From Actinomycetota bacterium (GTDB lineage: Bacteria > Actinomycetota > Coriobacteriia > Anaerosomatales > Anaerosomataceae), in NCBI GenBank assembly GCA_009773565.1, contig WSXY01000009.1, positions 62,001 to 126,000 of the forward strand: 64,000 bases of DNA. Direction: 5' to 3'. Positions 1 through 64,000 of this stretch are shown in pieces. Both the position numbers and the translations under genes were made by a program. Each line of letters starts with the position of its first letter. Positions within the stretch are counted from its first letter, which is position 1. A model generated the notes under the pieces. It saw nothing but the letters and a program-made list of their open reading frames with translations. It had not been told where the DNA came from and ran no database searches.

Positions 1-62
1 CTATCGCGCTTGATCCCCTGAGTCTGTCTCCAAAACGTACCCACGTGGCCCCCCGGTTCGAT

Positions 63-90
63 GTGACCCGACCATCGCGAACAGTATAGA
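63..90 (+). promoter_or_regulatory. possible promoter upstream of the carboxypeptidase gene
   Basis: GTGACC (63-68) and TATAGA (85-90) are separated by 16 bases and resemble -35 and -10 elements. They lie about 125 bases before the chosen start codon. The first 60 bases of the window contain no gene that I can identify; they may be the tail or downstream region of a gene outside the window. This is a pattern match only. Confidence 0.3.
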
Positions 91-214
91 CAATCCGTCG
101 CAGTGCGTCTGTAATCGGCGGGAATCCTTCGTTTTTGTAGGCGGTGGGCATTTTCCTGCTGCACGTTCTACAATGTCTCACTACCCAGCCTCTCCGTCCC
201 CGGGAGCGATGAGC

Positions 215-1462
215 ATGTCTTGGTTTGGCGCGACCGTGCGCAGCAGCCGCGTCCTCGTGGTGCTTGTTGCCCTCATTGCGTTCATGCCCGGACGCGCTCT
301 TGGTGAGGTTCGCCCGTCAGACACTCTCGGCGAGACGCCCGTTTCTTCATCGAAGACGCTCGGCGCCATCGCACCGGACGTCACGCTCCCGGCGGGCATT
401 CTCGAAACGGCTGATGGTGAGCTTCTCTGGGCGCGCGTGCAAGATGAAGAGCGTTCGATGGCAAGCACGACAAAGATCATGACCGCAATCGTCGTAATGG
501 ACAGCGGGGTTCAACTTGACGAGCGCGTCACCGTGCCGCCCGAAGCCGCCAAGGTGGGGGAGGCAGGCGTCGGACTTGTACCCGGGCAGGGCCTCACGGT
601 TCGCCAACTTCTCGAGGCGATGCTCGTTCACTCCGGCAACGATGCGGCGATCACCCTTGCCGTTCATGTCTCGGGTTCGCTCGACGCATTCGTCGAGGCG
701 ATGAACGCCAAAGCGACCGAGCTCGATCTGCGCAACTCGACGTTCACGAACCCGCATGGTCTCGACGAAGCCGGCCACCATACGTCCGCAGCTGATCTCG
801 CCACCATGGCGCGATACGCGATGCGCAACCAGGTATTCAGGGACATCGTGCGGATGAAGGAAGTGCGCATCCCGGCGGGATCGAGTACGAGACGCTTTGA
901 TGCGAGCAACCTTCTTCTGGGGACGTATACAGGAGCTACCGGAATCAAGACGGGATGGACGAGCGACGCGGGCTACTGTCTCGTCGCGTCTGCGGAACGG
1001 GGCGGGATCGAGCTCTATACCGTCGTTCTCGGCACGAAGACGGAGAACGCCCGATTCGTTCAGGCCAAGAGGCTGCTCGACTGGGGCTTCGCACATTACG
1101 CGGTCAAGCAGGTGACGAGCGCGGAGCAGACGGCTTCCATCGTAGCGGTGACAGATTATCTTGACCGGACCGTGCCGGCCCTGGTCGCCGAGACGACTTC
1201 AACGGCGGTATACGATATCCGCGGTCCGGTCACGGTCCAGGCCGACGTCATCGGGGAGGTCGCCGCTCCGGTCGTTAAGGGACAGCGACTCGGGACGCTG
1301 ACGGTCAAGCAAGGGGGACGACTCCTCGCTCAGGTGCCCATCGTGGCAGCGCAGGCGGTCCCGGTACCCACGTTCTGGGAAGGCGTGCAGATCGGGGCTA
1401 CCCGGTTCTGGAGACAACTGTTCGGTGGGGCGCTGAAGGCAGTACCCCTCACCGTGATGTGA
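215..1462 (+). CDS. dacA: D-alanyl-D-alanine carboxypeptidase (S11 family, PBP5-like)
   Basis: Serine peptidase that trims the terminal D-alanine from peptidoglycan stem pentapeptides outside the membrane. All three penicillin-binding motifs are visible: SxxK as STTK near residue 84, SGN near 140 in HSGNDAA, and KTG near 245 in GIKTGWTSDAG. A C-terminal beta-rich PBP5-type domain follows. The N-terminus has basic residues, then a hydrophobic stretch (VLVVLVALIAF) and an ALG-E signal-peptidase-like site, so it is exported. In-frame ATGs exist at 173, 209 and 215. I prefer 215 because GGGAG at 202-206 is eight bases upstream of it. The last residues could be an amphipathic anchor as in PBP5. 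The next gene follows 22 bases later, so co-transcription with gcvT is possible although the functions are unrelated. Confidence 0.93.
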   Translation: MSWFGATVRSSRVLVVLVALIAFMPGRALGEVRPSDTLGETPVSSSKTLGAIAPDVTLPAGILETADGELLWARVQDEERSMASTTKIMTAIVVMDSGVQLDERVTVPPEAAKVGEAGVGLVPGQGLTVRQLLEAMLVHSGNDAAITLAVHVSGSLDAFVEAMNAKATELDLRNSTFTNPHGLDEAGHHTSAADLATMARYAMRNQVFRDIVRMKEVRIPAGSSTRRFDASNLLLGTYTGATGIKTGWTSDAGYCLVASAERGGIELYTVVLGTKTENARFVQAKRLLDWGFAHYAVKQVTSAEQTASIVAVTDYLDRTVPALVAETTSTAVYDIRGPVTVQADVIGEVAAPVVKGQRLGTLTVKQGGRLLAQVPIVAAQAVPVPTFWEGVQIGATRFWRQLFGGALKAVPLTVM

Positions 1463-1484
1463 CCCGCAAAGCGAAAGGATGATG

Positions 1485-2594
1485 ATGACCGAGGACATGC
1501 TGCGAACACCGCTTTATGACGAACACCTCGCTCTCGGGGCGCGTATCGTTCCCTTCGCAGGGTGGGATATGCCCGTCCAGTACGCCGGAATCATCGAGGA
1601 GCACAAGGCTGTGCGCGCCTCGGCGGGCGTGTTCGACGTGTGTCACATGGCCGAGTTCCGCATCTTCGGTCCCGGGGCGCTCGAAGCGCTCCAGACGATC
1701 GTGACGAACGATCTTGAGAAGATCGCCGAACTCGGGGCCGCTCTCTACACGGTCATGTGCGATGAGGACGGCGGCATTATCGACGATCTCATCGTCTATC
1801 ACACGGGCGATCTCGAGTACCTGATCATCGCGAACGCTTCGAACCGGCAGACCGACTGGGATTGGATCACCTCGCATCTTCCAGATGGTCTCGAGGCTGT
1901 CGACGAGTCCGATCGTACGGGGCTCATCGCGCTCCAGGGTCCGAAGGCCATCGAGATCATCTCGGAACTCGCGGGGGACGACTTCGAGCTTCCGGAGCGG
2001 TTCCATATCGCCGAGGCGGTCCTTGGTGGCGACCTCCCGGTTCTGCTCGCACGCACCGGCTACACCGGCGAGGACGGCGTCGAGATCCTCTGCCACGAGA
2101 GCCATGCGGTTCGCGTCTGGCGTCTTCTGCTCTCATTCGCGGAGGTGTCTCCTTGCGGGCTTGGCGCTCGCGATACGCTGCGACTCGAGATGGGGTATCC
2201 GCTTTACGGGAGCGATATGGACCGGGGCGTCGATCCGATCTCTGCGGGGCTGGGCTGGGTCGTCCCGAAGACAAAGTCCGGATACATCGGCGCAGAGGCG
2301 ATCGCGCGCATCCGGGAGCGAGGCGTGGAGCGCAAGCTCGTCGGGCTTATCGTGGCGGATGGAGTCCCGCGTCACGAGTATCCGGTGTTGCACGAGGGAA
2401 CCGAGGTCGGTAAGGTGGCAAGCGGTACGTTCTCGCCGACGCTTGGGCACGGAATCGCGACGGCATACGTACCTGTTGACCTGAGTGCGCCCGGAACGGA
2501 ACTGGTCGTCGCGATTCGCAAGAAGGAGTCGGCCGCGACGGTCGTTCGGCCACCGTTCGTGAAGCAAACGTCGCTCAGTGCACTCACGTCGTAG
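1485..2594 (+). CDS. gcvT: glycine cleavage system T protein (aminomethyltransferase)
   Basis: Transfers the methylene group from aminomethyl-lipoyl-GcvH to tetrahydrofolate, releasing ammonia. The protein shows typical T-protein blocks: an N-terminal [10 protein letters not shown], then [26 protein letters not shown], and the [10 protein letters not shown] block before a C-terminal barrel. About 369 residues is normal for GcvT. ATG codons at 1479, 1482 and 1485 are consecutive; GAAAGG at 1473-1478 is best placed for the third. It is the first gene of gcvT-gcvH-gcvPA-gcvPB. No glycine riboswitch precedes it: only 22 bases separate it from the carboxypeptidase gene. Expression may therefore be driven by read-through. 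Confidence 0.97.
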
Positions 2595-2622
2595 CACGAC
2601 ATTCGAGAGGAGCGTTGCCCAC

Positions 2623-3006
2623 ATGTATCCCAAGGACCTGAAGTACGACAAAGAGCACGAATGGGTGAAGGTCGACGGCGACATCGCCATCATCGGCATC
2701 AGTGATTTCGCGCAGGAGCAGCTTGGCGAAGTCGTGTACGTCGATCTGCCTGCAGTGGGCGATGAGATCATCGCCGGCGAGAGCTTTGGCGAAGTCGAGT
2801 CGGTCAAGTCCGTGTCCGAGCTCTTCTCGCCGCTTTCCGGTGACATCGTCGAAGTGAACGAGATGCTCGGGGACGCGCCCGAGACCGTCAACGAAGACTG
2901 CTACGGCGACGGCTGGATGGTCAAGATCAAGATGGCCGATGCGGCTCAGACCGATGACCTCATGAGCGCCGACGAGTATGAAGCCTTCGTCGCTGAGGAA
3001 GCCTGA
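2623..3006 (+). CDS. gcvH: glycine cleavage system H protein (lipoyl carrier)
   Basis: Small lipoyl-bearing carrier that shuttles the aminomethyl group between the P, T and L proteins. The lipoylation lysine is in the conserved ESVKSVSEL context, preceded by GESFGEVES, and the barrel-sandwich fold pattern is complete. An in-frame ATG exists at 2578, but 2623 fits the family N-terminus (MYPKDLKYDKEHEW) and has GAGAGGAG at 2605-2612. That gives 127 residues, the usual length. A LipM-like transferase lies at the end of the same gene run and is a candidate for loading this protein. Confidence 0.97.
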   Translation: MYPKDLKYDKEHEWVKVDGDIAIIGISDFAQEQLGEVVYVDLPAVGDEIIAGESFGEVESVKSVSELFSPLSGDIVEVNEMLGDAPETVNEDCYGDGWMVKIKMADAAQTDDLMSADEYEAFVAEEA

Positions 3007-3011
3007 CCCGG

Positions 3012-4340
3012 ATGCGATTCGTACCGATCACCTGCGAGCAGCGCGAGACGATGCTGCGCGCGGTCGGGGTGCGCTCGGTGGAGGACCTCTTCGACGTCAT
3101 TCCTCCCGAGGTGCGCCTGACGCGCGCTCTCGACCTGCCTTCTGGCATGGGCGAGATCGAGCTCGCCGCCCACCTGCAAGAATGTGCCGACGAGAACGAC
3201 ACGAGCCTCGTGTCGTTTCTCGGCGGAGGGTGTTATGACCACTATGTGCCGGCCATCGTCGATGCGGTGGTCAGTAAGCCGGCGTTCTTCACCGCGTACA
3301 CGCCGTATCAGCCCGAGGTCAGCCAGGGCACGCTGCAGGCCATCTACGAGCATCAGTCGATGGTGTGTGCGCTGACGGGGATGGATGTCGCGAACGCCTC
3401 CATGTACGACGGTGCGACAGCGTTTGTCGAGGCGGCCCTGATGGCGGCTCGCGTGACCAAGCGCAACCGGATCGTCGTGAGCGCCGCTGTGCATCCCGAG
3501 TGGCGCGACGTCCTTGATACCTATGCGGAGTCCGGCATGGTCGAGGTCGTCACGTGCCCGTCACGCGATGGCGTCACGGACCTGAGCGCGCTGGCCGGAC
3601 TCGTCGAAGGGGCTGCGGCCGTGCTGGTCGCTTCGCCATCATTCCTCGGATGCGTTGAGGACGTGTCGGCAATCGCCGAACTCGTGCACGCAGCAGGCGG
3701 TTTGCTGGTCGTTGCGGCGAACCCCGTGCTTCTCGGAGTGATGGAGGCTCCGGGAGTTCTCGGCGCCGATATCGTGGTCGGGGAGGGGCAGCCGCTCGGC
3801 AACGCGATGTCGTTCGGCGGACCCGGATTCGGGTTCTTTGCGAGCTGCGACCGGTTCATCCGGCAGATGCCGGGTCGAATCGTCGGTCGTACGCTCGATG
3901 TCGACGGCCGCACCGGATTCGTGCTCACCATGCAGACTCGCGAGCAGCACATCCGTCGCGAGAAGGCGACGTCGAATATCTGCTCGAACCAGGCGCTCAA
4001 TGCGCTTGCGGCGAGCGTCTACCTGGCCGCCGTCGGCAGTGAGGGGCTCGCCGGTATCGGGCGTGCGTGCATCGCCAAGGCGCACCATCTCCGGGCGGCG
4101 CTTATCGCGACCGGCGTGTTCACGGCCGCGAACGATGCCGCATTCGCGAACGAGTTCGCGTTGCGCTACGACGGCGACGTGGCCGCGATGCAAGACGCAC
4201 TGCTCGAGCGCGGGTTCCTCGCAGGGCTCGATCTTGGTCGATTTGGCGGTGAGTACGCGGGTCTCGTTCTGTTTGCGGTGACCGAGAAGCGTACTCGCGC
4301 GCAGATGGACCGCTTCGTCGAGGAGGTGGCGTCCCTGTGA
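3012..4340 (+). CDS. gcvPA: glycine dehydrogenase (decarboxylating) subunit 1
   Basis: N-terminal half of a split P protein, the pyridoxal-phosphate enzyme that decarboxylates glycine. The early HxxP-type family block is seen in [17 protein letters not shown], followed by [16 protein letters not shown] and the [11 protein letters not shown] region typical of the subunit 1 clade. About 442 residues matches split GcvP subunits in anaerobes and Firmicutes rather than the roughly 950-residue fused form. It starts five bases after the gcvH stop and its own stop overlaps the start of subunit 2, so the two halves are probably translated together. Confidence 0.96.
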
Positions 4341-5815
4341 GCGAGCACATGAAGCGCGAGCCGATCGCCCGCCCCCTCATCTTCGAGATCGGTGCACCCG
4401 AGTCCCGATGTGTCGAGGCTCCGCCGCTTGATGTCGCCGACATCGACCTCTCGCAGGTCCTCGGTGGCTCGGCGCGCGCAACACGGCCGCGTCTGCCGCA
4501 CGTGACCGAGGGCGAGATCGCGCGACACTACGAGCATCTCGCAAGCGTCAACTTCGGCGTGGACAGCGGTTTCTACCCGCTAGGTTCATGCACGATGAAG
4601 TACAACCCGAAGATCGACGAGTGGGCATGTCGGTTGCCGGGATTCGCGGGAGCGCATCCGTATCAACCGGAGCAGACCGTGCAGGGTGCTCTCGGGCTCA
4701 TGTACGGCCTCCAGGAGGCTCTTGGCGAGATTTCCGGACTACCGGCGGTAACACTGCAGCCGGCGGCCGGAGCGCACGGTGAGCTGACTGCGCTCATGGT
4801 GATCCGCGCGCACCACGTTTCCAACGGCGACGCGCGCAAACGCGTCATCATCCCGGATGCGGCGCACGGTACGAATCCCGCGACCGTCGCCATGTGCGGT
4901 TATACGGTGACGCAGGTACCGAGCAACGAGCGCGGGGGAGTCGACCTTGACGCCCTTGCAGCGGCGCTCGACACAGACGTCGCCGCGATCATGCTGACGA
5001 ACCCGAACACCCTCGGGCTCTTCGACGAGAACATCGTCGAGATCACCCGCATGGTGCACGACGTCGGCGCACTTGCGTACTGCGACGGAGCCAATCTCAA
5101 CGCCATCATGGGCAAGGTGCGGCCGGGCGACATGGGCTTCGACGCCATGCACATCAACCTGCACAAGACATTCGCCACGCCGCACGGTGGCGGTGGCCCC
5201 GGCTCTGGTCCCGTGTGCGTGACCGAGACGCTTGCATCGTTCCTGCCCTCGCCGATCGTGGTTCATGACGGTGCTGGCGCATACGCTCTGTCGACACCCG
5301 AGCACTCGATCGGTCGCGTGAAGGCGTTCCTCGGCAACTTCGGGGTTCTCGTGCGTGCGTACACGTACATCCGCGCGCTCGGGGCTGAAGGTATCACCGA
5401 GGTCTCCGAGCAGGCAGTTCTCTCGGCAAACTACCTGAAAGAGAAGCTCAAGAGCGCGTTCGAGCTCCCGTACGACCGCGTGTGCATGCACGAGTTCGTG
5501 CTGTCAGGTTCGCGTCAGCGCAAGGCGAACGGCGTGCGCACGCTCGATATGGCGAAGCGACTGCTCGACCATGGCGTTCATCCGCCGACGATCTACTTCC
5601 CGCTGATCGTCGATGAGGCGATCATGATCGAGCCGACCGAGACCGAGAGCCTCGAGACGCTCGATCGGTTCGTGGACGCGATGCTCGCAATCGCCCGTGA
5701 AGCCGAGGAGAACCCCGACCTGCTGCACGATGCGCCGTACACGACGCCCGTACGCCGGCTCGATGAGGCCAAAGCGGTGAAGGAACCTGATCTTGCCTGG
5801 AAGCCCGCCACATAG
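4337..5815 (+). CDS. gcvPB: glycine dehydrogenase (decarboxylating) subunit 2
   Basis: C-terminal half of the split P protein, carrying the pyridoxal-phosphate lysine. That lysine is K277 in [16 protein letters not shown]. The N-terminal region contains [23 protein letters not shown], split here as [16 protein letters not shown] then TMKYNPK, a hallmark of this subunit. It starts with GTG at 4337, overlapping the subunit 1 stop by four bases. At 492 residues it has the normal length. The L protein (dihydrolipoamide dehydrogenase) is not in the window. Confidence 0.96.
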
Positions 5816-5834
5816 CCTGGAGGCGGGTTCGGGC

Positions 5835-6611
5835 GTGAAAGCATGGCGACTCATACTGGACGGTCCGGAAGACGGTGCCTGGAACATGGCGGTCGACCGG
5901 GCCGTTCTTCGTGCCCGGGAGCGGGGAGAGGTGCCGCCGACGGTGCGGCTCTATCGCTGGATTCGCCCGACAGTCACGCTCGGCCGGAACCAGAGCCTCG
6001 ATGATGTTGACGTGGTCGCGTGTCGCGATCGAGGTTTCGACGTCGTGCGCCGTCCGACAGGCGGGCGCGGGGTCCTTCACTACTCGGTCGTTGCGTCGCT
6101 TGATGACGGCATCCCGCGGGGCGTTGCGGCGAGCTACCGCGTCTTGTGTGGAGTCCTCGTTGAGGTGTATCAGTCGCTCGGGGTTCCTGCGACGCTCACC
6201 GGGCGAGCCCACGGCGACAAGGCCGCGGGCGCCTGCTACCTGCACACGACCAGCGCGGATCTGTCGTTCGGGGTGGCGAAACTATCCGGGAGTGCCCAGG
6301 TCTGGGATCGAAACGCCGTTTTACAGCATGGTTCGTTTGTGCGCTCGCGAGACGTCGAGGCTGAGGCACAGGTGTTTCGCCTCGACGATCGGTCACAGGC
6401 ACGATTGAAGGATTCCACCGCCACGTTTGGCGGAGTACTTGGGCAGGCGCCCACGCTGGAGGCCATCACCAGGGCGGTGTGCTCCGCTTTCGATACCGTT
6501 CTCGGGGTCACGCTTCAACCCGGCGAACTCACCGAACAGGAGCGTGCCGAGGCGACACGTGATACGGGTACATTCCGGATACCGGAAGTCGAGCCATCAG
6601 GTTCGACATGA
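5835..6611 (+). CDS. lipM: LipM-type octanoyltransferase / lipoate-protein ligase family
   Basis: Member of the biotin/lipoate A/B transferase family, about 258 residues. It has the family RRPTGGRGVLH block near residue 75 and a GxxLSGSAQ...LQHGSF block. A cysteine directly precedes the latter in GACYLHTTSADLSF, the position of the acyl-thioester cysteine in LipM octanoyltransferases. That favours acyl transfer from acyl-ACP over ATP-dependent lipoate ligation, but the assignment within the superfamily is inference. GTG 5835 fits the family N-terminus (WRLILDG, then NMAVDRAVL) with GGAGG at 5819-5823. An upstream in-frame ATG at 5793 would overlap gcvPB. The location immediately after gcvPB suggests GcvH as the main substrate. 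Confidence 0.82.
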   Translation: MKAWRLILDGPEDGAWNMAVDRAVLRARERGEVPPTVRLYRWIRPTVTLGRNQSLDDVDVVACRDRGFDVVRRPTGGRGVLHYSVVASLDDGIPRGVAASYRVLCGVLVEVYQSLGVPATLTGRAHGDKAAGACYLHTTSADLSFGVAKLSGSAQVWDRNAVLQHGSFVRSRDVEAEAQVFRLDDRSQARLKDSTATFGGVLGQAPTLEAITRAVCSAFDTVLGVTLQPGELTEQERAEATRDTGTFRIPEVEPSGST

Positions 6612-6646
6612 GGCAGAGGTCTATGACGGGTGATGTCATAGGATTC

Positions 6647-6655
6647 TGATACAAT
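6647..6655 (+). promoter_or_regulatory. extended -10 promoter element before the RsiG-like operon
   Basis: TGATACAAT matches an extended -10 (TGnTAnnnT). It lies 41 bases before the ATG of the RsiG-like gene and outside the preceding coding region. No convincing -35 hexamer is present 16-18 bases upstream, which is tolerated for extended -10 promoters. The operon that follows runs unbroken to about 10.49 kb. Confidence 0.45.
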
Positions 6656-6695
6656 CGTGGCGGCTAGGGACGGCCGTCGAGCGGCTGGAGGACTG

Positions 6696-7013
6696 ATGAG
6701 CGGCGATAAGAAGCGCGCCAACGATGATGCCCTGTTGAATCTTGAGGAGAAGTCCCTCGAGGAGCTTCGGGGGTTACTCGATTCGATCTACGAAGAGGAG
6801 CAGGCCGTCAGCTATCGCAGACGCGTGCTTCACGGGAAGATCGATATTCTCCGTGCAGAACTCGTTGGTCGCCTGAAGTCGCAGCGTGAGGGCGGCGAGG
6901 GAGTCGTCTCGGGTCACGACATCGAGCGGCTCATCGGTATCCTCTCGAGCGACTTGCATGGCGTCTCCAAGTACGACGTCGCCGCCGTATCTGACGATGA
7001 TTGGGACGAGTAG
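6696..7013 (+). CDS. RsiG-like helical protein with one c-di-GMP signature motif
   Basis: Small (105 residues), charged, mostly helical protein. Residues 35-50 read E-QAV-S-YR-R-RVL-H-GKI-D, which is the E(X)3S(X)2R(X)3Q(X)3D signature of the anti-sigma factor RsiG with histidine at the Q position (E35, S39, R42, H46, D50). In Streptomyces, RsiG uses two such helices to bind a c-di-GMP dimer and hold sigma WhiG; single-motif homologues that act as homodimers have been described in other actinobacteria. The flanking segment LEEKSLEELRGLLDSIYEEE also resembles the RsiG helix preceding the motif. GGAGG at 6687-6691 supports ATG 6696. No sigma factor gene is adjacent. The name is by motif only and binding is not shown. 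Confidence 0.68.
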   Translation: MSGDKKRANDDALLNLEEKSLEELRGLLDSIYEEEQAVSYRRRVLHGKIDILRAELVGRLKSQREGGEGVVSGHDIERLIGILSSDLHGVSKYDVAAVSDDDWDE

Positions 7014-7051
7014 GTTCGACCGCCGCAACAAGCAGGACACAAGGAGGAAGC

Positions 7052-7315
7052 GTGGCGACAGTTGCCGAGAAGATCCAGGCGTTCCTGGATGATCTAGCGA
7101 ATGATGTCATCGAGGAGCGAGTTGTCGAGTATGTCATCCGAGAGGTGCAAAACGGCCGCAAGCTCACCGAAGCACTGAAGGATCCCTACGTGAAGAACCG
7201 CCTGAGCGAAGAGAAGCTGGCCGGAGTTCTCGAGAATCCCGGCATTGCATCAGCGCTTGAGGAGCAGATAGCTCAGTCATTCAAGACTCGAGAGTTCGGT
7301 TTTCTCGACAAATAG
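7052..7315 (+). CDS. small conserved-looking helical protein, function unknown
   Basis: An 87-residue, strongly helical, acidic protein without signal peptide, cysteines or membrane segments. GTG 7052 follows AAGGAGGAAG at 7041-7050, an excellent ribosome binding site; an upstream in-frame start would overlap the RsiG-like gene and lacks such a site. The C-terminal half contains a repeated-looking pattern of short helices (LTEALKDPYVKNRL, then EKLAGVLENPGIASAL). I do not recognise the family. Its place between the RsiG-like gene and the FHA gene suggests a regulatory or scaffold role, which is inference from context alone. Confidence 0.72.
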   Translation: MATVAEKIQAFLDDLANDVIEERVVEYVIREVQNGRKLTEALKDPYVKNRLSEEKLAGVLENPGIASALEEQIAQSFKTREFGFLDK

Positions 7316-7352
7316 GCTCGGCGGTGATTCTGCCGCATCGGAGGTGGTTCGC

Positions 7353-7799
7353 GTGGACAGATGCCCGGCGTGCGACGGTGTTGTGACACCGGAGGATCAG
7401 GTGTGTCCTGCGTGCGGGCTGCGTCTAGCCGGGGCGACCGCCTCGTTTGAGCCTGTTGCCGCCGAGGAGTCCGCCGCCGTCGTTGATGGCACAGGAGGCG
7501 AAGGGCCCGTCCTCGTGGTTCATAAGGGCGCCGAGGTGGGCGAGCGCTTCTACCTCGATGGCAGTGAGTTCACGGTCGGGCGTGACCCCGAGTGTGACAT
7601 CTTCCTCAATGATGTGACGGTGTCCCGGGACCACGCGCTGCTCGTGGTTTCTCCTGACGGAGTGAGCGTGGAAGACAAGGGCTCCCTCAATGGAACGTAT
7701 GTGAACGACATCCTTGTCGATAAGGCACGGCTTCACAACGGTGACGCCTTGCAGGTCGGACGCTTCCGAATGATCTTCCTTTCTGGAGGTGTCGCGTAG
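7353..7799 (+). CDS. zinc-ribbon and FHA domain protein (GarA/OdhI-like context)
   Basis: Begins with a CPAC-x9-CPAC zinc ribbon (residues about 4-20), followed by an acidic linker and a C-terminal forkhead-associated domain: FTVGRDPECDIFL, VSRDHALL and GSLNGTYVN carry the phosphothreonine-binding Arg, Ser/His and Asn positions. FHA domains bind phosphothreonine peptides. In actinobacteria, GarA/OdhI-type FHA proteins inhibit 2-oxoglutarate-using enzymes and are encoded beside FtsR-like MerR regulators, as here. Unlike GarA, the N-terminus is a zinc ribbon rather than an ETTS phosphorylation segment, so the partner may differ. GTG 7353 has GGAGG at 7340-7344. The stop codon directly abuts the ATG of the MerR gene. 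Confidence 0.85.
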   Translation: MDRCPACDGVVTPEDQVCPACGLRLAGATASFEPVAAEESAAVVDGTGGEGPVLVVHKGAEVGERFYLDGSEFTVGRDPECDIFLNDVTVSRDHALLVVSPDGVSVEDKGSLNGTYVNDILVDKARLHNGDALQVGRFRMIFLSGGVA

Positions 7800-8510
7800 A
7801 TGGCTGAAAGCGGTCGCGACTACATGACGATAGGTGAGGTCGTAGAGCACTTTGCAGACACCTATCCTGATCTGACAATCTCAAAGGTGCGTTTTCTCGA
7901 AGACGAGGGGCTTGTCTCGCCCGAACGCACGGGCGGCGGGTATCGCAAGTTCCATCCCGCAGACGTCACGCGTATCGAGCTGGCGCTCCGTCTCCAGAGG
8001 GATCATTTCATGCCGCTCGCGGTCATTCGCGAGAAACTCAAGGAGATCGACAAGGGTCGTATTCCTCCCGAGCTTCAGCCATCCGTTGCACGTGCAGAGG
8101 CCGTCCAGCTTCCACTCGAGACTGCTGAGACCGTTCTCGTAGCGAAGGCAAGCGATACTCTCGGATTGCCGACGACGTTCATCCGGGAGCTGGCGGAGTT
8201 CGGTCTCGTGGTGTTGTCGCAAGGGGACCACGGCGAGGAGATCGCCGGAGCGGATATCGCCATCGCGCACGCGTGCTGGGACCTCCGCAAGTTCGGTCTC
8301 GAGCCTCGTCACCTACGCATGTACGAGACCTTCGCCGAGCGCGAGGCGACCTTCTTCTCGCAGGCGCTGTCGCCGTCATTCCGCCACCGTACGCCCGAGG
8401 TACGGCAGCGGTTGATCGAGACTTTGAACGAACTCACGGAACTCACGGGCGCACTCAAGCGATCGATGCTTCATCGTGCGCTGGCGCGGGCGTTCGACGA
8501 CGTCATGTAG
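7800..8510 (+). CDS. ftsR: MerR-family transcription regulator, FtsR-like
   Basis: N-terminal MerR winged helix: MTIGEVVEHF, then KVRFLEDEGLVSPERTGGGYRKF and ADVTRIELALRLQRD. It is followed by a longer helical C-terminal region of about 150 residues, unlike short metal-sensing MerR proteins and without metal-binding cysteines. This architecture and the FHA gene immediately upstream match the garA/odhI-ftsR arrangement of actinobacteria. In Corynebacterium FtsR activates ftsZ; its DNA targets in this organism are unknown. The ATG is adjacent to the FHA stop, and the Shine-Dalgarno GGAGGTG lies inside the end of the FHA gene. Confidence 0.8.
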   Translation: MAESGRDYMTIGEVVEHFADTYPDLTISKVRFLEDEGLVSPERTGGGYRKFHPADVTRIELALRLQRDHFMPLAVIREKLKEIDKGRIPPELQPSVARAEAVQLPLETAETVLVAKASDTLGLPTTFIRELAEFGLVVLSQGDHGEEIAGADIAIAHACWDLRKFGLEPRHLRMYETFAEREATFFSQALSPSFRHRTPEVRQRLIETLNELTELTGALKRSMLHRALARAFDDVM

Positions 8511-8515
8511 GTGTG

Positions 8516-8950
8516 ATGACAGAACCAGCGAACGACTTCGGCCATTCATTTCCCGTTTCCGGCAAGGTCGCGGGCATCGAATTCGCGCATCCGAGTGAGC
8601 GCGTTGCCGCGCAGATTCTCGACTTCTACCGCATCGAGTGGGAGTACGAACCCACGACGTTTCCCATCGAGTGGGATGGCGACGGCAATGTCATCGCATC
8701 GTTCGCACCGGACTTCTTCCTGCCGGAATTCGGCCTCTACATCGAGCTTACAACGATGAGCCAGAAGCTTGTGACGAAGAAGAACCGGAAGGTTCGCAGG
8801 CTCAAGGAGCTCTATCCCGAGATCAACATCAAGGTGCTCTACCAGAAGGACTTCCGCCGGCTTCTCTTCAAGTACGGCATCCCGGTGCAGGAGCGCGCAC
8901 ACAGTGACGGCGGCGGGCTTGATGCCGCTGATGCCGATGGCGGTCAGTGA
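8516..8950 (+). CDS. PD-(D/E)XK nuclease-like small protein, function unknown
   Basis: A 144-residue protein with the pattern APDFFLPEFGLYIEL (D66, E77), then K84 and a basic helix KKNRKVRRLKELYPE, ending in a strand IKVLYQKDF. This order resembles the PD-(D/E)XK nuclease core, but the ExK lysine is replaced (ELT), so catalysis is doubtful unless K84 substitutes. No database comparison was possible. ATG 8516 lies six bases after the FtsR stop; a GTG three bases upstream is an alternative. The stop overlaps a possible GTG start of hpt, which indicates tight coupling within the operon. Confidence 0.6.
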   Translation: MTEPANDFGHSFPVSGKVAGIEFAHPSERVAAQILDFYRIEWEYEPTTFPIEWDGDGNVIASFAPDFFLPEFGLYIELTTMSQKLVTKKNRKVRRLKELYPEINIKVLYQKDFRRLLFKYGIPVQERAHSDGGGLDAADADGGQ

Positions 8951-8952
8951 CG

Positions 8953-9501
8953 ATGGGGTTTTATCATTCGATGCATGACCCCGCAATTGAGGGCATTCTC
9001 GTTTCGACTGAAGTGATCGCCGATACGGTCAGCGAACTTGGACGCAGGATCACTGCGGACTATGCCGGCAAGAATCTCGCCCTGGTCACGGTATTGAGAG
9101 GTGGCGTTATCTTCCTGGCGGATCTGTGTCGGGAAATCGATTTGCCGCTCTCGCTCGATTTCATGGCCATCTCGTCATATAGCCCGGGGGCCGGTGCCGT
9201 ACGCATCACCAAGGACCTCGATGATTCGATCACAGGACGCGATGTCCTTGTCGTTGAGGACATCATCGACACAGGCCTCACCCTCAACTACTTGCTTAGT
9301 GTCTTGCGGCAGCGCGACCCGGCAAGTCTTGCTGTCTGCACGCTCTTCGATAAGGATGTCCGCCGCCTGGTCGATTTGCCCATCGAGTACAGCGGCATAC
9401 GCATTCCGGACCGCTTTGTCATCGGGTACGGGCTTGACCTCATGGGTCGCTATCGCAACCTGCCATTCCTGGCGACGCTCCGTGAAGAGGTGATGGAGTG
9501 A
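8953..9501 (+). CDS. hpt: hypoxanthine phosphoribosyltransferase
   Basis: Purine salvage enzyme that makes IMP or GMP from hypoxanthine or guanine and PRPP. The PRPP-binding signature is VLVVEDIIDTGLT, preceded by the family flap region (FMAISSYSPGAGAVRITKDLD) and ending with the base-contacting FVIGYGLD. About 182 residues matches HPRT. ATG 8953 is chosen; GTG 8947 and ATG 8971 are in-frame alternatives. Its TGA overlaps the ATG of the channel gene by one base. Purine permeases and apt are elsewhere in the same window. Confidence 0.94.
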   Translation: MGFYHSMHDPAIEGILVSTEVIADTVSELGRRITADYAGKNLALVTVLRGGVIFLADLCREIDLPLSLDFMAISSYSPGAGAVRITKDLDDSITGRDVLVVEDIIDTGLTLNYLLSVLRQRDPASLAVCTLFDKDVRRLVDLPIEYSGIRIPDRFVIGYGLDLMGRYRNLPFLATLREEVME

Positions 9502-10487
9502 TGGTTCGCCGCGTATGGACAGCGGCGCTCTTGCTGACAGGTGTCATTCTCGCCGGTACTGCCGGCTACGCCATCATCGAGGGCTGGGGGTTCCTTGATT
9601 CCCTCTACATGACGGTCATCACGATCGCGACCGTCGGCTATCGCGAGGTTGGCCCGCTTTCCGATGGGGGACGCGTCTTCACGATCCTTCTCATCTTCGC
9701 TGGCGTCGGGAGTATCGCATTCTCCTTCGGTACGATTGTCGAGTTCATGGTTGAGGGGCACCTTACGAGCCTTCTGGAAGGACGTCGCATGGAGAAGCGG
9801 ATTAGCGCTTTGAGCGGACACCATATCGTCGTCGGCATCGGGAGGGTCGGTTCCGTCGTTGCCAAGTCACTTGCCGATGAAGGTGTGCCGTTCGTGGTCA
9901 TAGATTCCTGCGAGGAGTGCCGTGTCGCTGCCGAGGAGGCCGGGTGGCTCTTCGTGCACGGCGACGCTACAGAAGAGCAGGCGTTGCTCGAGGCGGGGGT
10001 GGCTCGCGCGCGCGGGCTCGTCACTGCTGTAGACACCGACGCGGACAATCTCTTCATCGCGCTGACCGCTCGTACGCTCAATCCGAAGTTGTATATCGTC
10101 GCCCGATCCTCGTCGGTCGCCTCCGAAGCGAAGATCTTGCGCTCGGGCGCCGATCGCGTGCTCACGCCAAACGTCATCGGCGGACGGAGAATGGCCGCCA
10201 TGGTGCTCCATCCGCTTGTTTCTGACTACCTCGATATCGTTACGCATGGAGATGAGATTGAGTTTCGACTCGACTCGATGCCGGTCGGCCGGGCATCACA
10301 ACTCGCGGGGGTCACCATCAAAGACGCTCGCGTTCGGCATGCGACGGGCGCATACATACTCGCGGTGCGGACCGAGGACGGGCAGACCAACGCCAATCCG
10401 CCGGCCGAGACGGTGCTCAATGCGGGAGATACGCTCATCTCCCTCGGTACCCGGGAGCAGCTGGCAGCGCTCGCCGCATTGGTCTAG
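9501..10487 (+). CDS. potassium channel-like protein with TrkA-N/RCK domain
   Basis: Two transmembrane helices (about residues 8-27 and 60-80) flank a pore helix and filter, followed by a Rossmann RCK domain starting HHIVVGIGRVGS and a TrkA-C-like tail (residues about 245-328). The filter reads TVGYRE (residues 44-49) where canonical channels have TVGYGD/E. Family function is nucleotide- or ion-gated potassium flux across the cytoplasmic membrane; selectivity with the Gly-to-Arg change is uncertain. The gene is the last of the operon starting near 6.7 kb and overlaps the hpt stop by one base. Confidence 0.88.
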   Translation: MVRRVWTAALLLTGVILAGTAGYAIIEGWGFLDSLYMTVITIATVGYREVGPLSDGGRVFTILLIFAGVGSIAFSFGTIVEFMVEGHLTSLLEGRRMEKRISALSGHHIVVGIGRVGSVVAKSLADEGVPFVVIDSCEECRVAAEEAGWLFVHGDATEEQALLEAGVARARGLVTAVDTDADNLFIALTARTLNPKLYIVARSSSVASEAKILRSGADRVLTPNVIGGRRMAAMVLHPLVSDYLDIVTHGDEIEFRLDSMPVGRASQLAGVTIKDARVRHATGAYILAVRTEDGQTNANPPAETVLNAGDTLISLGTREQLAALAALV

Positions 10488-10516
10488 TTGCTCCGGTTAC
10501 ATCGTTTGCGCGACAG

Positions 10517-10539
10517 GTACTGGTGGTCGTCCACCGTAC
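10517..10539 (+). repeat. short inverted repeat between the channel gene and apt
   Basis: GTAC-t-GGTGG, a TCGT loop, then CCACC-GTAC form a nine-pair hairpin with one bulge. There is no T-run after it on the + strand, so it is not a clear intrinsic terminator. It may still mark the end of the upstream operon. Confidence 0.3.
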
Positions 10540-10587
10540 GCGCTACCCTTGGACGCGTGCTCTGACCCGATGAAGAGGAGACTCCTG

Positions 10588-11103
10588 GTGGATCTTTCAA
10601 CCTACATTCGCGACATCCCTGACTTCCCCAAGGAAGGCATCGTCTTCAAGGACATCACACCGCTCCTGGCGAGCCCTGAGGGGTTCCGGGGCGCTATCGA
10701 CACCATCGCTGATGCGTTTGCGGACGCGGGTATCACGAAGGTCCTCGGCGCCGAGGCACGCGGATTCATCTTCGGCGGGGCACTCGCGTACAAGCTTGGG
10801 GCCGGTTTCGTGCCGGCACGCAAGCCGGGCAAGCTTCCCTGGAAGACGACCAAAGCCGAGTACGCGCTCGAGTACGGCATGGACTCGCTCGAGATCCACT
10901 GCGATGCGCTTTCCGAGGACGACGTCGTGCTGATCGTCGACGACGTGCTCGCGACAGGCGGTACTGCTGCCGCCAAGAACGCACTCGTCCAGACGACCGG
11001 CGCCAGGACAGCCGGGTTCGCTTTTCTGATCGAGCTCGACTTCCTTGCAGGGCGCGAGAAGCTCGACGATTCGAAGATCATCTCGCTCATCCACGTGGAC
11101 TAG
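10588..11103 (+). CDS. apt: adenine phosphoribosyltransferase
   Basis: Converts adenine and PRPP to AMP. Diagnostic blocks: IRDIPDFPKEGIVFKDITPLL near the N-terminus (split as IRDIPDFPKEG, IVFKDITPLL), GAEARGFIFG, and the PRPP loop VLIVDDVLATGGT. GTG 10588 is chosen because GAGGAG at 10575-10580 is seven bases upstream and the 171-residue product matches the family; an ATG at 10570 lies upstream of that site. apt is separated by 100 bases from the preceding operon. Confidence 0.95.
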   Translation: MDLSTYIRDIPDFPKEGIVFKDITPLLASPEGFRGAIDTIADAFADAGITKVLGAEARGFIFGGALAYKLGAGFVPARKPGKLPWKTTKAEYALEYGMDSLEIHCDALSEDDVVLIVDDVLATGGTAAAKNALVQTTGARTAGFAFLIELDFLAGREKLDDSKIISLIHVD

Positions 11104-11148
11104 GCGTCGCTTCCGCGGACGTCAACGGGGCGCCTGGCGGCGTTGATG

Positions 11149-11157
11149 TGGTAAACT
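11149..11157 (+). promoter_or_regulatory. possible extended -10 element before the NlpC/P60 gene
   Basis: TGGTAAACT fits TGn plus a -10-like hexamer, about 70 bases before the GTG start of the NlpC/P60 gene. No -35 is evident. The 123-base leader is too short for a ydaO-type riboswitch, which often precedes such hydrolases in actinobacteria, and shows none of its conserved blocks. Confidence 0.3.
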
Positions 11158-11226
11158 GAATACGGTCCGAACAGCGAGTAAGCCTCGCCCTCTTGAAGCA
11201 GCCATTGACGTAGCTGGAGGTGCATC

Positions 11227-12342
11227 GTGCGGTCCTCACAGAGCGGGACTCCGCTCAAAGCCCTCCTTTCGCTTCTCCTGACCTTCGTGATGCTGTTTGC
11301 TGCTGCACCCGCGGTCGCAGTCCCAACGACCGCCGCCATCGAAGCTAAACGAGCAGAAGCGCGTGCCGCGCAGGACAAGCGCGACGCGATGGACGCCGAG
11401 CTTGAAGTGCAGGTCGAGGAGTTCAACGCGATCTCGGAGGCCCTCGACGCCACGCGCGAGGAGATTCGCACAACGAGAGCAAAGCTCGTGATCGCCGAGC
11501 GTGAACTGAGCGATGCAAACCGGCAACTCTCCGAACGTGCTGCGAACATCTACAAAGGCGGCAACCAGAGTCTTCTCGATGTGCTGCTCGGAACGACCTC
11601 GTTCGAGGACTTCGTGGCACGCTTCGACTTGCTCATGCGCATCAATCGGAGCGACGCCGAGACGGTCGCCCAGGTGAAGGATGCCAAGGCGCAGGTCGAG
11701 TCGATTCAACTCGCACTCGAGACTCGGGAGGCCGAGCAGGTCTCGCTCCGCAGCGAGACCGAGCGTCGTGCCGGGCAGATCGAGACAGCCATCAAGAAGC
11801 AGGAGGCGTTTCTCGCGTCTCTGAACTCCGAGATCAAGACGCTCATCTCCGAAGAAGAGGCACGGCAGCGCGCGCTTGCGGCAGAGCGAGCACGCCTCGC
11901 TGCCGCTCTTGCCGCAAAATCTGGCGGTCGCAAGCCGGTAGCTGAGGGCAATCTCCCCGCATCGCATCCCGAGGTCGTTCGCATCGCGCTTCAGTTCCTC
12001 GGCGTCCCGTATCGCTGGGGTGGCACATCGCCGTCCGGATTCGACTGTTCGGGTCTCTGTCAGTACGCATATCGGCAGATCGGGATTCAGCTTCCCCGTA
12101 CAAGCCGAAGCCAGTACAACGCCGGTGCGAACATCGCGCCCGACCGCCTCGATCTCTTGCAGCCCGGCGACCTTGTGTTCTTCGGTACGAACGGCGATCC
12201 GGGTCGCATTCATCATGTCGGGATGTATGTGGGCAACGGCAACTACGTCCATGCACCCAGCACCGGCGATGTTGTGAAGGTGTCCTCGCTCACGGATCGC
12301 ATTTCCAGCCGCGGTGACTACGTCGGGGCATCGCGCTTCTAG
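11227..12342 (+). CDS. secreted coiled-coil NlpC/P60 peptidoglycan hydrolase
   Basis: Signal peptide at residues 1-32 (hydrophobic LLSLLLTFVMLFAAAPAVA), a long charged coiled coil to about residue 235, and a C-terminal NlpC/P60 domain. The catalytic cysteine is C274 in GFDCSGL, and the histidine lies in GRIHHVGMYVGNGNYVHAP. Such RipA/PcsB-like proteins cleave stem-peptide bonds to separate cells, and the coiled coil often restrains the enzyme or binds an FtsEX-type partner. No ftsEX is in the window. The GTG start has GGAGGTG at 11216-11222. At 371 residues it is a standard size for this architecture. Confidence 0.93.
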   Translation: MRSSQSGTPLKALLSLLLTFVMLFAAAPAVAVPTTAAIEAKRAEARAAQDKRDAMDAELEVQVEEFNAISEALDATREEIRTTRAKLVIAERELSDANRQLSERAANIYKGGNQSLLDVLLGTTSFEDFVARFDLLMRINRSDAETVAQVKDAKAQVESIQLALETREAEQVSLRSETERRAGQIETAIKKQEAFLASLNSEIKTLISEEEARQRALAAERARLAAALAAKSGGRKPVAEGNLPASHPEVVRIALQFLGVPYRWGGTSPSGFDCSGLCQYAYRQIGIQLPRTSRSQYNAGANIAPDRLDLLQPGDLVFFGTNGDPGRIHHVGMYVGNGNYVHAPSTGDVVKVSSLTDRISSRGDYVGASRF

Positions 12343-12411
12343 CTCCTCGCGACCGTCTACCGCCCGTGCAAAGCCGCCCGCCGTCGCGCGCCGTGTTCTG
12401 CATGATGGCTA

Positions 12412-12420
12412 TGCTATGAT
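12412..12420 (+). promoter_or_regulatory. extended -10 promoter element before iorA
   Basis: TGCTATGAT combines the TGn extension with a near-consensus -10 (TATGAT, 12415-12420), 52 bases before the iorA start. The -35 region is weak. It would drive the iorAB-ACT genes and perhaps the transporter genes that follow. Confidence 0.45.
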
Positions 12421-12471
12421 TCAGCGAATTCCGCGCTTAAAGGGTGCTGTATCCGTCGTGGAGGTGACCGT

Positions 12472-14229
12472 TTGTCGCGCTTGCTGATGTCCGGTAACGA
12501 GGCTGTTGCACGTGGGGCCTGGGAAGCCGGTGTGAAGGTCGGAGTGGGGTACCCCGGAACGCCCTCGACCGAGGTGCTCGAGAATCTCGTGAAGTACGAG
12601 GACGTCTACTGCGAGTGGGCGCCCAATGAGAAGGTGGCCGCAGAGGTCGCCGTCGGCGTAAGTGTAGGCGGGGCACGCACGCTCGTCACCATGAAGCACG
12701 TCGGCTTGAACGTTGCCGCAGATCCGTTGTTCACACTTGCGTATATCGGCGTCGGTGGGGGATACGTGTTGTTGGTTGCCGATGACCCCGGTATGCACTC
12801 TTCGCAGAACGAACAGGACAGCAGGAACTACGCTGCTTTTGCCAAGGTTCCTATGCTTGAGCCTTCAAACAGCCAGGAAGCACTCGCGTTCACACGTGCG
12901 GCCTTCGGCATCTCCGAGGAATTCGATATTCCGGTTCTGGTAAGGACGACAACGCGCGTCGCACACTCGAAGAGCCTGGTCGAACGTGGCGAGCGTGATT
13001 CGCAGCCGCTACTGCCGCCGTACGCGCCGCGGGTTGGCAAGTGGGTGATGATGCCGGGCAACGCGCGCGTGCGAAGAGTTGATCTTGAGCAGCGCACGGA
13101 ACGCCTGCGCGCTTTCTCAAACGATTGCGAGTTCAACCGCATCGAGATGCGTGACCCGTCACTTGGAATCATCGTGAGCGGCATCGCCTACGAGTACGTT
13201 CGGGAGGCGCTTCCTGAGGCATCCGTACTCAAGGTCGGTATGGTGAACCCGCTTCCCGAGAAGCTCATCGTTGAATTCGCATCCAAGGTCGAGCGCCTGG
13301 CGGTTGTTGAGGAACTAGACCCCTACATGAGCCTGAGACTGAAGGCTCTCGGTCTTTCTCTAGTCGAGACTGGGCTTCCTGTCATCGGCGAACTCTCCCC
13401 AGATCGTATCGCGCAAGCATTTGGTGCGCCCGTGCGAGAGACCCGTGACGCGATCACCGATCTGCCTCCGCGGCCACCGCTTCTGTGTGCGGGATGTCCT
13501 CATCGCGGCGTGTACTGGGCTCTTGGGAAGCTGAAAGCGACCGTCATGGGAGATATCGGCTGCTACACCCTTGGCGCGCTTCCACCGCTTTCAGCGATGG
13601 ATTCGTGCGTATGTATGGGGGCGAGCGTCGGGATGGCTCACGGCCTCGGGCTTGCGGGCACCGCTGAGCGACCCGTCGTTGGCGTGATCGGTGACTCGAC
13701 CTTCGCTCATTCGGGAATCACCGGTGTTCTCGACATGGTCTACAACGGCGGCACCGGAACGGTTGTCATTCTTGATAACCGAACGACCGCGATGACCGGC
13801 CACCAGGGTAATCCGGTATCCGGGAAGACGATTTCGGGGGCTGAAGCTCCTATGCTCGACCTCGAGACGCTTGTTAAGGCACTCGGGGTGCCCTGGGTTC
13901 GGACGGTCGATCCGCTCGATATGCACGCGACGCTTGCGGTGCTCACCGAGGCCACTCAGACGGGCGCGATGAGCGTCGTGATCGCGAAGTCGCCGTGTGT
14001 CCTGCTCGTGAAGCGTGATGACCAGCAGCCGTTCGCGATCGATGAGGACCTGTGCACCGCGTGCGGCGCCTGTGTTCGTCTCGGATGTCCGGCGATCATG
14101 AAGGCTGCGTCCGGCCATCCGATCATCGACACTGCATCATGCGTTGGCTGCGAGCAGTGTGTTCAGGTGTGCCGCTTCGAGGCGATCGTCTCGGTTGGCC
14201 CCGCGTGCGATTTCGGGGGTGGTCTGTGA
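12472..14229 (+). CDS. iorA: indolepyruvate:ferredoxin oxidoreductase, alpha subunit
   Basis: Thiamine-diphosphate enzyme subunit that oxidatively decarboxylates aryl pyruvates to arylacetyl-CoA with ferredoxin as acceptor. The N-terminus LLMSGNEAVARGAWEAG is typical, the ThDP-binding region follows GVIGDSTFAHSG, and the C-terminus has two [4Fe-4S] motifs (CTACGACVRLGC and CVGCEQCVQVC). It starts with TTG 12472, four bases after GGAGGTGA; ATG 12487 is less well placed. At 585 residues it is full length. It is an oxygen-sensitive enzyme type, consistent with an anaerobe, and is translationally coupled to iorB. Confidence 0.95.
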   Translation: MSRLLMSGNEAVARGAWEAGVKVGVGYPGTPSTEVLENLVKYEDVYCEWAPNEKVAAEVAVGVSVGGARTLVTMKHVGLNVAADPLFTLAYIGVGGGYVLLVADDPGMHSSQNEQDSRNYAAFAKVPMLEPSNSQEALAFTRAAFGISEEFDIPVLVRTTTRVAHSKSLVERGERDSQPLLPPYAPRVGKWVMMPGNARVRRVDLEQRTERLRAFSNDCEFNRIEMRDPSLGIIVSGIAYEYVREALPEASVLKVGMVNPLPEKLIVEFASKVERLAVVEELDPYMSLRLKALGLSLVETGLPVIGELSPDRIAQAFGAPVRETRDAITDLPPRPPLLCAGCPHRGVYWALGKLKATVMGDIGCYTLGALPPLSAMDSCVCMGASVGMAHGLGLAGTAERPVVGVIGDSTFAHSGITGVLDMVYNGGTGTVVILDNRTTAMTGHQGNPVSGKTISGAEAPMLDLETLVKALGVPWVRTVDPLDMHATLAVLTEATQTGAMSVVIAKSPCVLLVKRDDQQPFAIDEDLCTACGACVRLGCPAIMKAASGHPIIDTASCVGCEQCVQVCRFEAIVSVGPACDFGGGL

Positions 14230-14822
14230 TGCCGGGAGTAACGACCGTGGTTCTTGCTGGAGTGGGCGGTCAGGGGACTATCCTTGCCGGCGACGTCATT
14301 GCGAAAGTCGCCGTCGCCCAGGGATACGACGTGAAGCTCTCCGAGGTTCACGGTATGGCACAGCGCGGTGGGTCGGTCGATACGATCGTCCGCTTCGGGG
14401 ACTGTGTCCACTCGCCGATCGTTGACCCGGGTGTCGCCGATCACCTCATCGCTTTTGAGCTCATCGAGGCCGCGCGCAGACTGACGGCGCTTTCGCCGGG
14501 TGGTCGATTTGTGGTCAATACGAGAACGATCCAGCCGCTGCCTGTTCTCACAGGTGCCATGGGTGCCCCGACGGGGATCGAGGCGGCGCTCGCATACGAA
14601 GGTGCTGTATTCCTGGATGCGGAGGCCCTTGCGTGCGAGGCTGGTAGTCCGCGATCGGCCAACGTGGTGCTTCTCGGTGCGGCGTCCTACGGGCTGCCGT
14701 TTCCCGAGAGCAGCTGGCGTGATGTCATCGCCTCGAGGGTTCCGCCGAAGACGGTCGAGGCCAACCTGCGTGCGTTCGATCTTGGACGCAAAGCCTGTTC
14801 CGAAGGAGCGTGCGGAGTATGA
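14229..14822 (+). CDS. iorB: indolepyruvate oxidoreductase, beta subunit
   Basis: Gamma-type 2-oxoacid oxidoreductase subunit that partners IorA. The N-terminal GVGGQGTILAGDVIAKVA and VHGMAQRGGSV blocks are diagnostic. ATG 14229 shares a base with the iorA TGA. At 197 residues the length is normal. Its stop overlaps the start of the ACT-domain gene, so iorA, iorB and the ACT gene form one translationally linked unit. Confidence 0.95.
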   Translation: MPGVTTVVLAGVGGQGTILAGDVIAKVAVAQGYDVKLSEVHGMAQRGGSVDTIVRFGDCVHSPIVDPGVADHLIAFELIEAARRLTALSPGGRFVVNTRTIQPLPVLTGAMGAPTGIEAALAYEGAVFLDAEALACEAGSPRSANVVLLGAASYGLPFPESSWRDVIASRVPPKTVEANLRAFDLGRKACSEGACGV

Positions 14823-15250
14823 GTGAGCAGTCCATCAAGCAGCTCTCGGTCTTCATCGAGAACAAGTCGGGACGGGTGAGCGAGGTCACCGGGATTCTTG
14901 GTGATGCCGGTGTCAACATCAGGGGATTCTCGGTGTCGGACACGGCGGAGTTCGGCATCCTGCGGCTCGTCGTCGACCGCCCCGATGAGGCAGCAAACGC
15001 CCTCAAGGCGGCGAGTTTCACGGTGCGCGAGGACGACGTGATCTGCATCGACCTGCCTGATGTGCCCGGTGGGCTCGCGGGGGTCTTGAAGCTCGTCGCA
15101 TCGGCCGGCGTCAACATCGAATACGTCTACTCACTGATAGCGACGTACGTTGTCATCAACGTCGCGGATGTGGAGCGCGCGATTCATCTTCTGGCTGACA
15201 AGCCGGTTCGACTCGTGTCGCAGGCGGAGATCGCAGCTGCAAAGGCGTAG
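14819..15250 (+). CDS. tandem ACT-domain protein
   Basis: A 143-residue protein made of two ACT domains (about residues 1-68 and 69-143). The first begins KQLSVFIENKSGRVSEVTGI and contains DAGVNIRGFS; the second begins with ICIDLPDVPGGLAGVLKLV and contains SAGVNIEYVY. ACT domains bind amino acids as allosteric ligands. Free-standing tandem ACT proteins often accompany iorAB and phenylacetate-CoA ligase genes, so this one may sense an aromatic or branched amino acid for the module. ATG 14819 overlaps the iorB TGA and has GAAGGAG upstream. Confidence 0.88.
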   Translation: MSEQSIKQLSVFIENKSGRVSEVTGILGDAGVNIRGFSVSDTAEFGILRLVVDRPDEAANALKAASFTVREDDVICIDLPDVPGGLAGVLKLVASAGVNIEYVYSLIATYVVINVADVERAIHLLADKPVRLVSQAEIAAAKA

Positions 15251-15325
15251 GGGAGTGTAGGGGTTGCCGGCTCGGCCACGATCACGGGCAGGAGTCGGCA
15301 CATCGATCAACGGAGGATGATCGAT

Positions 15326-16528
15326 ATGAAGGGGCAACTGAAAGCACTTCTGGCGACCGTACTGATTCTCGCGTTGTGTACGTTCTCGCTTGCTGGATGT
15401 GCGAAAGGCGACGGCGGTGCAGCGGGTTCCGGGACAGGCGACTCGCAGGCGAAGGACCCGTATATCGTCGGAGCTGTCTTGTCGCTCACCGGCTCCTACG
15501 CGGGCCTCGGTGCTCCAGAGCAGAACGCCATTGAGATGGAAGTCGCGCGCATCAATGAGGCTGGTGGCATCAAGGGTCATCCGCTCAAGGTCATCTACGA
15601 GGACGACGGGACCGATCCGGCAAAGGCAGTAGCGGCAACCGCCCGCCTCATCGACCAGGAGAACGTCATCGCGATCATCGGAGCGACGGGTACGGGCCAG
15701 TCGATGGGGATGCGAACCGAGGTCGATCGTGCGGCGTTGCCACAGGTCTCCGTCGCGGGTGGAACGGTCATCACGAGTGATTTCGACCCGCTTGTGTTTC
15801 AGACGCCATGGTCGAACAGCCTTGTCGTGCCGTACACGATGGCTTATCTCAAGAAGCAGGGAATCACCAAGATCGCGATTGTGACTGACACGGGCGGCTT
15901 CGGTGCGGACGGGCAGGCTGTGCTCAAGGCCCAGGCGCCCAAGGCCGGAATCACCATCACCACAGCGCAGACCTTCAATCCGGGCGACACCGACATGACG
16001 TCGCAGCTGACAAAAGTCAAGGGCACGGATTCGCAAGCCGTGGTCATGTGGACAGCCGGCAAAGAGGCAGCGATCGTTGCTAAGAATATGCTGCAGCTTG
16101 GTATGAAGGTACCGCTCTACGGCAGTCACGGTAATGCGCGTACGGAGTTTGTCGAGGGCGCCGGCGCGGCAGCCGAAGGGTTCCATTTCGCCGCAGGCAA
16201 GATTCTCGTACCTGAGTCATACGGCGAGGGCACCCCGGCGTACGAGGTCGCGACGGATTTCGTCAAGCGGTACACCGCTGCATACGGGAAGGCGCCTGAC
16301 ACCTTCGCGGGTCACGCCTACGATGCGGTCAACCTCATCGCTTCAGCCATGGGACGGCTCGATGAAGGATTCACATCCGAAGAGTTGCGTGCCGAGATTG
16401 AGAAGACGAGCGGCTTCGTCGGAATCGGTGGCACGTTCACGTTCTCGGCTACGGACCATAACGGACTGAGTGCCGGGGATCTCGTCATGTATCGCGTAGA
16501 GAATGGTAATTGGATCGTCGAGAAGTAG
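15326..16528 (+). CDS. livK: branched-chain amino-acid-type ABC substrate-binding lipoprotein, copy 1
   Basis: Periplasmic-binding-fold (type I) solute receptor anchored by a lipid: the signal peptide ends in the lipobox LAGC, followed by a low-complexity linker. Family blocks include GAVLSLTGSYAGLGAPEQNA, DDGTDPAKAVAA and a C-terminal GHAYDAVN. ATG 15326 is favoured over ATG 15317 because GGAGG (15312-15316) would touch the earlier codon. The next gene encodes a closely similar protein. The ligand is not determinable here; the neighbouring iorAB and paaK genes suggest aromatic or branched amino acids. Confidence 0.92.
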   Translation: MKGQLKALLATVLILALCTFSLAGCAKGDGGAAGSGTGDSQAKDPYIVGAVLSLTGSYAGLGAPEQNAIEMEVARINEAGGIKGHPLKVIYEDDGTDPAKAVAATARLIDQENVIAIIGATGTGQSMGMRTEVDRAALPQVSVAGGTVITSDFDPLVFQTPWSNSLVVPYTMAYLKKQGITKIAIVTDTGGFGADGQAVLKAQAPKAGITITTAQTFNPGDTDMTSQLTKVKGTDSQAVVMWTAGKEAAIVAKNMLQLGMKVPLYGSHGNARTEFVEGAGAAAEGFHFAAGKILVPESYGEGTPAYEVATDFVKRYTAAYGKAPDTFAGHAYDAVNLIASAMGRLDEGFTSEELRAEIEKTSGFVGIGGTFTFSATDHNGLSAGDLVMYRVENGNWIVEK

Positions 16529-16585
16529 CTGTCCATCGCGCACGACGGTGCGGTGATGGGGGTGAGCGGAGGCAGTGCATTGAAG

Positions 16586-17764
16586 ATGCGGGGGAGATTG
16601 CTCACGGTAGTCGTCGTTCTTGCGCTCGGGTCGGCGCTTGTGGCCGGTTGTGCACAGGGGAAACGCGGCGCTTCGGATGGCACGTCGGCCAAGCCCTATC
16701 GGATTGGCGCTGTTCTTTCGCTCACCGGGACGTATGCCGGTCTTGGCACGCCGGAGCAGAATGCGATCAAGCTTGAGGCTGCCCGAATCAACGCCGCGGG
16801 GGGCATCAACGGACGTCTCATTGAGGTCTTTTACGAAGACGATGGTACGGATCCCGCGAAGGCCGTGGCCGCTGCCGCGCGCCTCATCGAGCAGGAGGAC
16901 GTTCTCGCGATTATCGGGGCGACCGGTACCGGTCAGACCATGGCCATCAGGAGTGAGATTGCCCGCGCTGGTGTGCCGCAGGTGTCGATGGCGGGTGGTT
17001 CGGTCGTGACCGACGACTTCGACCCGCTCGTGTTTCAGACCCCTTGGCCAAATCGGATTGTCGTCCCGTTCACGCTCAAAGCGCTCAAGGCGCGCGGTCT
17101 GACGAAGATCGCCCTCATCAGTGATACGAGCGGTTACGGTACCGATGGTCACGACATCATCGTCAAAGAAGCCGCTGCGGCAGGTATTGAGGTTGTTGCC
17201 GAGCAGACGCTCAATCCCGGCGATACTGACATGACCGCGCAACTCACCAAGATCAAAGGCGCAGCTCCTGACGCGATTCTGATGTGGAATGCGGGCAAAG
17301 AAGCTGCAATCGTCGCCAAGAACATGCAGCAACTTGGCATGAAGACGCCCCTTGTCGGTAGTCCTGGCAACGGTCGCAAGGAGTTTATCGAAGGCGCAGG
17401 GGCAGCCGCTGAGGGGTTCCGATTTGCCGCCGGTAAGGTGTTGGTTCCCGCTGCATACGGTACGGATTCCGAGCCGTACAAGGTGGCCAATGACTTCATC
17501 ACGCGGTACACGAAGGCATACGGGACGCCACCCGACATCTTCGCCGGGCACGCGTATGACGCATTCCTGGTGGTCGTGGATGCGCTTGGTCGTGTCGAGG
17601 GGGATGTCACGCCCGGGTCGTTGAGAGACGCGATCGAGAAGACAAGCGGATTGGTCGGAATTGGCGGGACCTTCAGCTACTCGGCTACAGATCACAACGG
17701 CCTGACCATGGAAGAGCTCGTTCTCTACCGGGTGGCCGACAAGACATGGGTTCTCGACCAGTGA
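16586..17764 (+). CDS. livK: branched-chain amino-acid-type ABC substrate-binding lipoprotein, copy 2
   Basis: Paralogue of the preceding gene along its entire length, sharing the blocks IGAVLSLTGTYAGLG, EDDGTDPAKAVAAAARLIEQ and GDTDMTAQLTKIKG, so it arose by tandem duplication. The signal peptide ends in the lipobox VAGC. ATG 16586 gives the shortest signal peptide; TTG 16580, closer to GGAGG at 16568-16572, is an alternative start. Two receptors sharing one permease usually widen the substrate range. The copies have diverged (for example ISDTSGYGTDGH versus VTDTGGFGADGQ), so distinct ligands are possible. Confidence 0.92.
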   Translation: MRGRLLTVVVVLALGSALVAGCAQGKRGASDGTSAKPYRIGAVLSLTGTYAGLGTPEQNAIKLEAARINAAGGINGRLIEVFYEDDGTDPAKAVAAAARLIEQEDVLAIIGATGTGQTMAIRSEIARAGVPQVSMAGGSVVTDDFDPLVFQTPWPNRIVVPFTLKALKARGLTKIALISDTSGYGTDGHDIIVKEAAAAGIEVVAEQTLNPGDTDMTAQLTKIKGAAPDAILMWNAGKEAAIVAKNMQQLGMKTPLVGSPGNGRKEFIEGAGAAAEGFRFAAGKVLVPAAYGTDSEPYKVANDFITRYTKAYGTPPDIFAGHAYDAFLVVVDALGRVEGDVTPGSLRDAIEKTSGLVGIGGTFSYSATDHNGLTMEELVLYRVADKTWVLDQ

Positions 17765-17790
17765 AGCCGTTCGCATGGCTGCGGTGATCG

Positions 17791-18669
17791 ATGAATAGTG
17801 CAGAGCTGTTGCAGTTTGTGGCCTCGGGGCTCCAGAACGGAGCCGTATACGCGCTCGTCGCGCTTGGATTCACACTCGTCTACGCGTCCACCGGGATCAT
17901 CAACTTCGCTCAGGGCGAGTTCTTTATGCTCGGCGGCATGCTGGCGGTCGCTGGTGTGCGTGCCGGGCTGCCACTCCCGTTCGCCGCTCTCGCCTCGGTT
18001 GTCCTCACCGCATCGATCGGTCTGCTCTTTGAGCGGGTCGCCTTACGTCCGAGACGTGATTCGGGGCCGACGGTGCTTATCATCATCACCATCGGCGGTT
18101 CTATGGTGATGAAATCGCTCGCCCGTCATGCGTTCGGACCGAATGAGCTCTCGCTGCCGCCGTTCAGCCCCGGTGTCCCAATCGTCTTCGCAGGGGCGTC
18201 GATCGACCGACAGGTGCTCTGGATCTGGGGCCTTACCATCGTCGCTGTTGTGGCACTCACGTTCCTTTACTCTAAGACGAAGCTCGGCCGGGCAATGCGC
18301 GCGTGCTCGCTCAGTCATGATGCTGCGCGGCTCATGGGCATCGATACGGCCCGCGTGGTGATGATCTCCTTCGGGCTGGCGGCTGCCCTCGGCGCCCTTG
18401 GCGGTGTCGCCGTCGCGCCGCTTACACAGACCGCGTTCGACGTCGGGTCGCGAGCGGGGCTCAAGGGCTTCGCAGCCGCCATTCTCGGCGGGCTTGGCAA
18501 CCCGATTGCGGCTGTGGTGGGCGGACTTGTCCTTGGCTTGCTCGAAAGCCTCTCGGTGGCGTTCATCTCGAGTACCTACAAAGACGCCATCTCACTGGTT
18601 GTGTTGCTGGCAGTGCTCTTCTTGCGGCCGCAGGGACTGCTGGGCAAGTCCCGACGGGAGAAGGTGTGA
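17791..18669 (+). CDS. livH: branched-chain amino-acid-type ABC permease LivH
   Basis: Inner-membrane permease of about 292 residues with roughly eight hydrophobic segments. The opening LQNGAVYALVALGFTLVYAS and the STGIINFAQGEF block are hallmarks of LivH. It forms the channel with LivM. Its stop overlaps the livM ATG by one base, and the receptor gene ends 26 bases upstream. Confidence 0.95.
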   Translation: MNSAELLQFVASGLQNGAVYALVALGFTLVYASTGIINFAQGEFFMLGGMLAVAGVRAGLPLPFAALASVVLTASIGLLFERVALRPRRDSGPTVLIIITIGGSMVMKSLARHAFGPNELSLPPFSPGVPIVFAGASIDRQVLWIWGLTIVAVVALTFLYSKTKLGRAMRACSLSHDAARLMGIDTARVVMISFGLAAALGALGGVAVAPLTQTAFDVGSRAGLKGFAAAILGGLGNPIAAVVGGLVLGLLESLSVAFISSTYKDAISLVVLLAVLFLRPQGLLGKSRREKV

Positions 18670-19676
18670 TGGCGAGGTTTCTGACACCCAGAATCCTTGG
18701 CCGCGCGCTGCCGGTCGTCGCATGCGGTGTGCTCTTTTTGGTGCCGATGCTCACCGATGACCGCTATCTCTTCAAAGTGCTCACGTTCGTTGGCCTCAAC
18801 GTCATCGTGATCGCGGGTCTTGCGTTGCTCTTCGGGTTTGCCGGGCAGATATCGCTCGGTCATGCGGCGTTTGTGGGCATCGGGGCGTACACCTGCGGGT
18901 ACCTGACCGCAGCCCGCGGCGTTCCGTGGATTGTCGCGGTGATCGCGGGCACCGTGCTTGCCGGGGTCGGCGGCTTTCTTCTCGCAATCCCGAGCCTCCG
19001 TCTCAAAGGACACTACCTCGCAATGGCTACGCTTGGTTTCAACGAGATCATGAGTGTGCTGTTCGTCGAATTGCGTCCGGTGACGGGTGGCAACGATGGG
19101 CTCCGGGGGATTCCGTTCGCATCCATCGGCGCGTGGAAGATAGACACCCCGGCAGGCAACTACCTGCTTGTCTGGGGCGTAGCGGTGGTCGTGTTGCTGC
19201 TGACGGCAAACATCATACGCACCCGCCCCGGGCGCGCCATGCGAGCACTCCACGGCTCAGAGCTTGGAGCGTTGGCGTCCGGGGTCGATACGGGACGCCT
19301 CAAGACGGAGGTGTTCGCGCTGTCGGCGGGTATCGCCGGTCTTGCTGGCGCGCTCTACGCGAGTTCGGTCGGCTTCATCTCGCCATCGACGTTCTCGCTT
19401 GAGTTCTCCGTCTTGCTCATCGCGATGGTCGTTATCGGCGGGGCAGGTTCGCTTGCCGGACCGGTAGCGGCGTGCGCATTGCTGACGTTGCTCCCGTATG
19501 CGGATGCGCTCATCCCGGGGCTCTCGAAAGAGTTGATCGCGCTCATTCAGGACTGGGAAGCGGACATCTCCGGTTTCGTGATGATCCTCGTACTCTTGTT
19601 CGCACCCGGTGGGCTGGCGGCGCTTGGTCGGCGACTTGGCGGCACGAGCGCGCGCGGGGCAGGGGGTGTGCAATGA
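18669..19676 (+). CDS. livM: branched-chain amino-acid-type ABC permease LivM
   Basis: Second permease subunit, about 335 residues with many hydrophobic segments. The GLALLFGFAGQISLGHAAFVG block is the LivM signature, and GRAMRALHGSELGALASGVD is the cytoplasmic loop that contacts the ATPase. It starts at ATG 18669; a GTG codon precedes it. Its TGA overlaps the livG ATG. Confidence 0.95.
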   Translation: MARFLTPRILGRALPVVACGVLFLVPMLTDDRYLFKVLTFVGLNVIVIAGLALLFGFAGQISLGHAAFVGIGAYTCGYLTAARGVPWIVAVIAGTVLAGVGGFLLAIPSLRLKGHYLAMATLGFNEIMSVLFVELRPVTGGNDGLRGIPFASIGAWKIDTPAGNYLLVWGVAVVVLLLTANIIRTRPGRAMRALHGSELGALASGVDTGRLKTEVFALSAGIAGLAGALYASSVGFISPSTFSLEFSVLLIAMVVIGGAGSLAGPVAACALLTLLPYADALIPGLSKELIALIQDWEADISGFVMILVLLFAPGGLAALGRRLGGTSARGAGGVQ

Positions 19677-20443
19677 GTCTTCTCTCGGTCAGGGGCATCA
19701 GCAAGCGCTTTGGCGGGCTCACTGCGGTCGATGACGTCTCCTTCGAGGTCTTTGAGGGCACCATCAAGGCGCTGATCGGTCCGAACGGGGCAGGGAAGAG
19801 CACGCTGTTCAACCTTCTGACCGGCTTTGAGCGACCCGATGCGGGGAGCGTTTCCTTCGGAGGTACCGCGCTTGGCGGCAAGCGTCCGCATGAAGTGGTG
19901 CGCGTCGGCCTCGCGAGAACCTTCCAAAACACGCAGCTCTTCGAGGAGATGACGGGGGCGGAGAACGTTCTCGTCGGGATGCACCCGACGATGCGTACCG
20001 GCTTCATGGCCGGGGCGCTCCGTCTGCCGTCGACGCGTGCCGAGGAGCGAGACGCCCGGGAGCGCGTGGGGCATCTCTTGCGACTCGTTGGCGCTGACCA
20101 GTACGCCGATACGCCGGCCGCCGACGTGCCTCACGGGGTGCGACGACTCCTTGAGATCGCCCGAGCCCTCGCTACGTCACCGCGCCTCCTGCTGCTCGAC
20201 GAACCGGCCGCCGGTCTCAATAACGCCGAGACTCGCACCCTTGCGACGTGTCTTCGCCGGATTCGCGATGACGGCATCACGATTCTCGTCGTTGAGCACG
20301 ACATGGGCCTCGTCATGGACGTATCGGAGGAGATCGTCGTGCTCGACCGCGGTCGTAAGATCGCTGAAGGCCCGCCGCTGCTCATTCAGAAGGATGCTGC
20401 TGTCATCGAGGCGTATCTCGGTGAGGAGGCCGTATATGCCTGA
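19673..20443 (+). CDS. livG: branched-chain amino-acid-type ABC ATPase LivG
   Basis: ATP-binding subunit of 256 residues. Walker A is GPNGAGKST, Walker B is LLLLDEPAAGL, the H-loop is VEHDM, and the LivG insertion is seen in RTFQNTQLFEEMT. The usual LSGGQ signature loop is replaced by VPHGVRRLLEIARAL, where LivG proteins normally have a YGxQRRLEIARAL form; the G-R-L-E-I-A-R-A-L core is kept. It overlaps both livM and livF by a few bases. Confidence 0.95.
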   Translation: MSLLSVRGISKRFGGLTAVDDVSFEVFEGTIKALIGPNGAGKSTLFNLLTGFERPDAGSVSFGGTALGGKRPHEVVRVGLARTFQNTQLFEEMTGAENVLVGMHPTMRTGFMAGALRLPSTRAEERDARERVGHLLRLVGADQYADTPAADVPHGVRRLLEIARALATSPRLLLLDEPAAGLNNAETRTLATCLRRIRDDGITILVVEHDMGLVMDVSEEIVVLDRGRKIAEGPPLLIQKDAAVIEAYLGEEAVYA

Positions 20444-21167
20444 TCCCGTTCTCCAGGTGCGTGATCTTGAAGCCGGCTACGGGCACGTGTCCGTGCTGCG
20501 TGGTGTCTCACTCGACGTCGCTGCCGGCGAGATCGTGACCATCATCGGTTCGAACGGCGCTGGCAAATCGACGTTGATGAAGGCGATCACCGGCTTCTTG
20601 CACCTGACCGGTGGCACGGTGACGCTCGATGGTCGCGCGATCACCGGCACCGCTCCGGAGAAGCTCGTCCGACGCGGGCTTGCCCTCGTACCGGAGGGCC
20701 GCATGCTCTTCGGCCCGATGAGCGTTGCTGAGAACCTCGCGCTCGGTGCGCACACCCGTACGAGCGCGACGGAGATCGCGCAGGATCTCGAGCGCGTTCA
20801 GGCGCTCTTCCCGGTGCTCGCAGAGCGGGCGGCGCAACCCGCGGCAACGCTTTCCGGCGGTGAGCAGCAGATGCTCGCCATCGGCCGTGCGCTGATGTCT
20901 CGTCCGCACGTGCTCTTGCTTGACGAGCCGTCACTCGGACTTGCACCCAAGGTCATCGCGGACATATTCGGCGTTCTCGACGGGCTGCGAGCCGAGGGGC
21001 TCGGAATCCTGCTTGTCGAACAAGATGCGAACCTTGCGCTCAAGCATGCGGACAGAGGGTACGTCATGCGAACCGGTCACGTGGTGCTAACGGGCACCGC
21101 CGAGGAACTCGCCAACAACGATGACGTGCGCCTCATCTATCTGGGCGCCTGGCACGGTAACGAGTAG
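20436..21167 (+). CDS. livF: branched-chain amino-acid-type ABC ATPase LivF
   Basis: Second ATPase subunit, 243 residues, with Walker A GSNGAGKST, signature LSGGEQQMLAIGRALM, Walker B LLLDEPSLGLAP and an LVEQD H-loop region variant typical of LivF. The ATG at 20436 lies inside the end of livG. It is the last transporter gene; the CoA ligase starts 12 bases later. Confidence 0.95.
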   Translation: MPDPVLQVRDLEAGYGHVSVLRGVSLDVAAGEIVTIIGSNGAGKSTLMKAITGFLHLTGGTVTLDGRAITGTAPEKLVRRGLALVPEGRMLFGPMSVAENLALGAHTRTSATEIAQDLERVQALFPVLAERAAQPAATLSGGEQQMLAIGRALMSRPHVLLLDEPSLGLAPKVIADIFGVLDGLRAEGLGILLVEQDANLALKHADRGYVMRTGHVVLTGTAEELANNDDVRLIYLGAWHGNE

Positions 21168-21179
21168 GGAGAGAGCGAG

Positions 21180-22484
21180 ATGCCTGTTTGGAATCCCGAA
21201 TACGAAACGATGCCCCGTGAGTCGCTCGCGGAGCTGCAACTTCGGCGCCTGCAATCCACGGTCGCCTGGGTCTACGAGCGCATCCCGTTCTATCGCGAGG
21301 AACTTGACCGACGAGGCGTGAAGCCGAGGGACATTCGGTCGCTTGATGATGTTCGTCTTCTGCCACTGACCGACAAGACCGCACTCCGCGACACGTATCC
21401 GTACGGCATGTTCGCAGTGCCGCTCGAGCAGGTCGTACGCGTGCATTCCTCGTCGGGTACCACGGGAAAGCCGATCGTCGTCGGCTACACGAAGGGCGAC
21501 CTCAACACGTGGAGCGAGCTGACCGCCCGTATCGCCTCGGCAGCCGGAGTCACTGCTGCTGATCGTGTTCAGATGGCGTTCCTCTACGGCATGTTCACGG
21601 GCGGTTGGGGCATGCACTACGGCATCGAGCGTCTCGGTGCGACCGTCTTCCCGGCGGGCAGCGGCAACACCGAGCGACAACTCATGATGATGCAGGACTT
21701 CGGCACCACCGCGCTTGTGTGCACGCCCAGCTATGCACTCTACATCGCTGAGGTTGCCGAGAAGGCCGGTATCGATATCCACTCGCTGCCGCTCCGGTTG
21801 GGACTGTTCGGCGGCGAACCGTCCGGCGAGGGCATGCGAGCAGAGATCGAGCGCCGTCTGGGAATCATTGCCACTGACAACTATGGCCTGTCGGAGGTTA
21901 TGGGCCCGGGCGTTTCGGGGGAGTGCGAGCACCAGTGTGGACTCCATATGGCCGAAGACCACTTCTTGTTCGAGGTCGTCCATCCCGAGACGGGCGAAAC
22001 ACTGCCTGAAGGGGAGGAGGGCGAGCTGATCATCACGACCCTCACCAAGGAGGCGTTCCCGGTCCTGAGATACCGTACACACGACCTGACCGTGATCGAC
22101 GCATCTCCGTGCGTGTGTGGGCGCACGCTCGCGCGCATGCGGAAGGTTCGCGCCAGAACCGACGATATGTTGATCATTCGCGGAGTGAACGTCTTTCCTT
22201 CCCAGATCGAGGATGCGCTCTTCCAGATCGAGGGAATCGAGCCGCATTACGTCATCATCGTCGACCGCGAAGGGGCGATGGATGATCTCGAGGTGAGAAT
22301 CGAGGTCGCCGGGGAGATATTCTCTGATGTGATGGCCGATATGGTCGCGTTCACGAAGCGGGTCGCGGAGCGCATCCATTCCGTGATCGGCCTCCACGCG
22401 AAGGTGACCTTGGTAGAACCTGGTACCATAGAGAGGACGGTCGGCAAGGCCCGGCACGTCATCGATAAGCGGCAGGCCCTGTAG
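21180..22484 (+). CDS. paaK: phenylacetate-CoA ligase family protein
   Basis: Adenylate-forming enzyme of 434 residues that activates aryl acetates to CoA thioesters. The P-loop-like motif is [15 protein letters not shown], and the family blocks [30 protein letters not shown] and [19 protein letters not shown] are all present. Running in the acyl-CoA to acid direction, this clade can also recover ATP from the arylacetyl-CoA made by IorAB. Its position after iorAB, ACT and a Liv-type transporter supports a role in aromatic amino-acid fermentation. AGGGAGAG precedes the ATG. Confidence 0.93.
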
Positions 22485-22522
22485 GCAAGGGCGACCGCTG
22501 GCCCGGACAGCGGAGGATCTAC

Positions 22523-23065
22523 GTGTCGCAAGTGCTCGCCATAGTCCTCATCGTAATCGCCGCGCTCGTCGGAATTGCGGGCATTGGTGCGGGAGCGTTC
22601 GTGTTGTGGCGACGGACAGTACGTCGCTACGTCGTCGTCCTCGTCAGCAATCGCGAACGAGTGAGAGCGTCCCTTTCTATCGTTGAAAGCCTGGTGGCCA
22701 CGCTCGCAAGCGGCAGCGACGGAGACCTTGTCGCTTTTGCGCTTGACGCGACTTCAGACGAACGCAGGACGCTCGAGGAGATCGCCGCTCGTATGGAGTT
22801 CCTCACGGGTGAACTTGCGACGATGCCGCTCCCGAAGCATCTCTGGGATTCCGCGAACGAACTTGCGGATGCTGCCGAACTCTTAGGAGCGCAAACGAGA
22901 GCGTTTGTTGGAAAAGAGGGGAGTGACGCGCTCGATGCGCTCGCCGGTATCGATCTTGCGTCTGTTATCGGTCATATTGACGCCGCGGACATGCTTCTCG
23001 CCGAACTGGTCGAGCGATATGGTGTCGATGACACGGCGGTCTATGGCGGGGGATTGTATATCTGA
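22523..23065 (+). CDS. single-pass membrane protein with helical domain, unknown
   Basis: A 180-residue protein with one N-terminal transmembrane helix (residues about 5-30, ending in WRRTVRR). The rest is a mostly helical soluble domain rich in Ala, Leu, Asp and Glu with heptad-like spacing. GTG 22523 is preceded by GGAGG. The positive-inside rule predicts a cytoplasmic soluble domain. No conserved family was recognised. It may be translated with the SH3-domain gene that starts 28 bases after its stop. Confidence 0.75.
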   Translation: MSQVLAIVLIVIAALVGIAGIGAGAFVLWRRTVRRYVVVLVSNRERVRASLSIVESLVATLASGSDGDLVAFALDATSDERRTLEEIAARMEFLTGELATMPLPKHLWDSANELADAAELLGAQTRAFVGKEGSDALDALAGIDLASVIGHIDAADMLLAELVERYGVDDTAVYGGGLYI

Positions 23066-23093
23066 ATCTCCGCCCGTGGATTGGGGACGTCCG

Positions 23094-23522
23094 ATGGCCG
23101 ACATGAATTCCTCTCCAGCCGTGAGCGCGCGCAAGGCGTTGACGATTATCGGGGCCCTTTTCGCGCTGGGTCTTGTCGCCTGGATGGTCCTGAACGCGTA
23201 TGGTGACTACCGCGCCGCCGTAAGCAGTGCGCGTCGCGGAGGGTCGGTCGATTCGACGGCAGGCGTTGAGGGTACCAGCACGAAATCAGGCGGGGAGGGG
23301 ACAGGGACCGTCGGGTCCACCGCGGGCGTTGTGACCGTGCTGGCCGAGGGGCTGAACCTTCGGGACAAGCCGACGATCGGTTCGAAATCGATCAAGACGC
23401 TCAAGAAGGGCGACAAGCTCGCACTTGTCGAGAAGATGACCGGTTGGTACAAGGTGCGAGACGCGGCAGGCGACGAGGGTTGGGTCGCCGCCGGCGGACA
23501 GTACTCAAAACTCGGCGAGTAG
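23094..23522 (+). CDS. membrane-anchored bacterial SH3 domain protein
   Basis: About 142 residues: a transmembrane segment (ALTIIGALFALGLVAWMVL), a Gly/Ser/Thr-rich linker, then one bacterial SH3 domain whose core reads VLAEGLNLRDKP, TLKKGDKLAL and WYKVRDAAGDEGWVAAG. Such domains usually bind cell-wall peptides outside the membrane, so this is probably a type II anchored surface protein. ATG 23094 follows GGGGA at 23083-23087; ATG 23103 is an alternative. Specific function unknown. Confidence 0.83.
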   Translation: MADMNSSPAVSARKALTIIGALFALGLVAWMVLNAYGDYRAAVSSARRGGSVDSTAGVEGTSTKSGGEGTGTVGSTAGVVTVLAEGLNLRDKPTIGSKSIKTLKKGDKLALVEKMTGWYKVRDAAGDEGWVAAGGQYSKLGE

Positions 23523-23538
23523 AGGCAGGGGAGCCACG

Positions 23539-23883
23539 ATGGGGCGACAGGTCATTGGCAGAGCCGACGAGTTCTACCGCTTGCGGGTACTGCGCGTCGA
23601 CGCGAGCGACTCCCCCGACCTGCAGTGGCGTGACGACATACTCTACCGTCGCCCGCCCGCAGATCACGTCGCAGAGGGCGAGGTCTACCGGGTCGAGGCG
23701 GTCGAGCTGGATGACGAAGATGTCGCAACACCGCTTTCGGCGTTCGGATCATCAGATGAGGCATACGCGTGGCTTGAGACGAGCGCGACCGATCTGAGCG
23801 AGATGACGAAGTCAGAGTTCGAGCACACGTACTTTCCCGATGATGGCGGGCTCCCGGTACTCGACGGACTCGGTGACGTGTAG
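23539..23883 (+). CDS. small acidic protein, unknown
   Basis: A 114-residue soluble, acidic protein without signal peptide or cysteines; I recognise no domain. GGGGAG lies seven bases before the ATG and the gene is 16 bases from the SH3 gene, so it is likely the last member of that run. The repeated VEAVELDDED and DEAYAWLETSATDLSE segments are typical of a small alpha/beta protein, but no function can be assigned. Confidence 0.65.
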   Translation: MGRQVIGRADEFYRLRVLRVDASDSPDLQWRDDILYRRPPADHVAEGEVYRVEAVELDDEDVATPLSAFGSSDEAYAWLETSATDLSEMTKSEFEHTYFPDDGGLPVLDGLGDV

Positions 23884-24187
23884 TCCACTGCGCCTTGTGA
23901 GTCCTACCGGGAGTAGACGTCTCCTGGCGCGGGATACAGCTCCAGACTCCTTTCAGCGCCTTTCTACACGGGGGGTAGTGTTGTTAGTATCGAACTTAAC
24001 ATAAGATGTATTATCGGGCGTCCATGGTGTGAGGGAGAGAGGAGTCCCCTTGCGCTGTTCGCGGAGAGTGCAGGGTGCTGCTTCTCACGCGCAGAGAATC
24101 GAAGCGGCCCCGGACCGCGCGTTGAGCGCAGCCCGGGGCCGTCGTATGAGCCACACGCGTTCACGTGCAACACGTGGTGGTCAACCG
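23884..24187. other. 304-base convergent intergenic region, no gene seen
   Basis: This region lies between two converging gene ends. It contains an unusually AT-rich patch (about 23985-24015) beside GC-rich sequence, and a strong inverted repeat at 24105-24141. I looked for small SRP RNA, tmRNA and 6S-like blocks and found none. An unrecognised small RNA from the AT-rich patch toward the hairpin is possible but unsupported. Confidence 0.5.
24105..24141 (-). terminator. hairpin at the end of the permease operon (candidate terminator)
   Basis: Arms CGGCCCCGG and CCGGGGCCG form a perfect nine-pair stem around a loop that can itself pair GCGC with GCGC. Read on the - strand, the stem is followed by CTTCGATTCTCT, which is moderately T-rich. 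The + strand side is not. It lies about 47 bases past the uraA stop, so it most plausibly ends the leftward permease transcript. Confidence 0.45.
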
Positions 24188-25504
24188 CTAGCCCTTGGAG
24201 GCCTCTTTCGCGAGGTCTCCGCCGAAGTCAGCGCCGGCCGTCTCGGCCAGGCCCTTCGACTGTGCAGGCAGGATCAGGTTCAGGACGATGCCGATGACCG
24301 TTGCGAGCGCCATACCCGGAATCGCGTATGAACCGATCGGAATCGCATAGCCGCCGGTATCCATGCCGATACCGATGACGAGCACGACGCTCGACAGGAT
24401 GAGGTTCCGGCTGTGGCTGTAGTCGATACCGCTGTTCACGAGCATCCTGAGGCCGCTTGAGGCGATGAGGCCGAACAGCAGCAGCGAGATGCCGCCCATG
24501 ACCGGCGTCGGGATCGAGCTGATGACGGCGCCGACCTTAGGAATGAATCCACCGATGAGGAACGCGAACGCACCGGCGTACCAGAAGAGCTGCGTGGCGT
24601 AGACCTTGGTGACGGCCATGACGCCGATGTTCTCGGCATAGGTCGTTGACGGCGTGCCGCCGACGAAACCTGAGAGCGCCGTCGCGATGCCGTCGCCAAA
24701 AAGCGATTCCGGCAGAAGCGGCGTGAAGTCCTTGCCCGTGATCTCGTTGATGACGAGCAGGTGTCCGATGTGCTCGACGATGACGACGAGTGACACCGGC
24801 GCGATGATGAGTATCGCGTTCATGTTGAAGACCGGGAACGTGAGGTTCGGCAGTCCGATCCAATTGGCTGCAGCGACCGGAGCGAAGTCGACGAGCCCGA
24901 GCGGGATCGAGACCACGTAGCCGACGATGATGCCGAGCAGGATCGGGATCGTCGCCGCGAACCCCTTGAAGAAGCTCGAGAAGGCGATTGCCGCCGCCAG
25001 CGTGATACCGGCGACCATGACGAGCTTCAGGTCCACCGGATTGGCCGGATTCACACCCGGGAAGATGGACATCTTCACCGCGGTGGCCGACAGGCCGAGA
25101 CCGATGACGATGATGACCGCGCCCACAAGGGCCGGAGGAAGCACGCGGTCGATCCACGCCGAGCCAAAGGCTTTGATAAGGCCGGCGACGATCATGTACA
25201 CGAACCCGGCGGCGACCAGACCGCCGAGCGCTGCGGGAATGCCGGACATCTTCGCGACGTACGCGATCGGCACGATGAACGCGAAGCTCGATCCGAGGTA
25301 GCTCGGGATCTTGTTCCGCACGCAGATGAGATACAGGATCGTTCCGATACCGGAGGTCATCAGGCCGACGCCCGGGTCGAGCCCGGTCAGGAGCGGCACG
25401 AGAACCGTCGCGCCGAACATGGCCATGAGGTGCTGAAGAGAAAGCGGTATCGCCTGGAGCAGCGGTAGCTTCTCGTCAGTCTGGATGATGCGCTGTTCTG
25501 CCAA
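24188..25504 (-). CDS. uraA: uracil/xanthine permease (NCS2 family)
   Basis: Membrane symporter of 438 residues with about 14 hydrophobic segments. The opening LPLLQAIPLSLQHLMAMFGATVLVP (seen as LPLLQAIPLSLQHLMAMFG then ATVLVP), SSFAFIVPI, and PVSLVVIVEHIGHLLV with the transport glutamate are typical of UraA-type uracil:proton symporters. The C-terminus is long and charged. It follows the purine permease by 10 bases on the same strand, suggesting a shared nucleobase uptake operon with the NUDIX and dut genes upstream. Confidence 0.93.
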   Translation of the reverse strand: MAEQRIIQTDEKLPLLQAIPLSLQHLMAMFGATVLVPLLTGLDPGVGLMTSGIGTILYLICVRNKIPSYLGSSFAFIVPIAYVAKMSGIPAALGGLVAAGFVYMIVAGLIKAFGSAWIDRVLPPALVGAVIIVIGLGLSATAVKMSIFPGVNPANPVDLKLVMVAGITLAAAIAFSSFFKGFAATIPILLGIIVGYVVSIPLGLVDFAPVAAANWIGLPNLTFPVFNMNAILIIAPVSLVVIVEHIGHLLVINEITGKDFTPLLPESLFGDGIATALSGFVGGTPSTTYAENIGVMAVTKVYATQLFWYAGAFAFLIGGFIPKVGAVISSIPTPVMGGISLLLFGLIASSGLRMLVNSGIDYSHSRNLILSSVVLVIGIGMDTGGYAIPIGSYAIPGMALATVIGIVLNLILPAQSKGLAETAGADFGGDLAKEASKG

Positions 25505-25514
25505 TGCTCTCCCC

Positions 25515-26879
25515 TTACCCGACGAGTTTCTGGATGGCGGGCAGGATGAAGCTCACGACGAACGCGGCAGCGACGATCCACATGAGCCAGTGGATGTCCT
25601 TCGTCTTGCCGTGGAAGACCTTGATGATGACGTAGCTGATGAAGCCAAGGCCGATGCCATAGCTGATGTTGTAGGTCAGCGGGATACCGACGATGACGAG
25701 GAACGCCGGGAACGCCTCTTCGAAGTTGCCCCAGGGAATATCCTTCACAGAGGACATCATGAGGAAGCCGACAACGATAAGGGCGCCAGCGGTGATCGGC
25801 AGCGAGCCACCGACCATAGCGATGACCGGCGAGAAGAACGCACAGAGTGCGAAGAGGACGCCGGTGACGATCGCGGTGAGGCCGGTGCGGCCACCCTCTG
25901 CGACGCCCGCTGCGGACTCGATGTACGTGGTGATTGAGCTGGCTCCGAAGAGTCCGCCAACCGCGGCAGCTGCTGAGTCGACTGCGAGGATATTGCGGAT
26001 TCCGGGGACCTTGCCGTCCTTCTCGACGAAACCAGCCTGCTCGCCGACGGAGATGACGGTGCCCATGGTGTCAAAGAAGTCCGTCAGCATGACCGCGAAG
26101 ACGAAGAGCAGGAGCGTCGGTGTGAACACCTGGAAGAGCGCGATTGAGTCGGTGCCTGCAGGTGTCTGGAACGGCGCGAGGAACGTCCTGAAGTCCGGCA
26201 TTGCGATGAGGTTGCCGGTCGGGAACGACGTGACCTTGAGGATAAGCGCGGCGACGGTTGCCACGACGATGCCCCAAAGGATGTCGCCTTTGATCTTGAG
26301 CGCCATGAACGCAACGATCGCGACGAGACCGATGAGGGTAACCCACACGGCCGGCTGCGTGAAGTCGCCGAGCTTGACGAGCGTGTTCGGGTCACCGACG
26401 ACCATCTTGCCGTCGACGAGACCGATGAACGTGATGAACAACCCGATGCCAACGCCGATGGCGCGCTTCAGGTCGAGCGGAATCGCGTTCATGATGCTCT
26501 CGCGAAGCCCGGTCATCACGAGGACCAGGATGACGAGGCCCTCGACGAAGATCACGGACATGCCGACCTGCCAGGGAACACCCGCCCCAAGGATGATGCT
26601 GAAGGCGACGACCGCGTTCAGGCCCATGCCTGACGCAAGTGCGAGCGGCCGGTTGGCGAAGACGCCCATACAGATGCACATGAGTGCGGCGCCAAGGGTG
26701 GTCGCCGTCGCAAGTGCAGGTATCCACGCCGCTCCGACAGCGCCCTCACCGAAAGCCGCCGAGAGGATGCCCGGGTTCACAAAGATGATGTAGGCCATCG
26801 TCATGAACGTGACGACGCCAGCGAGGACTTCGGTCCTCAGATTGGTCCCGCGCTCTTTGAACTTGAAGAAGTTTTCCAC
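25515..26879 (-). CDS. pbuG: adenine/guanine/hypoxanthine permease (AzgA/PbuG-like NCS2)
   Basis: A 454-residue purine permease. The opening FKERGTNLRTEVLAGVVTF and MTMAYIIFVNP, the SGMGLNAVVAF block and the LTDFFDTMGT loop identify the AzgA-like branch. It begins with GTG at 26879 with GGAAGG upstream. The 165-base leader was checked for a purine riboswitch without success, but it contains an inverted repeat. Products feed hpt and apt salvage. Confidence 0.93.
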   Translation of the reverse strand: MENFFKFKERGTNLRTEVLAGVVTFMTMAYIIFVNPGILSAAFGEGAVGAAWIPALATATTLGAALMCICMGVFANRPLALASGMGLNAVVAFSIILGAGVPWQVGMSVIFVEGLVILVLVMTGLRESIMNAIPLDLKRAIGVGIGLFITFIGLVDGKMVVGDPNTLVKLGDFTQPAVWVTLIGLVAIVAFMALKIKGDILWGIVVATVAALILKVTSFPTGNLIAMPDFRTFLAPFQTPAGTDSIALFQVFTPTLLLFVFAVMLTDFFDTMGTVISVGEQAGFVEKDGKVPGIRNILAVDSAAAAVGGLFGASSITTYIESAAGVAEGGRTGLTAIVTGVLFALCAFFSPVIAMVGGSLPITAGALIVVGFLMMSSVKDIPWGNFEEAFPAFLVIVGIPLTYNISYGIGLGFISYVIIKVFHGKTKDIHWLMWIVAAAFVVSFILPAIQKLVG

Positions 26880-26928
26880 CGCACCAGCCTTCCCGTAGGT
26901 TGTGCTTGTCAGTCATTCCACGGTCTCG

Positions 26929-26956
26929 CCGTCACCCCGGACGGCCGCCGTGACGG
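26929..26956 (-). repeat. inverted repeat in the purine-permease leader
   Basis: CCGTCAC and GTGACGG form a seven-pair stem with a GC-rich loop, about 50 bases upstream of the purine permease start. It could be a transcript hairpin in the 5' leader or an operator. No purine, PRPP or guanidine riboswitch core was recognised around it. Confidence 0.3.
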
Positions 26957-27044
26957 ACCACTCAGGATTCCCGGGTCACTCCCCCTCTCTCACCGAGTTT
27001 GGACGACAAATGGAAAAGAATGGAAGTAGGTATCTGAGGGTGCT

Positions 27045-27521
27045 TCATTCGGGGCCATCTTCGGGTGTCCAGAGCGGCCCGAGGTACGCGGTAGGAACGT
27101 CGTACGCTTTCTGTGATGCGTCGAAGAGGGCGTCGGCAATCGGCGGCCTGAGATCGATGCTTGAGAGTGCGGATGCGGCCATGAGGTCGATACCTTCGAT
27201 GCTCGGGTCGCTTGGGTCTGTCTCGAGTTCGCCGCCGGTGACCTCGGTCAGGAAGGTGATGTTGACGACGTGGCGGGTTCCGCCAGGCTCGATGGTGTCG
27301 CTGATGAACAGCGGTCGAGCCAGGGCGACATCCAGTCCCGTCTCTTCGCGTACCTCGCGGGTGAGCGCCTCGGCGAGGGTCTCCCCTGCGTCGACGCCTC
27401 CTCCGGGTAGCAGATAGTACGGCTCGCCAGTGCGGCGTTGGCGGACGAGTAGGATCTTGCCATCGATAACGACGACGGCTGCGACCCTGACACGGGGTCG
27501 GCTAGATGCCCGTGCTGCCAA
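27045..27521 (-). CDS. NUDIX hydrolase
   Basis: Hydrolase of nucleoside-diphosphate-linked substrates. The NUDIX box is [26 protein letters not shown] ([13 protein letters not shown], then [13 protein letters not shown]), with all metal-binding glutamates. The core strand [17 protein letters not shown] precedes it. I propose TTG 27521 as start: GGGGAGGG lies five bases upstream within the end of dut, giving a 20-base overlap. ATG 27548 has no ribosome site. The substrate is unknown; the link to dut suggests nucleotide-pool cleaning. Confidence 0.88.
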
Positions 27522-27933
27522 AGCCGCCCTCCCCTCGAGCTGTTTCATTGAGCTGATCGACCTCGATGAGCTCGACGACCTCGACACGCTGGATAACGAG
27601 TTGTGCGATCTTCTCGCCGCGTCCGATCTCGATCTGTGCGTGGGCGTCCATATTAATGGCGATCACTTTGATCTCACCACGGTAGTGGCTGTCGATCAGC
27701 CCCGGCGAATTGACGACACTGAGGCCCCGCTTGATCGCGAGGCCACTCCTGGGAAGGACAAATCCCGCAAAGCCTTCGGGGATGGCGACCGCAATACCCG
27801 TCGGAATCAGAGCACGCTCGAAGGGCTGCAGGATTCGATTCTCGGCCGCGAAGAGATCGAGGCCGGCGTCGCCCGCGTGAGCGTATGACGGAAGTGGAAG
27901 CTCGGCGTCCAGGCGCTTGATCTCCAGTTGCAT
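27502..27933 (-). CDS. dut: dUTP diphosphatase
   Basis: Hydrolyses dUTP to dUMP, preventing uracil incorporation and supplying thymidylate synthesis. The five trimeric dUTPase motifs are visible: [47 protein letters not shown] and the C-terminal [11 protein letters not shown]. At 143 residues it is the normal length. ATG 27933 has GAGGGG upstream, and an in-frame ATG at 27975 would run into nrdG. It sits directly after nrdG, so deoxynucleotide synthesis and sanitation genes are grouped. Confidence 0.95.
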
Positions 27934-27935
27934 CG

Positions 27936-28673
27936 CTATGCCCCTCTGAGTGCGGTTGGCAGGTACTTTCGGCACTCGATAACGGCTTCGGCGAGCTCAT
28001 CAGCGTGATACGGGAGCACTGACACGGCGCGCGGATCCATCGCGTTGTCGGGTTGGAACTGTTGGATCGCGTAACGGTCTCCGCCGCGAAGCGTCTGGGC
28101 GATCTTCGCGAAGTCATCAAGTGCGACGGCTCCCGGGTAGGCGGTCGTACGGAACTCGTGAGCGATGCCGCTGCCGATGAGGGATTCGATAGTGCGAGTA
28201 ACACGCTCGCCCGAGCCCTCGACGCCGGAAACCGCGTCATAGCGATCCCTGAGGGACTTGATGTCCAGTGCGACGAACGCAACGAGTCCCTCGGCGATAA
28301 GCTCCGCAACGATCTCCGGGTGGTTTCCGTTGGTGTCGAGCTTCACGGGCATATCCAGTTCGGAGAGCGCCTCAAGCACGGTTCTGAGCGCCGGATCGGT
28401 CGTCGGCTCGCCCCCGGTGATGACGACGCCATCCAGCCAGTCCCGCTTCTCTATGAGATGGGCGGCAAGGGCATTCCAGTCCGCGCATTCAGCGGGCTCC
28501 GTCACGAGCTGTCCGTTGTGACAGAACGGACACCGAAAATCACAGCCGCCGAGAAATATCGTCGTCGTCACCCGACCCGGCCAGTCAAGCATTCCAGCCG
28601 GTCGCCAGCCGACAAGCCTCCGCGTGGGAGCTTCCACGCTCGTTGATTCAGCTTGTGTGTGCGGGCTGTTCAT
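27936..28673 (-). CDS. nrdG: anaerobic ribonucleotide reductase activating protein (radical SAM)
   Basis: Radical SAM activase that installs the glycyl radical on NrdD. The cluster motif is CDFRCPFC near residue 45, preceded by the family block [20 protein letters not shown] ([16 protein letters not shown]), and VITGGEPT follows. At 245 residues it is longer than minimal NrdG proteins and of the type found beside nrdD in anaerobic bacteria. It ends three bases before the dut start. Confidence 0.93.
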
Positions 28674-28686
28674 CGGGTCGGCGGCC

Positions 28687-28932
28687 TCAGTTCGCCATCA
28701 GCACATGGATTGCGGTTGCGTCGGGCGCTTCCCCGCGCCAGCCTGCGACTTCGCGGCCGGTCGAATCGACGATAAGCACTGACGGTGTAGCGAGGACGTT
28801 GTAAAACGATGCCTCAGCGAGCCCGTCGATGGATGTGACGTCGTAGACCTGGACGTTCGCTACGCCCTCGCAGGCGCGCTTTGCCGCGGGGCAGCGAGGG
28901 CAGTCTTCCTTGATGAACAGTTTGACCTCCAT
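28687..28932 (-). CDS. glutaredoxin/thioredoxin-like protein with CPRC motif
   Basis: An 81-residue thioredoxin-fold protein. It has a CPRC redox motif at residues 11-14 (KEDCPRCPAAK) and the cis-proline loop ATPSVLIV. It sits between nrdD and nrdG, where many anaerobes carry a NrdH- or thioredoxin-like reductant. Formate is the usual reductant for some class III enzymes, while others use thioredoxin, so this protein may supply electrons to NrdD. That role is inference from position. Confidence 0.85.
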   Translation of the reverse strand: MEVKLFIKEDCPRCPAAKRACEGVANVQVYDVTSIDGLAEASFYNVLATPSVLIVDSTGREVAGWRGEAPDATAIHVLMAN

Positions 28933-28947
28933 CGGCGGTGCCTTTCG

Positions 28948-31080
28948 TTACGCGGTCTGGACGGATTGCTCGCTCAGGTCAGTGCGAACGCGATCGTACA
29001 GTTCGCCCACTTTGCTTCGGTTCCACGTTTGGACCTTGCTGAAGTAGCCGACGATACGGGTCACTCCATACACATCAAGAGAGCCACAGAGCGGACATTG
29101 TGGCTTTAGACCGCGACTGGTCTTTCGGCATGATTCGCAGACAGTGAATTCGGGGCTAAACGCAATCTGCGAGCACTGCGTATTGCGGAATGTCTTGATC
29201 ACAAAGGACTCGATTGCGCCCGGATCGGGTTCGCTTTCTCCCAACCAGACGTGCACGATGGCGCCAGCTTCGATGAGCGGGTGGAACCGCGACTGCTTCT
29301 CAACCCGCGAGATGTAGTCGATCGGAGCATCCGCGGCGAGATGGATCGAGTTGGTGTAGTAGTAGTTGCTTGCGGTCAGGTCGCCCTTCACCACTGCAGC
29401 AGTCTGGTCGGGCCAGTACTTCATGTCGAGCTTCGCAAGCCGGTATCCTGCGGATTCCGCCGGGCTCTCCTCAAGAACCAGGTTGATCCCGTAGCGCTCG
29501 GAAAGCTCACGGCACTTGAGGCTCATTGCCGAGATAACCTTCAACCCGAACCTTAGGGCCTGGTCAGATTCATGGAGCTGCTCGCCCGTGTGGACCTGGA
29601 CGAGTTCGTTCAGGCCGATGAGACCGGCGAGATAGGTCAACTGATCCATCTTGAGATAGGGCGAGCCGTCGAGGTTGAGTGTCAGCATGCCGAGCGGTCC
29701 GTCATCTCCAAGGTCGAAGAGATCCTGGATGAACGTTTGCTTCTGCGCATGCGCCTTGCCCACGAGCTCCAGCGTGCGATTCAACTCCATGAACAGGGCC
29801 TGGTCATTCCCGTGTGCCTTGTAAGCGATCCTGGGCAAGTTGATCGTCACGTTCTGCAGCGCCGAGAATCGCATCTTCTCGGGAGTAGAGGTCTCGCAGA
29901 GTTGTTCCTTGCTCAACTTCAACTTAAGCCTGCAGCATTGAGATACGGTGACTTCGTCGCCACGATCGAACACGAAGTACGTGATACCTTGCTTGCTCGC
30001 AACCGAGCACGCCTGATGCAGGAAGACCTCGTGGCCTGGCGTCTTGAAGAAGTCCTCACTGATATGCAGCAAAGGCTTCGGGAAGACGAACGTCTTGCCG
30101 TGTGCATCGCCGCGGCTGTAGACGTTGAACATCGCGCGGAGGAAGGCCTGCGCCTCACCTTCGTACTCCTTGTACGTCTTGCCGGTATATTCGCCGCCAG
30201 GACCGATTGCGGGAGTGTCTGCAAAGTGGGCGGGAACGTTGAAGTAGAGGTTGAAGTCTGTAAAGACGACCTGAGACCCACGTGCGCCAGCAAGCTGGTT
30301 GAACTCGAAGATCAACATCTGAGCCAGCTGATCGAGCTGCTCCTCGGTCTTCCCGACAAGGAATGGTGCCAGGAATACGTTGACCGCTTCCCACCCGACG
30401 GCTCCGGCATAGTGCGCCTGAAGCGCGCTTGCCATCTTCACCATGTGCCCGATGAGGACCTCTGCATGCTTTGCAGGCTTAGACACCGAGGTGATATTCG
30501 GGAGCTTGAGGCCGTACTTCTTGATGTACTCGAGGCTATGGCCTCCGCAGTACGGACGGATGATGAATCCGAGGTCGTGGAGGTGTATGTCGCCGACGTA
30601 GTGCGCTTCCGATACGTCATCACTGAAGACTTTTCGGAGTGCGTACTCCTTGAGAATCGTCTCGGCGAGGGTAAGGTTGATCGATTCGGGGTTGTGGGTG
30701 GTATTCGAGTTCTCTTTGTTCGCGTTCGTGATGATCTGCTCGACATCCCACATCGGGAGGCCGATGTGCGTGTGCTTCTTGAGCGTTGTGGTCAGCCCAC
30801 GATCGAGAAGCTCAAGGTCTACGAACTCTCGGATAATGGCCGTCGTCACCGTCATGAGGTTGGTGCTGTCGATTCGATCCTCGACGCAGAGAGCGATGTC
30901 TTCCGCGATGCGCGGAGCAATGTCGGTCTCTTTGACGAGGGACTCTGCGATCTTCGATCGATCCCAGGTGTCGATCTCCTGACGGGACGTCGTGGAGACG
31001 AGAAGAGCGATATCCATCGAGTCTGTGTTCGCGGGCGACATGGAAGGTTTGATCACACTGATTACACGCTCAAGTACCAT
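28948..31080 (-). CDS. nrdD: anaerobic (class III) ribonucleoside-triphosphate reductase
   Basis: Large glycyl-radical enzyme that makes deoxynucleotides without oxygen, 710 residues. The N-terminus has an ATP-cone-like domain (EIDTWDRSKIAESLVKETDI as EIDTWDRSKIAE, SLVKETDI). The C-terminus has the zinc site CESC and CPLC, and the glycyl-radical site RIVGYFS with the predicted radical on Gly678. Interior family blocks YVGDIHLHDLGF and GSQVVFTDFN are intact. The gene cluster nrdD, thioredoxin-like, nrdG, dut indicates a single leftward operon; nrdR is immediately upstream. Confidence 0.95.
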   Translation of the reverse strand: MVLERVISVIKPSMSPANTDSMDIALLVSTTSRQEIDTWDRSKIAESLVKETDIAPRIAEDIALCVEDRIDSTNLMTVTTAIIREFVDLELLDRGLTTTLKKHTHIGLPMWDVEQIITNANKENSNTTHNPESINLTLAETILKEYALRKVFSDDVSEAHYVGDIHLHDLGFIIRPYCGGHSLEYIKKYGLKLPNITSVSKPAKHAEVLIGHMVKMASALQAHYAGAVGWEAVNVFLAPFLVGKTEEQLDQLAQMLIFEFNQLAGARGSQVVFTDFNLYFNVPAHFADTPAIGPGGEYTGKTYKEYEGEAQAFLRAMFNVYSRGDAHGKTFVFPKPLLHISEDFFKTPGHEVFLHQACSVASKQGITYFVFDRGDEVTVSQCCRLKLKLSKEQLCETSTPEKMRFSALQNVTINLPRIAYKAHGNDQALFMELNRTLELVGKAHAQKQTFIQDLFDLGDDGPLGMLTLNLDGSPYLKMDQLTYLAGLIGLNELVQVHTGEQLHESDQALRFGLKVISAMSLKCRELSERYGINLVLEESPAESAGYRLAKLDMKYWPDQTAAVVKGDLTASNYYYTNSIHLAADAPIDYISRVEKQSRFHPLIEAGAIVHVWLGESEPDPGAIESFVIKTFRNTQCSQIAFSPEFTVCESCRKTSRGLKPQCPLCGSLDVYGVTRIVGYFSKVQTWNRSKVGELYDRVRTDLSEQSVQTA

Positions 31081-31156
31081 TGCGTCCTCCGCGTCACCCT
31101 AGTTGTCTCTACGTACTAGTTCACACACGCGACGTACTGCGCCGCCTTAGCGCGGC

Positions 31157-31603
31157 CTAACCAAGCCCTTTCAGCTCGGATGTGAACTCATCGAGGTCCT
31201 GGAACTGCTTGTACACCGATGCGAAGCGGATGTACGCAACCTTGTCGAGATCCAGGAGTCGCATGAGGACCATGTCTCCGAGAACCTTTGCTGAGACCTC
31301 ATACGAGAACGAGTTGTGAAGCTCGCTCTCGATGCCTTCGATGAGCGCTTCCAGCTGGAGCGGGGTCACGTCACGCTTCGCGGTTGCAACAATGAGTCCC
31401 CGCAAGAGCTTGCTACGATCGAACGGCTCACGACTGGAGTCCTTCTTCACCACCATGAGAGGCATCTCTTCACGGCGCTCGTACGTCGTGAATCGCTTCT
31501 CGCAGTCAAGGCATTCCCGACGTCGGCGAATAGCGTCGCCGGACTCGGAAACCCGGGAATCGACGACTTTCGTCTCCGAGTGACCGCAGAAAGGACACCG
31601 CAT
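31157..31603 (-). CDS. nrdR: transcriptional repressor NrdR
   Basis: ATP/dATP-sensing repressor of ribonucleotide reductase genes. The N-terminal zinc ribbon is MRCPFCGHSE and CLDCEKRFTTYERRE, followed by an ATP cone (MVVKKDSSREPFDRSKLLRG as MVVKKDSSREPFD, RSKLLRG) and a C-terminal helix YKQFQDLDEF. At 148 residues it is full length. ATG 31603 has GGGGGTG upstream. The promoter region carries two NrdR-like boxes, consistent with autoregulation. nrdD starts 76 bases downstream and probably shares the transcript or has its own promoter. Confidence 0.96.
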   Translation of the reverse strand: MRCPFCGHSETKVVDSRVSESGDAIRRRRECLDCEKRFTTYERREEMPLMVVKKDSSREPFDRSKLLRGLIVATAKRDVTPLQLEALIEGIESELHNSFSYEVSAKVLGDMVLMRLLDLDKVAYIRFASVYKQFQDLDEFTSELKGLG

Positions 31604-31611
31604 CGCTACAC

Positions 31612-31627
31612 CCCCCACATCTAGGAC
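31612..31627 (-). promoter_or_regulatory. NrdR-like box, promoter-distal member of a pair
   Basis: On the given strand this 16-mer contains ATCTAG at the centre-right, matching the ATmTAG part of the NrdR consensus; about 9 of 16 positions agree. Its start is exactly 31 bases from the second box, which is three helical turns, the spacing known for NrdR box pairs. Weak alone; the spacing makes it credible. Confidence 0.5.
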
Positions 31628-31634
31628 TCCTGTG

Positions 31635-31663
31635 AGCCTAGCACACAAGATATGGGGCTACAA
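31635..31663 (-). promoter_or_regulatory. promoter of nrdR
   Basis: On the - strand TTGTAG (31663-31658) and TAGGCT (31640-31635) are spaced by 17 bases, typical of an actinobacterial sigma-70-type promoter. The NrdR-like box at 31643-31658 fills the spacer and the other box lies just downstream of the likely start point, an arrangement expected for repression. Confidence 0.55.
31643..31658 (-). promoter_or_regulatory. NrdR-like box within the promoter spacer
   Basis: ACACAAGATATGGGGC matches about 12 of 16 positions of the consensus ACACwAwATmTAGTGT, with a well conserved left half. It is paired with the weaker box at 31612. Confidence 0.58.
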
Positions 31664-31719
31664 CGGAAAGTGTCGGAGAACTCAGATTCTTTCATCGAAT
31701 GGCATTTTTGGGGCCGATT

Positions 31720-32097
31720 CTAGCGGCGGGCGACAGCGGTACGTGCAGTCGCTGGAGCAGGTACACGGATAACCTCACCAGCGGAAATCATGCTCCCGGA
31801 CATGTCATTGAGTGATTTGATCAGACGCACGGTCTCTGCTGTTGTGTGGCCTTCAACTGGATGCGCCCGAGCGATATCCCAGAGCGTATCCTGGCTGGCC
31901 ACCCTGACGGAGATCGTGGGTGCAGCGGGTGCCGCTTGTGATGCGACTGCCGGAATGATCGCAGCGCACAATGTGAACGCGAGCGCACAGACAGCGATAA
32001 GTACTTCAGTTCGCGTCAGCTGAGCGCCAGAGCGCTGCGTACGTGTCATCCGGCCGGAGTGGCCGATCGGGCTGGTTGCATAAGTCGTCGCGTACAT
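31720..32097 (-). CDS. LysM-domain membrane protein, likely SOS cell-division inhibitor (YneA/ChiZ-like)
   Basis: A 125-residue protein with a short N-terminal segment, one transmembrane helix (EVLIAVCALAFTLCAAIIPAV, given as EVLIAVCALAF, TLCAAIIPAV) and a C-terminal LysM domain (SVRVASQDTLWDIARAHP ... GSMISAGEVIRVPAP). Divergent LysM proteins next to lexA are known: YneA in Bacillus and ChiZ (Rv2719c) in Mycobacterium, which delay division after DNA damage. ATG 32097 follows GAGGAGG. Its promoter holds a LexA box in the spacer, so SOS control is strongly indicated. The division-inhibitor role is by analogy of architecture and context. Confidence 0.83.
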   Translation of the reverse strand: MYATTYATSPIGHSGRMTRTQRSGAQLTRTEVLIAVCALAFTLCAAIIPAVASQAAPAAPTISVRVASQDTLWDIARAHPVEGHTTAETVRLIKSLNDMSGSMISAGEVIRVPAPATARTAVARR

Positions 32098-32173
32098 GGT
32101 GCCGCCTCCTCGCTGGCTTCTCTGTTTTCGATGAGAGCGTAATCCCCCGCTCTGACATCGCATTCTCAGAGAG

Positions 32174-32187
32174 CGAACGTATGTTCT
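32174..32187. promoter_or_regulatory. LexA box 1
   Basis: CGAACGTATGTTCT matches the CGAAC-N4-GTTC pattern of Gram-positive and actinobacterial SOS operators. It lies immediately downstream of the LysM-gene -10 element, where a bound repressor would block initiation. Confidence 0.78.
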
Positions 32188-32193
32188 CTCTGT

Positions 32194-32222
32194 ATAGTAG
32201 GCGAACACGTGTTCGTATGCAA
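32194..32222 (-). promoter_or_regulatory. promoter of the LysM gene with LexA box in the spacer
   Basis: On the - strand TTGCAT (32222-32217) and TACTAT (32199-32194) are separated by 17 bases. The spacer contains LexA box 2. The hexamers only partly match consensus, which is usual for repressed promoters. Confidence 0.5.
32202..32215. promoter_or_regulatory. LexA box 2 (palindromic)
   Basis: CGAACACGTGTTCG is a perfect 14-base palindrome and the best SOS operator in the window. It is 28 bases from box 1 and 30 bases from box 3, so the three sites lie on about the same DNA face. Confidence 0.88.
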
Positions 32223-32231
32223 GCAGGAAAT

Positions 32232-32245
32232 CGAACGCGTGTTTG
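32232..32245. promoter_or_regulatory. LexA box 3
   Basis: CGAACGCGTGTTTG differs from a perfect palindrome at one base. It overlaps the -35 element proposed for lexA, which fits autorepression. Confidence 0.8.
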
Positions 32246-32272
32246 CATGAGAGGGAGAGTTCGGCGTAAACT
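32243..32272 (+). promoter_or_regulatory. promoter of lexA
   Basis: TTGCAT (32243-32248) and TAAACT (32267-32272) are spaced by 18 bases and lie 34 bases before the lexA ATG. LexA box 3 overlaps the first hexamer. Confidence 0.5.
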
Positions 32273-32305
32273 ATCTGCGAAGCGTTAACAGCCGAGGGGG
32301 ACTCG

Positions 32306-32929
32306 ATGGAATACCGGCACGAGCTCAGCAAACGACAGAGCCAGATCCTCGACTTCATTCGTGCTGAAGTCCACCGCCGGGGCTTTCCCCCATCAGTCCG
32401 CGAGATCGGCGAGGCCGTCGGGCTCTCTTCCTCATCGACCGTGCATTCCCATCTCGCTGCGCTTGAGGCTAAGGGATTCGTGCGTCGTGACCCGAGTAAG
32501 CCACGGGCGCTTGAGGTTCTCGACTTCCGTGACAACGAGCGCGCCGTCGACTACGGCTCCGTCCAGGCGGTACCGGTCGTCGGCTGCGTTGCCGCGGGCG
32601 CTCCCCTGCTCGCTGCCGAGAACATCGAGTCGACGATGTCGCTTCCCACCGAGCTTGCCGGAGAGTCCACGTTCATTCTCCGGGTTAAGGGCGAGAGCAT
32701 GATCGATGCGGGAATCCTCGATGGCGACTTCGTGGTCGTCCGTCAGCAGTCGACGGCCAATAATGGTGAGATCGTCGTGGCCATGATCGACGAGGACGCC
32801 ACGGTGAAGCGGTTCTTCCGCGAAGCCGACACGATCAGGCTGCAGCCCGAGAACGCGACGATGGAGCCGATCTACTCTCGTGACGTTATCGTCATCGGCA
32901 AGGTCGTGGCGCTCTTCCGCCGTATCTAG
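32306..32929 (+). CDS. lexA: SOS repressor LexA
   Basis: Repressor of the DNA-damage response that self-cleaves when RecA is activated. The N-terminal winged helix includes [16 protein letters not shown] and [15 protein letters not shown]. The cleavage site is Ala97-Gly98 in CVAAGAP, and the catalytic pair is Ser131 (GESMIDAG) and Lys168 (ATVKRFF). At 207 residues it is full length. GAGGGGG precedes the ATG. Three operators lie upstream, and recA in this window also has one. The TAG stop overlaps the hflX stop on the other strand. Confidence 0.97.
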
Positions 32930-34245
32930 CGGTCCGAGACGGCGAACGGAGCAAGCGCAGCGGCGATCGATGCCGGCACCCGCACGTTCAAACGCGTCCC
33001 CTCTGCGGTGTGCTCCTCGGCCATGATGTGTCCCTGCTCGTGCGCGAGGCGCACCAGCTCTCCTCGCGTATACGGGATCAGCACGTCGAGGGTAGTCTCG
33101 CTGCGTGATGCTTCGGCGGCAACCCGCGCAAGCAGATCATCGAGCCCGGTATTCTCGGCGCCGGAGACGAAGACCGCGCCCGGGTTGAGGTCGCGAAGAT
33201 GCGCGACCTCTGCCGCGTCGACGAGGTCGATCTTGTTGAAGGCGAGGAGCTGCGGCGTCCCGGCGACATCGAGTTCTCCGAGCACCTCGGAGACCGCTGC
33301 GATCTGCGCGCCTGCCATCGAATGCGAAGCGTCGATCACGTGGACGAGCAGGTCCGCCTCGCGGACTTCGTCCAGCGTCGACTTGAAGGCGTTCACGAGG
33401 CCGTGCGGCAGCTTGTTGATGAAGCCGACCGTGTCCGTGATCGTCACTCCCCTGCCCTCGGGAAGCTCGAGATGACGGGTGGTGGCATCAAGCGTCGCGA
33501 ACAGCTTGTCCTCGACAAGGACGTCTGCGCCGGTGAGGGCGTTCAGTAGTGTCGACTTCCCCGCGTTCGTGTACCCGACAAGCGCGATGCGGAAGACGCC
33601 CGAGCGCGCACGCGCGTGACGCTGGGTGTCGCGGTTCTTCGAGACCTGCTTGAGCTCGCGCTTGAGTTCCTGGATGCGCGTCCGGGCGAGCCGACGGTCC
33701 GTCTCAAGCTGGGTTTCGCCCGGGCCTCGCGTTCCGATGCCGAGCGCCCCGCCGGATGCGGCAGCTGCCTGTCCGAAGTGGCGCCAGAGACCCCGGAGTC
33801 GCGGCAGGAGGTACTCCATCTGCGCGAGTTCCACCTGAAGCCGACCCTCGCGGCTCTTCGCATGCAGCGCGAAGATGTCGAGGATGAGCGCGGTCCGGTC
33901 CAGCACCTTGATCTTCGGCAGTTCGTTCTCGATGTTCGACTGCTGTGAAGGCGTGAGGTCGTCATCGAAGACGACCAGCGTCGCTTCCGTCTCGCCAACG
34001 AGCGTCGCGATCTCCTCGACCTTACCCTTGCCGACGAACGTCCTCGGGTGCGGGTGGTCGAGCTTCTGCGTGACGGTGCCGACGATAACCGCACCTGCGG
34101 TATCAGTCAGCCGTCCGAGCTCTTCAAGGTCGTCCTCGAGCGCCCAGCCGCCACCACGGCCGCGGTCGACGCCAACAAGAATGGCGCGGTCGACAACGTC
34201 GTGGATAACCTCGTGCGGAGTGAAGCGATTCGGGTTGGTACTCAT
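32926..34245 (-). CDS. hflX: ribosome-associated GTPase HflX
   Basis: GTPase that splits stalled ribosomes under stress, about 439 residues. The N-terminal HflX domain contains [23 protein letters not shown] (as [23 protein letters not shown]) and [12 protein letters not shown]. The G domain has [20 protein letters not shown] and NKIDL. A proline/basic C-terminal RNA-binding tail is short. ATG 34245 is the first family-like methionine. It lies 19 bases after AGGAGG, an unusually long spacing, so initiation may be weak or a leader structure may intervene. It converges with lexA, sharing the sequence CTAG at both stops. Confidence 0.94.
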
Positions 34246-34270
34246 ATAGTCGCGGCCTGCGCCGCCTCCT

Positions 34271-35428
34271 TTAAAGAGTGTTCTTGATGCGCTCGATAGC
34301 CTCTTCGAGCCGGTCATCAGGCGTGGTGAGGCTGATACGAACATACCCCTCGCCGCTTGGCCCGTACGCGGTACCGGCTGCGACGATGACGTTGGCCTCG
34401 TCGAGGATCTTCGTGGCGAACTCCGCCGAGGTGTATCCCTCGGGAACCTTTGCCCATACGTAGATGGTCGCTTTGGGGGTCTCGGCCTCGATGCCGATCT
34501 TCGCGAGGGCGTCCATCACGAGGTCGCGGCGGCGCTGGTACATGGCGTTGAGCTCGACGATGGAGTCCTGCGGGCCGGTCAGCGCCTCGATGGCGGCATC
34601 CTGGACTGCCGTGAACACACCGGAGTCGATGTTGCTCTTCACGGTTCCGAAGGCCTTGAGCGCGGCAGCGTTGCCGACGGCAAACGCGACACGCCAGCCG
34701 GTCATGTTGTACGCCTTCGAGCAGCTGAAGAGCTCGATCGCGACGTCCTTCGCTCCGGGACGCTCGAGAAGGGCCGACGGCACGTAGCCGTCGTAGCCGA
34801 TCTCGGAATATGCGTTGTCGTGGACGAGTAGCAGGTCGTGTTCCTTGGCGAACGCGATCGCGCGGTCGAAGTACTCGGGCGTGGCAATCGCCGACGTGGG
34901 GTTGTTCGGGTACGAGAGGAACATCATCTTCGCCTTGGCCAGCACGTCTGCCGGGGTGCTCTCGAAATCAGCGAGGAAGCCGTTCTCCTCGGTCATAGGC
35001 ATCCAGTGCGTGAGGCCACCGGCGAGGATGCCGCCGGTGTAGTAGACGGGGTAGCCGCAGCCCGGAACGAGGGTGTAGTCGCCCGGATCCACGAATGCGA
35101 GGAAGAGGTGCGCGATACCTTCCTTGCTGCCGATGAGCGCGAGGGTCTCGGTGTCCGGATCGACATCGACATCGAAGCGGTTCTTCATCCACGTCGAGGC
35201 GGCCTGGCGATATGCCTTCGAGCCGACGTACGACGGGTACTGGTGGTTCTTGGGGTTGCGAATGGCCGTGGCCATCGCGTCGACGATGTGATCGGGCGTG
35301 GGAGTGTCGGGGTCACCGATGCCAAGTGAGATGACGTCGATGCCCTGCGCCTGCTTCGCCTCCTTCTTGCGGTCGATCTCGGCGAACAGATACGGCGGCA
35401 AGCTGGCGATGCGCTGGGCGGTCCTCAC
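34271..35428 (-). CDS. dapL: LL-diaminopimelate aminotransferase
   Basis: Pyridoxal-phosphate enzyme that converts tetrahydrodipicolinate directly to LL-diaminopimelate. The PLP lysine is in SCSKAYNMTGWR; substrate-binding blocks include SLGIGDPDTPTP, YPSYVGSKAYRQA and FLSYPNNPTSA. The 385-residue length and N-terminus (PPYLFAEIDRKK) match the DapL2 type found in anaerobes. It starts with GTG 35428. With dapF next to it and dapA further along the same strand, it indicates the aminotransferase route to diaminopimelate. Confidence 0.9.
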   Translation of the reverse strand: MRTAQRIASLPPYLFAEIDRKKEAKQAQGIDVISLGIGDPDTPTPDHIVDAMATAIRNPKNHQYPSYVGSKAYRQAASTWMKNRFDVDVDPDTETLALIGSKEGIAHLFLAFVDPGDYTLVPGCGYPVYYTGGILAGGLTHWMPMTEENGFLADFESTPADVLAKAKMMFLSYPNNPTSAIATPEYFDRAIAFAKEHDLLLVHDNAYSEIGYDGYVPSALLERPGAKDVAIELFSCSKAYNMTGWRVAFAVGNAAALKAFGTVKSNIDSGVFTAVQDAAIEALTGPQDSIVELNAMYQRRRDLVMDALAKIGIEAETPKATIYVWAKVPEGYTSAEFATKILDEANVIVAAGTAYGPSGEGYVRISLTTPDDRLEEAIERIKNTL

Positions 35429-35534
35429 AGTGGTGGTCCCCTTCGGTCTTAAACGGCCGGTCCGGCGCCGGAGGCGCCTCGTGTTCGGAACATGGTAGCA
35501 GAACAGCGTACGTGCGGGGGGTCCTTACGCGGGC

Positions 35535-36410
35535 TTACTCGCACCCGTCCCCGTCTTCGGGCAGGTGGATGGTTCCGGTGAAGACCTCGGATGCCGAGCC
35601 GGTCATGAAGACGTGCTCGCCTTCCGGCCAGCTGATCTGGAGCTCGCCACCGGGAAGCTCGATGGTCGCGCTGCGACCGGTCTTGCCGTCGAGAACGGCT
35701 GCGACGAGGGTCGCACACGCGCCCGTACCGCAGGCGAGCGTCTCGCCCACGCCGCGCTCCCAGACGCGAAGTCGCACGGTGTCGGCGTCGATGACCTGTG
35801 CGAACTCCACATTCGTGGCCTTCGGGAAGGACGCGTGATTCTCGATGAGCGGCCCGATGGTCTCGACCGGAGCGGTCTCGACGTCGTCCACCCAGAGGAT
35901 CGCGTGCGGATTACCCATACTCACGGCTGTCAGGCGCATGGTGCCGAGATACGTCTCGAGCGGAGCATCCACGATCGTCTCGCCGGGCAGCGTTGTCGGG
36001 ATGAGCGCCGGCGTGAGTATCGGCTCACCCATGTCGACGGTCGCGGTCTCGAGCATGCCGTCAGCGTCGCGGGTGAAAGTCACGGGGCGCAGCCCGCCAA
36101 GCGTCTGGATGACGAGAGAGTCGGCGTCAGAACTGACGAGTCCGTGATCGACGACGTACTTCGCGAAGCAGCGAGCGCCGTTTCCGCACATCTCGGCCAA
36201 TGACCCATCGGCGTTGATGTAGAGCATGTAGTAGTCGGCGGCTGTGTCCGTTGCCGGTCGCACGAGAATCACGCCGTCACCGCCGACGCCGAAGTTGCGG
36301 TCGCAGAGCCAGCCGACCGCGTCGGCATCGAGGGCCCACTCGCTCTCAAGGTCCTCGATGAACACGAAGTCGTTGCCGAGGCCATTCATCTTAGTGAACG
36401 TGAGGTTCAC
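35535..36410 (-). CDS. dapF: diaminopimelate epimerase
   Basis: Interconverts LL- and meso-diaminopimelate for peptidoglycan and lysine. The two catalytic cysteines lie in EMCGNGARCFAKYV and ACGTGACATLVAA, and FTKMNGLGNDFVFIED is the N-terminal signature. At 291 residues it is complete. It is separated from dapL by 106 bases that include a GC-rich inverted repeat. Confidence 0.96.
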   Translation of the reverse strand: MNLTFTKMNGLGNDFVFIEDLESEWALDADAVGWLCDRNFGVGGDGVILVRPATDTAADYYMLYINADGSLAEMCGNGARCFAKYVVDHGLVSSDADSLVIQTLGGLRPVTFTRDADGMLETATVDMGEPILTPALIPTTLPGETIVDAPLETYLGTMRLTAVSMGNPHAILWVDDVETAPVETIGPLIENHASFPKATNVEFAQVIDADTVRLRVWERGVGETLACGTGACATLVAAVLDGKTGRSATIELPGGELQISWPEGEHVFMTGSASEVFTGTIHLPEDGDGCE

Positions 36411-36435
36411 GGGGTTCCTTCCGGTCGGTGTCGAT

Positions 36436-37392
36436 TCAGAGTCGCCTGAGCGACGGTACCAAGGATTCTACCAAGTCGAGCGAACGAGCGGCTGCATCTT
36501 CAGGTGACATCCCGGTGACATCGAGCCAAGTCACGCGTGGATCGCCACGAAACCACGTGAGTTGCCGCTTCGCATACCTGCGGGTGGCTTGCTTGATGCT
36601 CTCGACGGCCTCTTCAAGCGATGCCCCGTCGAGCAACACCGGCACGAGCTCCTTGTAGCCGATCGCCTGCGTGGCGATGAGTGCCTCGCCAAAGCCTGCG
36701 GCGAGGAGCGTTTCGACCTCGCGGAGCAGGCCGGCGGCGATCATGGCGTCCACGCGAGCGTCGATTGCAGCGTAGAGTTGCGAGCGCTCCATGGTGAGGC
36801 CGATGAGCGTCGCGTCGTAGATGCTGCATCGCGTCGAGAAGCGGCGTGCCTGGTCCGCGTACGACGTGCCTTCCTCGGCCATCTCAAGAGCGCGGATGAC
36901 GCGCCTCACGTTGTTCGGGTGGATGGCTGCGGCGGCATCGGCGTCCAGCTCTGCGAGACGGGCGTGGAGCGCTTCGGGACCGATCTCCGTCGCGAGCGCT
37001 TCAAGTCGCGCCCGGAGTGGCGTCTCGCTATCGCCGGTCGGGAACTCCCAGTCATCAAGCGCGGCACGGACGTACATGCCGGTGCCGCCGCACAGCACCG
37101 GGATCGAGCCACGGCTGGCGAGCCCCTGAATCGCGTCGCGCGCATCGTACTGGAAGAGCGCGGCGGAGTACGGTGTGCCCGGGTCGACGAGGTCGATGCA
37201 GTGGTACGGCACGCGACGTTCGGTCATGGGGGCTTTGGCGGTTCCGATGTCCATCCCGCGGTAGACCTGCATGGCGTCAGCGCTGACGATCTCTCCGCCC
37301 AGTGCGAGTGCAAGCGTCTCGGCAACGGCGGTCTTGCCGACCGCCGTGGGGCCGACAACAGCGATTACCCGGCTGTTCAATGTCGGTTCCAC
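36436..37392 (-). CDS. miaA: tRNA dimethylallyltransferase
   Basis: Adds the dimethylallyl group to A37 of tRNAs reading UNN codons, the step before MiaB methylthiolation. The P-loop is GPTAVGKTAVAE, followed by DAMQVYRGMDIGTAK and the catalytic HHL-like segment here YHCIDLVDPG. The C-terminus shows QATRRYAKRQLTWFR. At 318 residues it is complete. miaB lies one gene away on the same strand, so both modification steps are clustered. Confidence 0.95.
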   Translation of the reverse strand: MEPTLNSRVIAVVGPTAVGKTAVAETLALALGGEIVSADAMQVYRGMDIGTAKAPMTERRVPYHCIDLVDPGTPYSAALFQYDARDAIQGLASRGSIPVLCGGTGMYVRAALDDWEFPTGDSETPLRARLEALATEIGPEALHARLAELDADAAAAIHPNNVRRVIRALEMAEEGTSYADQARRFSTRCSIYDATLIGLTMERSQLYAAIDARVDAMIAAGLLREVETLLAAGFGEALIATQAIGYKELVPVLLDGASLEEAVESIKQATRRYAKRQLTWFRGDPRVTWLDVTGMSPEDAAARSLDLVESLVPSLRRL

Positions 37393-37394
37393 GA

Positions 37395-38762
37395 TCAGAG
37401 GTACCGATCGACGAGGAATCGTTCCAGGTGAACCTTCTCGCCAGGCGAGATACCGGCTTTGCGCTTGGCGATGGCGACCTGCTGCTCTGCAGTGTCCACA
37501 CCCTCAAGGTCGGGCAGGAGCAGTCCGCGTCGCCAGTCGGCGGTCACGATGACTCCGAAGCGTGCGGGATCGAGGTCCTCGAAGGTGCACGGCTCTGGTT
37601 CGTGAAGGACGTCGACCGAGATCTCCAGGTCGGCAAGCTCGTCGGGGGCGAGCTCAGGGAACCGCGGGTCGCCGGTCGCCGCCTGGATGGCGTTGTGGAT
37701 GACTTCCTGGGCGAGGCTGTCCGATGTGGGAGCGGTCGTGCCGATGCACCCGCGCAGGTCGTGGTGTCGGTGCAGGCTCACGAAGGCTCCCGCGCGCGTT
37801 GCCAGGAGACCCGATGGCGCGGTTGCCTGGATGACGCGACGTTCGCGAACGTAGGTCTCGATGGTGCGCCGCGCGAGCGAGACGATCTCGGACTCCTCGG
37901 CCCCGGCCGTGCCGCCCTTCGTGCCGAAGGACGGCGTCATGAGCCGGTCAAAGAGCGGACCGTTTGCGGCGATCGTGGTCAGGTAGCCGACTCCCCACGG
38001 GCCCTCGTACGCGAGAACGCGCGTGGTCGCATCGGGGATGACGCCCCCGAGCGTGACGAACGAGCGTAGGCCGCACTCCCCTGCTGCTTCGACGAGGTCC
38101 GGATCGACGTGCATGAGGGACTCGAAGTCCCCACGCGTAATCGCGTCAATGAGGAGCTGGTCGAACTCGACGGCCCGTGGCGAGAACCCCGCCGGCGCGC
38201 CCCGCTTGAGTCGATGACTGCAGTCGCCGCTCGCAATGAAGGCGATACGGCGTCCGAGCGTCTTCGCCACTGCGGCGATGCACGTTCCGAGCGCGCGGTG
38301 CTCCTCATACGAAAGCCAGGACAGCGAGATGTTGACGAGCGGCCATCTGCCGTCCGGGTCGAGGAAGCTCATGGGCACCAGAACGCCGTGGTCAAGCACG
38401 CCACTCTCGAGCCCGGGCGCCTGCGCGCGGTCGAGCGCAGGAATGCCCGCGCGCGCGAGTTCTGCGAGAAGCTCGCGAGCGAACACCACGTCTGTAGTGG
38501 TATCGATGCGCACATCCGGCGCTCCGAATTGCGCGAGCGTGCCGGTTGTCCGGGGCGCGGTGTCGATCACGAACGCGTCACGAATCGCCGGGCTATGGGG
38601 CGACATGATGACGACGGTCTCCGGGTCGAACTCGCGGAGCAGCGTCGCGGCGTGCTCAAGCGCAGCCGCTGATGCGCGCGTCACGTCTGCATCGGTACCG
38701 CCGACGGCGGCTACCATCACGGGCGGATGCGGGGCGATAATGCCAAGGATGTCCTGTACCAC
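37395..38762 (-). CDS. MEMO/LigB-like and AMMECR1 domain fusion protein (AmmeMemoRadiSam system)
   Basis: The N-terminal half (about residues 1-270) is a class III extradiol-dioxygenase-like domain, with APHPPVMV, SPHSPAIRD, LDHGVLVPM and SGDCSHR providing metal-site histidines. The C-terminal half is an AMMECR1 domain with the hallmark LRGCIGT and RDPRF-like GDPRFPEL blocks. This fusion is known from the AmmeMemoRadiSam system, whose third component is a radical SAM protein that is not encoded nearby. GTG 38762 follows GGAGGTG and avoids overlap with miaB; an upstream start would overlap it. Its biochemical role is unknown. Confidence 0.88.
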   Translation of the reverse strand: MVQDILGIIAPHPPVMVAAVGGTDADVTRASAAALEHAATLLREFDPETVVIMSPHSPAIRDAFVIDTAPRTTGTLAQFGAPDVRIDTTTDVVFARELLAELARAGIPALDRAQAPGLESGVLDHGVLVPMSFLDPDGRWPLVNISLSWLSYEEHRALGTCIAAVAKTLGRRIAFIASGDCSHRLKRGAPAGFSPRAVEFDQLLIDAITRGDFESLMHVDPDLVEAAGECGLRSFVTLGGVIPDATTRVLAYEGPWGVGYLTTIAANGPLFDRLMTPSFGTKGGTAGAEESEIVSLARRTIETYVRERRVIQATAPSGLLATRAGAFVSLHRHHDLRGCIGTTAPTSDSLAQEVIHNAIQAATGDPRFPELAPDELADLEISVDVLHEPEPCTFEDLDPARFGVIVTADWRRGLLLPDLEGVDTAEQQVAIAKRKAGISPGEKVHLERFLVDRYL

Positions 38763-38784
38763 GTGAACCACCTCCAGGAACGCT

Positions 38785-40125
38785 CTACGTGCGTTCATAC
38801 CCTTCGAGGTGACCCGACAAGAACCACGTTTGCGTCTCTTCGATGCGGACGCTCACAAACGTTCCGGCAAGCGAGGCGGGATCGATCCCGTCAGGCAGCG
38901 GCGCGTGGACGACCTTGTTGCCCGCCGTGCGTCCGGTCAGCACGCTCGCGTCGCGTCGGGAACCGCCTTCGACGAGGACCTCCTGCAGGCTTCCAACGAG
39001 TGCGCGGTTCTTCTCAAGTGCGGAAGATTGCACGAGCTCGACGAGGCGGTCGAAGCGCACCTGGGCGACATCGCGCGGGACGGTCTCCTCGAGCTTCGCG
39101 GCCGGAGTACCTTCACGCGGCGAGTAGAGGAAGGTGAATGCCTGGTCGTATCGGGCCGCACGCACAACGTCGAGCGTGGCCTCGAAATCGTCCTCCGTCT
39201 CGCCGGGGAAGCCGACGATGATGTCTGTGGAGAGCGCCAGGTCAGGCATCGCGGAGTAGAGCTTGTCGATGAGGCCGAGGTAGTGCGCCGCTGTGTAGCG
39301 GCGGTTCATGGCGTCGAGGATGCGATCGGATCCGCTCTGAACCGGAAGGTGCAAGGAATTGCAGACAGCCGGGTTCTCGGCCATCACGGCGATGGTTGCA
39401 TCCGAGAGATCCTTCGGGTGGCTCGTGACGAACCGGAGCCGTCGGATGCCCGTCTCGGCAACGCGAGCGAGCGCCTCCGGGAACCGTGACTCGCCATAGA
39501 GGTCGCGTCCGTACGAGTTGACGTTCTGGCCGAGAAGCGTGATCTCGGCGACCCCGTCTGCGACGAGCCGCGTCGCCTCGGCAACGATATCGTCGAGCGG
39601 ACGCGAGCGTTCACGACCGCGGACGTACGGCACGATGCAGTAGGTGCAGAAGTTGTCGCACCCGACGGTGATCGGGAGCCAGGCGTGCCAGGGTGTGCCC
39701 CGGAGTGCCGGCAAATCGCTGGCAAAGTCGGTTGTCGTGTCGAGGACCTCGATCGAGGGACGGCGCGTGCGTTGTGCCGTCTCGAGCAACGAGGGCAGGT
39801 GCGCGATGTTGTGCGTGCCGAAGACCACATCCACATGCGGCAGATACGAGAGCATCGACTCGCCATCGCGCTGGCCGATGCAGCCGCCGACCGCGATCAG
39901 GATGTCGGGGTTGACGGTCTTGGCGGCCTTGAGCGACGACACGTGTCCACGCAATCGCTCCTCGGCGCCTTCACGCACCGCACAGGTGTTGTAGACGACG
40001 ACGTCGGCAAGCTCCGGTTGCGTGGCCTCAACAAGCCCGAGGCGATCCTCCAGCATGCCTGCGATCCGCTCCGAGTCGTGCTTGTTCATCTGGCAACCGA
40101 ACGTGCGGACGAAGTAGGTCTTCAT
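38785..40125 (-). CDS. miaB: tRNA-2-methylthio-N6-dimethylallyladenosine synthase
   Basis: Radical SAM methylthiotransferase that adds the 2-methylthio group to tRNA A37. The N-terminal UPF0004 cysteines are in FGCQMN, NTCAVRE and GGCIGQ; the radical SAM cluster is CDNFCTYC; a C-terminal TRAM domain is present. At 446 residues it is full length. Its start overlaps the stop of the PHP gene. Confidence 0.96.
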   Translation of the reverse strand: MKTYFVRTFGCQMNKHDSERIAGMLEDRLGLVEATQPELADVVVYNTCAVREGAEERLRGHVSSLKAAKTVNPDILIAVGGCIGQRDGESMLSYLPHVDVVFGTHNIAHLPSLLETAQRTRRPSIEVLDTTTDFASDLPALRGTPWHAWLPITVGCDNFCTYCIVPYVRGRERSRPLDDIVAEATRLVADGVAEITLLGQNVNSYGRDLYGESRFPEALARVAETGIRRLRFVTSHPKDLSDATIAVMAENPAVCNSLHLPVQSGSDRILDAMNRRYTAAHYLGLIDKLYSAMPDLALSTDIIVGFPGETEDDFEATLDVVRAARYDQAFTFLYSPREGTPAAKLEETVPRDVAQVRFDRLVELVQSSALEKNRALVGSLQEVLVEGGSRRDASVLTGRTAGNKVVHAPLPDGIDPASLAGTFVSVRIEETQTWFLSGHLEGYERT

Positions 40126-40964
40126 TGCGTCATCCTTAGCATGCGTGCCCTATCGCCGGCGGCAGCGAGGAGTGCAACGAGGGCTTCTTCCGGAACGCGT
40201 CCGTCCCCAAGTTGCGGGCGGCTCTCGCCGGGAGAGTGAAAGTCGGAACCTCCTGTAGACACAAGGCCTCTCTCGAGTGCGATGGCAGCGTAGCGATCGC
40301 GCTCCTCGGTACTGTGCTGCGCGTGGTACACCTCGATGCCCTCAAGTCCGGCCGTCTGGAGTCGATCGATGAGATGTTCCGTTCCACTGACGCCGGGATG
40401 TGCGAGAACCGCGAGACCGCCCGCCTTCTTGATGGTGGCGATCACAACCTCAGGCTCTGCTACAGGTTTAGGAACGTAGAAGGGCTTTCCCCTGCCGAGG
40501 AATCGTGAGAACGCCTTGCTCATGGTGGGGACATAGCCGGCCTTGACGAGAGCCATCGCCACGTGAGCGCGGCCGACGCTCCCGCCGTTCGCAAACTCGA
40601 GAACGGTCTCCAGCCGTATCGCGTAGCCAGCATCAGTGAGAACCTGAACGATCGCACGGGCACGGTTGAGACGAACGTCACGAAGCGAGCAGAGCAGTCG
40701 ACCGAGTTCGACATCGTTCTGGTCGACGAAGTAGCCGAGGATGTGGACCGATATGTCGTCCGTCTCGGAAGAGAATTCGACTCCGGGAATGACCGATACG
40801 CCCAGCGCGGTGCCGGCACGGATCGCCTCGTCGACACCGGCGACTGAATCGTGATCACAGAGGGAGATGGTATCGAGGCCGGCGTCTTTCGCGGCAGACA
40901 CCACCGCAGCTGGAGACAGCGTGCCGTCAGAAGCAGTGGAGTGAATGTGGAGGTCGACAGGCAC
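40122..40964 (-). CDS. PHP-domain phosphoesterase (RNase AM/YciV-like)
   Basis: A 280-residue metal-dependent phosphoesterase. The PHP motifs are DLHIHSTASDGTLSP, SLCDHDSVAGVDEA, GVEFSSE and AHPGVSG, ending with GSDFHSPGES. The closest known activity is the nucleoside 3',5'-bisphosphate phosphatase or 5'-3' exoribonuclease of the RNase AM/YciV type, acting on short RNAs. The location near rny, spoVS and miaB fits an RNA-related role, but the substrate is inferred. Confidence 0.9.
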   Translation of the reverse strand: MPVDLHIHSTASDGTLSPAAVVSAAKDAGLDTISLCDHDSVAGVDEAIRAGTALGVSVIPGVEFSSETDDISVHILGYFVDQNDVELGRLLCSLRDVRLNRARAIVQVLTDAGYAIRLETVLEFANGGSVGRAHVAMALVKAGYVPTMSKAFSRFLGRGKPFYVPKPVAEPEVVIATIKKAGGLAVLAHPGVSGTEHLIDRLQTAGLEGIEVYHAQHSTEERDRYAAIALERGLVSTGGSDFHSPGESRPQLGDGRVPEEALVALLAAAGDRARMLRMTQ

Positions 40965-40975
40965 GGCAGCCGCGC

Positions 40976-41251
40976 TCAGTCGTGGTGCATCGGGCGCGGC
41001 TCCACGAGGAGTCGGATCGCCGTGCGCTCCTCGCCGTTGATCTCGATGTCCGCGAATGCAGGTGCGCAGACGAGGTCAAACCCGGTGGGGGCGACGAATC
41101 CTCGCGCGATGGCGATCGCCTTGATGGCCTGGTTGAGGGCGCCAGCTCCGACGGTCTGGATCTCGACGACCCCGTCCTCGCGGATGACTCCGGCGAGTGC
41201 CCCGGCAACGGAGTTCGGGCTGGACTTGCTCGAAACCTTCAAGGTTTCCAC
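40976..41251 (-). CDS. spoVS: stage V sporulation protein S-like (SpoVS)
   Basis: A 91-residue protein nearly identical in pattern to SpoVS: LKVSSKSSPNSVAGALAGV, GAGALNQAIKAIAIARGFV and ADIEINGEERTAIRLLVEP. It belongs to the Alba-like SpoVS family, which is found also in non-spore-formers. GTG 41251 follows AGGAGG; an ATG at 41284 lacks a site. In Firmicutes spoVS neighbours rny and ymdB, and here rny is two genes upstream, so the linkage is partly conserved. The function in this organism is unknown, as no other sporulation genes are seen. Confidence 0.95.
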   Translation of the reverse strand: METLKVSSKSSPNSVAGALAGVIREDGVVEIQTVGAGALNQAIKAIAIARGFVAPTGFDLVCAPAFADIEINGEERTAIRLLVEPRPMHHD

Positions 41252-41406
41252 GGGTGCCTCCTGTGCTGCTATCGGCGTCACCAAAATCGGCGCCGATGAG
41301 TGCTCGACTGTTGCTGCGAAGTGATGCGGCTTGAGTAGTGTGGCGATTCATGAAGAAGTATAGCGCACGCGAGGTGATTTGCGTGCTAGAGGGGTTTCAG
41401 AGCAGG

Positions 41407-42489
41407 TCAGTCTTCCTTCTCCACGGAGAATCTGACCCTGATCTCGTTGGGACCGACGGTAACCTTCGGCTCGCCCTTGAGGTTCAGGTAGTAGCGCTCA
41501 GAGAGTACATCGAACGCCTTCTCCAGCTCGCGGCGGAACGACGACAGGTCGCCGTGGTGGATATGCAGGGAGCGTCGGTCACGGTAGATGTCGGGCTTCG
41601 GCGTCGGAGCCGGCTCGTCCTCCACGACCGCCTGAGCGAGCGCTGGATCAAGCGGCGCGAGATCCCCGGCGAGCACCCGGTGCGCGGTGCGCTCCGAGAT
41701 TGAAAGCCCGAGTTCGTCCGCGATCTCGACAAGCTCCGCAGCGTCGGCGCCCAGTGCCGGTCGGTGCCAGACGAGCATCCGCGAGCGGTCCTCGCAAAAC
41801 ATCAGGTCGGACGTATCGAGGAAGTCGCGGGCCGTCCAGTGGAGCGTGGCGAGAATCTCGGTCGGCGACCCCAGGTAGATGTCGATCTCGGGGTGCTCGC
41901 AGGCGAACTCGAGCACGCGACGGACGATGTTGTGCGGTCCGCGGAGAACCTTGAGCCGTCCGTCCGGCTCGCGTTCGACCGCCGGCCACGTGGACTGGTC
42001 CGCGCGTTCGGGGATCGCCGACCCGACGTCAGCGACGACTTGCAGCGCCATACCGCGGTGGGTGTCCGAGCTGGTGATACGGGCAGATGACATGTTCGAT
42101 CGCACCGAGAAGAGCGCCATGCCTCGACCGTGAACGCCCCACCGGTCCATCACCATCGTCTCAAGTTTGCTGGTGACGCGCGGCTCGAAGATGGTGTCGT
42201 GGAGATGCGGCGGAACGCCGATACCGTCGTCGATGACGGTCATCGTGCGCATGTCGGCCTCACGGGTCGTGGCGACGAAGATACGCTGGGCGTGAGCGTC
42301 GCGAGAGTTGCGGAGGAGTTCGACCACGACATCCTCGAACGAGCGGATATCGTGCTTGGCCTGGCGTCGTTCGGCTTCCGAGACACGAAGGCGCACGTAG
42401 CCGTCTCCGAGAGTCTCCTCAACCTTAAGATACGCATCGCCGGAGACCGAGGAGATGAAGTCTATGAGGCGCTCGGCATCTTCTGCCAT
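41407..42489 (-). CDS. GHKL-type ATP-binding protein lacking a histidine-kinase dimer domain
   Basis: A 360-residue protein with the Bergerat ATP-binding fold. The N-box is ELLRNSRDAHA, G1 is DDGIGVP and G2 is WGVHGRGMALFSVRS. No HisKA-type phosphoacceptor region precedes it. The C-terminal 180 residues form an unrecognised alpha/beta domain. ATG 42489 follows GGGGAG. It could be a MutL/Hsp90/DNA-gyrase-like ATPase or an orphan signalling ATPase. It lies between rny and spoVS, 40 bases after rny on the same strand. Confidence 0.78.
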   Translation of the reverse strand: MAEDAERLIDFISSVSGDAYLKVEETLGDGYVRLRVSEAERRQAKHDIRSFEDVVVELLRNSRDAHAQRIFVATTREADMRTMTVIDDGIGVPPHLHDTIFEPRVTSKLETMVMDRWGVHGRGMALFSVRSNMSSARITSSDTHRGMALQVVADVGSAIPERADQSTWPAVEREPDGRLKVLRGPHNIVRRVLEFACEHPEIDIYLGSPTEILATLHWTARDFLDTSDLMFCEDRSRMLVWHRPALGADAAELVEIADELGLSISERTAHRVLAGDLAPLDPALAQAVVEDEPAPTPKPDIYRDRRSLHIHHGDLSSFRRELEKAFDVLSERYYLNLKGEPKVTVGPNEIRVRFSVEKED

Positions 42490-42529
42490 GCGATTCACTC
42501 CCCTGTCGGTCTCCGGCGTGCGTGATTAC

Positions 42530-44062
42530 TTACTTTGCGTACTCGACCGATCTGCTTTCCCGGATGACCATGACCTTGATCTGGCCGGGGTACTGCAGCT
42601 CTTCTTCGATCTGCTTGGCGATGTCCCGCGCGAGCACGACTGCGGCGGCGTCGGAGATATCGTCCGGCTTGACCATGACACGAATCTCGCGCCCGGCCTG
42701 CATAGCGTAGACCTTCTCGACGCCCTTGTGCGACGTCGCCAGTGCTTCGAGCTTCTCGAGGCGCTTGATGTAGCTCTCGAGCGTTTCGCGGCGGGCACCC
42801 GGACGTGACGCGGAGATCGCGTCAGCGGCCTGGACGAGAACGGCTTCGACGGTCGTCGCCTCGATATCGCCGTGGTGGGCTTCGATGCAGTGCAGGACTT
42901 CTTTGGGCTCGCCGAGGCGACGCGCAAGGTCGGTACCGATGAGCGCGTGCGGCCCCTCGATCTCGTGGTCGATGGCCTTGCCGAGGTCATGCAGGAGTCC
43001 AGCGCGCTTTGCAAGCTTGATGTCGACATCAAGCTCTGCGGCCATGACACCGGCGAGGTGTGCGACCTCAAGGGAGTGCTTGAGGACGTTCTGGCCGTAT
43101 GAAGTGCGGAACTTCAGGCGCCCGAGGGTCCGGATGATGTCCGTGTGCAGGTTGGGGATGCCCATATCGAAGGCGGCAGCCTCGCCGGCCTCGCGTACCT
43201 GCTGCTCGACGAGGGTCGTCGCCTTGTTGAACATCTCTTCGATCCTGGCGGGGTGTATACGACCGTCTGCGATGAGCGTCTCGAGGGTGATGCGGCCGAT
43301 CTCACGGCGAACCGGGTCAAACGAGGAGAGGATGACCGCTTCGGGTGTGTCGTCGATGATGAGGTTGATGCCGGTCAGCTGCTCGAAGGCGCGGATGTTG
43401 CGGCCTTCACGACCGATGATGCGACCCTTGAGGTCGTCGCTCGGGATGTGCACGACCGACACCGTGGACTCGGCGGTGTGATCAGCGGCTACACGCTGGA
43501 TGGCGATGCCGACGATGTTGCGGGCCTTGCGGTCCGCTTCTTCGCGGGCACGGGCCTCGGTCTCACGGATGAGGACCGCAGCATCGTGCTGGACATCATC
43601 ACGCACGCGGTCGAGGAGAACCTCGCGCGCCTGATCGCTGCTTAGTCCGGCAAGCGCCTCGAGGCGAACCTTCTCTTCCTCGATCGCAAGCTCAAGGTCC
43701 TTCTCCATCTTGGAGATCTGACCCTGCTGGCTTGAGAGCTGATGCTCACGCTTGTCCTGAGATTCCGCACGGCGCTCGATGGATTCTTCGCGCTGCATGA
43801 GGCGGCTTTCCATGGCGGTGAGCTCCTTGCGGCGCTCCTTGCCCTCTTCCTCCGCCGTTTGCTTCATCTGGTAGATCTCGTCGCGTGCTTCGAGCAGGAG
43901 TTCCTTCTTCGTCGTCTCGGCTTGCTTCTCCGCATCGGCAAGCAAACGTTCCGCGGACTCGCGGGAGCGGTTGATCTTGTCCGAAACGACGAAGCGATTG
44001 ATCAGAAACCCTGCAACTGCACCGAGGACGAGAGAGAGGGCGATAAATACGAAGTTTTCCAC
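42530..44062 (-). CDS. rny: ribonuclease Y
   Basis: Membrane-bound endoribonuclease that starts mRNA decay. It has an N-terminal transmembrane helix ([20 protein letters not shown], as [20 protein letters not shown]), a long coiled coil to about residue 200, a KH domain ([17 protein letters not shown]) and an HD domain ([13 protein letters not shown]). At 510 residues it is complete. AAGGAGGG precedes the ATG. It has its own promoter and a long leader. With rnj in the same window, the organism has both Y- and J-type RNases. Confidence 0.96.
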
Positions 44063-44257
44063 GGTTCCCTCCTTCTGTCATGAACACACACTGTCAGAAG
44101 GGCGCCAGCGGCCGGTAGTGCGGCCGTAGACCATGGTCCGTCTTGTTCGCGCGGGAAAGGAATCCCGCATGGTTGCGACGTCAAGCCGGACGACACTGCG
44201 CCCGGCAACTGCGATTGAACCTGTATGACCGCCCGGAAGTGAGCGCATACACATCAA

Positions 44258-44275
44258 GCAGGGCTTTCGCCCTGC
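44258..44275 (-). repeat. perfect GAAA-tetraloop hairpin in the rny leader
   Basis: On the - strand GCAGGGC-GAAA-GCCCTGC is a seven-pair stem with a GAAA tetraloop, the type of loop used in tertiary RNA contacts. No T-run follows, so it is not a terminator. Confidence 0.7.
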
Positions 44276-44359
44276 GGTAACGTAACGTGGTCTTCCGGAC
44301 ACTCCACACATATCGACGGCCTGGGTACTTCCGTCGTCTCGATCACATTTGCCGCGCTT

Positions 44360-44388
44360 ATCGTAGTCGCGCCTACTACGCACGTCAA
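44360..44388 (-). promoter_or_regulatory. promoter of rny
   Basis: On the - strand TTGACG (44388-44383) and TACGAT (44365-44360) are spaced by 17 bases, a strong sigma-70-type match. It starts a new transcript between recX and rny. Confidence 0.65.
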
Positions 44389-44445
44389 GCAGTGAACGAA
44401 GATGAAAAGGCACAAAACCCCATATCAGAGGTGTCGCGAGACCCT

Positions 44446-45093
44446 CTAGGTGACGTCGAAGCCGTCGTCATCCGATGCCATCGCCGCAAGTGTCTCGCGA
44501 GCCGCTGCGAATGCCTCGCCCGCCCCGTAGCCTTTGCGCACCAGGCGCGAGGCGAGCAGATCGACGCGGTCACCTTTGCGGACGAGCCGCTGTGCGGCCT
44601 CAAGTAAGCGTTGCGGAGCATCCTCGGGGTCGCAGTACTCGAGGAGAGACGCCGCCGCGACTTCGGGCGAGATGCCCTTCAGTTCGAGCTCCCGTTCGAT
44701 GCGACGACGTCCGAGCTTCTTTCCGACGCTGAGCGACCGGACGAACGCCTCGGCGAACCGTGCATCGTCGACGATTCCTACGCGAACGAGGTCCGCGATC
44801 ACGTCGTCGACGATACCGGACGGATAGCCGTCGTCGAGAACCTTGCGGCGGAGTTCGGCCACGCTACGCTCGCGATAGCCAAGTACTGCAAGCGCCCGCT
44901 CACGAGCGGCGACTCGCTCCGCGGCCTCAAGATCGGCCGCAAGAGCGGGCGCTTCGACGATGTCATCCTCGGCGATACCAAGCTCCCGTATCACCGGGGC
45001 CGCGGTGGTGTGCCAGGGCTCGCCGTCGAGCGAAATCACTCGTACGCGGCTCCCGGTCCTCACCGTCGCGATCTCGGTGATCGTCACGGGCAT
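44446..45093 (-). CDS. recX: regulatory protein RecX
   Basis: Modulates RecA filaments. Three-helix repeats are seen in LGYRERSVAELRRKVLDDGY, DDARFAEAFVRSLS and GKKLGRRRIERELELKGI. ATG 45093 gives 215 residues with GGGGAG 11 bases upstream; GTG 45105 overlaps the recA stop and is an alternative. recX directly follows recA, as in many bacteria, and would be induced with it. Confidence 0.93.
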   Translation of the reverse strand: MPVTITEIATVRTGSRVRVISLDGEPWHTTAAPVIRELGIAEDDIVEAPALAADLEAAERVAARERALAVLGYRERSVAELRRKVLDDGYPSGIVDDVIADLVRVGIVDDARFAEAFVRSLSVGKKLGRRRIERELELKGISPEVAAASLLEYCDPEDAPQRLLEAAQRLVRKGDRVDLLASRLVRKGYGAGEAFAAARETLAAMASDDDGFDVT

Positions 45094-45101
45094 GGGAAGC
45101 G

Positions 45102-46133
45102 TCACTCCCCGGCGACAGCGTCGCCTGCAACGGCGTTAGGATCCGGGAGATTGAGCTTCTCGCGAATCTGGCGCTCGATCGTGTCGCGAATCTCGATGTG
45201 CTCGGCCAGGAACTCCTTGGCTGCCTCGCGGCCCTGTCCGAGGCGCTCCTCGCCGTAGTTGTACCAGGCGCCTGACTTTGCGACGACACCCTCTTCGACG
45301 CCGAGATCGAGCAGGCTTCCTTCTTTGGAGATGCCCCGCCCGTACATGATGTCGAACTCTGCCTGACGGAACGGCGGGGCGACTTTGTTCTTGACGACCT
45401 TCGCACGCACGCGGTTACCGACGATCTCGGTCCCCTGCTTGATGGAGTCGATGCGACGAATGTCGATGCGGATCGAGGCGTAGAACTTGAGCGCGCGACC
45501 GCCGGAGGTGGTCTCGGGGCTACCGAACATGACACCGATCTTCTCGCGGAGCTGGTTGATGAAGATGCAGGTCGTGTTCGACTTGCTGAGCGAACCGGCG
45601 AGCTTCCGCATAGCCTGGCTCATGAGGCGTGCCTGGAGTCCCATGCTGGAGTCGCCCATCTCACCCTCAAGCTCAGCTCGAGGCACGAGTGCGGCGACCG
45701 AGTCGACGACGACCACGTCGACGGCTCCGGAACGGATGAGCATATCGGTGATCTCGAGAGCCTGCTCGCCCGTGTCCGGCTGCGAGATGAGGATCTCGTC
45801 GATGTCGACTCCGAGGCGCGCCGCATACGTGGGGTCCAGTGCGTGCTCGGCGTCGATGAACGCGGCGACGCCGCCCATCCGCTGCGCTTCGGCGATGATC
45901 TGCAGCGCGAGCGTCGTCTTACCGGATGACTCGGGACCGTAGATCTCGACGACACGTCCGCGCGGGACACCGCCGATGCCGAGAGCTGCGTCGAGCGCCA
46001 GCGAACCGGTCGGGATGCTCGTGATGCCAAGTGCCGCGCTGTGGTCGCCAAGGCGCATGAGCGAACCCTTGCCGAACTTGCGGTCGATCTGTTCTCGCGT
46101 CAGATCGAGTACTTTCGCCTTGTCTGTATCCAT
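45102..46133 (-). CDS. recA: recombinase RecA
   Basis: DNA strand-exchange ATPase and SOS co-protease. Walker A is [13 protein letters not shown], and the family blocks [29 protein letters not shown] (as [19 protein letters not shown]) and [14 protein letters not shown] are intact. At 343 residues it is full length. GGAGAG precedes the ATG. A LexA box sits inside its promoter, 60 bases upstream. Confidence 0.98.
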
Positions 46134-46186
46134 GCCTACTGCTCTCCTTCTCCCCGTGCGGGCGACCCCTGAAAGGCTGCGTCAAA

Positions 46187-46213
46187 CGTATACGAACACA
46201 CGTTCGGTGTCAA
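46187..46213 (-). promoter_or_regulatory. promoter of recA
   Basis: On the - strand a perfect TTGACA (46213-46208) is followed, 15 bases on, by TATACG (46192-46187). The -35 overlaps the stop codon of the upstream thpR gene. The spacer is entirely occupied by the LexA box. Confidence 0.6.
46193..46206. promoter_or_regulatory. LexA box of recA
   Basis: CGAACACACGTTCG fits the CGAAC-N4-GTTCG operator and lies between the -35 and -10 of recA. Repressor bound here would exclude RNA polymerase. Confidence 0.85.
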
Positions 46214-46800
46214 TCACCCGGAAACGGTACAAACGAGAGTTCCTCGTAGACAGGTCCGAGCGGAGTGAGTGTGCTCGAATAGAGCGTAACTCCCCGCACT
46301 GACATGCGAACGTCACGCTCGTCCGCGGCGTACAGCAGGCGGTGCGCATCGTCGAGGACTTCGAAGGGCATCGCGCGTGGTTTGCGCGCTCTGGCAAGCG
46401 TGATATGCGTCTTGAACGGCCTCTCGGAGCGGGCGTAGCCGACGGCGCTCAGGCGGCGCTCGAGTTCGGCGGCGAGAGCCGTGGTCTCATCGGTGCCTTC
46501 TGAAACGGTGGCCCAGAGCATCGACGCGGAGCGCAGCCGGGGAACTGCTGAGACATCGTCGACCGTGAGCTGGTATTCCTGCATCTGCTCGCATGAACGT
46601 GAGACCGCGCGCTCGATCTCCGTCAGCGCCTCGTCGGGCACCGCGCCGAGAAACTTGAGGGTCACGTGGAGGTTCTCCTCCGGGACCCACTTCTCGGCCC
46701 GCCATGGGATGGACTGTGCGCGGATCGCGTCGCAGCATCGGGTCAGCGTCTGGCGGACATTCGGTGCGAGACCTATGCCGAGAAACACCCGGATGGTCAC
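46210..46800 (-). CDS. thpR: RNA 2',3'-cyclic phosphodiesterase (LigT/ThpR)
   Basis: 2H phosphoesterase of 196 residues. The two HxTx motifs are HVTLKFLG near residue 46 and HITLARAR near residue 132. The family opens 2',3'-cyclic phosphate ends of RNA. Its start overlaps the cinA stop by four bases. Confidence 0.93.
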   Translation of the reverse strand: MTIRVFLGIGLAPNVRQTLTRCCDAIRAQSIPWRAEKWVPEENLHVTLKFLGAVPDEALTEIERAVSRSCEQMQEYQLTVDDVSAVPRLRSASMLWATVSEGTDETTALAAELERRLSAVGYARSERPFKTHITLARARKPRAMPFEVLDDAHRLLYAADERDVRMSVRGVTLYSSTLTPLGPVYEELSFVPFPGD

Positions 46801-48023
46801 TGCGCCTCCGGAAGTGCGCGGCGCACGAGGTCGAGCGCGGTCCTGGTCGCCCGGATTCTTACGCCTGCCCTATCGCCGGGAAACGAGCGGCACGAAGTCG
46901 AGGTGCCCTTCGGCGTGACGAGTCCGAACCACACGAGTCCGACCGGCTTCTCGTACGAGCCGCCTCCGGGCCCGGCGATGCCGGTGGTGGCGACCGCGTA
47001 CGTCGCCCCGGTGAGCGCGGCGATGCCCTCGGCCATGGCCGCCGCCGTCTCGCCGCTGACGGCCCCGAACTGCGCGAGCAACCCGGGAGGCACATCGAGC
47101 GCAGCGATCTTGAGGTCATTGGAGTATGCGACGACGCCACCGGTGAACACGTCGGACGCTCCGGCGACATCGGTGAGCGCGCTTGCGATAAGCCCGCCCG
47201 TGCACGACTCTGCGCATGCGAGTCGCACCCCGGCCGCGCACGCACGGCGCACGACGACTTCGGCGAGCGATGCACCGTCGTTGGAGTAGCAGACGTCGCC
47301 AAGAGCGGCTTCGACCGCGAGGCCGGCGGCGAGCAGACCCTCCTCCCCCGCTCCTTCGTCGAAGAGAACGACTTCGACTTCCGCGGGCGCCGCAAGGACG
47401 GTGAGTTCGACGCCGCGGTGTCCGGCGAGCGCGCGCTGTGCGGCAAGTTGGACGTCGGACTCGGTCGTGCCCGTGCAGCGCAGTCGCACGGGAGGCACGC
47501 CGGTGTGGTGCTCACCGAGGAACGCGGCGAGCATCGGCCGCATCTCGTGCGGCGGTCCCGGCAGCAGAAGGAGCGTTCCGCGCGGGGTTGCCGCGGCCTG
47601 TCCGGGAGCGGTTCCAGTCGTCGCCGGGATGACGGTGGCATCTTCGAGGATATCGGCCTGCAGGAGTATGTGTTCGGCCGCTTTGGGGTCGCGATGCCTG
47701 GCGATGACCGTCAAAAGCCCTTCGGCGATGCTCTGATCGCGCAGAAGTGGTCGTTTGAGCGCATGAGAGGCCGCCTCGCGGGTGATATCGTCGTGCGTCG
47801 GTCCGAGGCCGCCCGTGACGATGACAAGCTCACACGCCGCGCACAAGCGCTCGAGTTGCCGGGCGCACGCGGCGACATCATCGCCAAGCGAGAGCATCTC
47901 GGTGACCGTGAAACCCGCTGCGTGGAGCGCAAGGGCGATCTCGGTACTGTTCGTGTCGAGTCGCTGGCCGGTGACGAGCTCGGTGCCGATGGTCAGGATT
48001 GCCGCCGTTGGCTTAGACGGCAT
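46797..48023 (-). CDS. cinA: CinA family nicotinamide-nucleotide amidohydrolase/competence-damage protein
   Basis: A 408-residue two-domain protein. The N-terminal MoaB-like domain (IGTELVTGQRLDTNS, VTGGLGPTHDDIT) fits ADP-ribose pyrophosphatase activity. The C-terminal deamidase domain (CAESCTGGLIASALTDVAGAS as LACAESCTGGLIA, SALTDVAGAS) hydrolyses NMN to nicotinate mononucleotide. The gene lies two positions upstream of recA, and cinA-recA linkage is common. GGGGAG lies ten bases before the ATG, and the start overlaps the end of pgsA. Confidence 0.95.
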   Translation of the reverse strand: MPSKPTAAILTIGTELVTGQRLDTNSTEIALALHAAGFTVTEMLSLGDDVAACARQLERLCAACELVIVTGGLGPTHDDITREAASHALKRPLLRDQSIAEGLLTVIARHRDPKAAEHILLQADILEDATVIPATTGTAPGQAAATPRGTLLLLPGPPHEMRPMLAAFLGEHHTGVPPVRLRCTGTTESDVQLAAQRALAGHRGVELTVLAAPAEVEVVLFDEGAGEEGLLAAGLAVEAALGDVCYSNDGASLAEVVVRRACAAGVRLACAESCTGGLIASALTDVAGASDVFTGGVVAYSNDLKIAALDVPPGLLAQFGAVSGETAAAMAEGIAALTGATYAVATTGIAGPGGGSYEKPVGLVWFGLVTPKGTSTSCRSFPGDRAGVRIRATRTALDLVRRALPEAQ

Positions 48024-48651
48024 CGTCGCTTCTCCCCGACCACGGACCCGTGATGATGTCGCGTGCGTGGTAGAAGTAGTCGATCATCGAGAGGATCGTG
48101 ACGATGACCGCGAGCCCCATCACGCCCCATGAACCCCAGGCGAGTGCCACAGCAGCGGTCGATCCGGCAACCTGAGACGTCACGGGACTGTCTTTCACGA
48201 TGAACGCCACAATCGCAACGATCTGCAGGATTGTCTTCACTTTGCCCCATGACGACGCAGCGATGACCTTACCCTCGGCCACGGCAACCATTCGGAGCCC
48301 GGAGACGATGAGCTCGCGGCTGATGATCACAAGCGCGATCCACGATGGGAGCCGGTCAAGGTCCACGAGGGCGACAAGCGCCGCCGTTACGAGGAGCTTA
48401 TCAGCGAGCGGGTCGATGAACTTCCCGAAGGTGGTCACTTCATTGCGCGAGCGCGCAAGGTAACCGTCGACGGCATCCGTTGCCGCAAGCAATGCAAAGA
48501 CAGCCGCTGCGATCCATGGCTTAGCCGCGTTCCAGCGGTCCGGTGACGGGATGAACTGCGGCCATTCGCCGAGAAGCACGACGAGGAAGACCGGTATGAA
48601 CAGTACGCGCGCGATAGTCACGCGGTTTGCGGCGTTGTTGATGCTCTTCAC
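48013..48651 (-). CDS. pgsA: CDP-diacylglycerol-glycerol-3-phosphate 3-phosphatidyltransferase
   Basis: Membrane enzyme of phosphatidylglycerol synthesis. The CDP-alcohol phosphotransferase motif DxxDGxxAR...GxxxDxxxD is seen as DAVDGYLARSRNEVTTFGKF then IDPLADK. Six hydrophobic segments fit the family. At 212 residues the length is slightly long but normal. The start overlaps the rimO stop by four bases. Confidence 0.94.
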   Translation of the reverse strand: MKSINNAANRVTIARVLFIPVFLVVLLGEWPQFIPSPDRWNAAKPWIAAAVFALLAATDAVDGYLARSRNEVTTFGKFIDPLADKLLVTAALVALVDLDRLPSWIALVIISRELIVSGLRMVAVAEGKVIAASSWGKVKTILQIVAIVAFIVKDSPVTSQVAGSTAAVALAWGSWGVMGLAVIVTILSMIDYFYHARDIITGPWSGRSDDAV

Positions 48652-49946
48652 GCGGTCACCTCACCGACGAGATCGTAGCCGATGCTGTCGATGATACGCG
48701 CTGTGGCAAATGATCCGGGTGCGAGTTCCTCGCCGATCACGACTTCGCCGTCGATCTCGGGAGCCTGTCCGTCGGAGCGGCCCGTGCTCTGTCCGGGTTC
48801 GTCAGAGCCTTCGATGAGTACGCGAACCGTGTCGCCGATTCGCGCGGCCGCGCGCTTGAGGCCGACTTCGTCCGCGAGGTCGCGCAGCTTCTGTGCGCGC
48901 GCGAGTCGCGTTCGCTTCGGGACCTGATCGGGCATCGTGGCGGCGGTCGTCCCCTCCTCGGGAGAGAAAGCGAACACGCCGACGTAGTCGAACGCAGCGT
49001 CACGCATGAAGCTCTCGAGGATACGGATGTCGTCTCTTGTCTCGCCCGGGAATCCCGCCATCATGGTCGTGCGGAGCGCCGCGTCAGGCAGAGTCGCGCG
49101 GATGCGTCCTATGAGCTGCAGGAACGATGCTGCATCGCCGGAGCGGCCCATGCGGCGCAACACGTCGCGCGAGGCGTGCTGGAGCGGAATATCGAGGTAG
49201 TGGCACACGTTGTCGTGGGCGGCGATCGTTGAGAGAAGCTCTGGAGTGACACCGTCGGGCTGCACGTACATGAGGCGCACGCGGAACTCGCCCGGCAGGT
49301 CGGAAATCGCCTCAAGCACACCCGATAGACCGAGCGGCTCTTCAAGGTCGCGGCCGTACGCTGAGATATCCTGCCCGATGAGTACGATCTCTCGCGCACC
49401 GGCGCCAACGAGGAAGCGGGCCTCCTCGAGGATACGGTCAAGCGGCGCGCTCACGTAGGGGCCACGAATCGACGGGATCGTGCAGTATGCGCAGGTGCGG
49501 TGGCAGCCGTCGGAAACCTGGAGGTACGCGGTCGGACCGGGTATCGTGCGGCCGACGTTGTCCTGTGCGGATTCCGCACTCGCGCCGGTGAGGTCGGTGA
49601 TGATGGCGAGCAACGTTCCCTCATCCGCGACCGGGACGAACGCATCGACTTCGGGGAGCTCCTCGGCGAGGCTCTCACTGTAGCGAGACGGGAGGCAGCC
49701 GGTGACGACGATCGTGCGACCGTCTCGCTGAGCTTTCCACTCGGCCAGTTCGAGAATGACCGAGACAGCCTCCTCGACCGCATCGCTGATGAACGCGCAG
49801 GTGTTGAGGACCGCGACGTCGGCCTTCTCGAGCTCGGTCGTGATGCTCAGCTTTGAGGACGACACGGCCGCACGCATGCGATCGCTGTCGACCTCGTTCT
49901 TGGGGCAGCCGAGAGTCTGGAAGTGGATTGCGGGATGAGGGCTCAC
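48648..49946 (-). CDS. rimO: ribosomal protein S12 methylthiotransferase
   Basis: MiaB-family radical SAM enzyme that methylthiolates Asp of ribosomal protein S12. The N-terminal cysteines lie in LGCPKNEVDSD, NTCAFI and TGCLPSRY; the radical SAM motif is CHRTCAYC; the TRAM domain is at the C-terminus. LGCPKNEVDSD rather than FGCQMN separates it from MiaB. At 432 residues it is full length. Confidence 0.96.
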   Translation of the reverse strand: MSPHPAIHFQTLGCPKNEVDSDRMRAAVSSSKLSITTELEKADVAVLNTCAFISDAVEEAVSVILELAEWKAQRDGRTIVVTGCLPSRYSESLAEELPEVDAFVPVADEGTLLAIITDLTGASAESAQDNVGRTIPGPTAYLQVSDGCHRTCAYCTIPSIRGPYVSAPLDRILEEARFLVGAGAREIVLIGQDISAYGRDLEEPLGLSGVLEAISDLPGEFRVRLMYVQPDGVTPELLSTIAAHDNVCHYLDIPLQHASRDVLRRMGRSGDAASFLQLIGRIRATLPDAALRTTMMAGFPGETRDDIRILESFMRDAAFDYVGVFAFSPEEGTTAATMPDQVPKRTRLARAQKLRDLADEVGLKRAAARIGDTVRVLIEGSDEPGQSTGRSDGQAPEIDGEVVIGEELAPGSFATARIIDSIGYDLVGEVTA

Positions 49947-49953
49947 AAGCGTC

Positions 49954-50451
49954 CTAGCGGTAGTTGTTGAACTGCAGCGGGATGCCGTAGTCCTTCGCCT
50001 TGAGGAATACGATGACGGCCTGCAGGTCGTCGCGGCTGCCGCTTGAAATGCGCACCTTGTCGCCCTCGATCTGCACCTTCACCTTGAACTTCTCATCGCG
50101 GACTTCCTTGTTGATCTTGCGCGCGATCTCGATGTCGATGCCGTTGACGATCGTGCCGGTGATGCGCACGGTACCGCCTGAGGCAGCTTCGATCTTGCCC
50201 CATGTGATGGCCTTGAGGTCGATCGTGCGCTTGACGAACTTGGTATCAAGAACGTCCTTGACCTGCTTGAAGACGAAGTCGCTCGGCGCCGTGACCAGGA
50301 GTGTGGCCGCGTGCTTGTCGAGCGATATCGTCGAGCCCGTGTCCTTGAGGTCGTAGCGCTGCACGAGCTCCTTGACGGCCTGCTGGACCGCGTTGTCGAC
50401 CTCCTGAAGGTCAACCTGAGATACAACGTCGAAACTCTGATCTTTCGCCAT
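49954..50451 (-). CDS. yajQ: YajQ family nucleotide/cyclic-dinucleotide-binding protein
   Basis: A 165-residue protein with the opening SFDVVSQVDLQEVDNAVQQA, split as SFDVVSQVD, LQEVDNAVQQA, and the C-terminal DDLQAVIVFLKAKDYGIPLQ (DDLQAVIVFLKAK, DYGIPLQ) typical of YajQ. Xanthomonas YajQ binds c-di-GMP and controls a LysR regulator; most family members have no known function. It follows a RodZ-like gene in the array. Binding by this protein is not shown. Confidence 0.95.
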   Translation of the reverse strand: MAKDQSFDVVSQVDLQEVDNAVQQAVKELVQRYDLKDTGSTISLDKHAATLLVTAPSDFVFKQVKDVLDTKFVKRTIDLKAITWGKIEAASGGTVRITGTIVNGIDIEIARKINKEVRDEKFKVKVQIEGDKVRISSGSRDDLQAVIVFLKAKDYGIPLQFNNYR

Positions 50452-50499
50452 GTTGCCCTCTCCTGTCGGTAACGCACCTGTCGTATGGCGCGGGAGTGT

Positions 50500-51279
50500 C
50501 TAGTTGGTTGCGCTCATCGTCGCGACGGTGATGCCATCGACCGACTTCGTTGCGACCGGCTGGCCGTCTCGCGTGACCGTGACGGCGGTCGCTTTGCCGA
50601 TACGGACTTCGGCGTCCTTGGTGACGGTCCATTCCTTGGTGCTTCCGCCCGCGAGCGTACCCTCGTACGCTTTGAGGCCGTCGACCGTGACGCGAAGCCA
50701 CGACGCCATACCGTCCGCGACGGCCACCTTGAGGACGAACTCCTTGCCGGGAAGCTGAGTGGCCGGGTCGCCGGAAGGCGATACGGTACCGGTTCCGGGA
50801 ACGGTGTCGGTTGTGATACCGGGGGCGACTGAGGTTGGTTCGATTGACTCGGTGGCGGTGACCGGTGGGATGGGCGGCGGTGCGGTGTCTTTTGAGCCGA
50901 GCGTTCCGACAAGCCACAGCGCAAAGCCGATGACAACCACCGCGCCGAGAATCAAGAACCAGGTCTGTTTCGGGATGTGATGGAGCTGGTCACGCATGGG
51001 AACGACCGTGCGTTCGGGGACATCTTCGAGCCGCGAACGCGGTCGAACACCACCGATGTCATCCTGGAACTCCTTGAGCAGCGGCGCTGCGGGGAGTCCC
51101 AGGTACTTCGCGTAGATCTGGATGAAGCCGCGTACGTAGGCTCCTGTGGGCAGCTCATCGAGACGGCCGTTCTCGAGCGCGTCTAGTTGGCGCGCCATGA
51201 TGTTTGTGGCGGCTACGACGTCGGCGATCGTCTTTGCTTGTTTGCGCCGTTCGGCAGCGAGCGTTTCACCAACGGACAT
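50500..51279 (-). CDS. rodZ: RodZ-like membrane protein with helix-turn-helix domain
   Basis: N-terminal helix-turn-helix (GETLAAERRKQAKTIADVVAAT, as GETLAAERRKQ, AKTIADVVAAT), a basic linker, one transmembrane helix (TWFLILGAVVVIGFALWLVG), a Pro/Thr-rich stretch and a C-terminal DUF4115-like beta domain. This is the RodZ architecture, a link between the cytoskeleton and the elongation machinery. No mreB is in the window. At 259 residues it is of normal length. It sits between ftsK and yajQ. Confidence 0.88.
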   Translation of the reverse strand: MSVGETLAAERRKQAKTIADVVAATNIMARQLDALENGRLDELPTGAYVRGFIQIYAKYLGLPAAPLLKEFQDDIGGVRPRSRLEDVPERTVVPMRDQLHHIPKQTWFLILGAVVVIGFALWLVGTLGSKDTAPPPIPPVTATESIEPTSVAPGITTDTVPGTGTVSPSGDPATQLPGKEFVLKVAVADGMASWLRVTVDGLKAYEGTLAGGSTKEWTVTKDAEVRIGKATAVTVTRDGQPVATKSVDGITVATMSATN

Positions 51280-51309
51280 CGGACGTCACCGCCTTCGGGT
51301 GGCTGGTTC

Positions 51310-53547
51310 TCATGCCAGTTCCTCTCGGTCTTCGCGTTCGAAGACCTTGATCGATTCGAGCTCCTCGATATCGGCGAGGACTTCCCGCGGCCTGCTGCCG
51401 TCAGGAGCTCCGACGATGCCCTTCATTTCGAGCATGTCCATGATGCGACCGGCGCGTGCGTAGCCGACCTTCAACCTGCGTTGGAGGAGTGACGTCGAGC
51501 CCATGCCGCTCACGACGACGATGTCTGCGGCCTCCCACAGAAGCGGGTCGTCCTCGCCCATCGAGTTGTCAGTTCCGCCGCCGGACGCGGAGATCTTGAG
51601 GTGGAGGATCTCCTCGTGATACTCGGGCTCGGCCTGCGCGCGGAGGTGCGTCATGACGGCGTTGATCTCATCCTCGGTCACGAAGGCACCCTGGACGCGC
51701 TTGGGCTTAGGCCATGCCGGCGTGGAGAAGAGCATGTCGCCGAGGCCGACGAGCTTCTCGGCGCCCGAGGTGTCGAGGATGACCCGGCTGTCGATGCCCG
51801 AGGAGACCGCGAATGCGATGCGGTTGGTGATGTTCGTCTTGATGAGACCCGTGATGATGTCGGTCGACGGGCGCTGGGTGGCGACGATGAGGTGGATGCC
51901 TGCGGCGCGCGCGAGTTGCGCGAGGCGGCAGATCGAGTCCTCAACCTCTTTGGCAGCGACCATCATGAGGTCGGCGAGCTCGTCGATGACGATGACGAGG
52001 TACGCCATCGGCTCTGCACCCTCCGGACCTTTGCCGTCATGGAGCATCGAGTTGTACTGCGCGATGTTGCGGGCGCCCGCCTTCTGGAGCCGCTTGAGCC
52101 GCGAGTCCATCTCGGAGACCGCCCACGCAAGGGCCGAAGCGGCCTCTTTGGACTCGGTGACGACGGGAACGTAGAGGTGCGGAACGCCGTTATACAAGTT
52201 GAGCTCGATGCGCTTGGGGTCGATGAGGATCAGGCGCACCTCGGCGGGCGTGGCGCGCATGAGGATGGACATGATGATCGCGTTGATGCACACCGACTTA
52301 CCGGTGCCGGTCGCGCCCGCGATGAGCAGGTGCGGCATGGTGGCGAGGTCGGCGGTGATCTGCTCGCCGCTCACGTCCTTGCCGATGCCGAGGAGGAGCG
52401 GGCTCGGGTGGTTCATCGGGGGTCCGGAGAGCACGTCGCCGAGGGTGACGGTCGAGCGCAGCGCGTTGGGAACCTCGATGCCGATGTAGGACTTGCCGGG
52501 AATCGGCGCGAGGATGCGGATCGTCGGTGCGGCGAGAGCCAGTGCGAGGTCGTCCGAGAGCGCCGTGACGCGCATGACCTTGATGCCGCGCGCGATCTCG
52601 ACTTCGAACATTGTGACCGTCGGTCCGGAGATCCAGTCGACGACTCGAGCGGAGATATCGAAGGTCGCAAGCGTCGTCTCGATCATCGCCGCCGTGGCCT
52701 TGAGCTCCTTCTCGCCGGCACGACTTGCCGCAGCGGTCTGGGGCGAGCGCATGAGCGCCGTCAGCGACGGGAGCTCGAAGCCCTCAAGCGCACGCGGTGC
52801 AGCGACCTGGTGCGTGGGAACCGTCGGCCGCGCGGCCTCGGGGTCCGGCCCGCGACGGGGCTTCTCGACGCCGACCTCGCGTTCGCGCTTCTCGAATTCC
52901 TCGATGGGCATCGTCTTGGGGGCGCGGCGTCTGGGGAGTGCTTCTTCCTCGGCATCCTCAAGTTCGGGGCCGCGGACGGCGTTGGTGACCCACTCCACGA
53001 GCTCGGAGATGGACATTCCTGCGAAGACGAGACCGATGAGGGCGACGGCAGAGAGCACGACGTACGAGATCGCGGGGCCGAAGAGCGTCTTGAGTGCCCA
53101 CGCGATACCACCGCCGACGTACCCGCCGTGTGCGGTGAGCACAGACGGCTCCCACTGCAGTGCGAGAGGTGCACCGACGGATGCGATCGCGATGCTGGAG
53201 ACGAGCAGCAGGCCGAGGCCGATGCCGACGCGGGTCTCATCGACGCGAACCGCGCGCACGAAGAACGTGACGGCCCAGAGCAATACGACGACCGGGATGA
53301 CGTACGCGCCGATGCCGAAGCCGAGGCGCAGCGCGTCCGAGACGAACTTCGGGACGACCGCGTTCGATTGTGTGAGCACCATCAGACCGAGTGCAACAGC
53401 GAGCGCACACATCACGATACCGATGACCTCGTGGCGGCTCTCGGCGTCGAGAACCGGCGCAGGCGTCGGCGGTTGTTTCTGCGCGCGTCGAGAAGCGCTA
53501 CCGGAGTTCGGGCGCTTGTCGGTCTGCTTCTTCTTTGCTGGAGCCAC
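51310..53547 (-). CDS. ftsK: DNA translocase FtsK
   Basis: Septal DNA pump. Four to five transmembrane helices occupy residues 40-190, followed by a linker and the motor: Walker A GATGTGKSVCINAII, Walker B VIVIDELADLM. The C-terminal gamma winged helix is MGSTSLLQRRLKVGYARAGR. At 745 residues it is a SpoIIIE/FtsK of common size. It is bordered by uppP and the RodZ-like gene, an array of division and envelope genes. Confidence 0.96.
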   Translation of the reverse strand: MAPAKKKQTDKRPNSGSASRRAQKQPPTPAPVLDAESRHEVIGIVMCALAVALGLMVLTQSNAVVPKFVSDALRLGFGIGAYVIPVVVLLWAVTFFVRAVRVDETRVGIGLGLLLVSSIAIASVGAPLALQWEPSVLTAHGGYVGGGIAWALKTLFGPAISYVVLSAVALIGLVFAGMSISELVEWVTNAVRGPELEDAEEEALPRRRAPKTMPIEEFEKREREVGVEKPRRGPDPEAARPTVPTHQVAAPRALEGFELPSLTALMRSPQTAAASRAGEKELKATAAMIETTLATFDISARVVDWISGPTVTMFEVEIARGIKVMRVTALSDDLALALAAPTIRILAPIPGKSYIGIEVPNALRSTVTLGDVLSGPPMNHPSPLLLGIGKDVSGEQITADLATMPHLLIAGATGTGKSVCINAIIMSILMRATPAEVRLILIDPKRIELNLYNGVPHLYVPVVTESKEAASALAWAVSEMDSRLKRLQKAGARNIAQYNSMLHDGKGPEGAEPMAYLVIVIDELADLMMVAAKEVEDSICRLAQLARAAGIHLIVATQRPSTDIITGLIKTNITNRIAFAVSSGIDSRVILDTSGAEKLVGLGDMLFSTPAWPKPKRVQGAFVTEDEINAVMTHLRAQAEPEYHEEILHLKISASGGGTDNSMGEDDPLLWEAADIVVVSGMGSTSLLQRRLKVGYARAGRIMDMLEMKGIVGAPDGSRPREVLADIEELESIKVFEREDREELA

Positions 53548-53550
53548 GTG

Positions 53551-54363
53551 CTACCCCCTGGCGAAGACGGTGTCCATCAACAGCATAGCCGTGCCGAGGA
53601 CTGCCGTGTATGCCGCGAACCAATACAACTTGTGTTGCTTGACGATCGATAGCAGGAGCTTGATCGCCAGATAGCCGGTCACACCGGAGGCTATGAAGCC
53701 GATTATCGACGGTAGCACGGCCGGGAGTTGCTCGTGACCGCGGAGCAGATCGACGGCATCTTTGGCAACTGCGAGGAAGATTATCGGTATCCCGAGCAGG
53801 AACGAGAAGCGGGCGGCCTGCTCCCGTGAGAGGCCCGCAAGCATACCCGCAGCGATTGTCGAGCCTGAGCGGGAGACACCCGGAAGAACCGCGAGTCCTT
53901 GCAGGGCACCGATGAACCCGACGGCAGGTACGCGTAGTTTGTCGGTGCCACCGGACTTCTCGCTCTGTGCGAGCTTCTCGCCGACCGTCAGGAGCACGGC
54001 CGTGAGGATGAAGCCAAGCCCGACCCACGTCATCGAGTTCGAGAGATCCTCGACATACGGCGACAGCGCGAGCGCGAGCACGCCGCTCACGCCGGTCGCG
54101 ATGATGATGAGCAGAACCAGGCGGCGGTCATCCCTTCGGTCGGCGTTCTTGGGCAGGAGTGAGGCGAGCAGCCGCGCGATGTCGGCACGGAAGTAGATGA
54201 CCATCGCAATGAGCGTTGCGGCGTGCAAGAAGACCTCGAATGTGAGGTCGGGTCGCTGGCCAAGGAGACGGTACGTTACGGCGAGGTGCCCGTCCGAGGA
54301 TATCGGCAGAAACTCCGTGAGTCCCTGAACGACACCGAGGACGATTGCTTGCAGACTATTCAC
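53551..54363 (-). CDS. uppP: undecaprenyl-diphosphatase
   Basis: Polytopic membrane phosphatase that recycles the lipid carrier for peptidoglycan. Catalytic blocks are VVQGLTEFLPISSDGHL and LPGVSRSGSTIAAGML. At 270 residues with eight hydrophobic helices it is complete. In the first block the usual serine pair is followed by D rather than an S/A residue, a minor change. It is 3 bases from ftsK. Confidence 0.95.
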   Translation of the reverse strand: MNSLQAIVLGVVQGLTEFLPISSDGHLAVTYRLLGQRPDLTFEVFLHAATLIAMVIYFRADIARLLASLLPKNADRRDDRRLVLLIIIATGVSGVLALALSPYVEDLSNSMTWVGLGFILTAVLLTVGEKLAQSEKSGGTDKLRVPAVGFIGALQGLAVLPGVSRSGSTIAAGMLAGLSREQAARFSFLLGIPIIFLAVAKDAVDLLRGHEQLPAVLPSIIGFIASGVTGYLAIKLLLSIVKQHKLYWFAAYTAVLGTAMLLMDTVFARG

Positions 54364-54367
54364 TCGC

Positions 54368-56041
54368 CTAGACCTCCATGACGATGGGGATGATCATCGG
54401 GCGGCGGCGACTGCGCTCCCAGATGAACTGCGAAAGCGAGTCGCGAAGTGCCTTCTTGATCACGCCATGGTCCGTTACGCCTTCGGTCGACGTGCGCTGG
54501 AGGACCTTTGCCACACGCTGACGGGCTTCGGCGAAGAGCGCCTCATCGTCGCCACCGGTGAGTACGAGGCCGCGGAGCACGAGCTCCGCGTCGCCGGCGA
54601 CCTTGCCGGTCTGCGCATCGACGGCAACGACTACCATCGCGATGCCGTCGCTTGAGAGCAGCTGACGATCACGAAGAACGACTTCGCCGACATCGCCGAC
54701 ATTGATGCCGTCAACATAGACGACACCTGACTCGACATGCTCCCCCACCTTCGCGGAGTTCTCGGTGAGCTCCAGGCAGCGTCCGTTCTCGAGGATGAAG
54801 ATGTTGTTCGCCGGTATACCGACGGCCTCGGCAAGTTTGGCGTGTGCGTGAAGGTGGCGGGTCTCGCCGTGAATCGGCACGAAGTATGTTGGCATTGTAA
54901 GGTTCAACATGAGCTTGAGTTCTTCGGCTGCGGCATGGCCCGAGACGTGGACCTGCGCTGAGCCCTTGTGAATGACGTTTGCCCCGGCCTTGAAGAGCCG
55001 GTTGATGACGCGGCTGACCGCCTTCTCGTTGCCGGGAACCGGCGTCGCGGAGAGGACGACCGTGTCGCCCTCCTCGATCTCCACTGTCTTGTGGTCGCGG
55101 TTCGCCATGCGTGCGAGCGCCGACAGCGGCTCGCCCTGGCTGCCCGTCGAGAGCACAACGACCTTCTCGGCCGCGAGGCCCTGCATGGCGTAGGCGTCGA
55201 CGATGTCCTCGTCGGCGATGTGGAGATAGCCGAGTTCGCGGGCGATCGTCGTGTTGTTCACCATCGAACGACCGGTGACGGCGACTTTCCGTCCTGCGGC
55301 AACGGCTGCGTCACAGACCTGCTGGAGCCGGTGTATATGCGACGCGAACGATGCGACGATGATGCGCTGGTCTGCCTCATCAAAGATGCGCCGCAGGGCG
55401 ACCCCTACTACCGCTTCGGACGGGGTGTGCCCGAGCGACTCGGCGTTCGTGGAGTCGCTCATCAGCAGTGTCACGCCCGCCCGCGCGGCCTTCGCCAGCC
55501 CGGCGTAGTCGGTCGGGACGCCATCGATGGGCGTTTGATCGAGCTTGAAGTCGCCTGTGTGCAAGATGTTGCCGACAGGCGTGCGAATGAAGACCGCCAC
55601 GGCGTCCGGAATCGAATGGTTCATGGCGATGAAGTCAAAGCCGAACGGGCCGAGGCTTATGTGTCCGCCCGGCTTGATCTCGCGAAGCTTCGGCTTCTTG
55701 ATGCGGTGTTCTTCGAGCTTGCCCTTGATAAGGCCGAGCGTGAGCTTCGTGCCAAGGATCGGAACGTTCGCCCCGATCTCCTTGAGTAGATACGGCAACG
55801 CACCCGTATGGTCTTCGTGACCATGCGTGATGATGATGCCGCGGAGTTTGTCCTTGCGTTTCGCGATGTAACTGAAGTCCGGGAGGATGAGGTCCACGCC
55901 GGGTGTGTCGTCATCGGGAAACATGATTCCTGCGTCGATGACAACCATATCGTTGCCGTACTCGACGACGGTCATGTTCTTACCGATCTCGTCGAGCCCA
56001 CCGAGCGGGATTACGCGGAGACGGTTCGTGTTATTGGCCAT
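54368..56041 (-). CDS. rnj: ribonuclease J
   Basis: Metallo-beta-lactamase/beta-CASP RNase with 5'-exo and endo activity. The HxHxDH metal motif is in THGHEDHTGALPYLL, further ligands are HTGDFKLD and the beta-CASP block VAVTGRSMVNN, and PIHGETRHL lies further on. At 557 residues with a C-terminal domain it is full length. It is followed by uppP and preceded by dapA. Confidence 0.95.
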   Translation of the reverse strand: MANNTNRLRVIPLGGLDEIGKNMTVVEYGNDMVVIDAGIMFPDDDTPGVDLILPDFSYIAKRKDKLRGIIITHGHEDHTGALPYLLKEIGANVPILGTKLTLGLIKGKLEEHRIKKPKLREIKPGGHISLGPFGFDFIAMNHSIPDAVAVFIRTPVGNILHTGDFKLDQTPIDGVPTDYAGLAKAARAGVTLLMSDSTNAESLGHTPSEAVVGVALRRIFDEADQRIIVASFASHIHRLQQVCDAAVAAGRKVAVTGRSMVNNTTIARELGYLHIADEDIVDAYAMQGLAAEKVVVLSTGSQGEPLSALARMANRDHKTVEIEEGDTVVLSATPVPGNEKAVSRVINRLFKAGANVIHKGSAQVHVSGHAAAEELKLMLNLTMPTYFVPIHGETRHLHAHAKLAEAVGIPANNIFILENGRCLELTENSAKVGEHVESGVVYVDGINVGDVGEVVLRDRQLLSSDGIAMVVVAVDAQTGKVAGDAELVLRGLVLTGGDDEALFAEARQRVAKVLQRTSTEGVTDHGVIKKALRDSLSQFIWERSRRRPMIIPIVMEV

Positions 56042-56111
56042 ATGCTGTTCGATCGTGCTCCTTTTCGTGCGTCTGAGGTGTAGGTACCGTGCGACCCGCT
56101 AAAGCGGGCTA

Positions 56112-57002
56112 TCAGTCGATGAGGCCGAGGTGGTCCATGATCCGCTTGAGTTCCGCGGTCTGCTCCTCGGAAGCAGATATGAGCGGAAGGCGTGTGTCGC
56201 CGACCGGGAAACCGACGAGCTTGAGTGCGTCTTTCACCATGATCGGGTTACTCGTCATGAACAGCGCCTTGAAGAGCGGCATGAGTTGCAGGTGGATCTT
56301 GAGCGCGCGTGTGTGGTCGCCGAGGCTCTGCGAGGTCAACATCTCGGCGAGCAGCGGGCCGGCGACGTGCGAGGCGACCGAAATGACGCCAGTGGCGCCG
56401 AGGCCCATCATCGGCAAGGTGTCCTCGTCGTTGCCAGAGAAAACCTCGAAACCTGCAGGCGCTCCATCGAGGATGTTCGCGATCTGCGTGAGCTGTCCGC
56501 TCGCCTCTTTGACGGCGACGATGTTCTCGATGCCGGCGAGACGAAGCGTCGTGGGCGCTTCGAGGTTAGTGACCGTGCGCGCCGGTACGTTGTACAAGAT
56601 GACCGGCAGCTCGACCGCCGCGGCGATCGCCGCGAAGTGCCGGTAGAGCCCTTCCTGCGGCGGCTTGTTGTAGTACGGGACGACGGCCATGACCGCGTCT
56701 ACGCCGAGCTTGGCCACGCGTTGCGCGAATTCGACCGAGTCGTCCGTGCAGTTGTCGCCGACGTTCGCGATGATCGGTGCTCGTCCGTCGACCGCCTCGA
56801 CGACGGCCGAGAAGAGCCGGACCTTGTCCTCGTAGTGGATGGTGGGTGACTCGCCGGTCGTGCCGCAGACGACGAGCGCCTCACTCCCCTGGTCGAGAAG
56901 GCGGAGCGCAAGTTCTTGAGCGCGCGGCAGGTCGAGTGCGCCGTCCGGCGTGAACGGCGAGACCATTGCGGTGATGAGCCGTCCGAATCTCGGCTGGGTC
57001 AT
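56112..57002 (-). CDS. dapA: 4-hydroxy-tetrahydrodipicolinate synthase
   Basis: First committed enzyme of lysine and diaminopimelate synthesis; a class I aldolase barrel of 296 residues. The active-site region shows VCGTTGESPTIHYED, ILYNVPARTV with the tyrosine, and the Schiff-base lysine in VAVKEASG. ATG 57002 follows GGGGAG; an in-frame start further upstream adds an unrelated segment. dapF and dapL are in the same window on the same strand. Confidence 0.96.
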   Translation of the reverse strand: MTQPRFGRLITAMVSPFTPDGALDLPRAQELALRLLDQGSEALVVCGTTGESPTIHYEDKVRLFSAVVEAVDGRAPIIANVGDNCTDDSVEFAQRVAKLGVDAVMAVVPYYNKPPQEGLYRHFAAIAAAVELPVILYNVPARTVTNLEAPTTLRLAGIENIVAVKEASGQLTQIANILDGAPAGFEVFSGNDEDTLPMMGLGATGVISVASHVAGPLLAEMLTSQSLGDHTRALKIHLQLMPLFKALFMTSNPIMVKDALKLVGFPVGDTRLPLISASEEQTAELKRIMDHLGLID

Positions 57003-57159
57003 GGTGACTCCCCTGGTTCGACAGGGCACGTGGCCCCGGGAAATTGCGTTTCTTACTCCGGTATTGTGCCACATCGGGCTGACATGCGTCTGCGGAGGTG
57101 GAGTGCGGCAACGGAGTGAAGTGTCGACAGGCGCGGAGCGGACTTCCCGTTAGGGCTGT

Positions 57160-59664
57160 CTACTGCAGTGCGCTCATGACTGCCGTACGAACGCCTCTTG
57201 TCAGGGCACTCGGGCCGCCGAGGTACTTGACGGCGGTGATGCCGGCCCGATTGAGGGCCAGGCACGACTTGGCGTCGCTGTTCAAAGACGCTCCGGTGGT
57301 GAGTAGGAGGACGGACCCTTCCTGAGCCTGCAAGACGCCGCCGGAGAGCGCGTCCGGGAAGTTCGCACCGGTTGCCATGGCCACGCGGTTCCAGTCGAGA
57401 CCAGCGTTGGCGACGGCCCACGTCGCGATGGCGACCGAGGTCGCGTAGCGGTTGCCGCCAGCAATCCTGGCTACATTGCTGGATCCGTACCGCACGACGA
57501 GGGCGGCGTGAACACTCGCGCCAATAGCGCCGGCTCCGCCGAGGATGACAACCTTGTTGGCGCCGATGTCGTTGAGTGTGGCCTGGACGCCGGCAAGACC
57601 CTTCGGACCGACAAGCAGGATTGGCCAACCCTTGGCCGCAGCCATCGGAGAGGCGGCCAGCGCATCAGCGAAGCTGCCGCCGGTTGCCAGCAAGACGGTA
57701 CCATCGTAGGCCGCACCGAGCCTCGCGACGCTCGCCTTGGCGATTGCGCCGGCGGTCTGATAGCGGTTTCCACCAGCGATGCGCTCAACAGTAGCGAGCT
57801 CGCGGCGAAGGACGCTCTCGACACTTGTGCCGACTGCGCTCGTTCCGCCGAGGATGATTGCCTTAGTCGCGCCGAGACGGCGGATCTCGGCCAGAACGAC
57901 CGGAGGAAGCTGGTTTGCGGTGGTGAGGAGGATCGGCGCGTCGACGGCGTTCGCGAGTGTTGCTCCGCCGAGCGCGTCCGGCCAGTTCGCTCCGGTGGCG
58001 ATCACGACGGTGTCAGCGCCGTTGGGATACGCGGCTTGAGAGATTGCAACGTTTGTGGCGTAGCGATCGGCGCCCTGGACTGCGGTCTGTGCGACGTTGC
58101 GGCTGTCGTCGACCGGTGCGGGCGTGGGTGCGGGCGTGGGTGCCGGAACTGCTTGCTGGAGTGCCCACGTGCCGGGGCGACCGGCTGCGGTGCATCCCCA
58201 GATACCGGACTCGATGACCGGTGCAGCGATTGTTACCGATGCACCGGTGGTGGCTGCGGGCAGAACCGACGCAACCAGGCCACTCAGCACGTTGCCTTCA
58301 ACCGCTACGGTGCTGCCATCAAGAATCGTCGCGGGCCGCCTTTGGACTGAGGCACCAGCCGGGTTGGTGATGGTGTTGCCGAGGAACGACGAGTCCGTCC
58401 AGATTCCGAGGGAGTAGAGGCCCTCAAGCGTTCCGCTGGCGGAGGCGCCGTTGCCGGTGATCGTGTTGCGAACGAAGGTGAGGCGGGTCATCGCTTCGAG
58501 AACGAGCACGCCCTCTTCAGCAGCGCCGCTTACGGTGTTGCCTTCGAAGACGACGTCGGTGAGTGCGCCGGTGAACTGTACGCCGACCTCACCGGATCCG
58601 CTGAAGGTGTTGTTGCGGACTATGACGTTGCTCGCCTTGACCGGGACGGTCTTGGGGTTGTTGACGATCGTGTTGTTCTCGTAGACCGAGTTGGAGGACT
58701 GGATGTTGAGCGGAGTCGCGAGCCACCCCGTCACGGAGTTGCGGGCGATTGTGTTGCTGTGTGACGGGTTCTCCGCAGTGATGCCCCACTGGGTGGAGTT
58801 CGCGCCACCGCGCAGGACGTTGTCCACGATCGTGGCGTTGTGGCTGAAGGTGGAGTCGCGGCCCTGGACCATGATTCCCCACTTGGCGTTCTCGATGATG
58901 TTGCCCTGCACGAGGTCATCATGCGAGCGCTCGATGTTGATGCCCGCATACGCGCCGATTGAGGTGTTGTTCACGATCGTGTTGTGGTGGGCCTTGCCCG
59001 GGCCGCCGACCTGCTCGTAGCTGACCCAGGACTCGTACTGAGTGTTGGTGGCGTAGTTGTTGGCGCAGTAGTTGTAAGCGCTCGAGTGAATCTCGACGTC
59101 ATTCTCGTTGTTGTCGAAGCGGCTGTACGTGACGCTCACGCGATCGGAGCCGTCGTAAACCGAGACCGCGGACTTCTCACAGTTGCGGATGTCGACGCGG
59201 GTGACAACGGAGTCGGTCGTGGCGGTGAACTGGATGCCGTGCGGGTAGCCGGCGGTCTGCGCGGCGATGTTGCCATCGATAGCCAGGTCGCGGACCGTCA
59301 CGTTGTTGGTGTTGACGATGGCCAGAAGCGTCAGGTTGGCACCGTCGCGGAGCTTCAAAACGGAAGTGGCACCGACGCCCGAGATCTCGAGGGGCTTGGT
59401 GACCCGGATCTGGCCGAGGATGTAGTTGCCGGCGGGGATTGTGACCGCTCCGCCGGAGACGGCTGCGTCGATCGCATTCTGGAAGGCTGCGGTGTCGTCC
59501 GCGGTGTCGGTGCCGTTGGCGCCGAAGTCGGTCACAGAGATTGCGGCGGAAACGGCTGCCGCAGGAGCAGGGAAGCTTACAAACGAGAACATGACGGCGA
59601 CAGCCGTCATGAGGATGACCACCCTAGCAGCACAAACCTTGAGAGCTTTCGCGTTGATGCTCAC
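57160..59664 (-). CDS. secreted beta-helix protein with three cell-wall-binding repeat 2 domains
   Basis: An 834-residue surface protein. The signal peptide is CAARVVILMTAVAVMFSFVSF then PAPAAAV. A Pectate-lyase-like/NosD right-handed beta-helix follows (GANGTDTADDTAAFQNAID, then repeated xxNxTIxxN coils) to about residue 500, then a Pro-Thr linker (APTPAPTPAP). The C-terminal 285 residues hold three CWB2 (PF04122) repeats with the marks ADRYATN, GGNRYQT and GGNRYAT. CWB2 domains anchor proteins to anionic wall polymers. GTG 59664 is chosen; upstream in-frame codons fall in the leader hairpin. A c-di-GMP-I-type riboswitch precedes it. The ligand or substrate of the helix is unknown. Confidence 0.92.
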   Translation of the reverse strand: MSINAKALKVCAARVVILMTAVAVMFSFVSFPAPAAAVSAAISVTDFGANGTDTADDTAAFQNAIDAAVSGGAVTIPAGNYILGQIRVTKPLEISGVGATSVLKLRDGANLTLLAIVNTNNVTVRDLAIDGNIAAQTAGYPHGIQFTATTDSVVTRVDIRNCEKSAVSVYDGSDRVSVTYSRFDNNENDVEIHSSAYNYCANNYATNTQYESWVSYEQVGGPGKAHHNTIVNNTSIGAYAGINIERSHDDLVQGNIIENAKWGIMVQGRDSTFSHNATIVDNVLRGGANSTQWGITAENPSHSNTIARNSVTGWLATPLNIQSSNSVYENNTIVNNPKTVPVKASNVIVRNNTFSGSGEVGVQFTGALTDVVFEGNTVSGAAEEGVLVLEAMTRLTFVRNTITGNGASASGTLEGLYSLGIWTDSSFLGNTITNPAGASVQRRPATILDGSTVAVEGNVLSGLVASVLPAATTGASVTIAAPVIESGIWGCTAAGRPGTWALQQAVPAPTPAPTPAPVDDSRNVAQTAVQGADRYATNVAISQAAYPNGADTVVIATGANWPDALGGATLANAVDAPILLTTANQLPPVVLAEIRRLGATKAIILGGTSAVGTSVESVLRRELATVERIAGGNRYQTAGAIAKASVARLGAAYDGTVLLATGGSFADALAASPMAAAKGWPILLVGPKGLAGVQATLNDIGANKVVILGGAGAIGASVHAALVVRYGSSNVARIAGGNRYATSVAIATWAVANAGLDWNRVAMATGANFPDALSGGVLQAQEGSVLLLTTGASLNSDAKSCLALNRAGITAVKYLGGPSALTRGVRTAVMSALQ
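57163..58065 (-). repeat. three tandem CWB2 repeats at the protein level
   Basis: Each repeat is about 95 codons and starts with a RYATN-, RYQTA- or RYATS-type motif, followed by a glycine-rich ATGANWPDALGG, ATGGSFADALAA or ATGANFPDALSG loop. The three copies are divergent in sequence, so they are old repeats, not recent DNA duplications. Confidence 0.8.
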
Positions 59665-59689
59665 GTGAACCCTGCCCCTAGTGCACATC

Positions 59690-59725
59690 GACCCGGGACT
59701 CCCTGTCGCCAGGAAGCCTCGGGTC
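59690..59725 (-). other. long GNRA-capped hairpin between riboswitch and start codon
   Basis: On the - strand GACCCG-a-GGCTTCCTG, a GCGA loop, and CAGGGAGTC-c-CGGGTC pair along 15 positions with one mismatch. It ends 25 bases upstream of the GTG start. There is no T-run after it, so it is not a classical terminator. It may be the expression platform of the riboswitch. Confidence 0.6.
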
Positions 59726-59739
59726 AATGACCATTGGGG

Positions 59740-59835
59740 CTCCGGCAGTCCGGCTGTCGTAGGAAGGTTTTCCTTCCGTTAGACCCGTGACTTTGCGAAA
59801 CCCGCCTTTCGGCGGATCGTGCCTTTTTCAGGAGA
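59740..59835 (-). promoter_or_regulatory. c-di-GMP-I (GEMM)-type riboswitch
   Basis: On the - strand, P1 pairs GGCA with TGCC. The next hairpin is CCGCC-GAAA-GGCGG (59802-59815) with the GAAA loop. CGCAAAG then C-ACGGGTCTAA follow, another hairpin GGAAGG-AAAA-CCTTCC (59762-59777) carries the tetraloop receptor side, and ACGACAGCCGG closes the domain. These blocks, in this order, are those of class I c-di-GMP aptamers. The junction before the first hairpin (CGAT) departs from the usual AAAC, so ligand choice should be tested. It precedes a CWB2 surface protein, a common target type. Confidence 0.82.
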
Positions 59836-59876
59836 TTCGTGCCGATCTGCAGTTATCAATTTCGCCTACAGTTTCT

Positions 59877-59884
59877 TTGTCGGC
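59877..59884 (-). promoter_or_regulatory. possible sigma-28/WhiG-type -10 element
   Basis: On the - strand GCCGACAA matches 7 of 8 positions of the GCCGATAA -10 of the FliA/WhiG sigma class. It is about 42 bases before the riboswitch. The -35 (CACA, 15 bases upstream) matches TAAA poorly, so this is a weak call. Confidence 0.25.
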
Positions 59885-60004
59885 ATTTCCGCAGTGGTCT
59901 GTGAGTAGAAAAGCGTCAAAAAGCACACACTTCCGACGAACGGTCGTTTGTGCTCACAACGTGCTCAGATTCCGTGACGCAGGCGACTCGTCTTGAGAGC
60001 CCCG

Positions 60005-60889
60005 CTAAGCCCTCCGAAGCAGGCGCTTGAGCGCGCCCTGAAGTCCGCTTGCAAAGACGATGAGCTCGCTCGCTCCGGCGCCGTCTCGAACGAAGATCCG
60101 TCCGAGTCGCATGGGGTCCGAATGCTCGTCTATCAGCACGGGTTCGGTGGTTACGGCGAAACGCAATCCGCACTGCGCGACCAGTGCAGCGACTTCATCG
60201 GAGAGCACCCCGTTGGGATATGCGAAGACACGCGGTCGCGTCCCCACCAGTGCGGTCACGTCGAGCATCGATCCCTCGACCTCATCGCGAATCTGTTCGG
60301 GTGTGCAGCGCGTGAGCACGGGATGCGTGCGGGTGTGCGGCTCGATATCGGCGACCGAGGCGAGCGCCGTGAGTTCCGCAGCAGAGAGTGCCTGGGGCTC
60401 GTCGTACTCTCTCGCCGGGTCAAGACCGCGCAGCGAGAGCGAGGAGCGACGCTCGTCGTCAGGCAGTGCCTGGAAGCTCGTCACCTCGCCGGCGGTAAGA
60501 TGCGTCCACCAGAAGTGCCGTCGGGTGCCAACGACTTCAGTTGCGATGAAGACCGTCGGGCGGACGCCGTGGAGCGTAAGAACAGGGATGAGCGAGGCGT
60601 TCGATGCCCTGCCATCGTCAAATGTGAGTACGAGTGGACGATCCGGAAGCCGGGAAAGGTCTCCCGCTTCGAGCGCGTCAAGCGCCTCTCCGAGCGAGAC
60701 GAAGTTGTAGCGGTGTTTCAGGATGCGGAGCGTTCGGTCGAATTGCCCGGGGCTCTGCTGGTGGAACAGGAGAACCGTCAGACGGTGCTTCTGGATCAAG
60801 TGACGCGCCAAGAGGGGCAATCCGCTCACACGAAGGAGTGCAAACACCACCGTCCTGGCGTGTCCTTCAAGGCGGGCCCCCTTACTCAC
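60005..60889 (-). CDS. polysaccharide deacetylase family protein
   Basis: NodB-homology deacetylase of about 294 residues. Motif 1 is LTFDDG near residue 90 and motif 2 is HTRTHPVL near residue 180. A later RVFAYPNG block completes the site. Substrates may be peptidoglycan, chitin-like or other acetylated polymers. GTG 60889 is best placed behind GGGGGAG; ATG 60904 lacks a site. There is no clear signal peptide, although the N-terminus has a hydrophobic stretch (TVVFALLRVSGLPLL). It diverges from the G5/lectin-like gene. Confidence 0.87.
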   Translation of the reverse strand: MSKGARLEGHARTVVFALLRVSGLPLLARHLIQKHRLTVLLFHQQSPGQFDRTLRILKHRYNFVSLGEALDALEAGDLSRLPDRPLVLTFDDGRASNASLIPVLTLHGVRPTVFIATEVVGTRRHFWWTHLTAGEVTSFQALPDDERRSSLSLRGLDPAREYDEPQALSAAELTALASVADIEPHTRTHPVLTRCTPEQIRDEVEGSMLDVTALVGTRPRVFAYPNGVLSDEVAALVAQCGLRFAVTTEPVLIDEHSDPMRLGRIFVRDGAGASELIVFASGLQGALKRLLRRA

Positions 60890-60933
60890 CAGGCACTCCC
60901 CCATTGTCGAGTCGATCGGTCCGTTACGGATGG

Positions 60934-60962
60934 TTGCGACTGGTCATCGTTGCAGGTAGACA
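60934..60962 (+). promoter_or_regulatory. promoter of the G5/PA-IL-like gene
   Basis: TTGCGA (60934-60939) and TAGACA (60957-60962) are spaced by 17 bases, 43 bases before the ATG. It is in the 116-base divergent region with the deacetylase gene. Confidence 0.5.
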
Positions 60963-61005
60963 GTATCATGTGTGCACATTGCGGGTCCTACCAGGGGAGG
61001 AATCG

Positions 61006-61719
61006 ATGGAGTCACGGGGTCGACGTGTTCTGCTGATTCTTCTTCTGATACTCGTGCTTGTGTCGACATGGGTAATCATCCGCCCGTTCCGGACCGAGAT
61101 CGTCATTGAGTCACGGACCGAGGTGATTCGCTTCGACACGCAGAAGGTCGCATCCGCAGAACTGCCTGTCGGTACCGAGGCCGTCGTGCAGGCCGGCACG
61201 CAGGGACGCAAGGCCGTATACGCCTACTTCGAAGAGCATTCGTTCCTCGGCAAGGTGACCTCTCGTGAAGCGATCGCTCCGGACGGTCGACCAACGGAAC
61301 GGGTCGAACTCGCCCCGGTTGTTCAAATCCTCGAGTACGGCACAGCGTCCAAGTTCGCCGTGGAGCTCATCGCGTCGGCAGAATCAGGCGTGGACATCGG
61401 CGTGATCGGCTCCGGAGGCACGCTACTTGTGAAGGCCTCTGGCTCGATCAGGTATTGGAAGGGTGGCACGTGTGGCCCCGAGGGTGACTCCACGCACAAC
61501 TACACCTTCGTTCCGATTCGGCCGAGTGCGAACGTCGGCGCTTTGCTGTTCCGCGTTGGCGACGGCCCGTACACCACCTACAGCGAACTTGCTGTCAGCG
61601 GTGACATGCGCGCTGTGAGCGGGACTCCGGGACAACACGTACGCGCCGTCATCAATGACGCGCCCGGGCTGTACGCCGATAACGCCGGTACATTGCGCAT
61701 CAGCGTTCTCACCCGCTGA
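61006..61719 (+). CDS. membrane-anchored G5-like and PA-IL (LecA)-like jelly-roll protein
   Basis: A 237-residue surface protein. An N-terminal transmembrane anchor (RVLLILLLILVLVSTWVII) is followed by a G5-like region (VIRFDTQKVASAELPVGTEAV, shown as VIRFDTQKV, ASAELPVGTEA). A C-terminal domain has the PA-IL/LecA pattern: SGVDIGVIGSGGTLLVKASG, then RVGDGPYT and DAPGLYADNAGTLRISV. In LecA the DN region binds calcium and galactose; whether sugar binding is kept here is unknown. GGGGAGG precedes ATG 61006. The C-terminal half is antisense to the tail of the glycosyltransferase gene. The domain names are assigned from pattern memory. Confidence 0.75.
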   Translation: MESRGRRVLLILLLILVLVSTWVIIRPFRTEIVIESRTEVIRFDTQKVASAELPVGTEAVVQAGTQGRKAVYAYFEEHSFLGKVTSREAIAPDGRPTERVELAPVVQILEYGTASKFAVELIASAESGVDIGVIGSGGTLLVKASGSIRYWKGGTCGPEGDSTHNYTFVPIRPSANVGALLFRVGDGPYTTYSELAVSGDMRAVSGTPGQHVRAVINDAPGLYADNAGTLRISVLTR

Positions 61720-62826
61720 CTCGAGAAGTTTCGAGTAGACGTCCGCGACCTGGCGTGCAATCTGGTCCCAATCGTATGCTGCAGCGATGCGCTTCGGCCC
61801 TGCGGCACGAAGCCTGGCGGCAAGCACAGAGTCGTCCAGCACCGACTGAATCGCGGTACTCAGTGCTGCGACATCCCCGACCGGGTACACAAGTCCTGCA
61901 GCCGGCTCGCCGAGAACCTCTGTGTTGGCAGCGATGCCGGACGCAATACAGGGCACACCGTGGGCAAGGCCTTCGAGAAGGCTGAGCGGAAGGCCCTCCA
62001 CAGCCGATGGCAACACGAAAGCTGCGGCACTGTGGAAGAGTTCCTGGGTGCCGAGCCAGTCGACCCATCCGGCGAATATCGCCCGGTCCTGGCCCTGCTC
62101 CCGCAACCGTGCGCCGTACTCCCAAGCGTGGCTGCTATGTCCTGCTATGACGACCGGCAGCGAGGGGTGCACATTCGCCATCGCTGCGAGAAGATCCTCG
62201 ACCCGTTTGTCGGGAACGAGGCGCCCAACGTACAGGACGTAGTCATTACCCCTCAGCCCGAGCGAGGCGAGCAGATCTCCGGGTGGCGTGGGGCGTATCG
62301 CACGAGCCGCATTTGGGATGTAGAGGACAGGTCGCCCGTAGCATTCTGTGAGACGCTTCTGGATGTGTTCCGAGACTGAGATGACAGAGTCGGCCTGGCG
62401 TGCTCCGACAGCCTCGCCGAAGCGCAGGAAGCGTTTGGCGTTCGCGCCCCACTTTCGCTGCTCGTAGTCAGGGCCGTGCATCGTGAAGACGATATTGCGG
62501 GCGCCGAAGAGCCGGGCAATAGGAATCGTCGCTGCGGGTCCTACTGAGTGGAAGTGGCATATGTCAAACTTCCCGCGAGCTGCTTCGTAGGCGGCGCGCG
62601 CGGAATGAGTTATCGCTTCGAGGGACTTCCTTTGTACAGCCGGCAGTGGAACGACTTGGACGCCCCTGAACTCGCACGGTTTGGTGACGTATGGCTCGCG
62701 GGCGAAAATCGTGACATCAAAGCCGAGCTCTACGAGTCGCGGATAAAGTTCTTCACAGTGGTATTCGACCCCACCGTGAACGTTGGGGACACCTCTCGTA
62801 CCAATGACCGCAATGCGTGGAGCCAT
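61423..62826 (-). CDS. glycosyltransferase family 4 (GT-B) with antisense C-terminal extension
   Basis: GT4-type sugar transferase. The N-terminal IAVIGTRGVPNVHGGVEYHC block and the C-terminal nucleotide-sugar motif LPSAVEGLPLSLLEG with EGLPL-x7-E are clear. The family-like region ends about residue 368 with VADVYSKLLE. The remaining roughly 98 residues lie fully antisense to the 3' end of the convergent G5/lectin-like gene and resemble no domain. The start ATG 62826 lacks a strong ribosome site. It probably builds surface polysaccharide with the neighbouring transferase and radical SAM genes. Confidence 0.88.
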   Translation of the reverse strand: MAPRIAVIGTRGVPNVHGGVEYHCEELYPRLVELGFDVTIFAREPYVTKPCEFRGVQVVPLPAVQRKSLEAITHSARAAYEAARGKFDICHFHSVGPAATIPIARLFGARNIVFTMHGPDYEQRKWGANAKRFLRFGEAVGARQADSVISVSEHIQKRLTECYGRPVLYIPNAARAIRPTPPGDLLASLGLRGNDYVLYVGRLVPDKRVEDLLAAMANVHPSLPVVIAGHSSHAWEYGARLREQGQDRAIFAGWVDWLGTQELFHSAAAFVLPSAVEGLPLSLLEGLAHGVPCIASGIAANTEVLGEPAAGLVYPVGDVAALSTAIQSVLDDSVLAARLRAAGPKRIAAAYDWDQIARQVADVYSKLLESAGENADAQCTGVIGVQPGRVIDDGAYVLSRSPAHSAHVTADSKFAVGGVRAVANAEQQSADVRTRPNRNEGVVVRGVTLGATRATLPIPDRARGLHK

Positions 62827-62863
62827 CTTCGACAGAGCCTCTCTTGCCTATCCGGAGTACGAA

Positions 62864-63865
62864 TCATGGCGTGTATGTGATGTCGGCGCCCTTTGCGAGA
62901 GACCATTTGCTGCGAGCTATCCAACTCAACGGTCGAATTGGGTGCTTCACCATATCAAATCTTGCCGTTCCGATAAACGCACATGAACGTTTGCACTCGA
63001 GCACCTGTTGCCGTACGTCGACTGCCTGGGTGCTGTTCCAGATCTGGTCGAACGTTTGGTTCTTGATATTCCCCATTACCCAACGATCGTGCGTTCCGTT
63101 GCACGGTGTGATGTCCCCCAGCGGATCTACAAAGAACAGGTCGCTCCCCGCACAGCAGCCGGCCATCACATTTGGTCTATCGTCAAGATGATTAAGAATG
63201 TTTAGGTTAAAGTACGCACGCAGGTAATCCTTGAGCTTCATTCGAAGTCCGTGGCGCTGCGAAGTAAGCAGGGCTTTGATGAATTCCTTCTCGGCAGCAG
63301 TCGCCTTTGCGATGTCCTCGACGGCGTTATCTTCCTTATGGAAGTACCAGGAGTTATGCATGACCGAGTTGCCGAACTCGACTCCGAGCGCAACGCAGAG
63401 CTTGTAGAGCATGAGCAGGTCGTCGGCGTTCTTGTCGCAGATGACCACCGAGAAGCCGATGTCTCTGGCCGGCGAATCGATCAGCCCAAGCATGGTACGT
63501 AGCGCGTGATCGAAGCCGTCTTTCGTGCCACGGAGGCGATCATTCATCTCGGGCAGGCCTTCAAGACTGACCCGGAACATCGTCTTCGGGTACGCATGCG
63601 CGATTTCGAGAATCTTGTCGGTGAAGTAGCCGTTGGTGGAGATCTCGACGATCTTCGCCTTCTTGGTGATGATTCCGACGATATCCATGATGTCGGAGCG
63701 CAGCATAGGTTCGCCGCCGGTGATATTGACCCGACCGAGGCCGCTCGGCAGCTTCTCGTAATAGTGCGCCGGCAACTCGTCCTCGGGCTTCGTCGGATGC
63801 TGCCAGATGTTGCACATGTGGCACTTCGCATTACACCGGAACGTCGTGATCACGCAGCCGTTCAT
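62864..63865 (-). CDS. radical SAM/SPASM-like protein
   Basis: A 333-residue radical SAM enzyme. The cluster motif is CNAKCHMC at residues 11-18, GGEPMLR and STNGYFTD follow. C-terminal cysteines (MAGCCAGSD, ITPCNG, CKRSC) suggest an auxiliary cluster of the SPASM or twitch type. Its setting between two glycosyltransferases suggests tailoring of a surface polymer or peptide; the substrate is unknown. GGGGAG lies six bases before the ATG, which overlaps the upstream stop. Confidence 0.87.
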   Translation of the reverse strand: MNGCVITTFRCNAKCHMCNIWQHPTKPEDELPAHYYEKLPSGLGRVNITGGEPMLRSDIMDIVGIITKKAKIVEISTNGYFTDKILEIAHAYPKTMFRVSLEGLPEMNDRLRGTKDGFDHALRTMLGLIDSPARDIGFSVVICDKNADDLLMLYKLCVALGVEFGNSVMHNSWYFHKEDNAVEDIAKATAAEKEFIKALLTSQRHGLRMKLKDYLRAYFNLNILNHLDDRPNVMAGCCAGSDLFFVDPLGDITPCNGTHDRWVMGNIKNQTFDQIWNSTQAVDVRQQVLECKRSCAFIGTARFDMVKHPIRPLSWIARSKWSLAKGADITYTP

Positions 63866-64000
63866 GCAAGCTCCCCTGTTGCTCGTGCGTACGTCTCCAG
63901 CAGGCCGGATAGATGGCGCTCGGGTGTGAACTCCCGGCTCACCCTCGCGCGGCCAGCGATTCCCATGGTGGCCGCAAGCTTTCTGTCGCCCGACAGCATC
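63862..64000 (-). CDS. glycosyltransferase, 3' end only (runs off the window)
   Basis: The last 45 codons encode KLAATMGIAGRARVSREFTPE, split as KLAATMGIAG, RARVSREFTPE, then RHLSGLLETYARATGELA and stop. This matches the C-terminal helix of GT4 glycosyltransferases. The TGA overlaps the ATG of the radical SAM gene. The 5' part lies outside the window. Confidence 0.8.
   Translation of the reverse strand, partial: MLSGDRKLAATMGIAGRARVSREFTPERHLSGLLETYARATGELA

Follow-up and report, generated by a model that had tools for sequence, protein, structure and literature searches.

A c-di-GMP-I riboswitch and a putative WhiG-type promoter upstream of a CWB2 beta-helix gene in Anaerosomatales

Bacteria are known to respond to c-di-GMP both through riboswitches and through anti-sigma factors that depend on it. 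In the known fold of the class I riboswitch, the ligand contacts are G20, A47, and C92 in the published numbering (PMC3764141, PMC4744006); G20 and C92 hold the ligand, and G21-C46 and C22-G45 pair within P2 (PMC3764141). The change G20A is the one tied to cGAMP sensing. For Clostridioides difficile, the listed targets of class I switches comprise flagella, an adhesin, small proteins, and PPEP-1 (zmp1), the last being a secreted metalloprotease of the HExxH type that acts by trimming proteins of the cell surface. In Rubrobacter, RsiG-WhiG is reported to target a type IV pilin, and single-motif RsiG was described as confined to Rubrobacteria and Thermoleophilia, Coriobacteriia being unmentioned (PMC8325347). 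As for the order Anaerosomatales, neither of its two described isolates is motile, and their description contains no mention of riboswitches or c-di-GMP (PMC9686372). Among openly licensed papers, we found none joining a c-di-GMP riboswitch and a c-di-GMP-dependent anti-sigma factor on one transcript.

Here, we describe a genuine c-di-GMP-I riboswitch in an Anaerosomatales bacterium (Actinomycetota, Coriobacteriia), located in a stretch of 64,000 nucleotides that was analyzed as a whole and is referred to below as the window. The riboswitch class itself is known, and what stands out is that c-di-GMP appears to act on a single transcript in two ways. Our computations gave the riboswitch class, its intact ligand residues, a conserved hairpin, a coevolving complementarity between the leader and the ribosome-binding site (RBS), a WhiG-type -10 element in the lineage, and the presence of both WhiG and RsiG. 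The explanation that would join them all, namely, a riboswitch with an intact ligand site, a WhiG-type promoter, RsiG, and translational repression of a CWB2 beta-helix gene, appears to us reasonably probable as a whole.

Riboswitch class, P2 internal loop, and regulated gene

Searching the window with Infernal against all Rfam returned c-di-GMP-I (RF01051) as the sole matching family, at 59833-59741 on the minus strand (gathering score, 35; E=2.1e-10), the match spanning model positions 1-87, full length and uncut; no further Rfam match at E<=1 was found in the 5 kb around the aptamer. The score of 64.8 bits bears out the first-pass annotation, made from the letters alone, which had called a riboswitch of this type, and fold prediction agrees with it, the folding energy lying 3.0 sd under dinucleotide shuffles for the aptamer and 5.0 sd under them for the aptamer extended through the start codon. 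A second copy was not found in the genome (2.27 Mb, 25 contigs, 98.5% complete), and the class is present in 50 of the 61 related genomes. The elements of the aptamer are as follows.

59741-59833, minus strand: c-di-GMP-I aptamer (RF01051), 64.8 bits
59823, minus strand: G20, conserved ligand-contact residue, its being a G speaking for c-di-GMP over cGAMP
59794, minus strand: A47, conserved ligand-stacking residue
59745, minus strand: C92, conserved ligand-pairing residue
59816-59819, minus strand: 5' side of the P2 internal loop (variant), reading CGAU in place of the common AAAC, with the 3' side UUU at 59798-59800

The blocks named at first pass are all there (the GAAA-capped P2, CGCAAAG, ACGGGTCTAA, the second hairpin, and ACGACAGCCGG), and the aptamer has the GAAA-capped P2, P3, and G20/A47/C92 in common with Vc2 of Vibrio cholerae (c-di-GMP-I/GEMM-I, RF01051). 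Two placements had to be corrected: GGCA/TGCC, taken for closing pairs, begin with G20 and C92, respectively (the first G and the first C), both of which hold the ligand, and CGAT, assigned to J1/2, instead occupies positions 24 to 27 in the P2 internal loop, away from the ligand junction. The departing positions are 24, 25, 42, and 43, which read C, G, U, and U here and A, A, G, and A in Vc2/RF01051.

Positions 25 and 42 are highly conserved in the Rfam seed, though not as ligand contacts (PMC3764141), and the typical A25 and G42 are replaced by G and U in the window and altered in many relatives too, so that the variant loop could be read as the sign of a ligand other than c-di-GMP, be it cGAMP or some other dinucleotide. 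We regard this reading as very improbable: G20, A47, and C92 are unchanged, and the combination of C24 with a changed position 43 is scattered across several phyla. The cGAMP riboswitch GEMM-Ib of Geobacter has the overall fold family in common with the window aptamer, which lacks its A20 change, since position 20 is a G (59823). In Anaerosomatales relatives, position 24 is mostly C and position 43 is U, A, or C, both being A in canonical copies, which also occur within this order. C24 turned up in Bacillota, Acidobacteriota, Chloroflexota, and Gammaproteobacteria as well when one genome per species was scanned, position 43 there being U, C, or rarely A; because the scan selected C24 but not position 43, the pairing of the two changes is informative and its frequency is not. 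No copies of the variant pattern were found in viruses. Given the intact ligand residues and the wide spread of the loop variant, the altered ligand preference suggested at first pass is unsupported and was dropped. The P2 change is lineage-wide and leaves the ligand site intact, and c-di-GMP is the probable ligand. As a separate observation, two canonical-loop GEMM-I copies of genome G037 (L042:2057-2135 and L049:1921-1999) carry A20, the cGAMP-type change; both precede secreted-looking proteins and are candidate cGAMP riboswitches in Actinomycetota.

The gene downstream and its RBS lie on the same strand.

57160-59664, minus strand: regulated gene, GTG start at 59664, 834 aa, right-handed beta-helix, three CWB2 repeats
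59670-59679, minus strand: ribosome-binding site AGGGGCAGGG

The early description of this product as a secreted beta-helix/CWB2 protein was confirmed, with PF04122 matching at 162.5 bits in three stretches and a signal peptide called by inspection only. Across the genome, CWB2 domains were matched 63 times, in about 20 proteins, and the riboswitch is found at the window locus only. An orthologue of the gene in genome G015, 72% identical, has its own riboswitch (L039), and G015 has another riboswitch copy before an HExxH gene (L008).

Promoter, WhiG, and RsiG

The transcript most likely begins at a WhiG-type promoter, scored with the pattern TAAA-N15-GCCGATAA.

59877-59884, minus strand: WhiG/FliA-type -10 GCCGACAA, 7/8 to GCCGATAA
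59900-59903, minus strand: weak -35 CACA, 2/4 to TAAA, spacing 15
59834-59870, minus strand: transcribed leader upstream of the aptamer, with an inferred start site

As the -35 is weak and the -10 carries one mismatch, the WhiG assignment at the window locus leans on the relatives. A WhiG/FliA-type -10 (GCCGATAA, >=7/8) occurs in 42 of the 45 variant leaders, compared with 6% of shuffles, and these elements nearly all lie 35 to 46 nt upstream of the aptamer, most leaders also having a TAAA-like -35 at a spacing of 15 to 16. The orthologous locus L039 keeps the identical -10 at a nearly equal distance. No sigma-70 promoter was found for the riboswitch transcript, and the window holds no exact match to the WhiG-type pattern. 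The latter, together with the weak -35 and the mismatched -10, would be expected of an ordinary c-di-GMP-I riboswitch whose transcription is unrelated to WhiG, GCCGACAA being a chance match or a relic, but the recurrence of the -10 at a near-fixed distance, its retention at L039, and the nearly order-wide presence of WhiG and RsiG make this distinctly unlikely. Many variant leaders also have a TGTGA-N6-CACA site just upstream of the WhiG-type promoter, a CRP/FNR-like palindrome (TGTGACGAATCNCACA) that recurs 6 to 10 nt upstream of the -35 in L023, L024, L025, L055, and other leaders and is absent from the window leader.

Elsewhere in the genome, only two exact WhiG-type promoters are found, one of them before a type IV pilin gene (L200:1501-1526). 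The other match (L199:1501-1526) lies downstream of a V-type ATPase gene and may be chance.

The window also encodes a candidate partner of WhiG.

6696-7013, plus strand: RsiG homologue, 105 aa, with one E-x3-S-x2-R-x3-H-x3-D motif, putative c-di-GMP-dependent anti-WhiG factor

This protein was first located by a motif scan (E-x3-S-x2-R-x3-[QH]-x3-D); it matches the Pfam RsiG family PF22802 at 67.8 bits (cut-off, 27), and its best solved structures are those of Rubrobacter RsiG (E=1e-9). The WhiG of the genome scores 376.6 bits with NF004935 (cut-off, 343), and its best PDB matches, 6PFJ and 6PFV, are RsiG-WhiG complexes. Among the 61 relatives, RsiG is present in 57 and WhiG above the cut-off in 58. 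A flagellar role for the WhiG/FliA-type promoter was rejected, since flagellin was not found in the genome, and ten GGDEF domains represent a possible source of c-di-GMP. The single-motif RsiG, WhiG, the lack of flagellin, and a WhiG-type promoter before a type IV pilin are all in common with Rubrobacter (PMC8325347); the differences are that the pair is found here in Coriobacteriia and that a c-di-GMP riboswitch is also served by this class of promoter. We infer that WhiG uses the window promoter.

Expression platform and direction of control

Between the aptamer and the RBS lie two elements.

59736-59740, minus strand: GCCCC anti-Shine-Dalgarno directly 3' of P1, pairing with GGGGC at 59674-59678
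59690-59725, minus strand: expression-platform hairpin, 15 bp, GCGA loop, no U-tract

The hairpin is conserved in the relatives examined, with 83% of cells paired versus 31 to 55% in slid controls and with double (compensatory) changes at 12 pairs. Being long, GC-rich, and supported by covariation, it could be a U-tract-poor transcription terminator, with control by termination, and the platforms of genus g9 (L005, L008, L010, L012, and L029), where, in contrast to the other platforms, U4-U5 follows the hairpin, suggest that termination may operate in that sub-clade. For the window, we find control by termination unlikely: neither an intrinsic terminator nor a U-tract was found at its hairpin, the U-tract is also absent in most relatives, and the complementarity to the RBS shows a separate selection.

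This complementarity involves both sides of the aptamer. The consensus fold also pairs the first four aptamer bases with the Shine-Dalgarno sequence, and in the window UCCUG in the P1 5' strand (59833-59829) can pair with CAGGG (59674-59670), as can CACG in the leader (59841-59838) with CGUG over the start codon (59665-59662). The leader/RBS helix of the window is short, and its main anti-Shine-Dalgarno is the GCCCC that follows P1 directly. Whichever pairing is considered, the helix holding the RBS stands directly under P1. Pairing of the RBS with leader and P1-adjacent segments, like the WhiG-type promoter, sets this locus apart from Vc2. When the leader and aptamer 5' end were matched with the RBS and start codon at 23 non-redundant loci, own partners gave a duplex of -17.2 kcal/mol versus -14.9 kcal/mol for swapped partners (0 of 20,000 permutations as good), and own partners were still better when the CCCC/GGGG core was removed by matching the leader alone with the spacer and start (P=5e-5), an advantage that did not hold for reversed leaders (P=0.09), these P values being optimistic since swapping keeps relatedness in. 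The leader/RBS complementarity is coevolving.

Equilibrium folding does not point to either direction of control, because the Shine-Dalgarno sequence of the window is paired (0.99 to 1.00) with and without the aptamer imposed, and likewise in the orthologue. Conversely to repression, the leader and P1 5' strand could block the RBS in the ligand-free state, and the P1 formed with the ligand would compete and free it, giving an ON switch that would form an incoherent loop with RsiG-WhiG. The P1 5' strand indeed belongs to the RBS-pairing segment, one nucleotide is common to P1 and the RBS helix in the CCCCG-type relatives, which could give such a switch, and those of genera g3 and g9 show a Shine-Dalgarno pairing of about 0.85-0.99 that drops to about 0.5-0.75 once the aptamer is imposed. 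We nevertheless consider the ON switch somewhat unlikely, as the pairing is not reduced in the window or its orthologue, the P1 core and RBS helix do not overlap in the CUCCCG-type relatives, and the switch would work against RsiG-WhiG. Repression of translation, rather than activation, is favored by the position of the RBS helices under P1 and by its agreement with RsiG-WhiG.

We propose a model of double control in which, at high c-di-GMP, RsiG would hold WhiG and the WhiG-type promoter would not be served, and the messenger would then be sensed again by the mRNA through the c-di-GMP-I aptamer. The leader, P1, and the platform hairpin would bring the RBS and start codon into helices directly under P1, and, due to this position, a P1 stabilized by the ligand would most likely favor a closed RBS and low translation. 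If true, this would provide a testable case of one messenger gating both the initiation of transcription and the translation of one gene, and it would extend RsiG-WhiG to Coriobacteriia.

Targets in the relatives

The first-pass annotation had set surface display of the CWB2 protein beside Clostridioides. This comparison was loose: no CWB2 protein is named among the targets listed for C. difficile. PPEP-1 is the closer parallel, since a small secreted HExxH protein lies downstream of most of the 45 variant copies that were examined; in the window, the CWB2 beta-helix protein takes its place. The C-terminal end of the HExxH protein reads GYQAIxYYxSGRIVISxxHTxSLxxIxxHExWHIIDWRDNGxIDWGENVPP. Compared with PPEP-1, this protein is smaller, had no detectable sequence match, and has a minigluzincin-like predicted fold; it was not found in the genome of the window.

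The HExxH family had no sequence match in Pfam, NCBIfam, or PDB, and for its predicted structure (mean pLDDT, 81) the first eight PDB matches were selecase, jannalysin, and abylysin, none of them below E=0.001. Kinship with PPEP was rejected on the same grounds, PPEP-3 ranking weakly behind the minigluzincins. From the modeled fold, the protein is likely a zinc metallopeptidase.

Across the order, we give about an even chance to one gene being locked twice by c-di-GMP, through RsiG-WhiG and through a class I riboswitch with a coevolving RBS helix, the usual target being this undescribed minigluzincin-like secreted family and, in the lineage of the window, the CWB2 beta-helix protein. If true, this suggests that Clostridioides and Anaerosomatales arrived independently at surface remodeling by secreted HExxH proteins controlled through a c-di-GMP riboswitch.

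Examples of the small secreted HExWHIIDWRDNG family under c-di-GMP riboswitches are L018:1695-2237 and L094:4833-5120. On contig G048:C111, two successive riboswitches about 1 kb apart (L040:2128-2223 and L004:1501-1593) each have their own HExxH gene.
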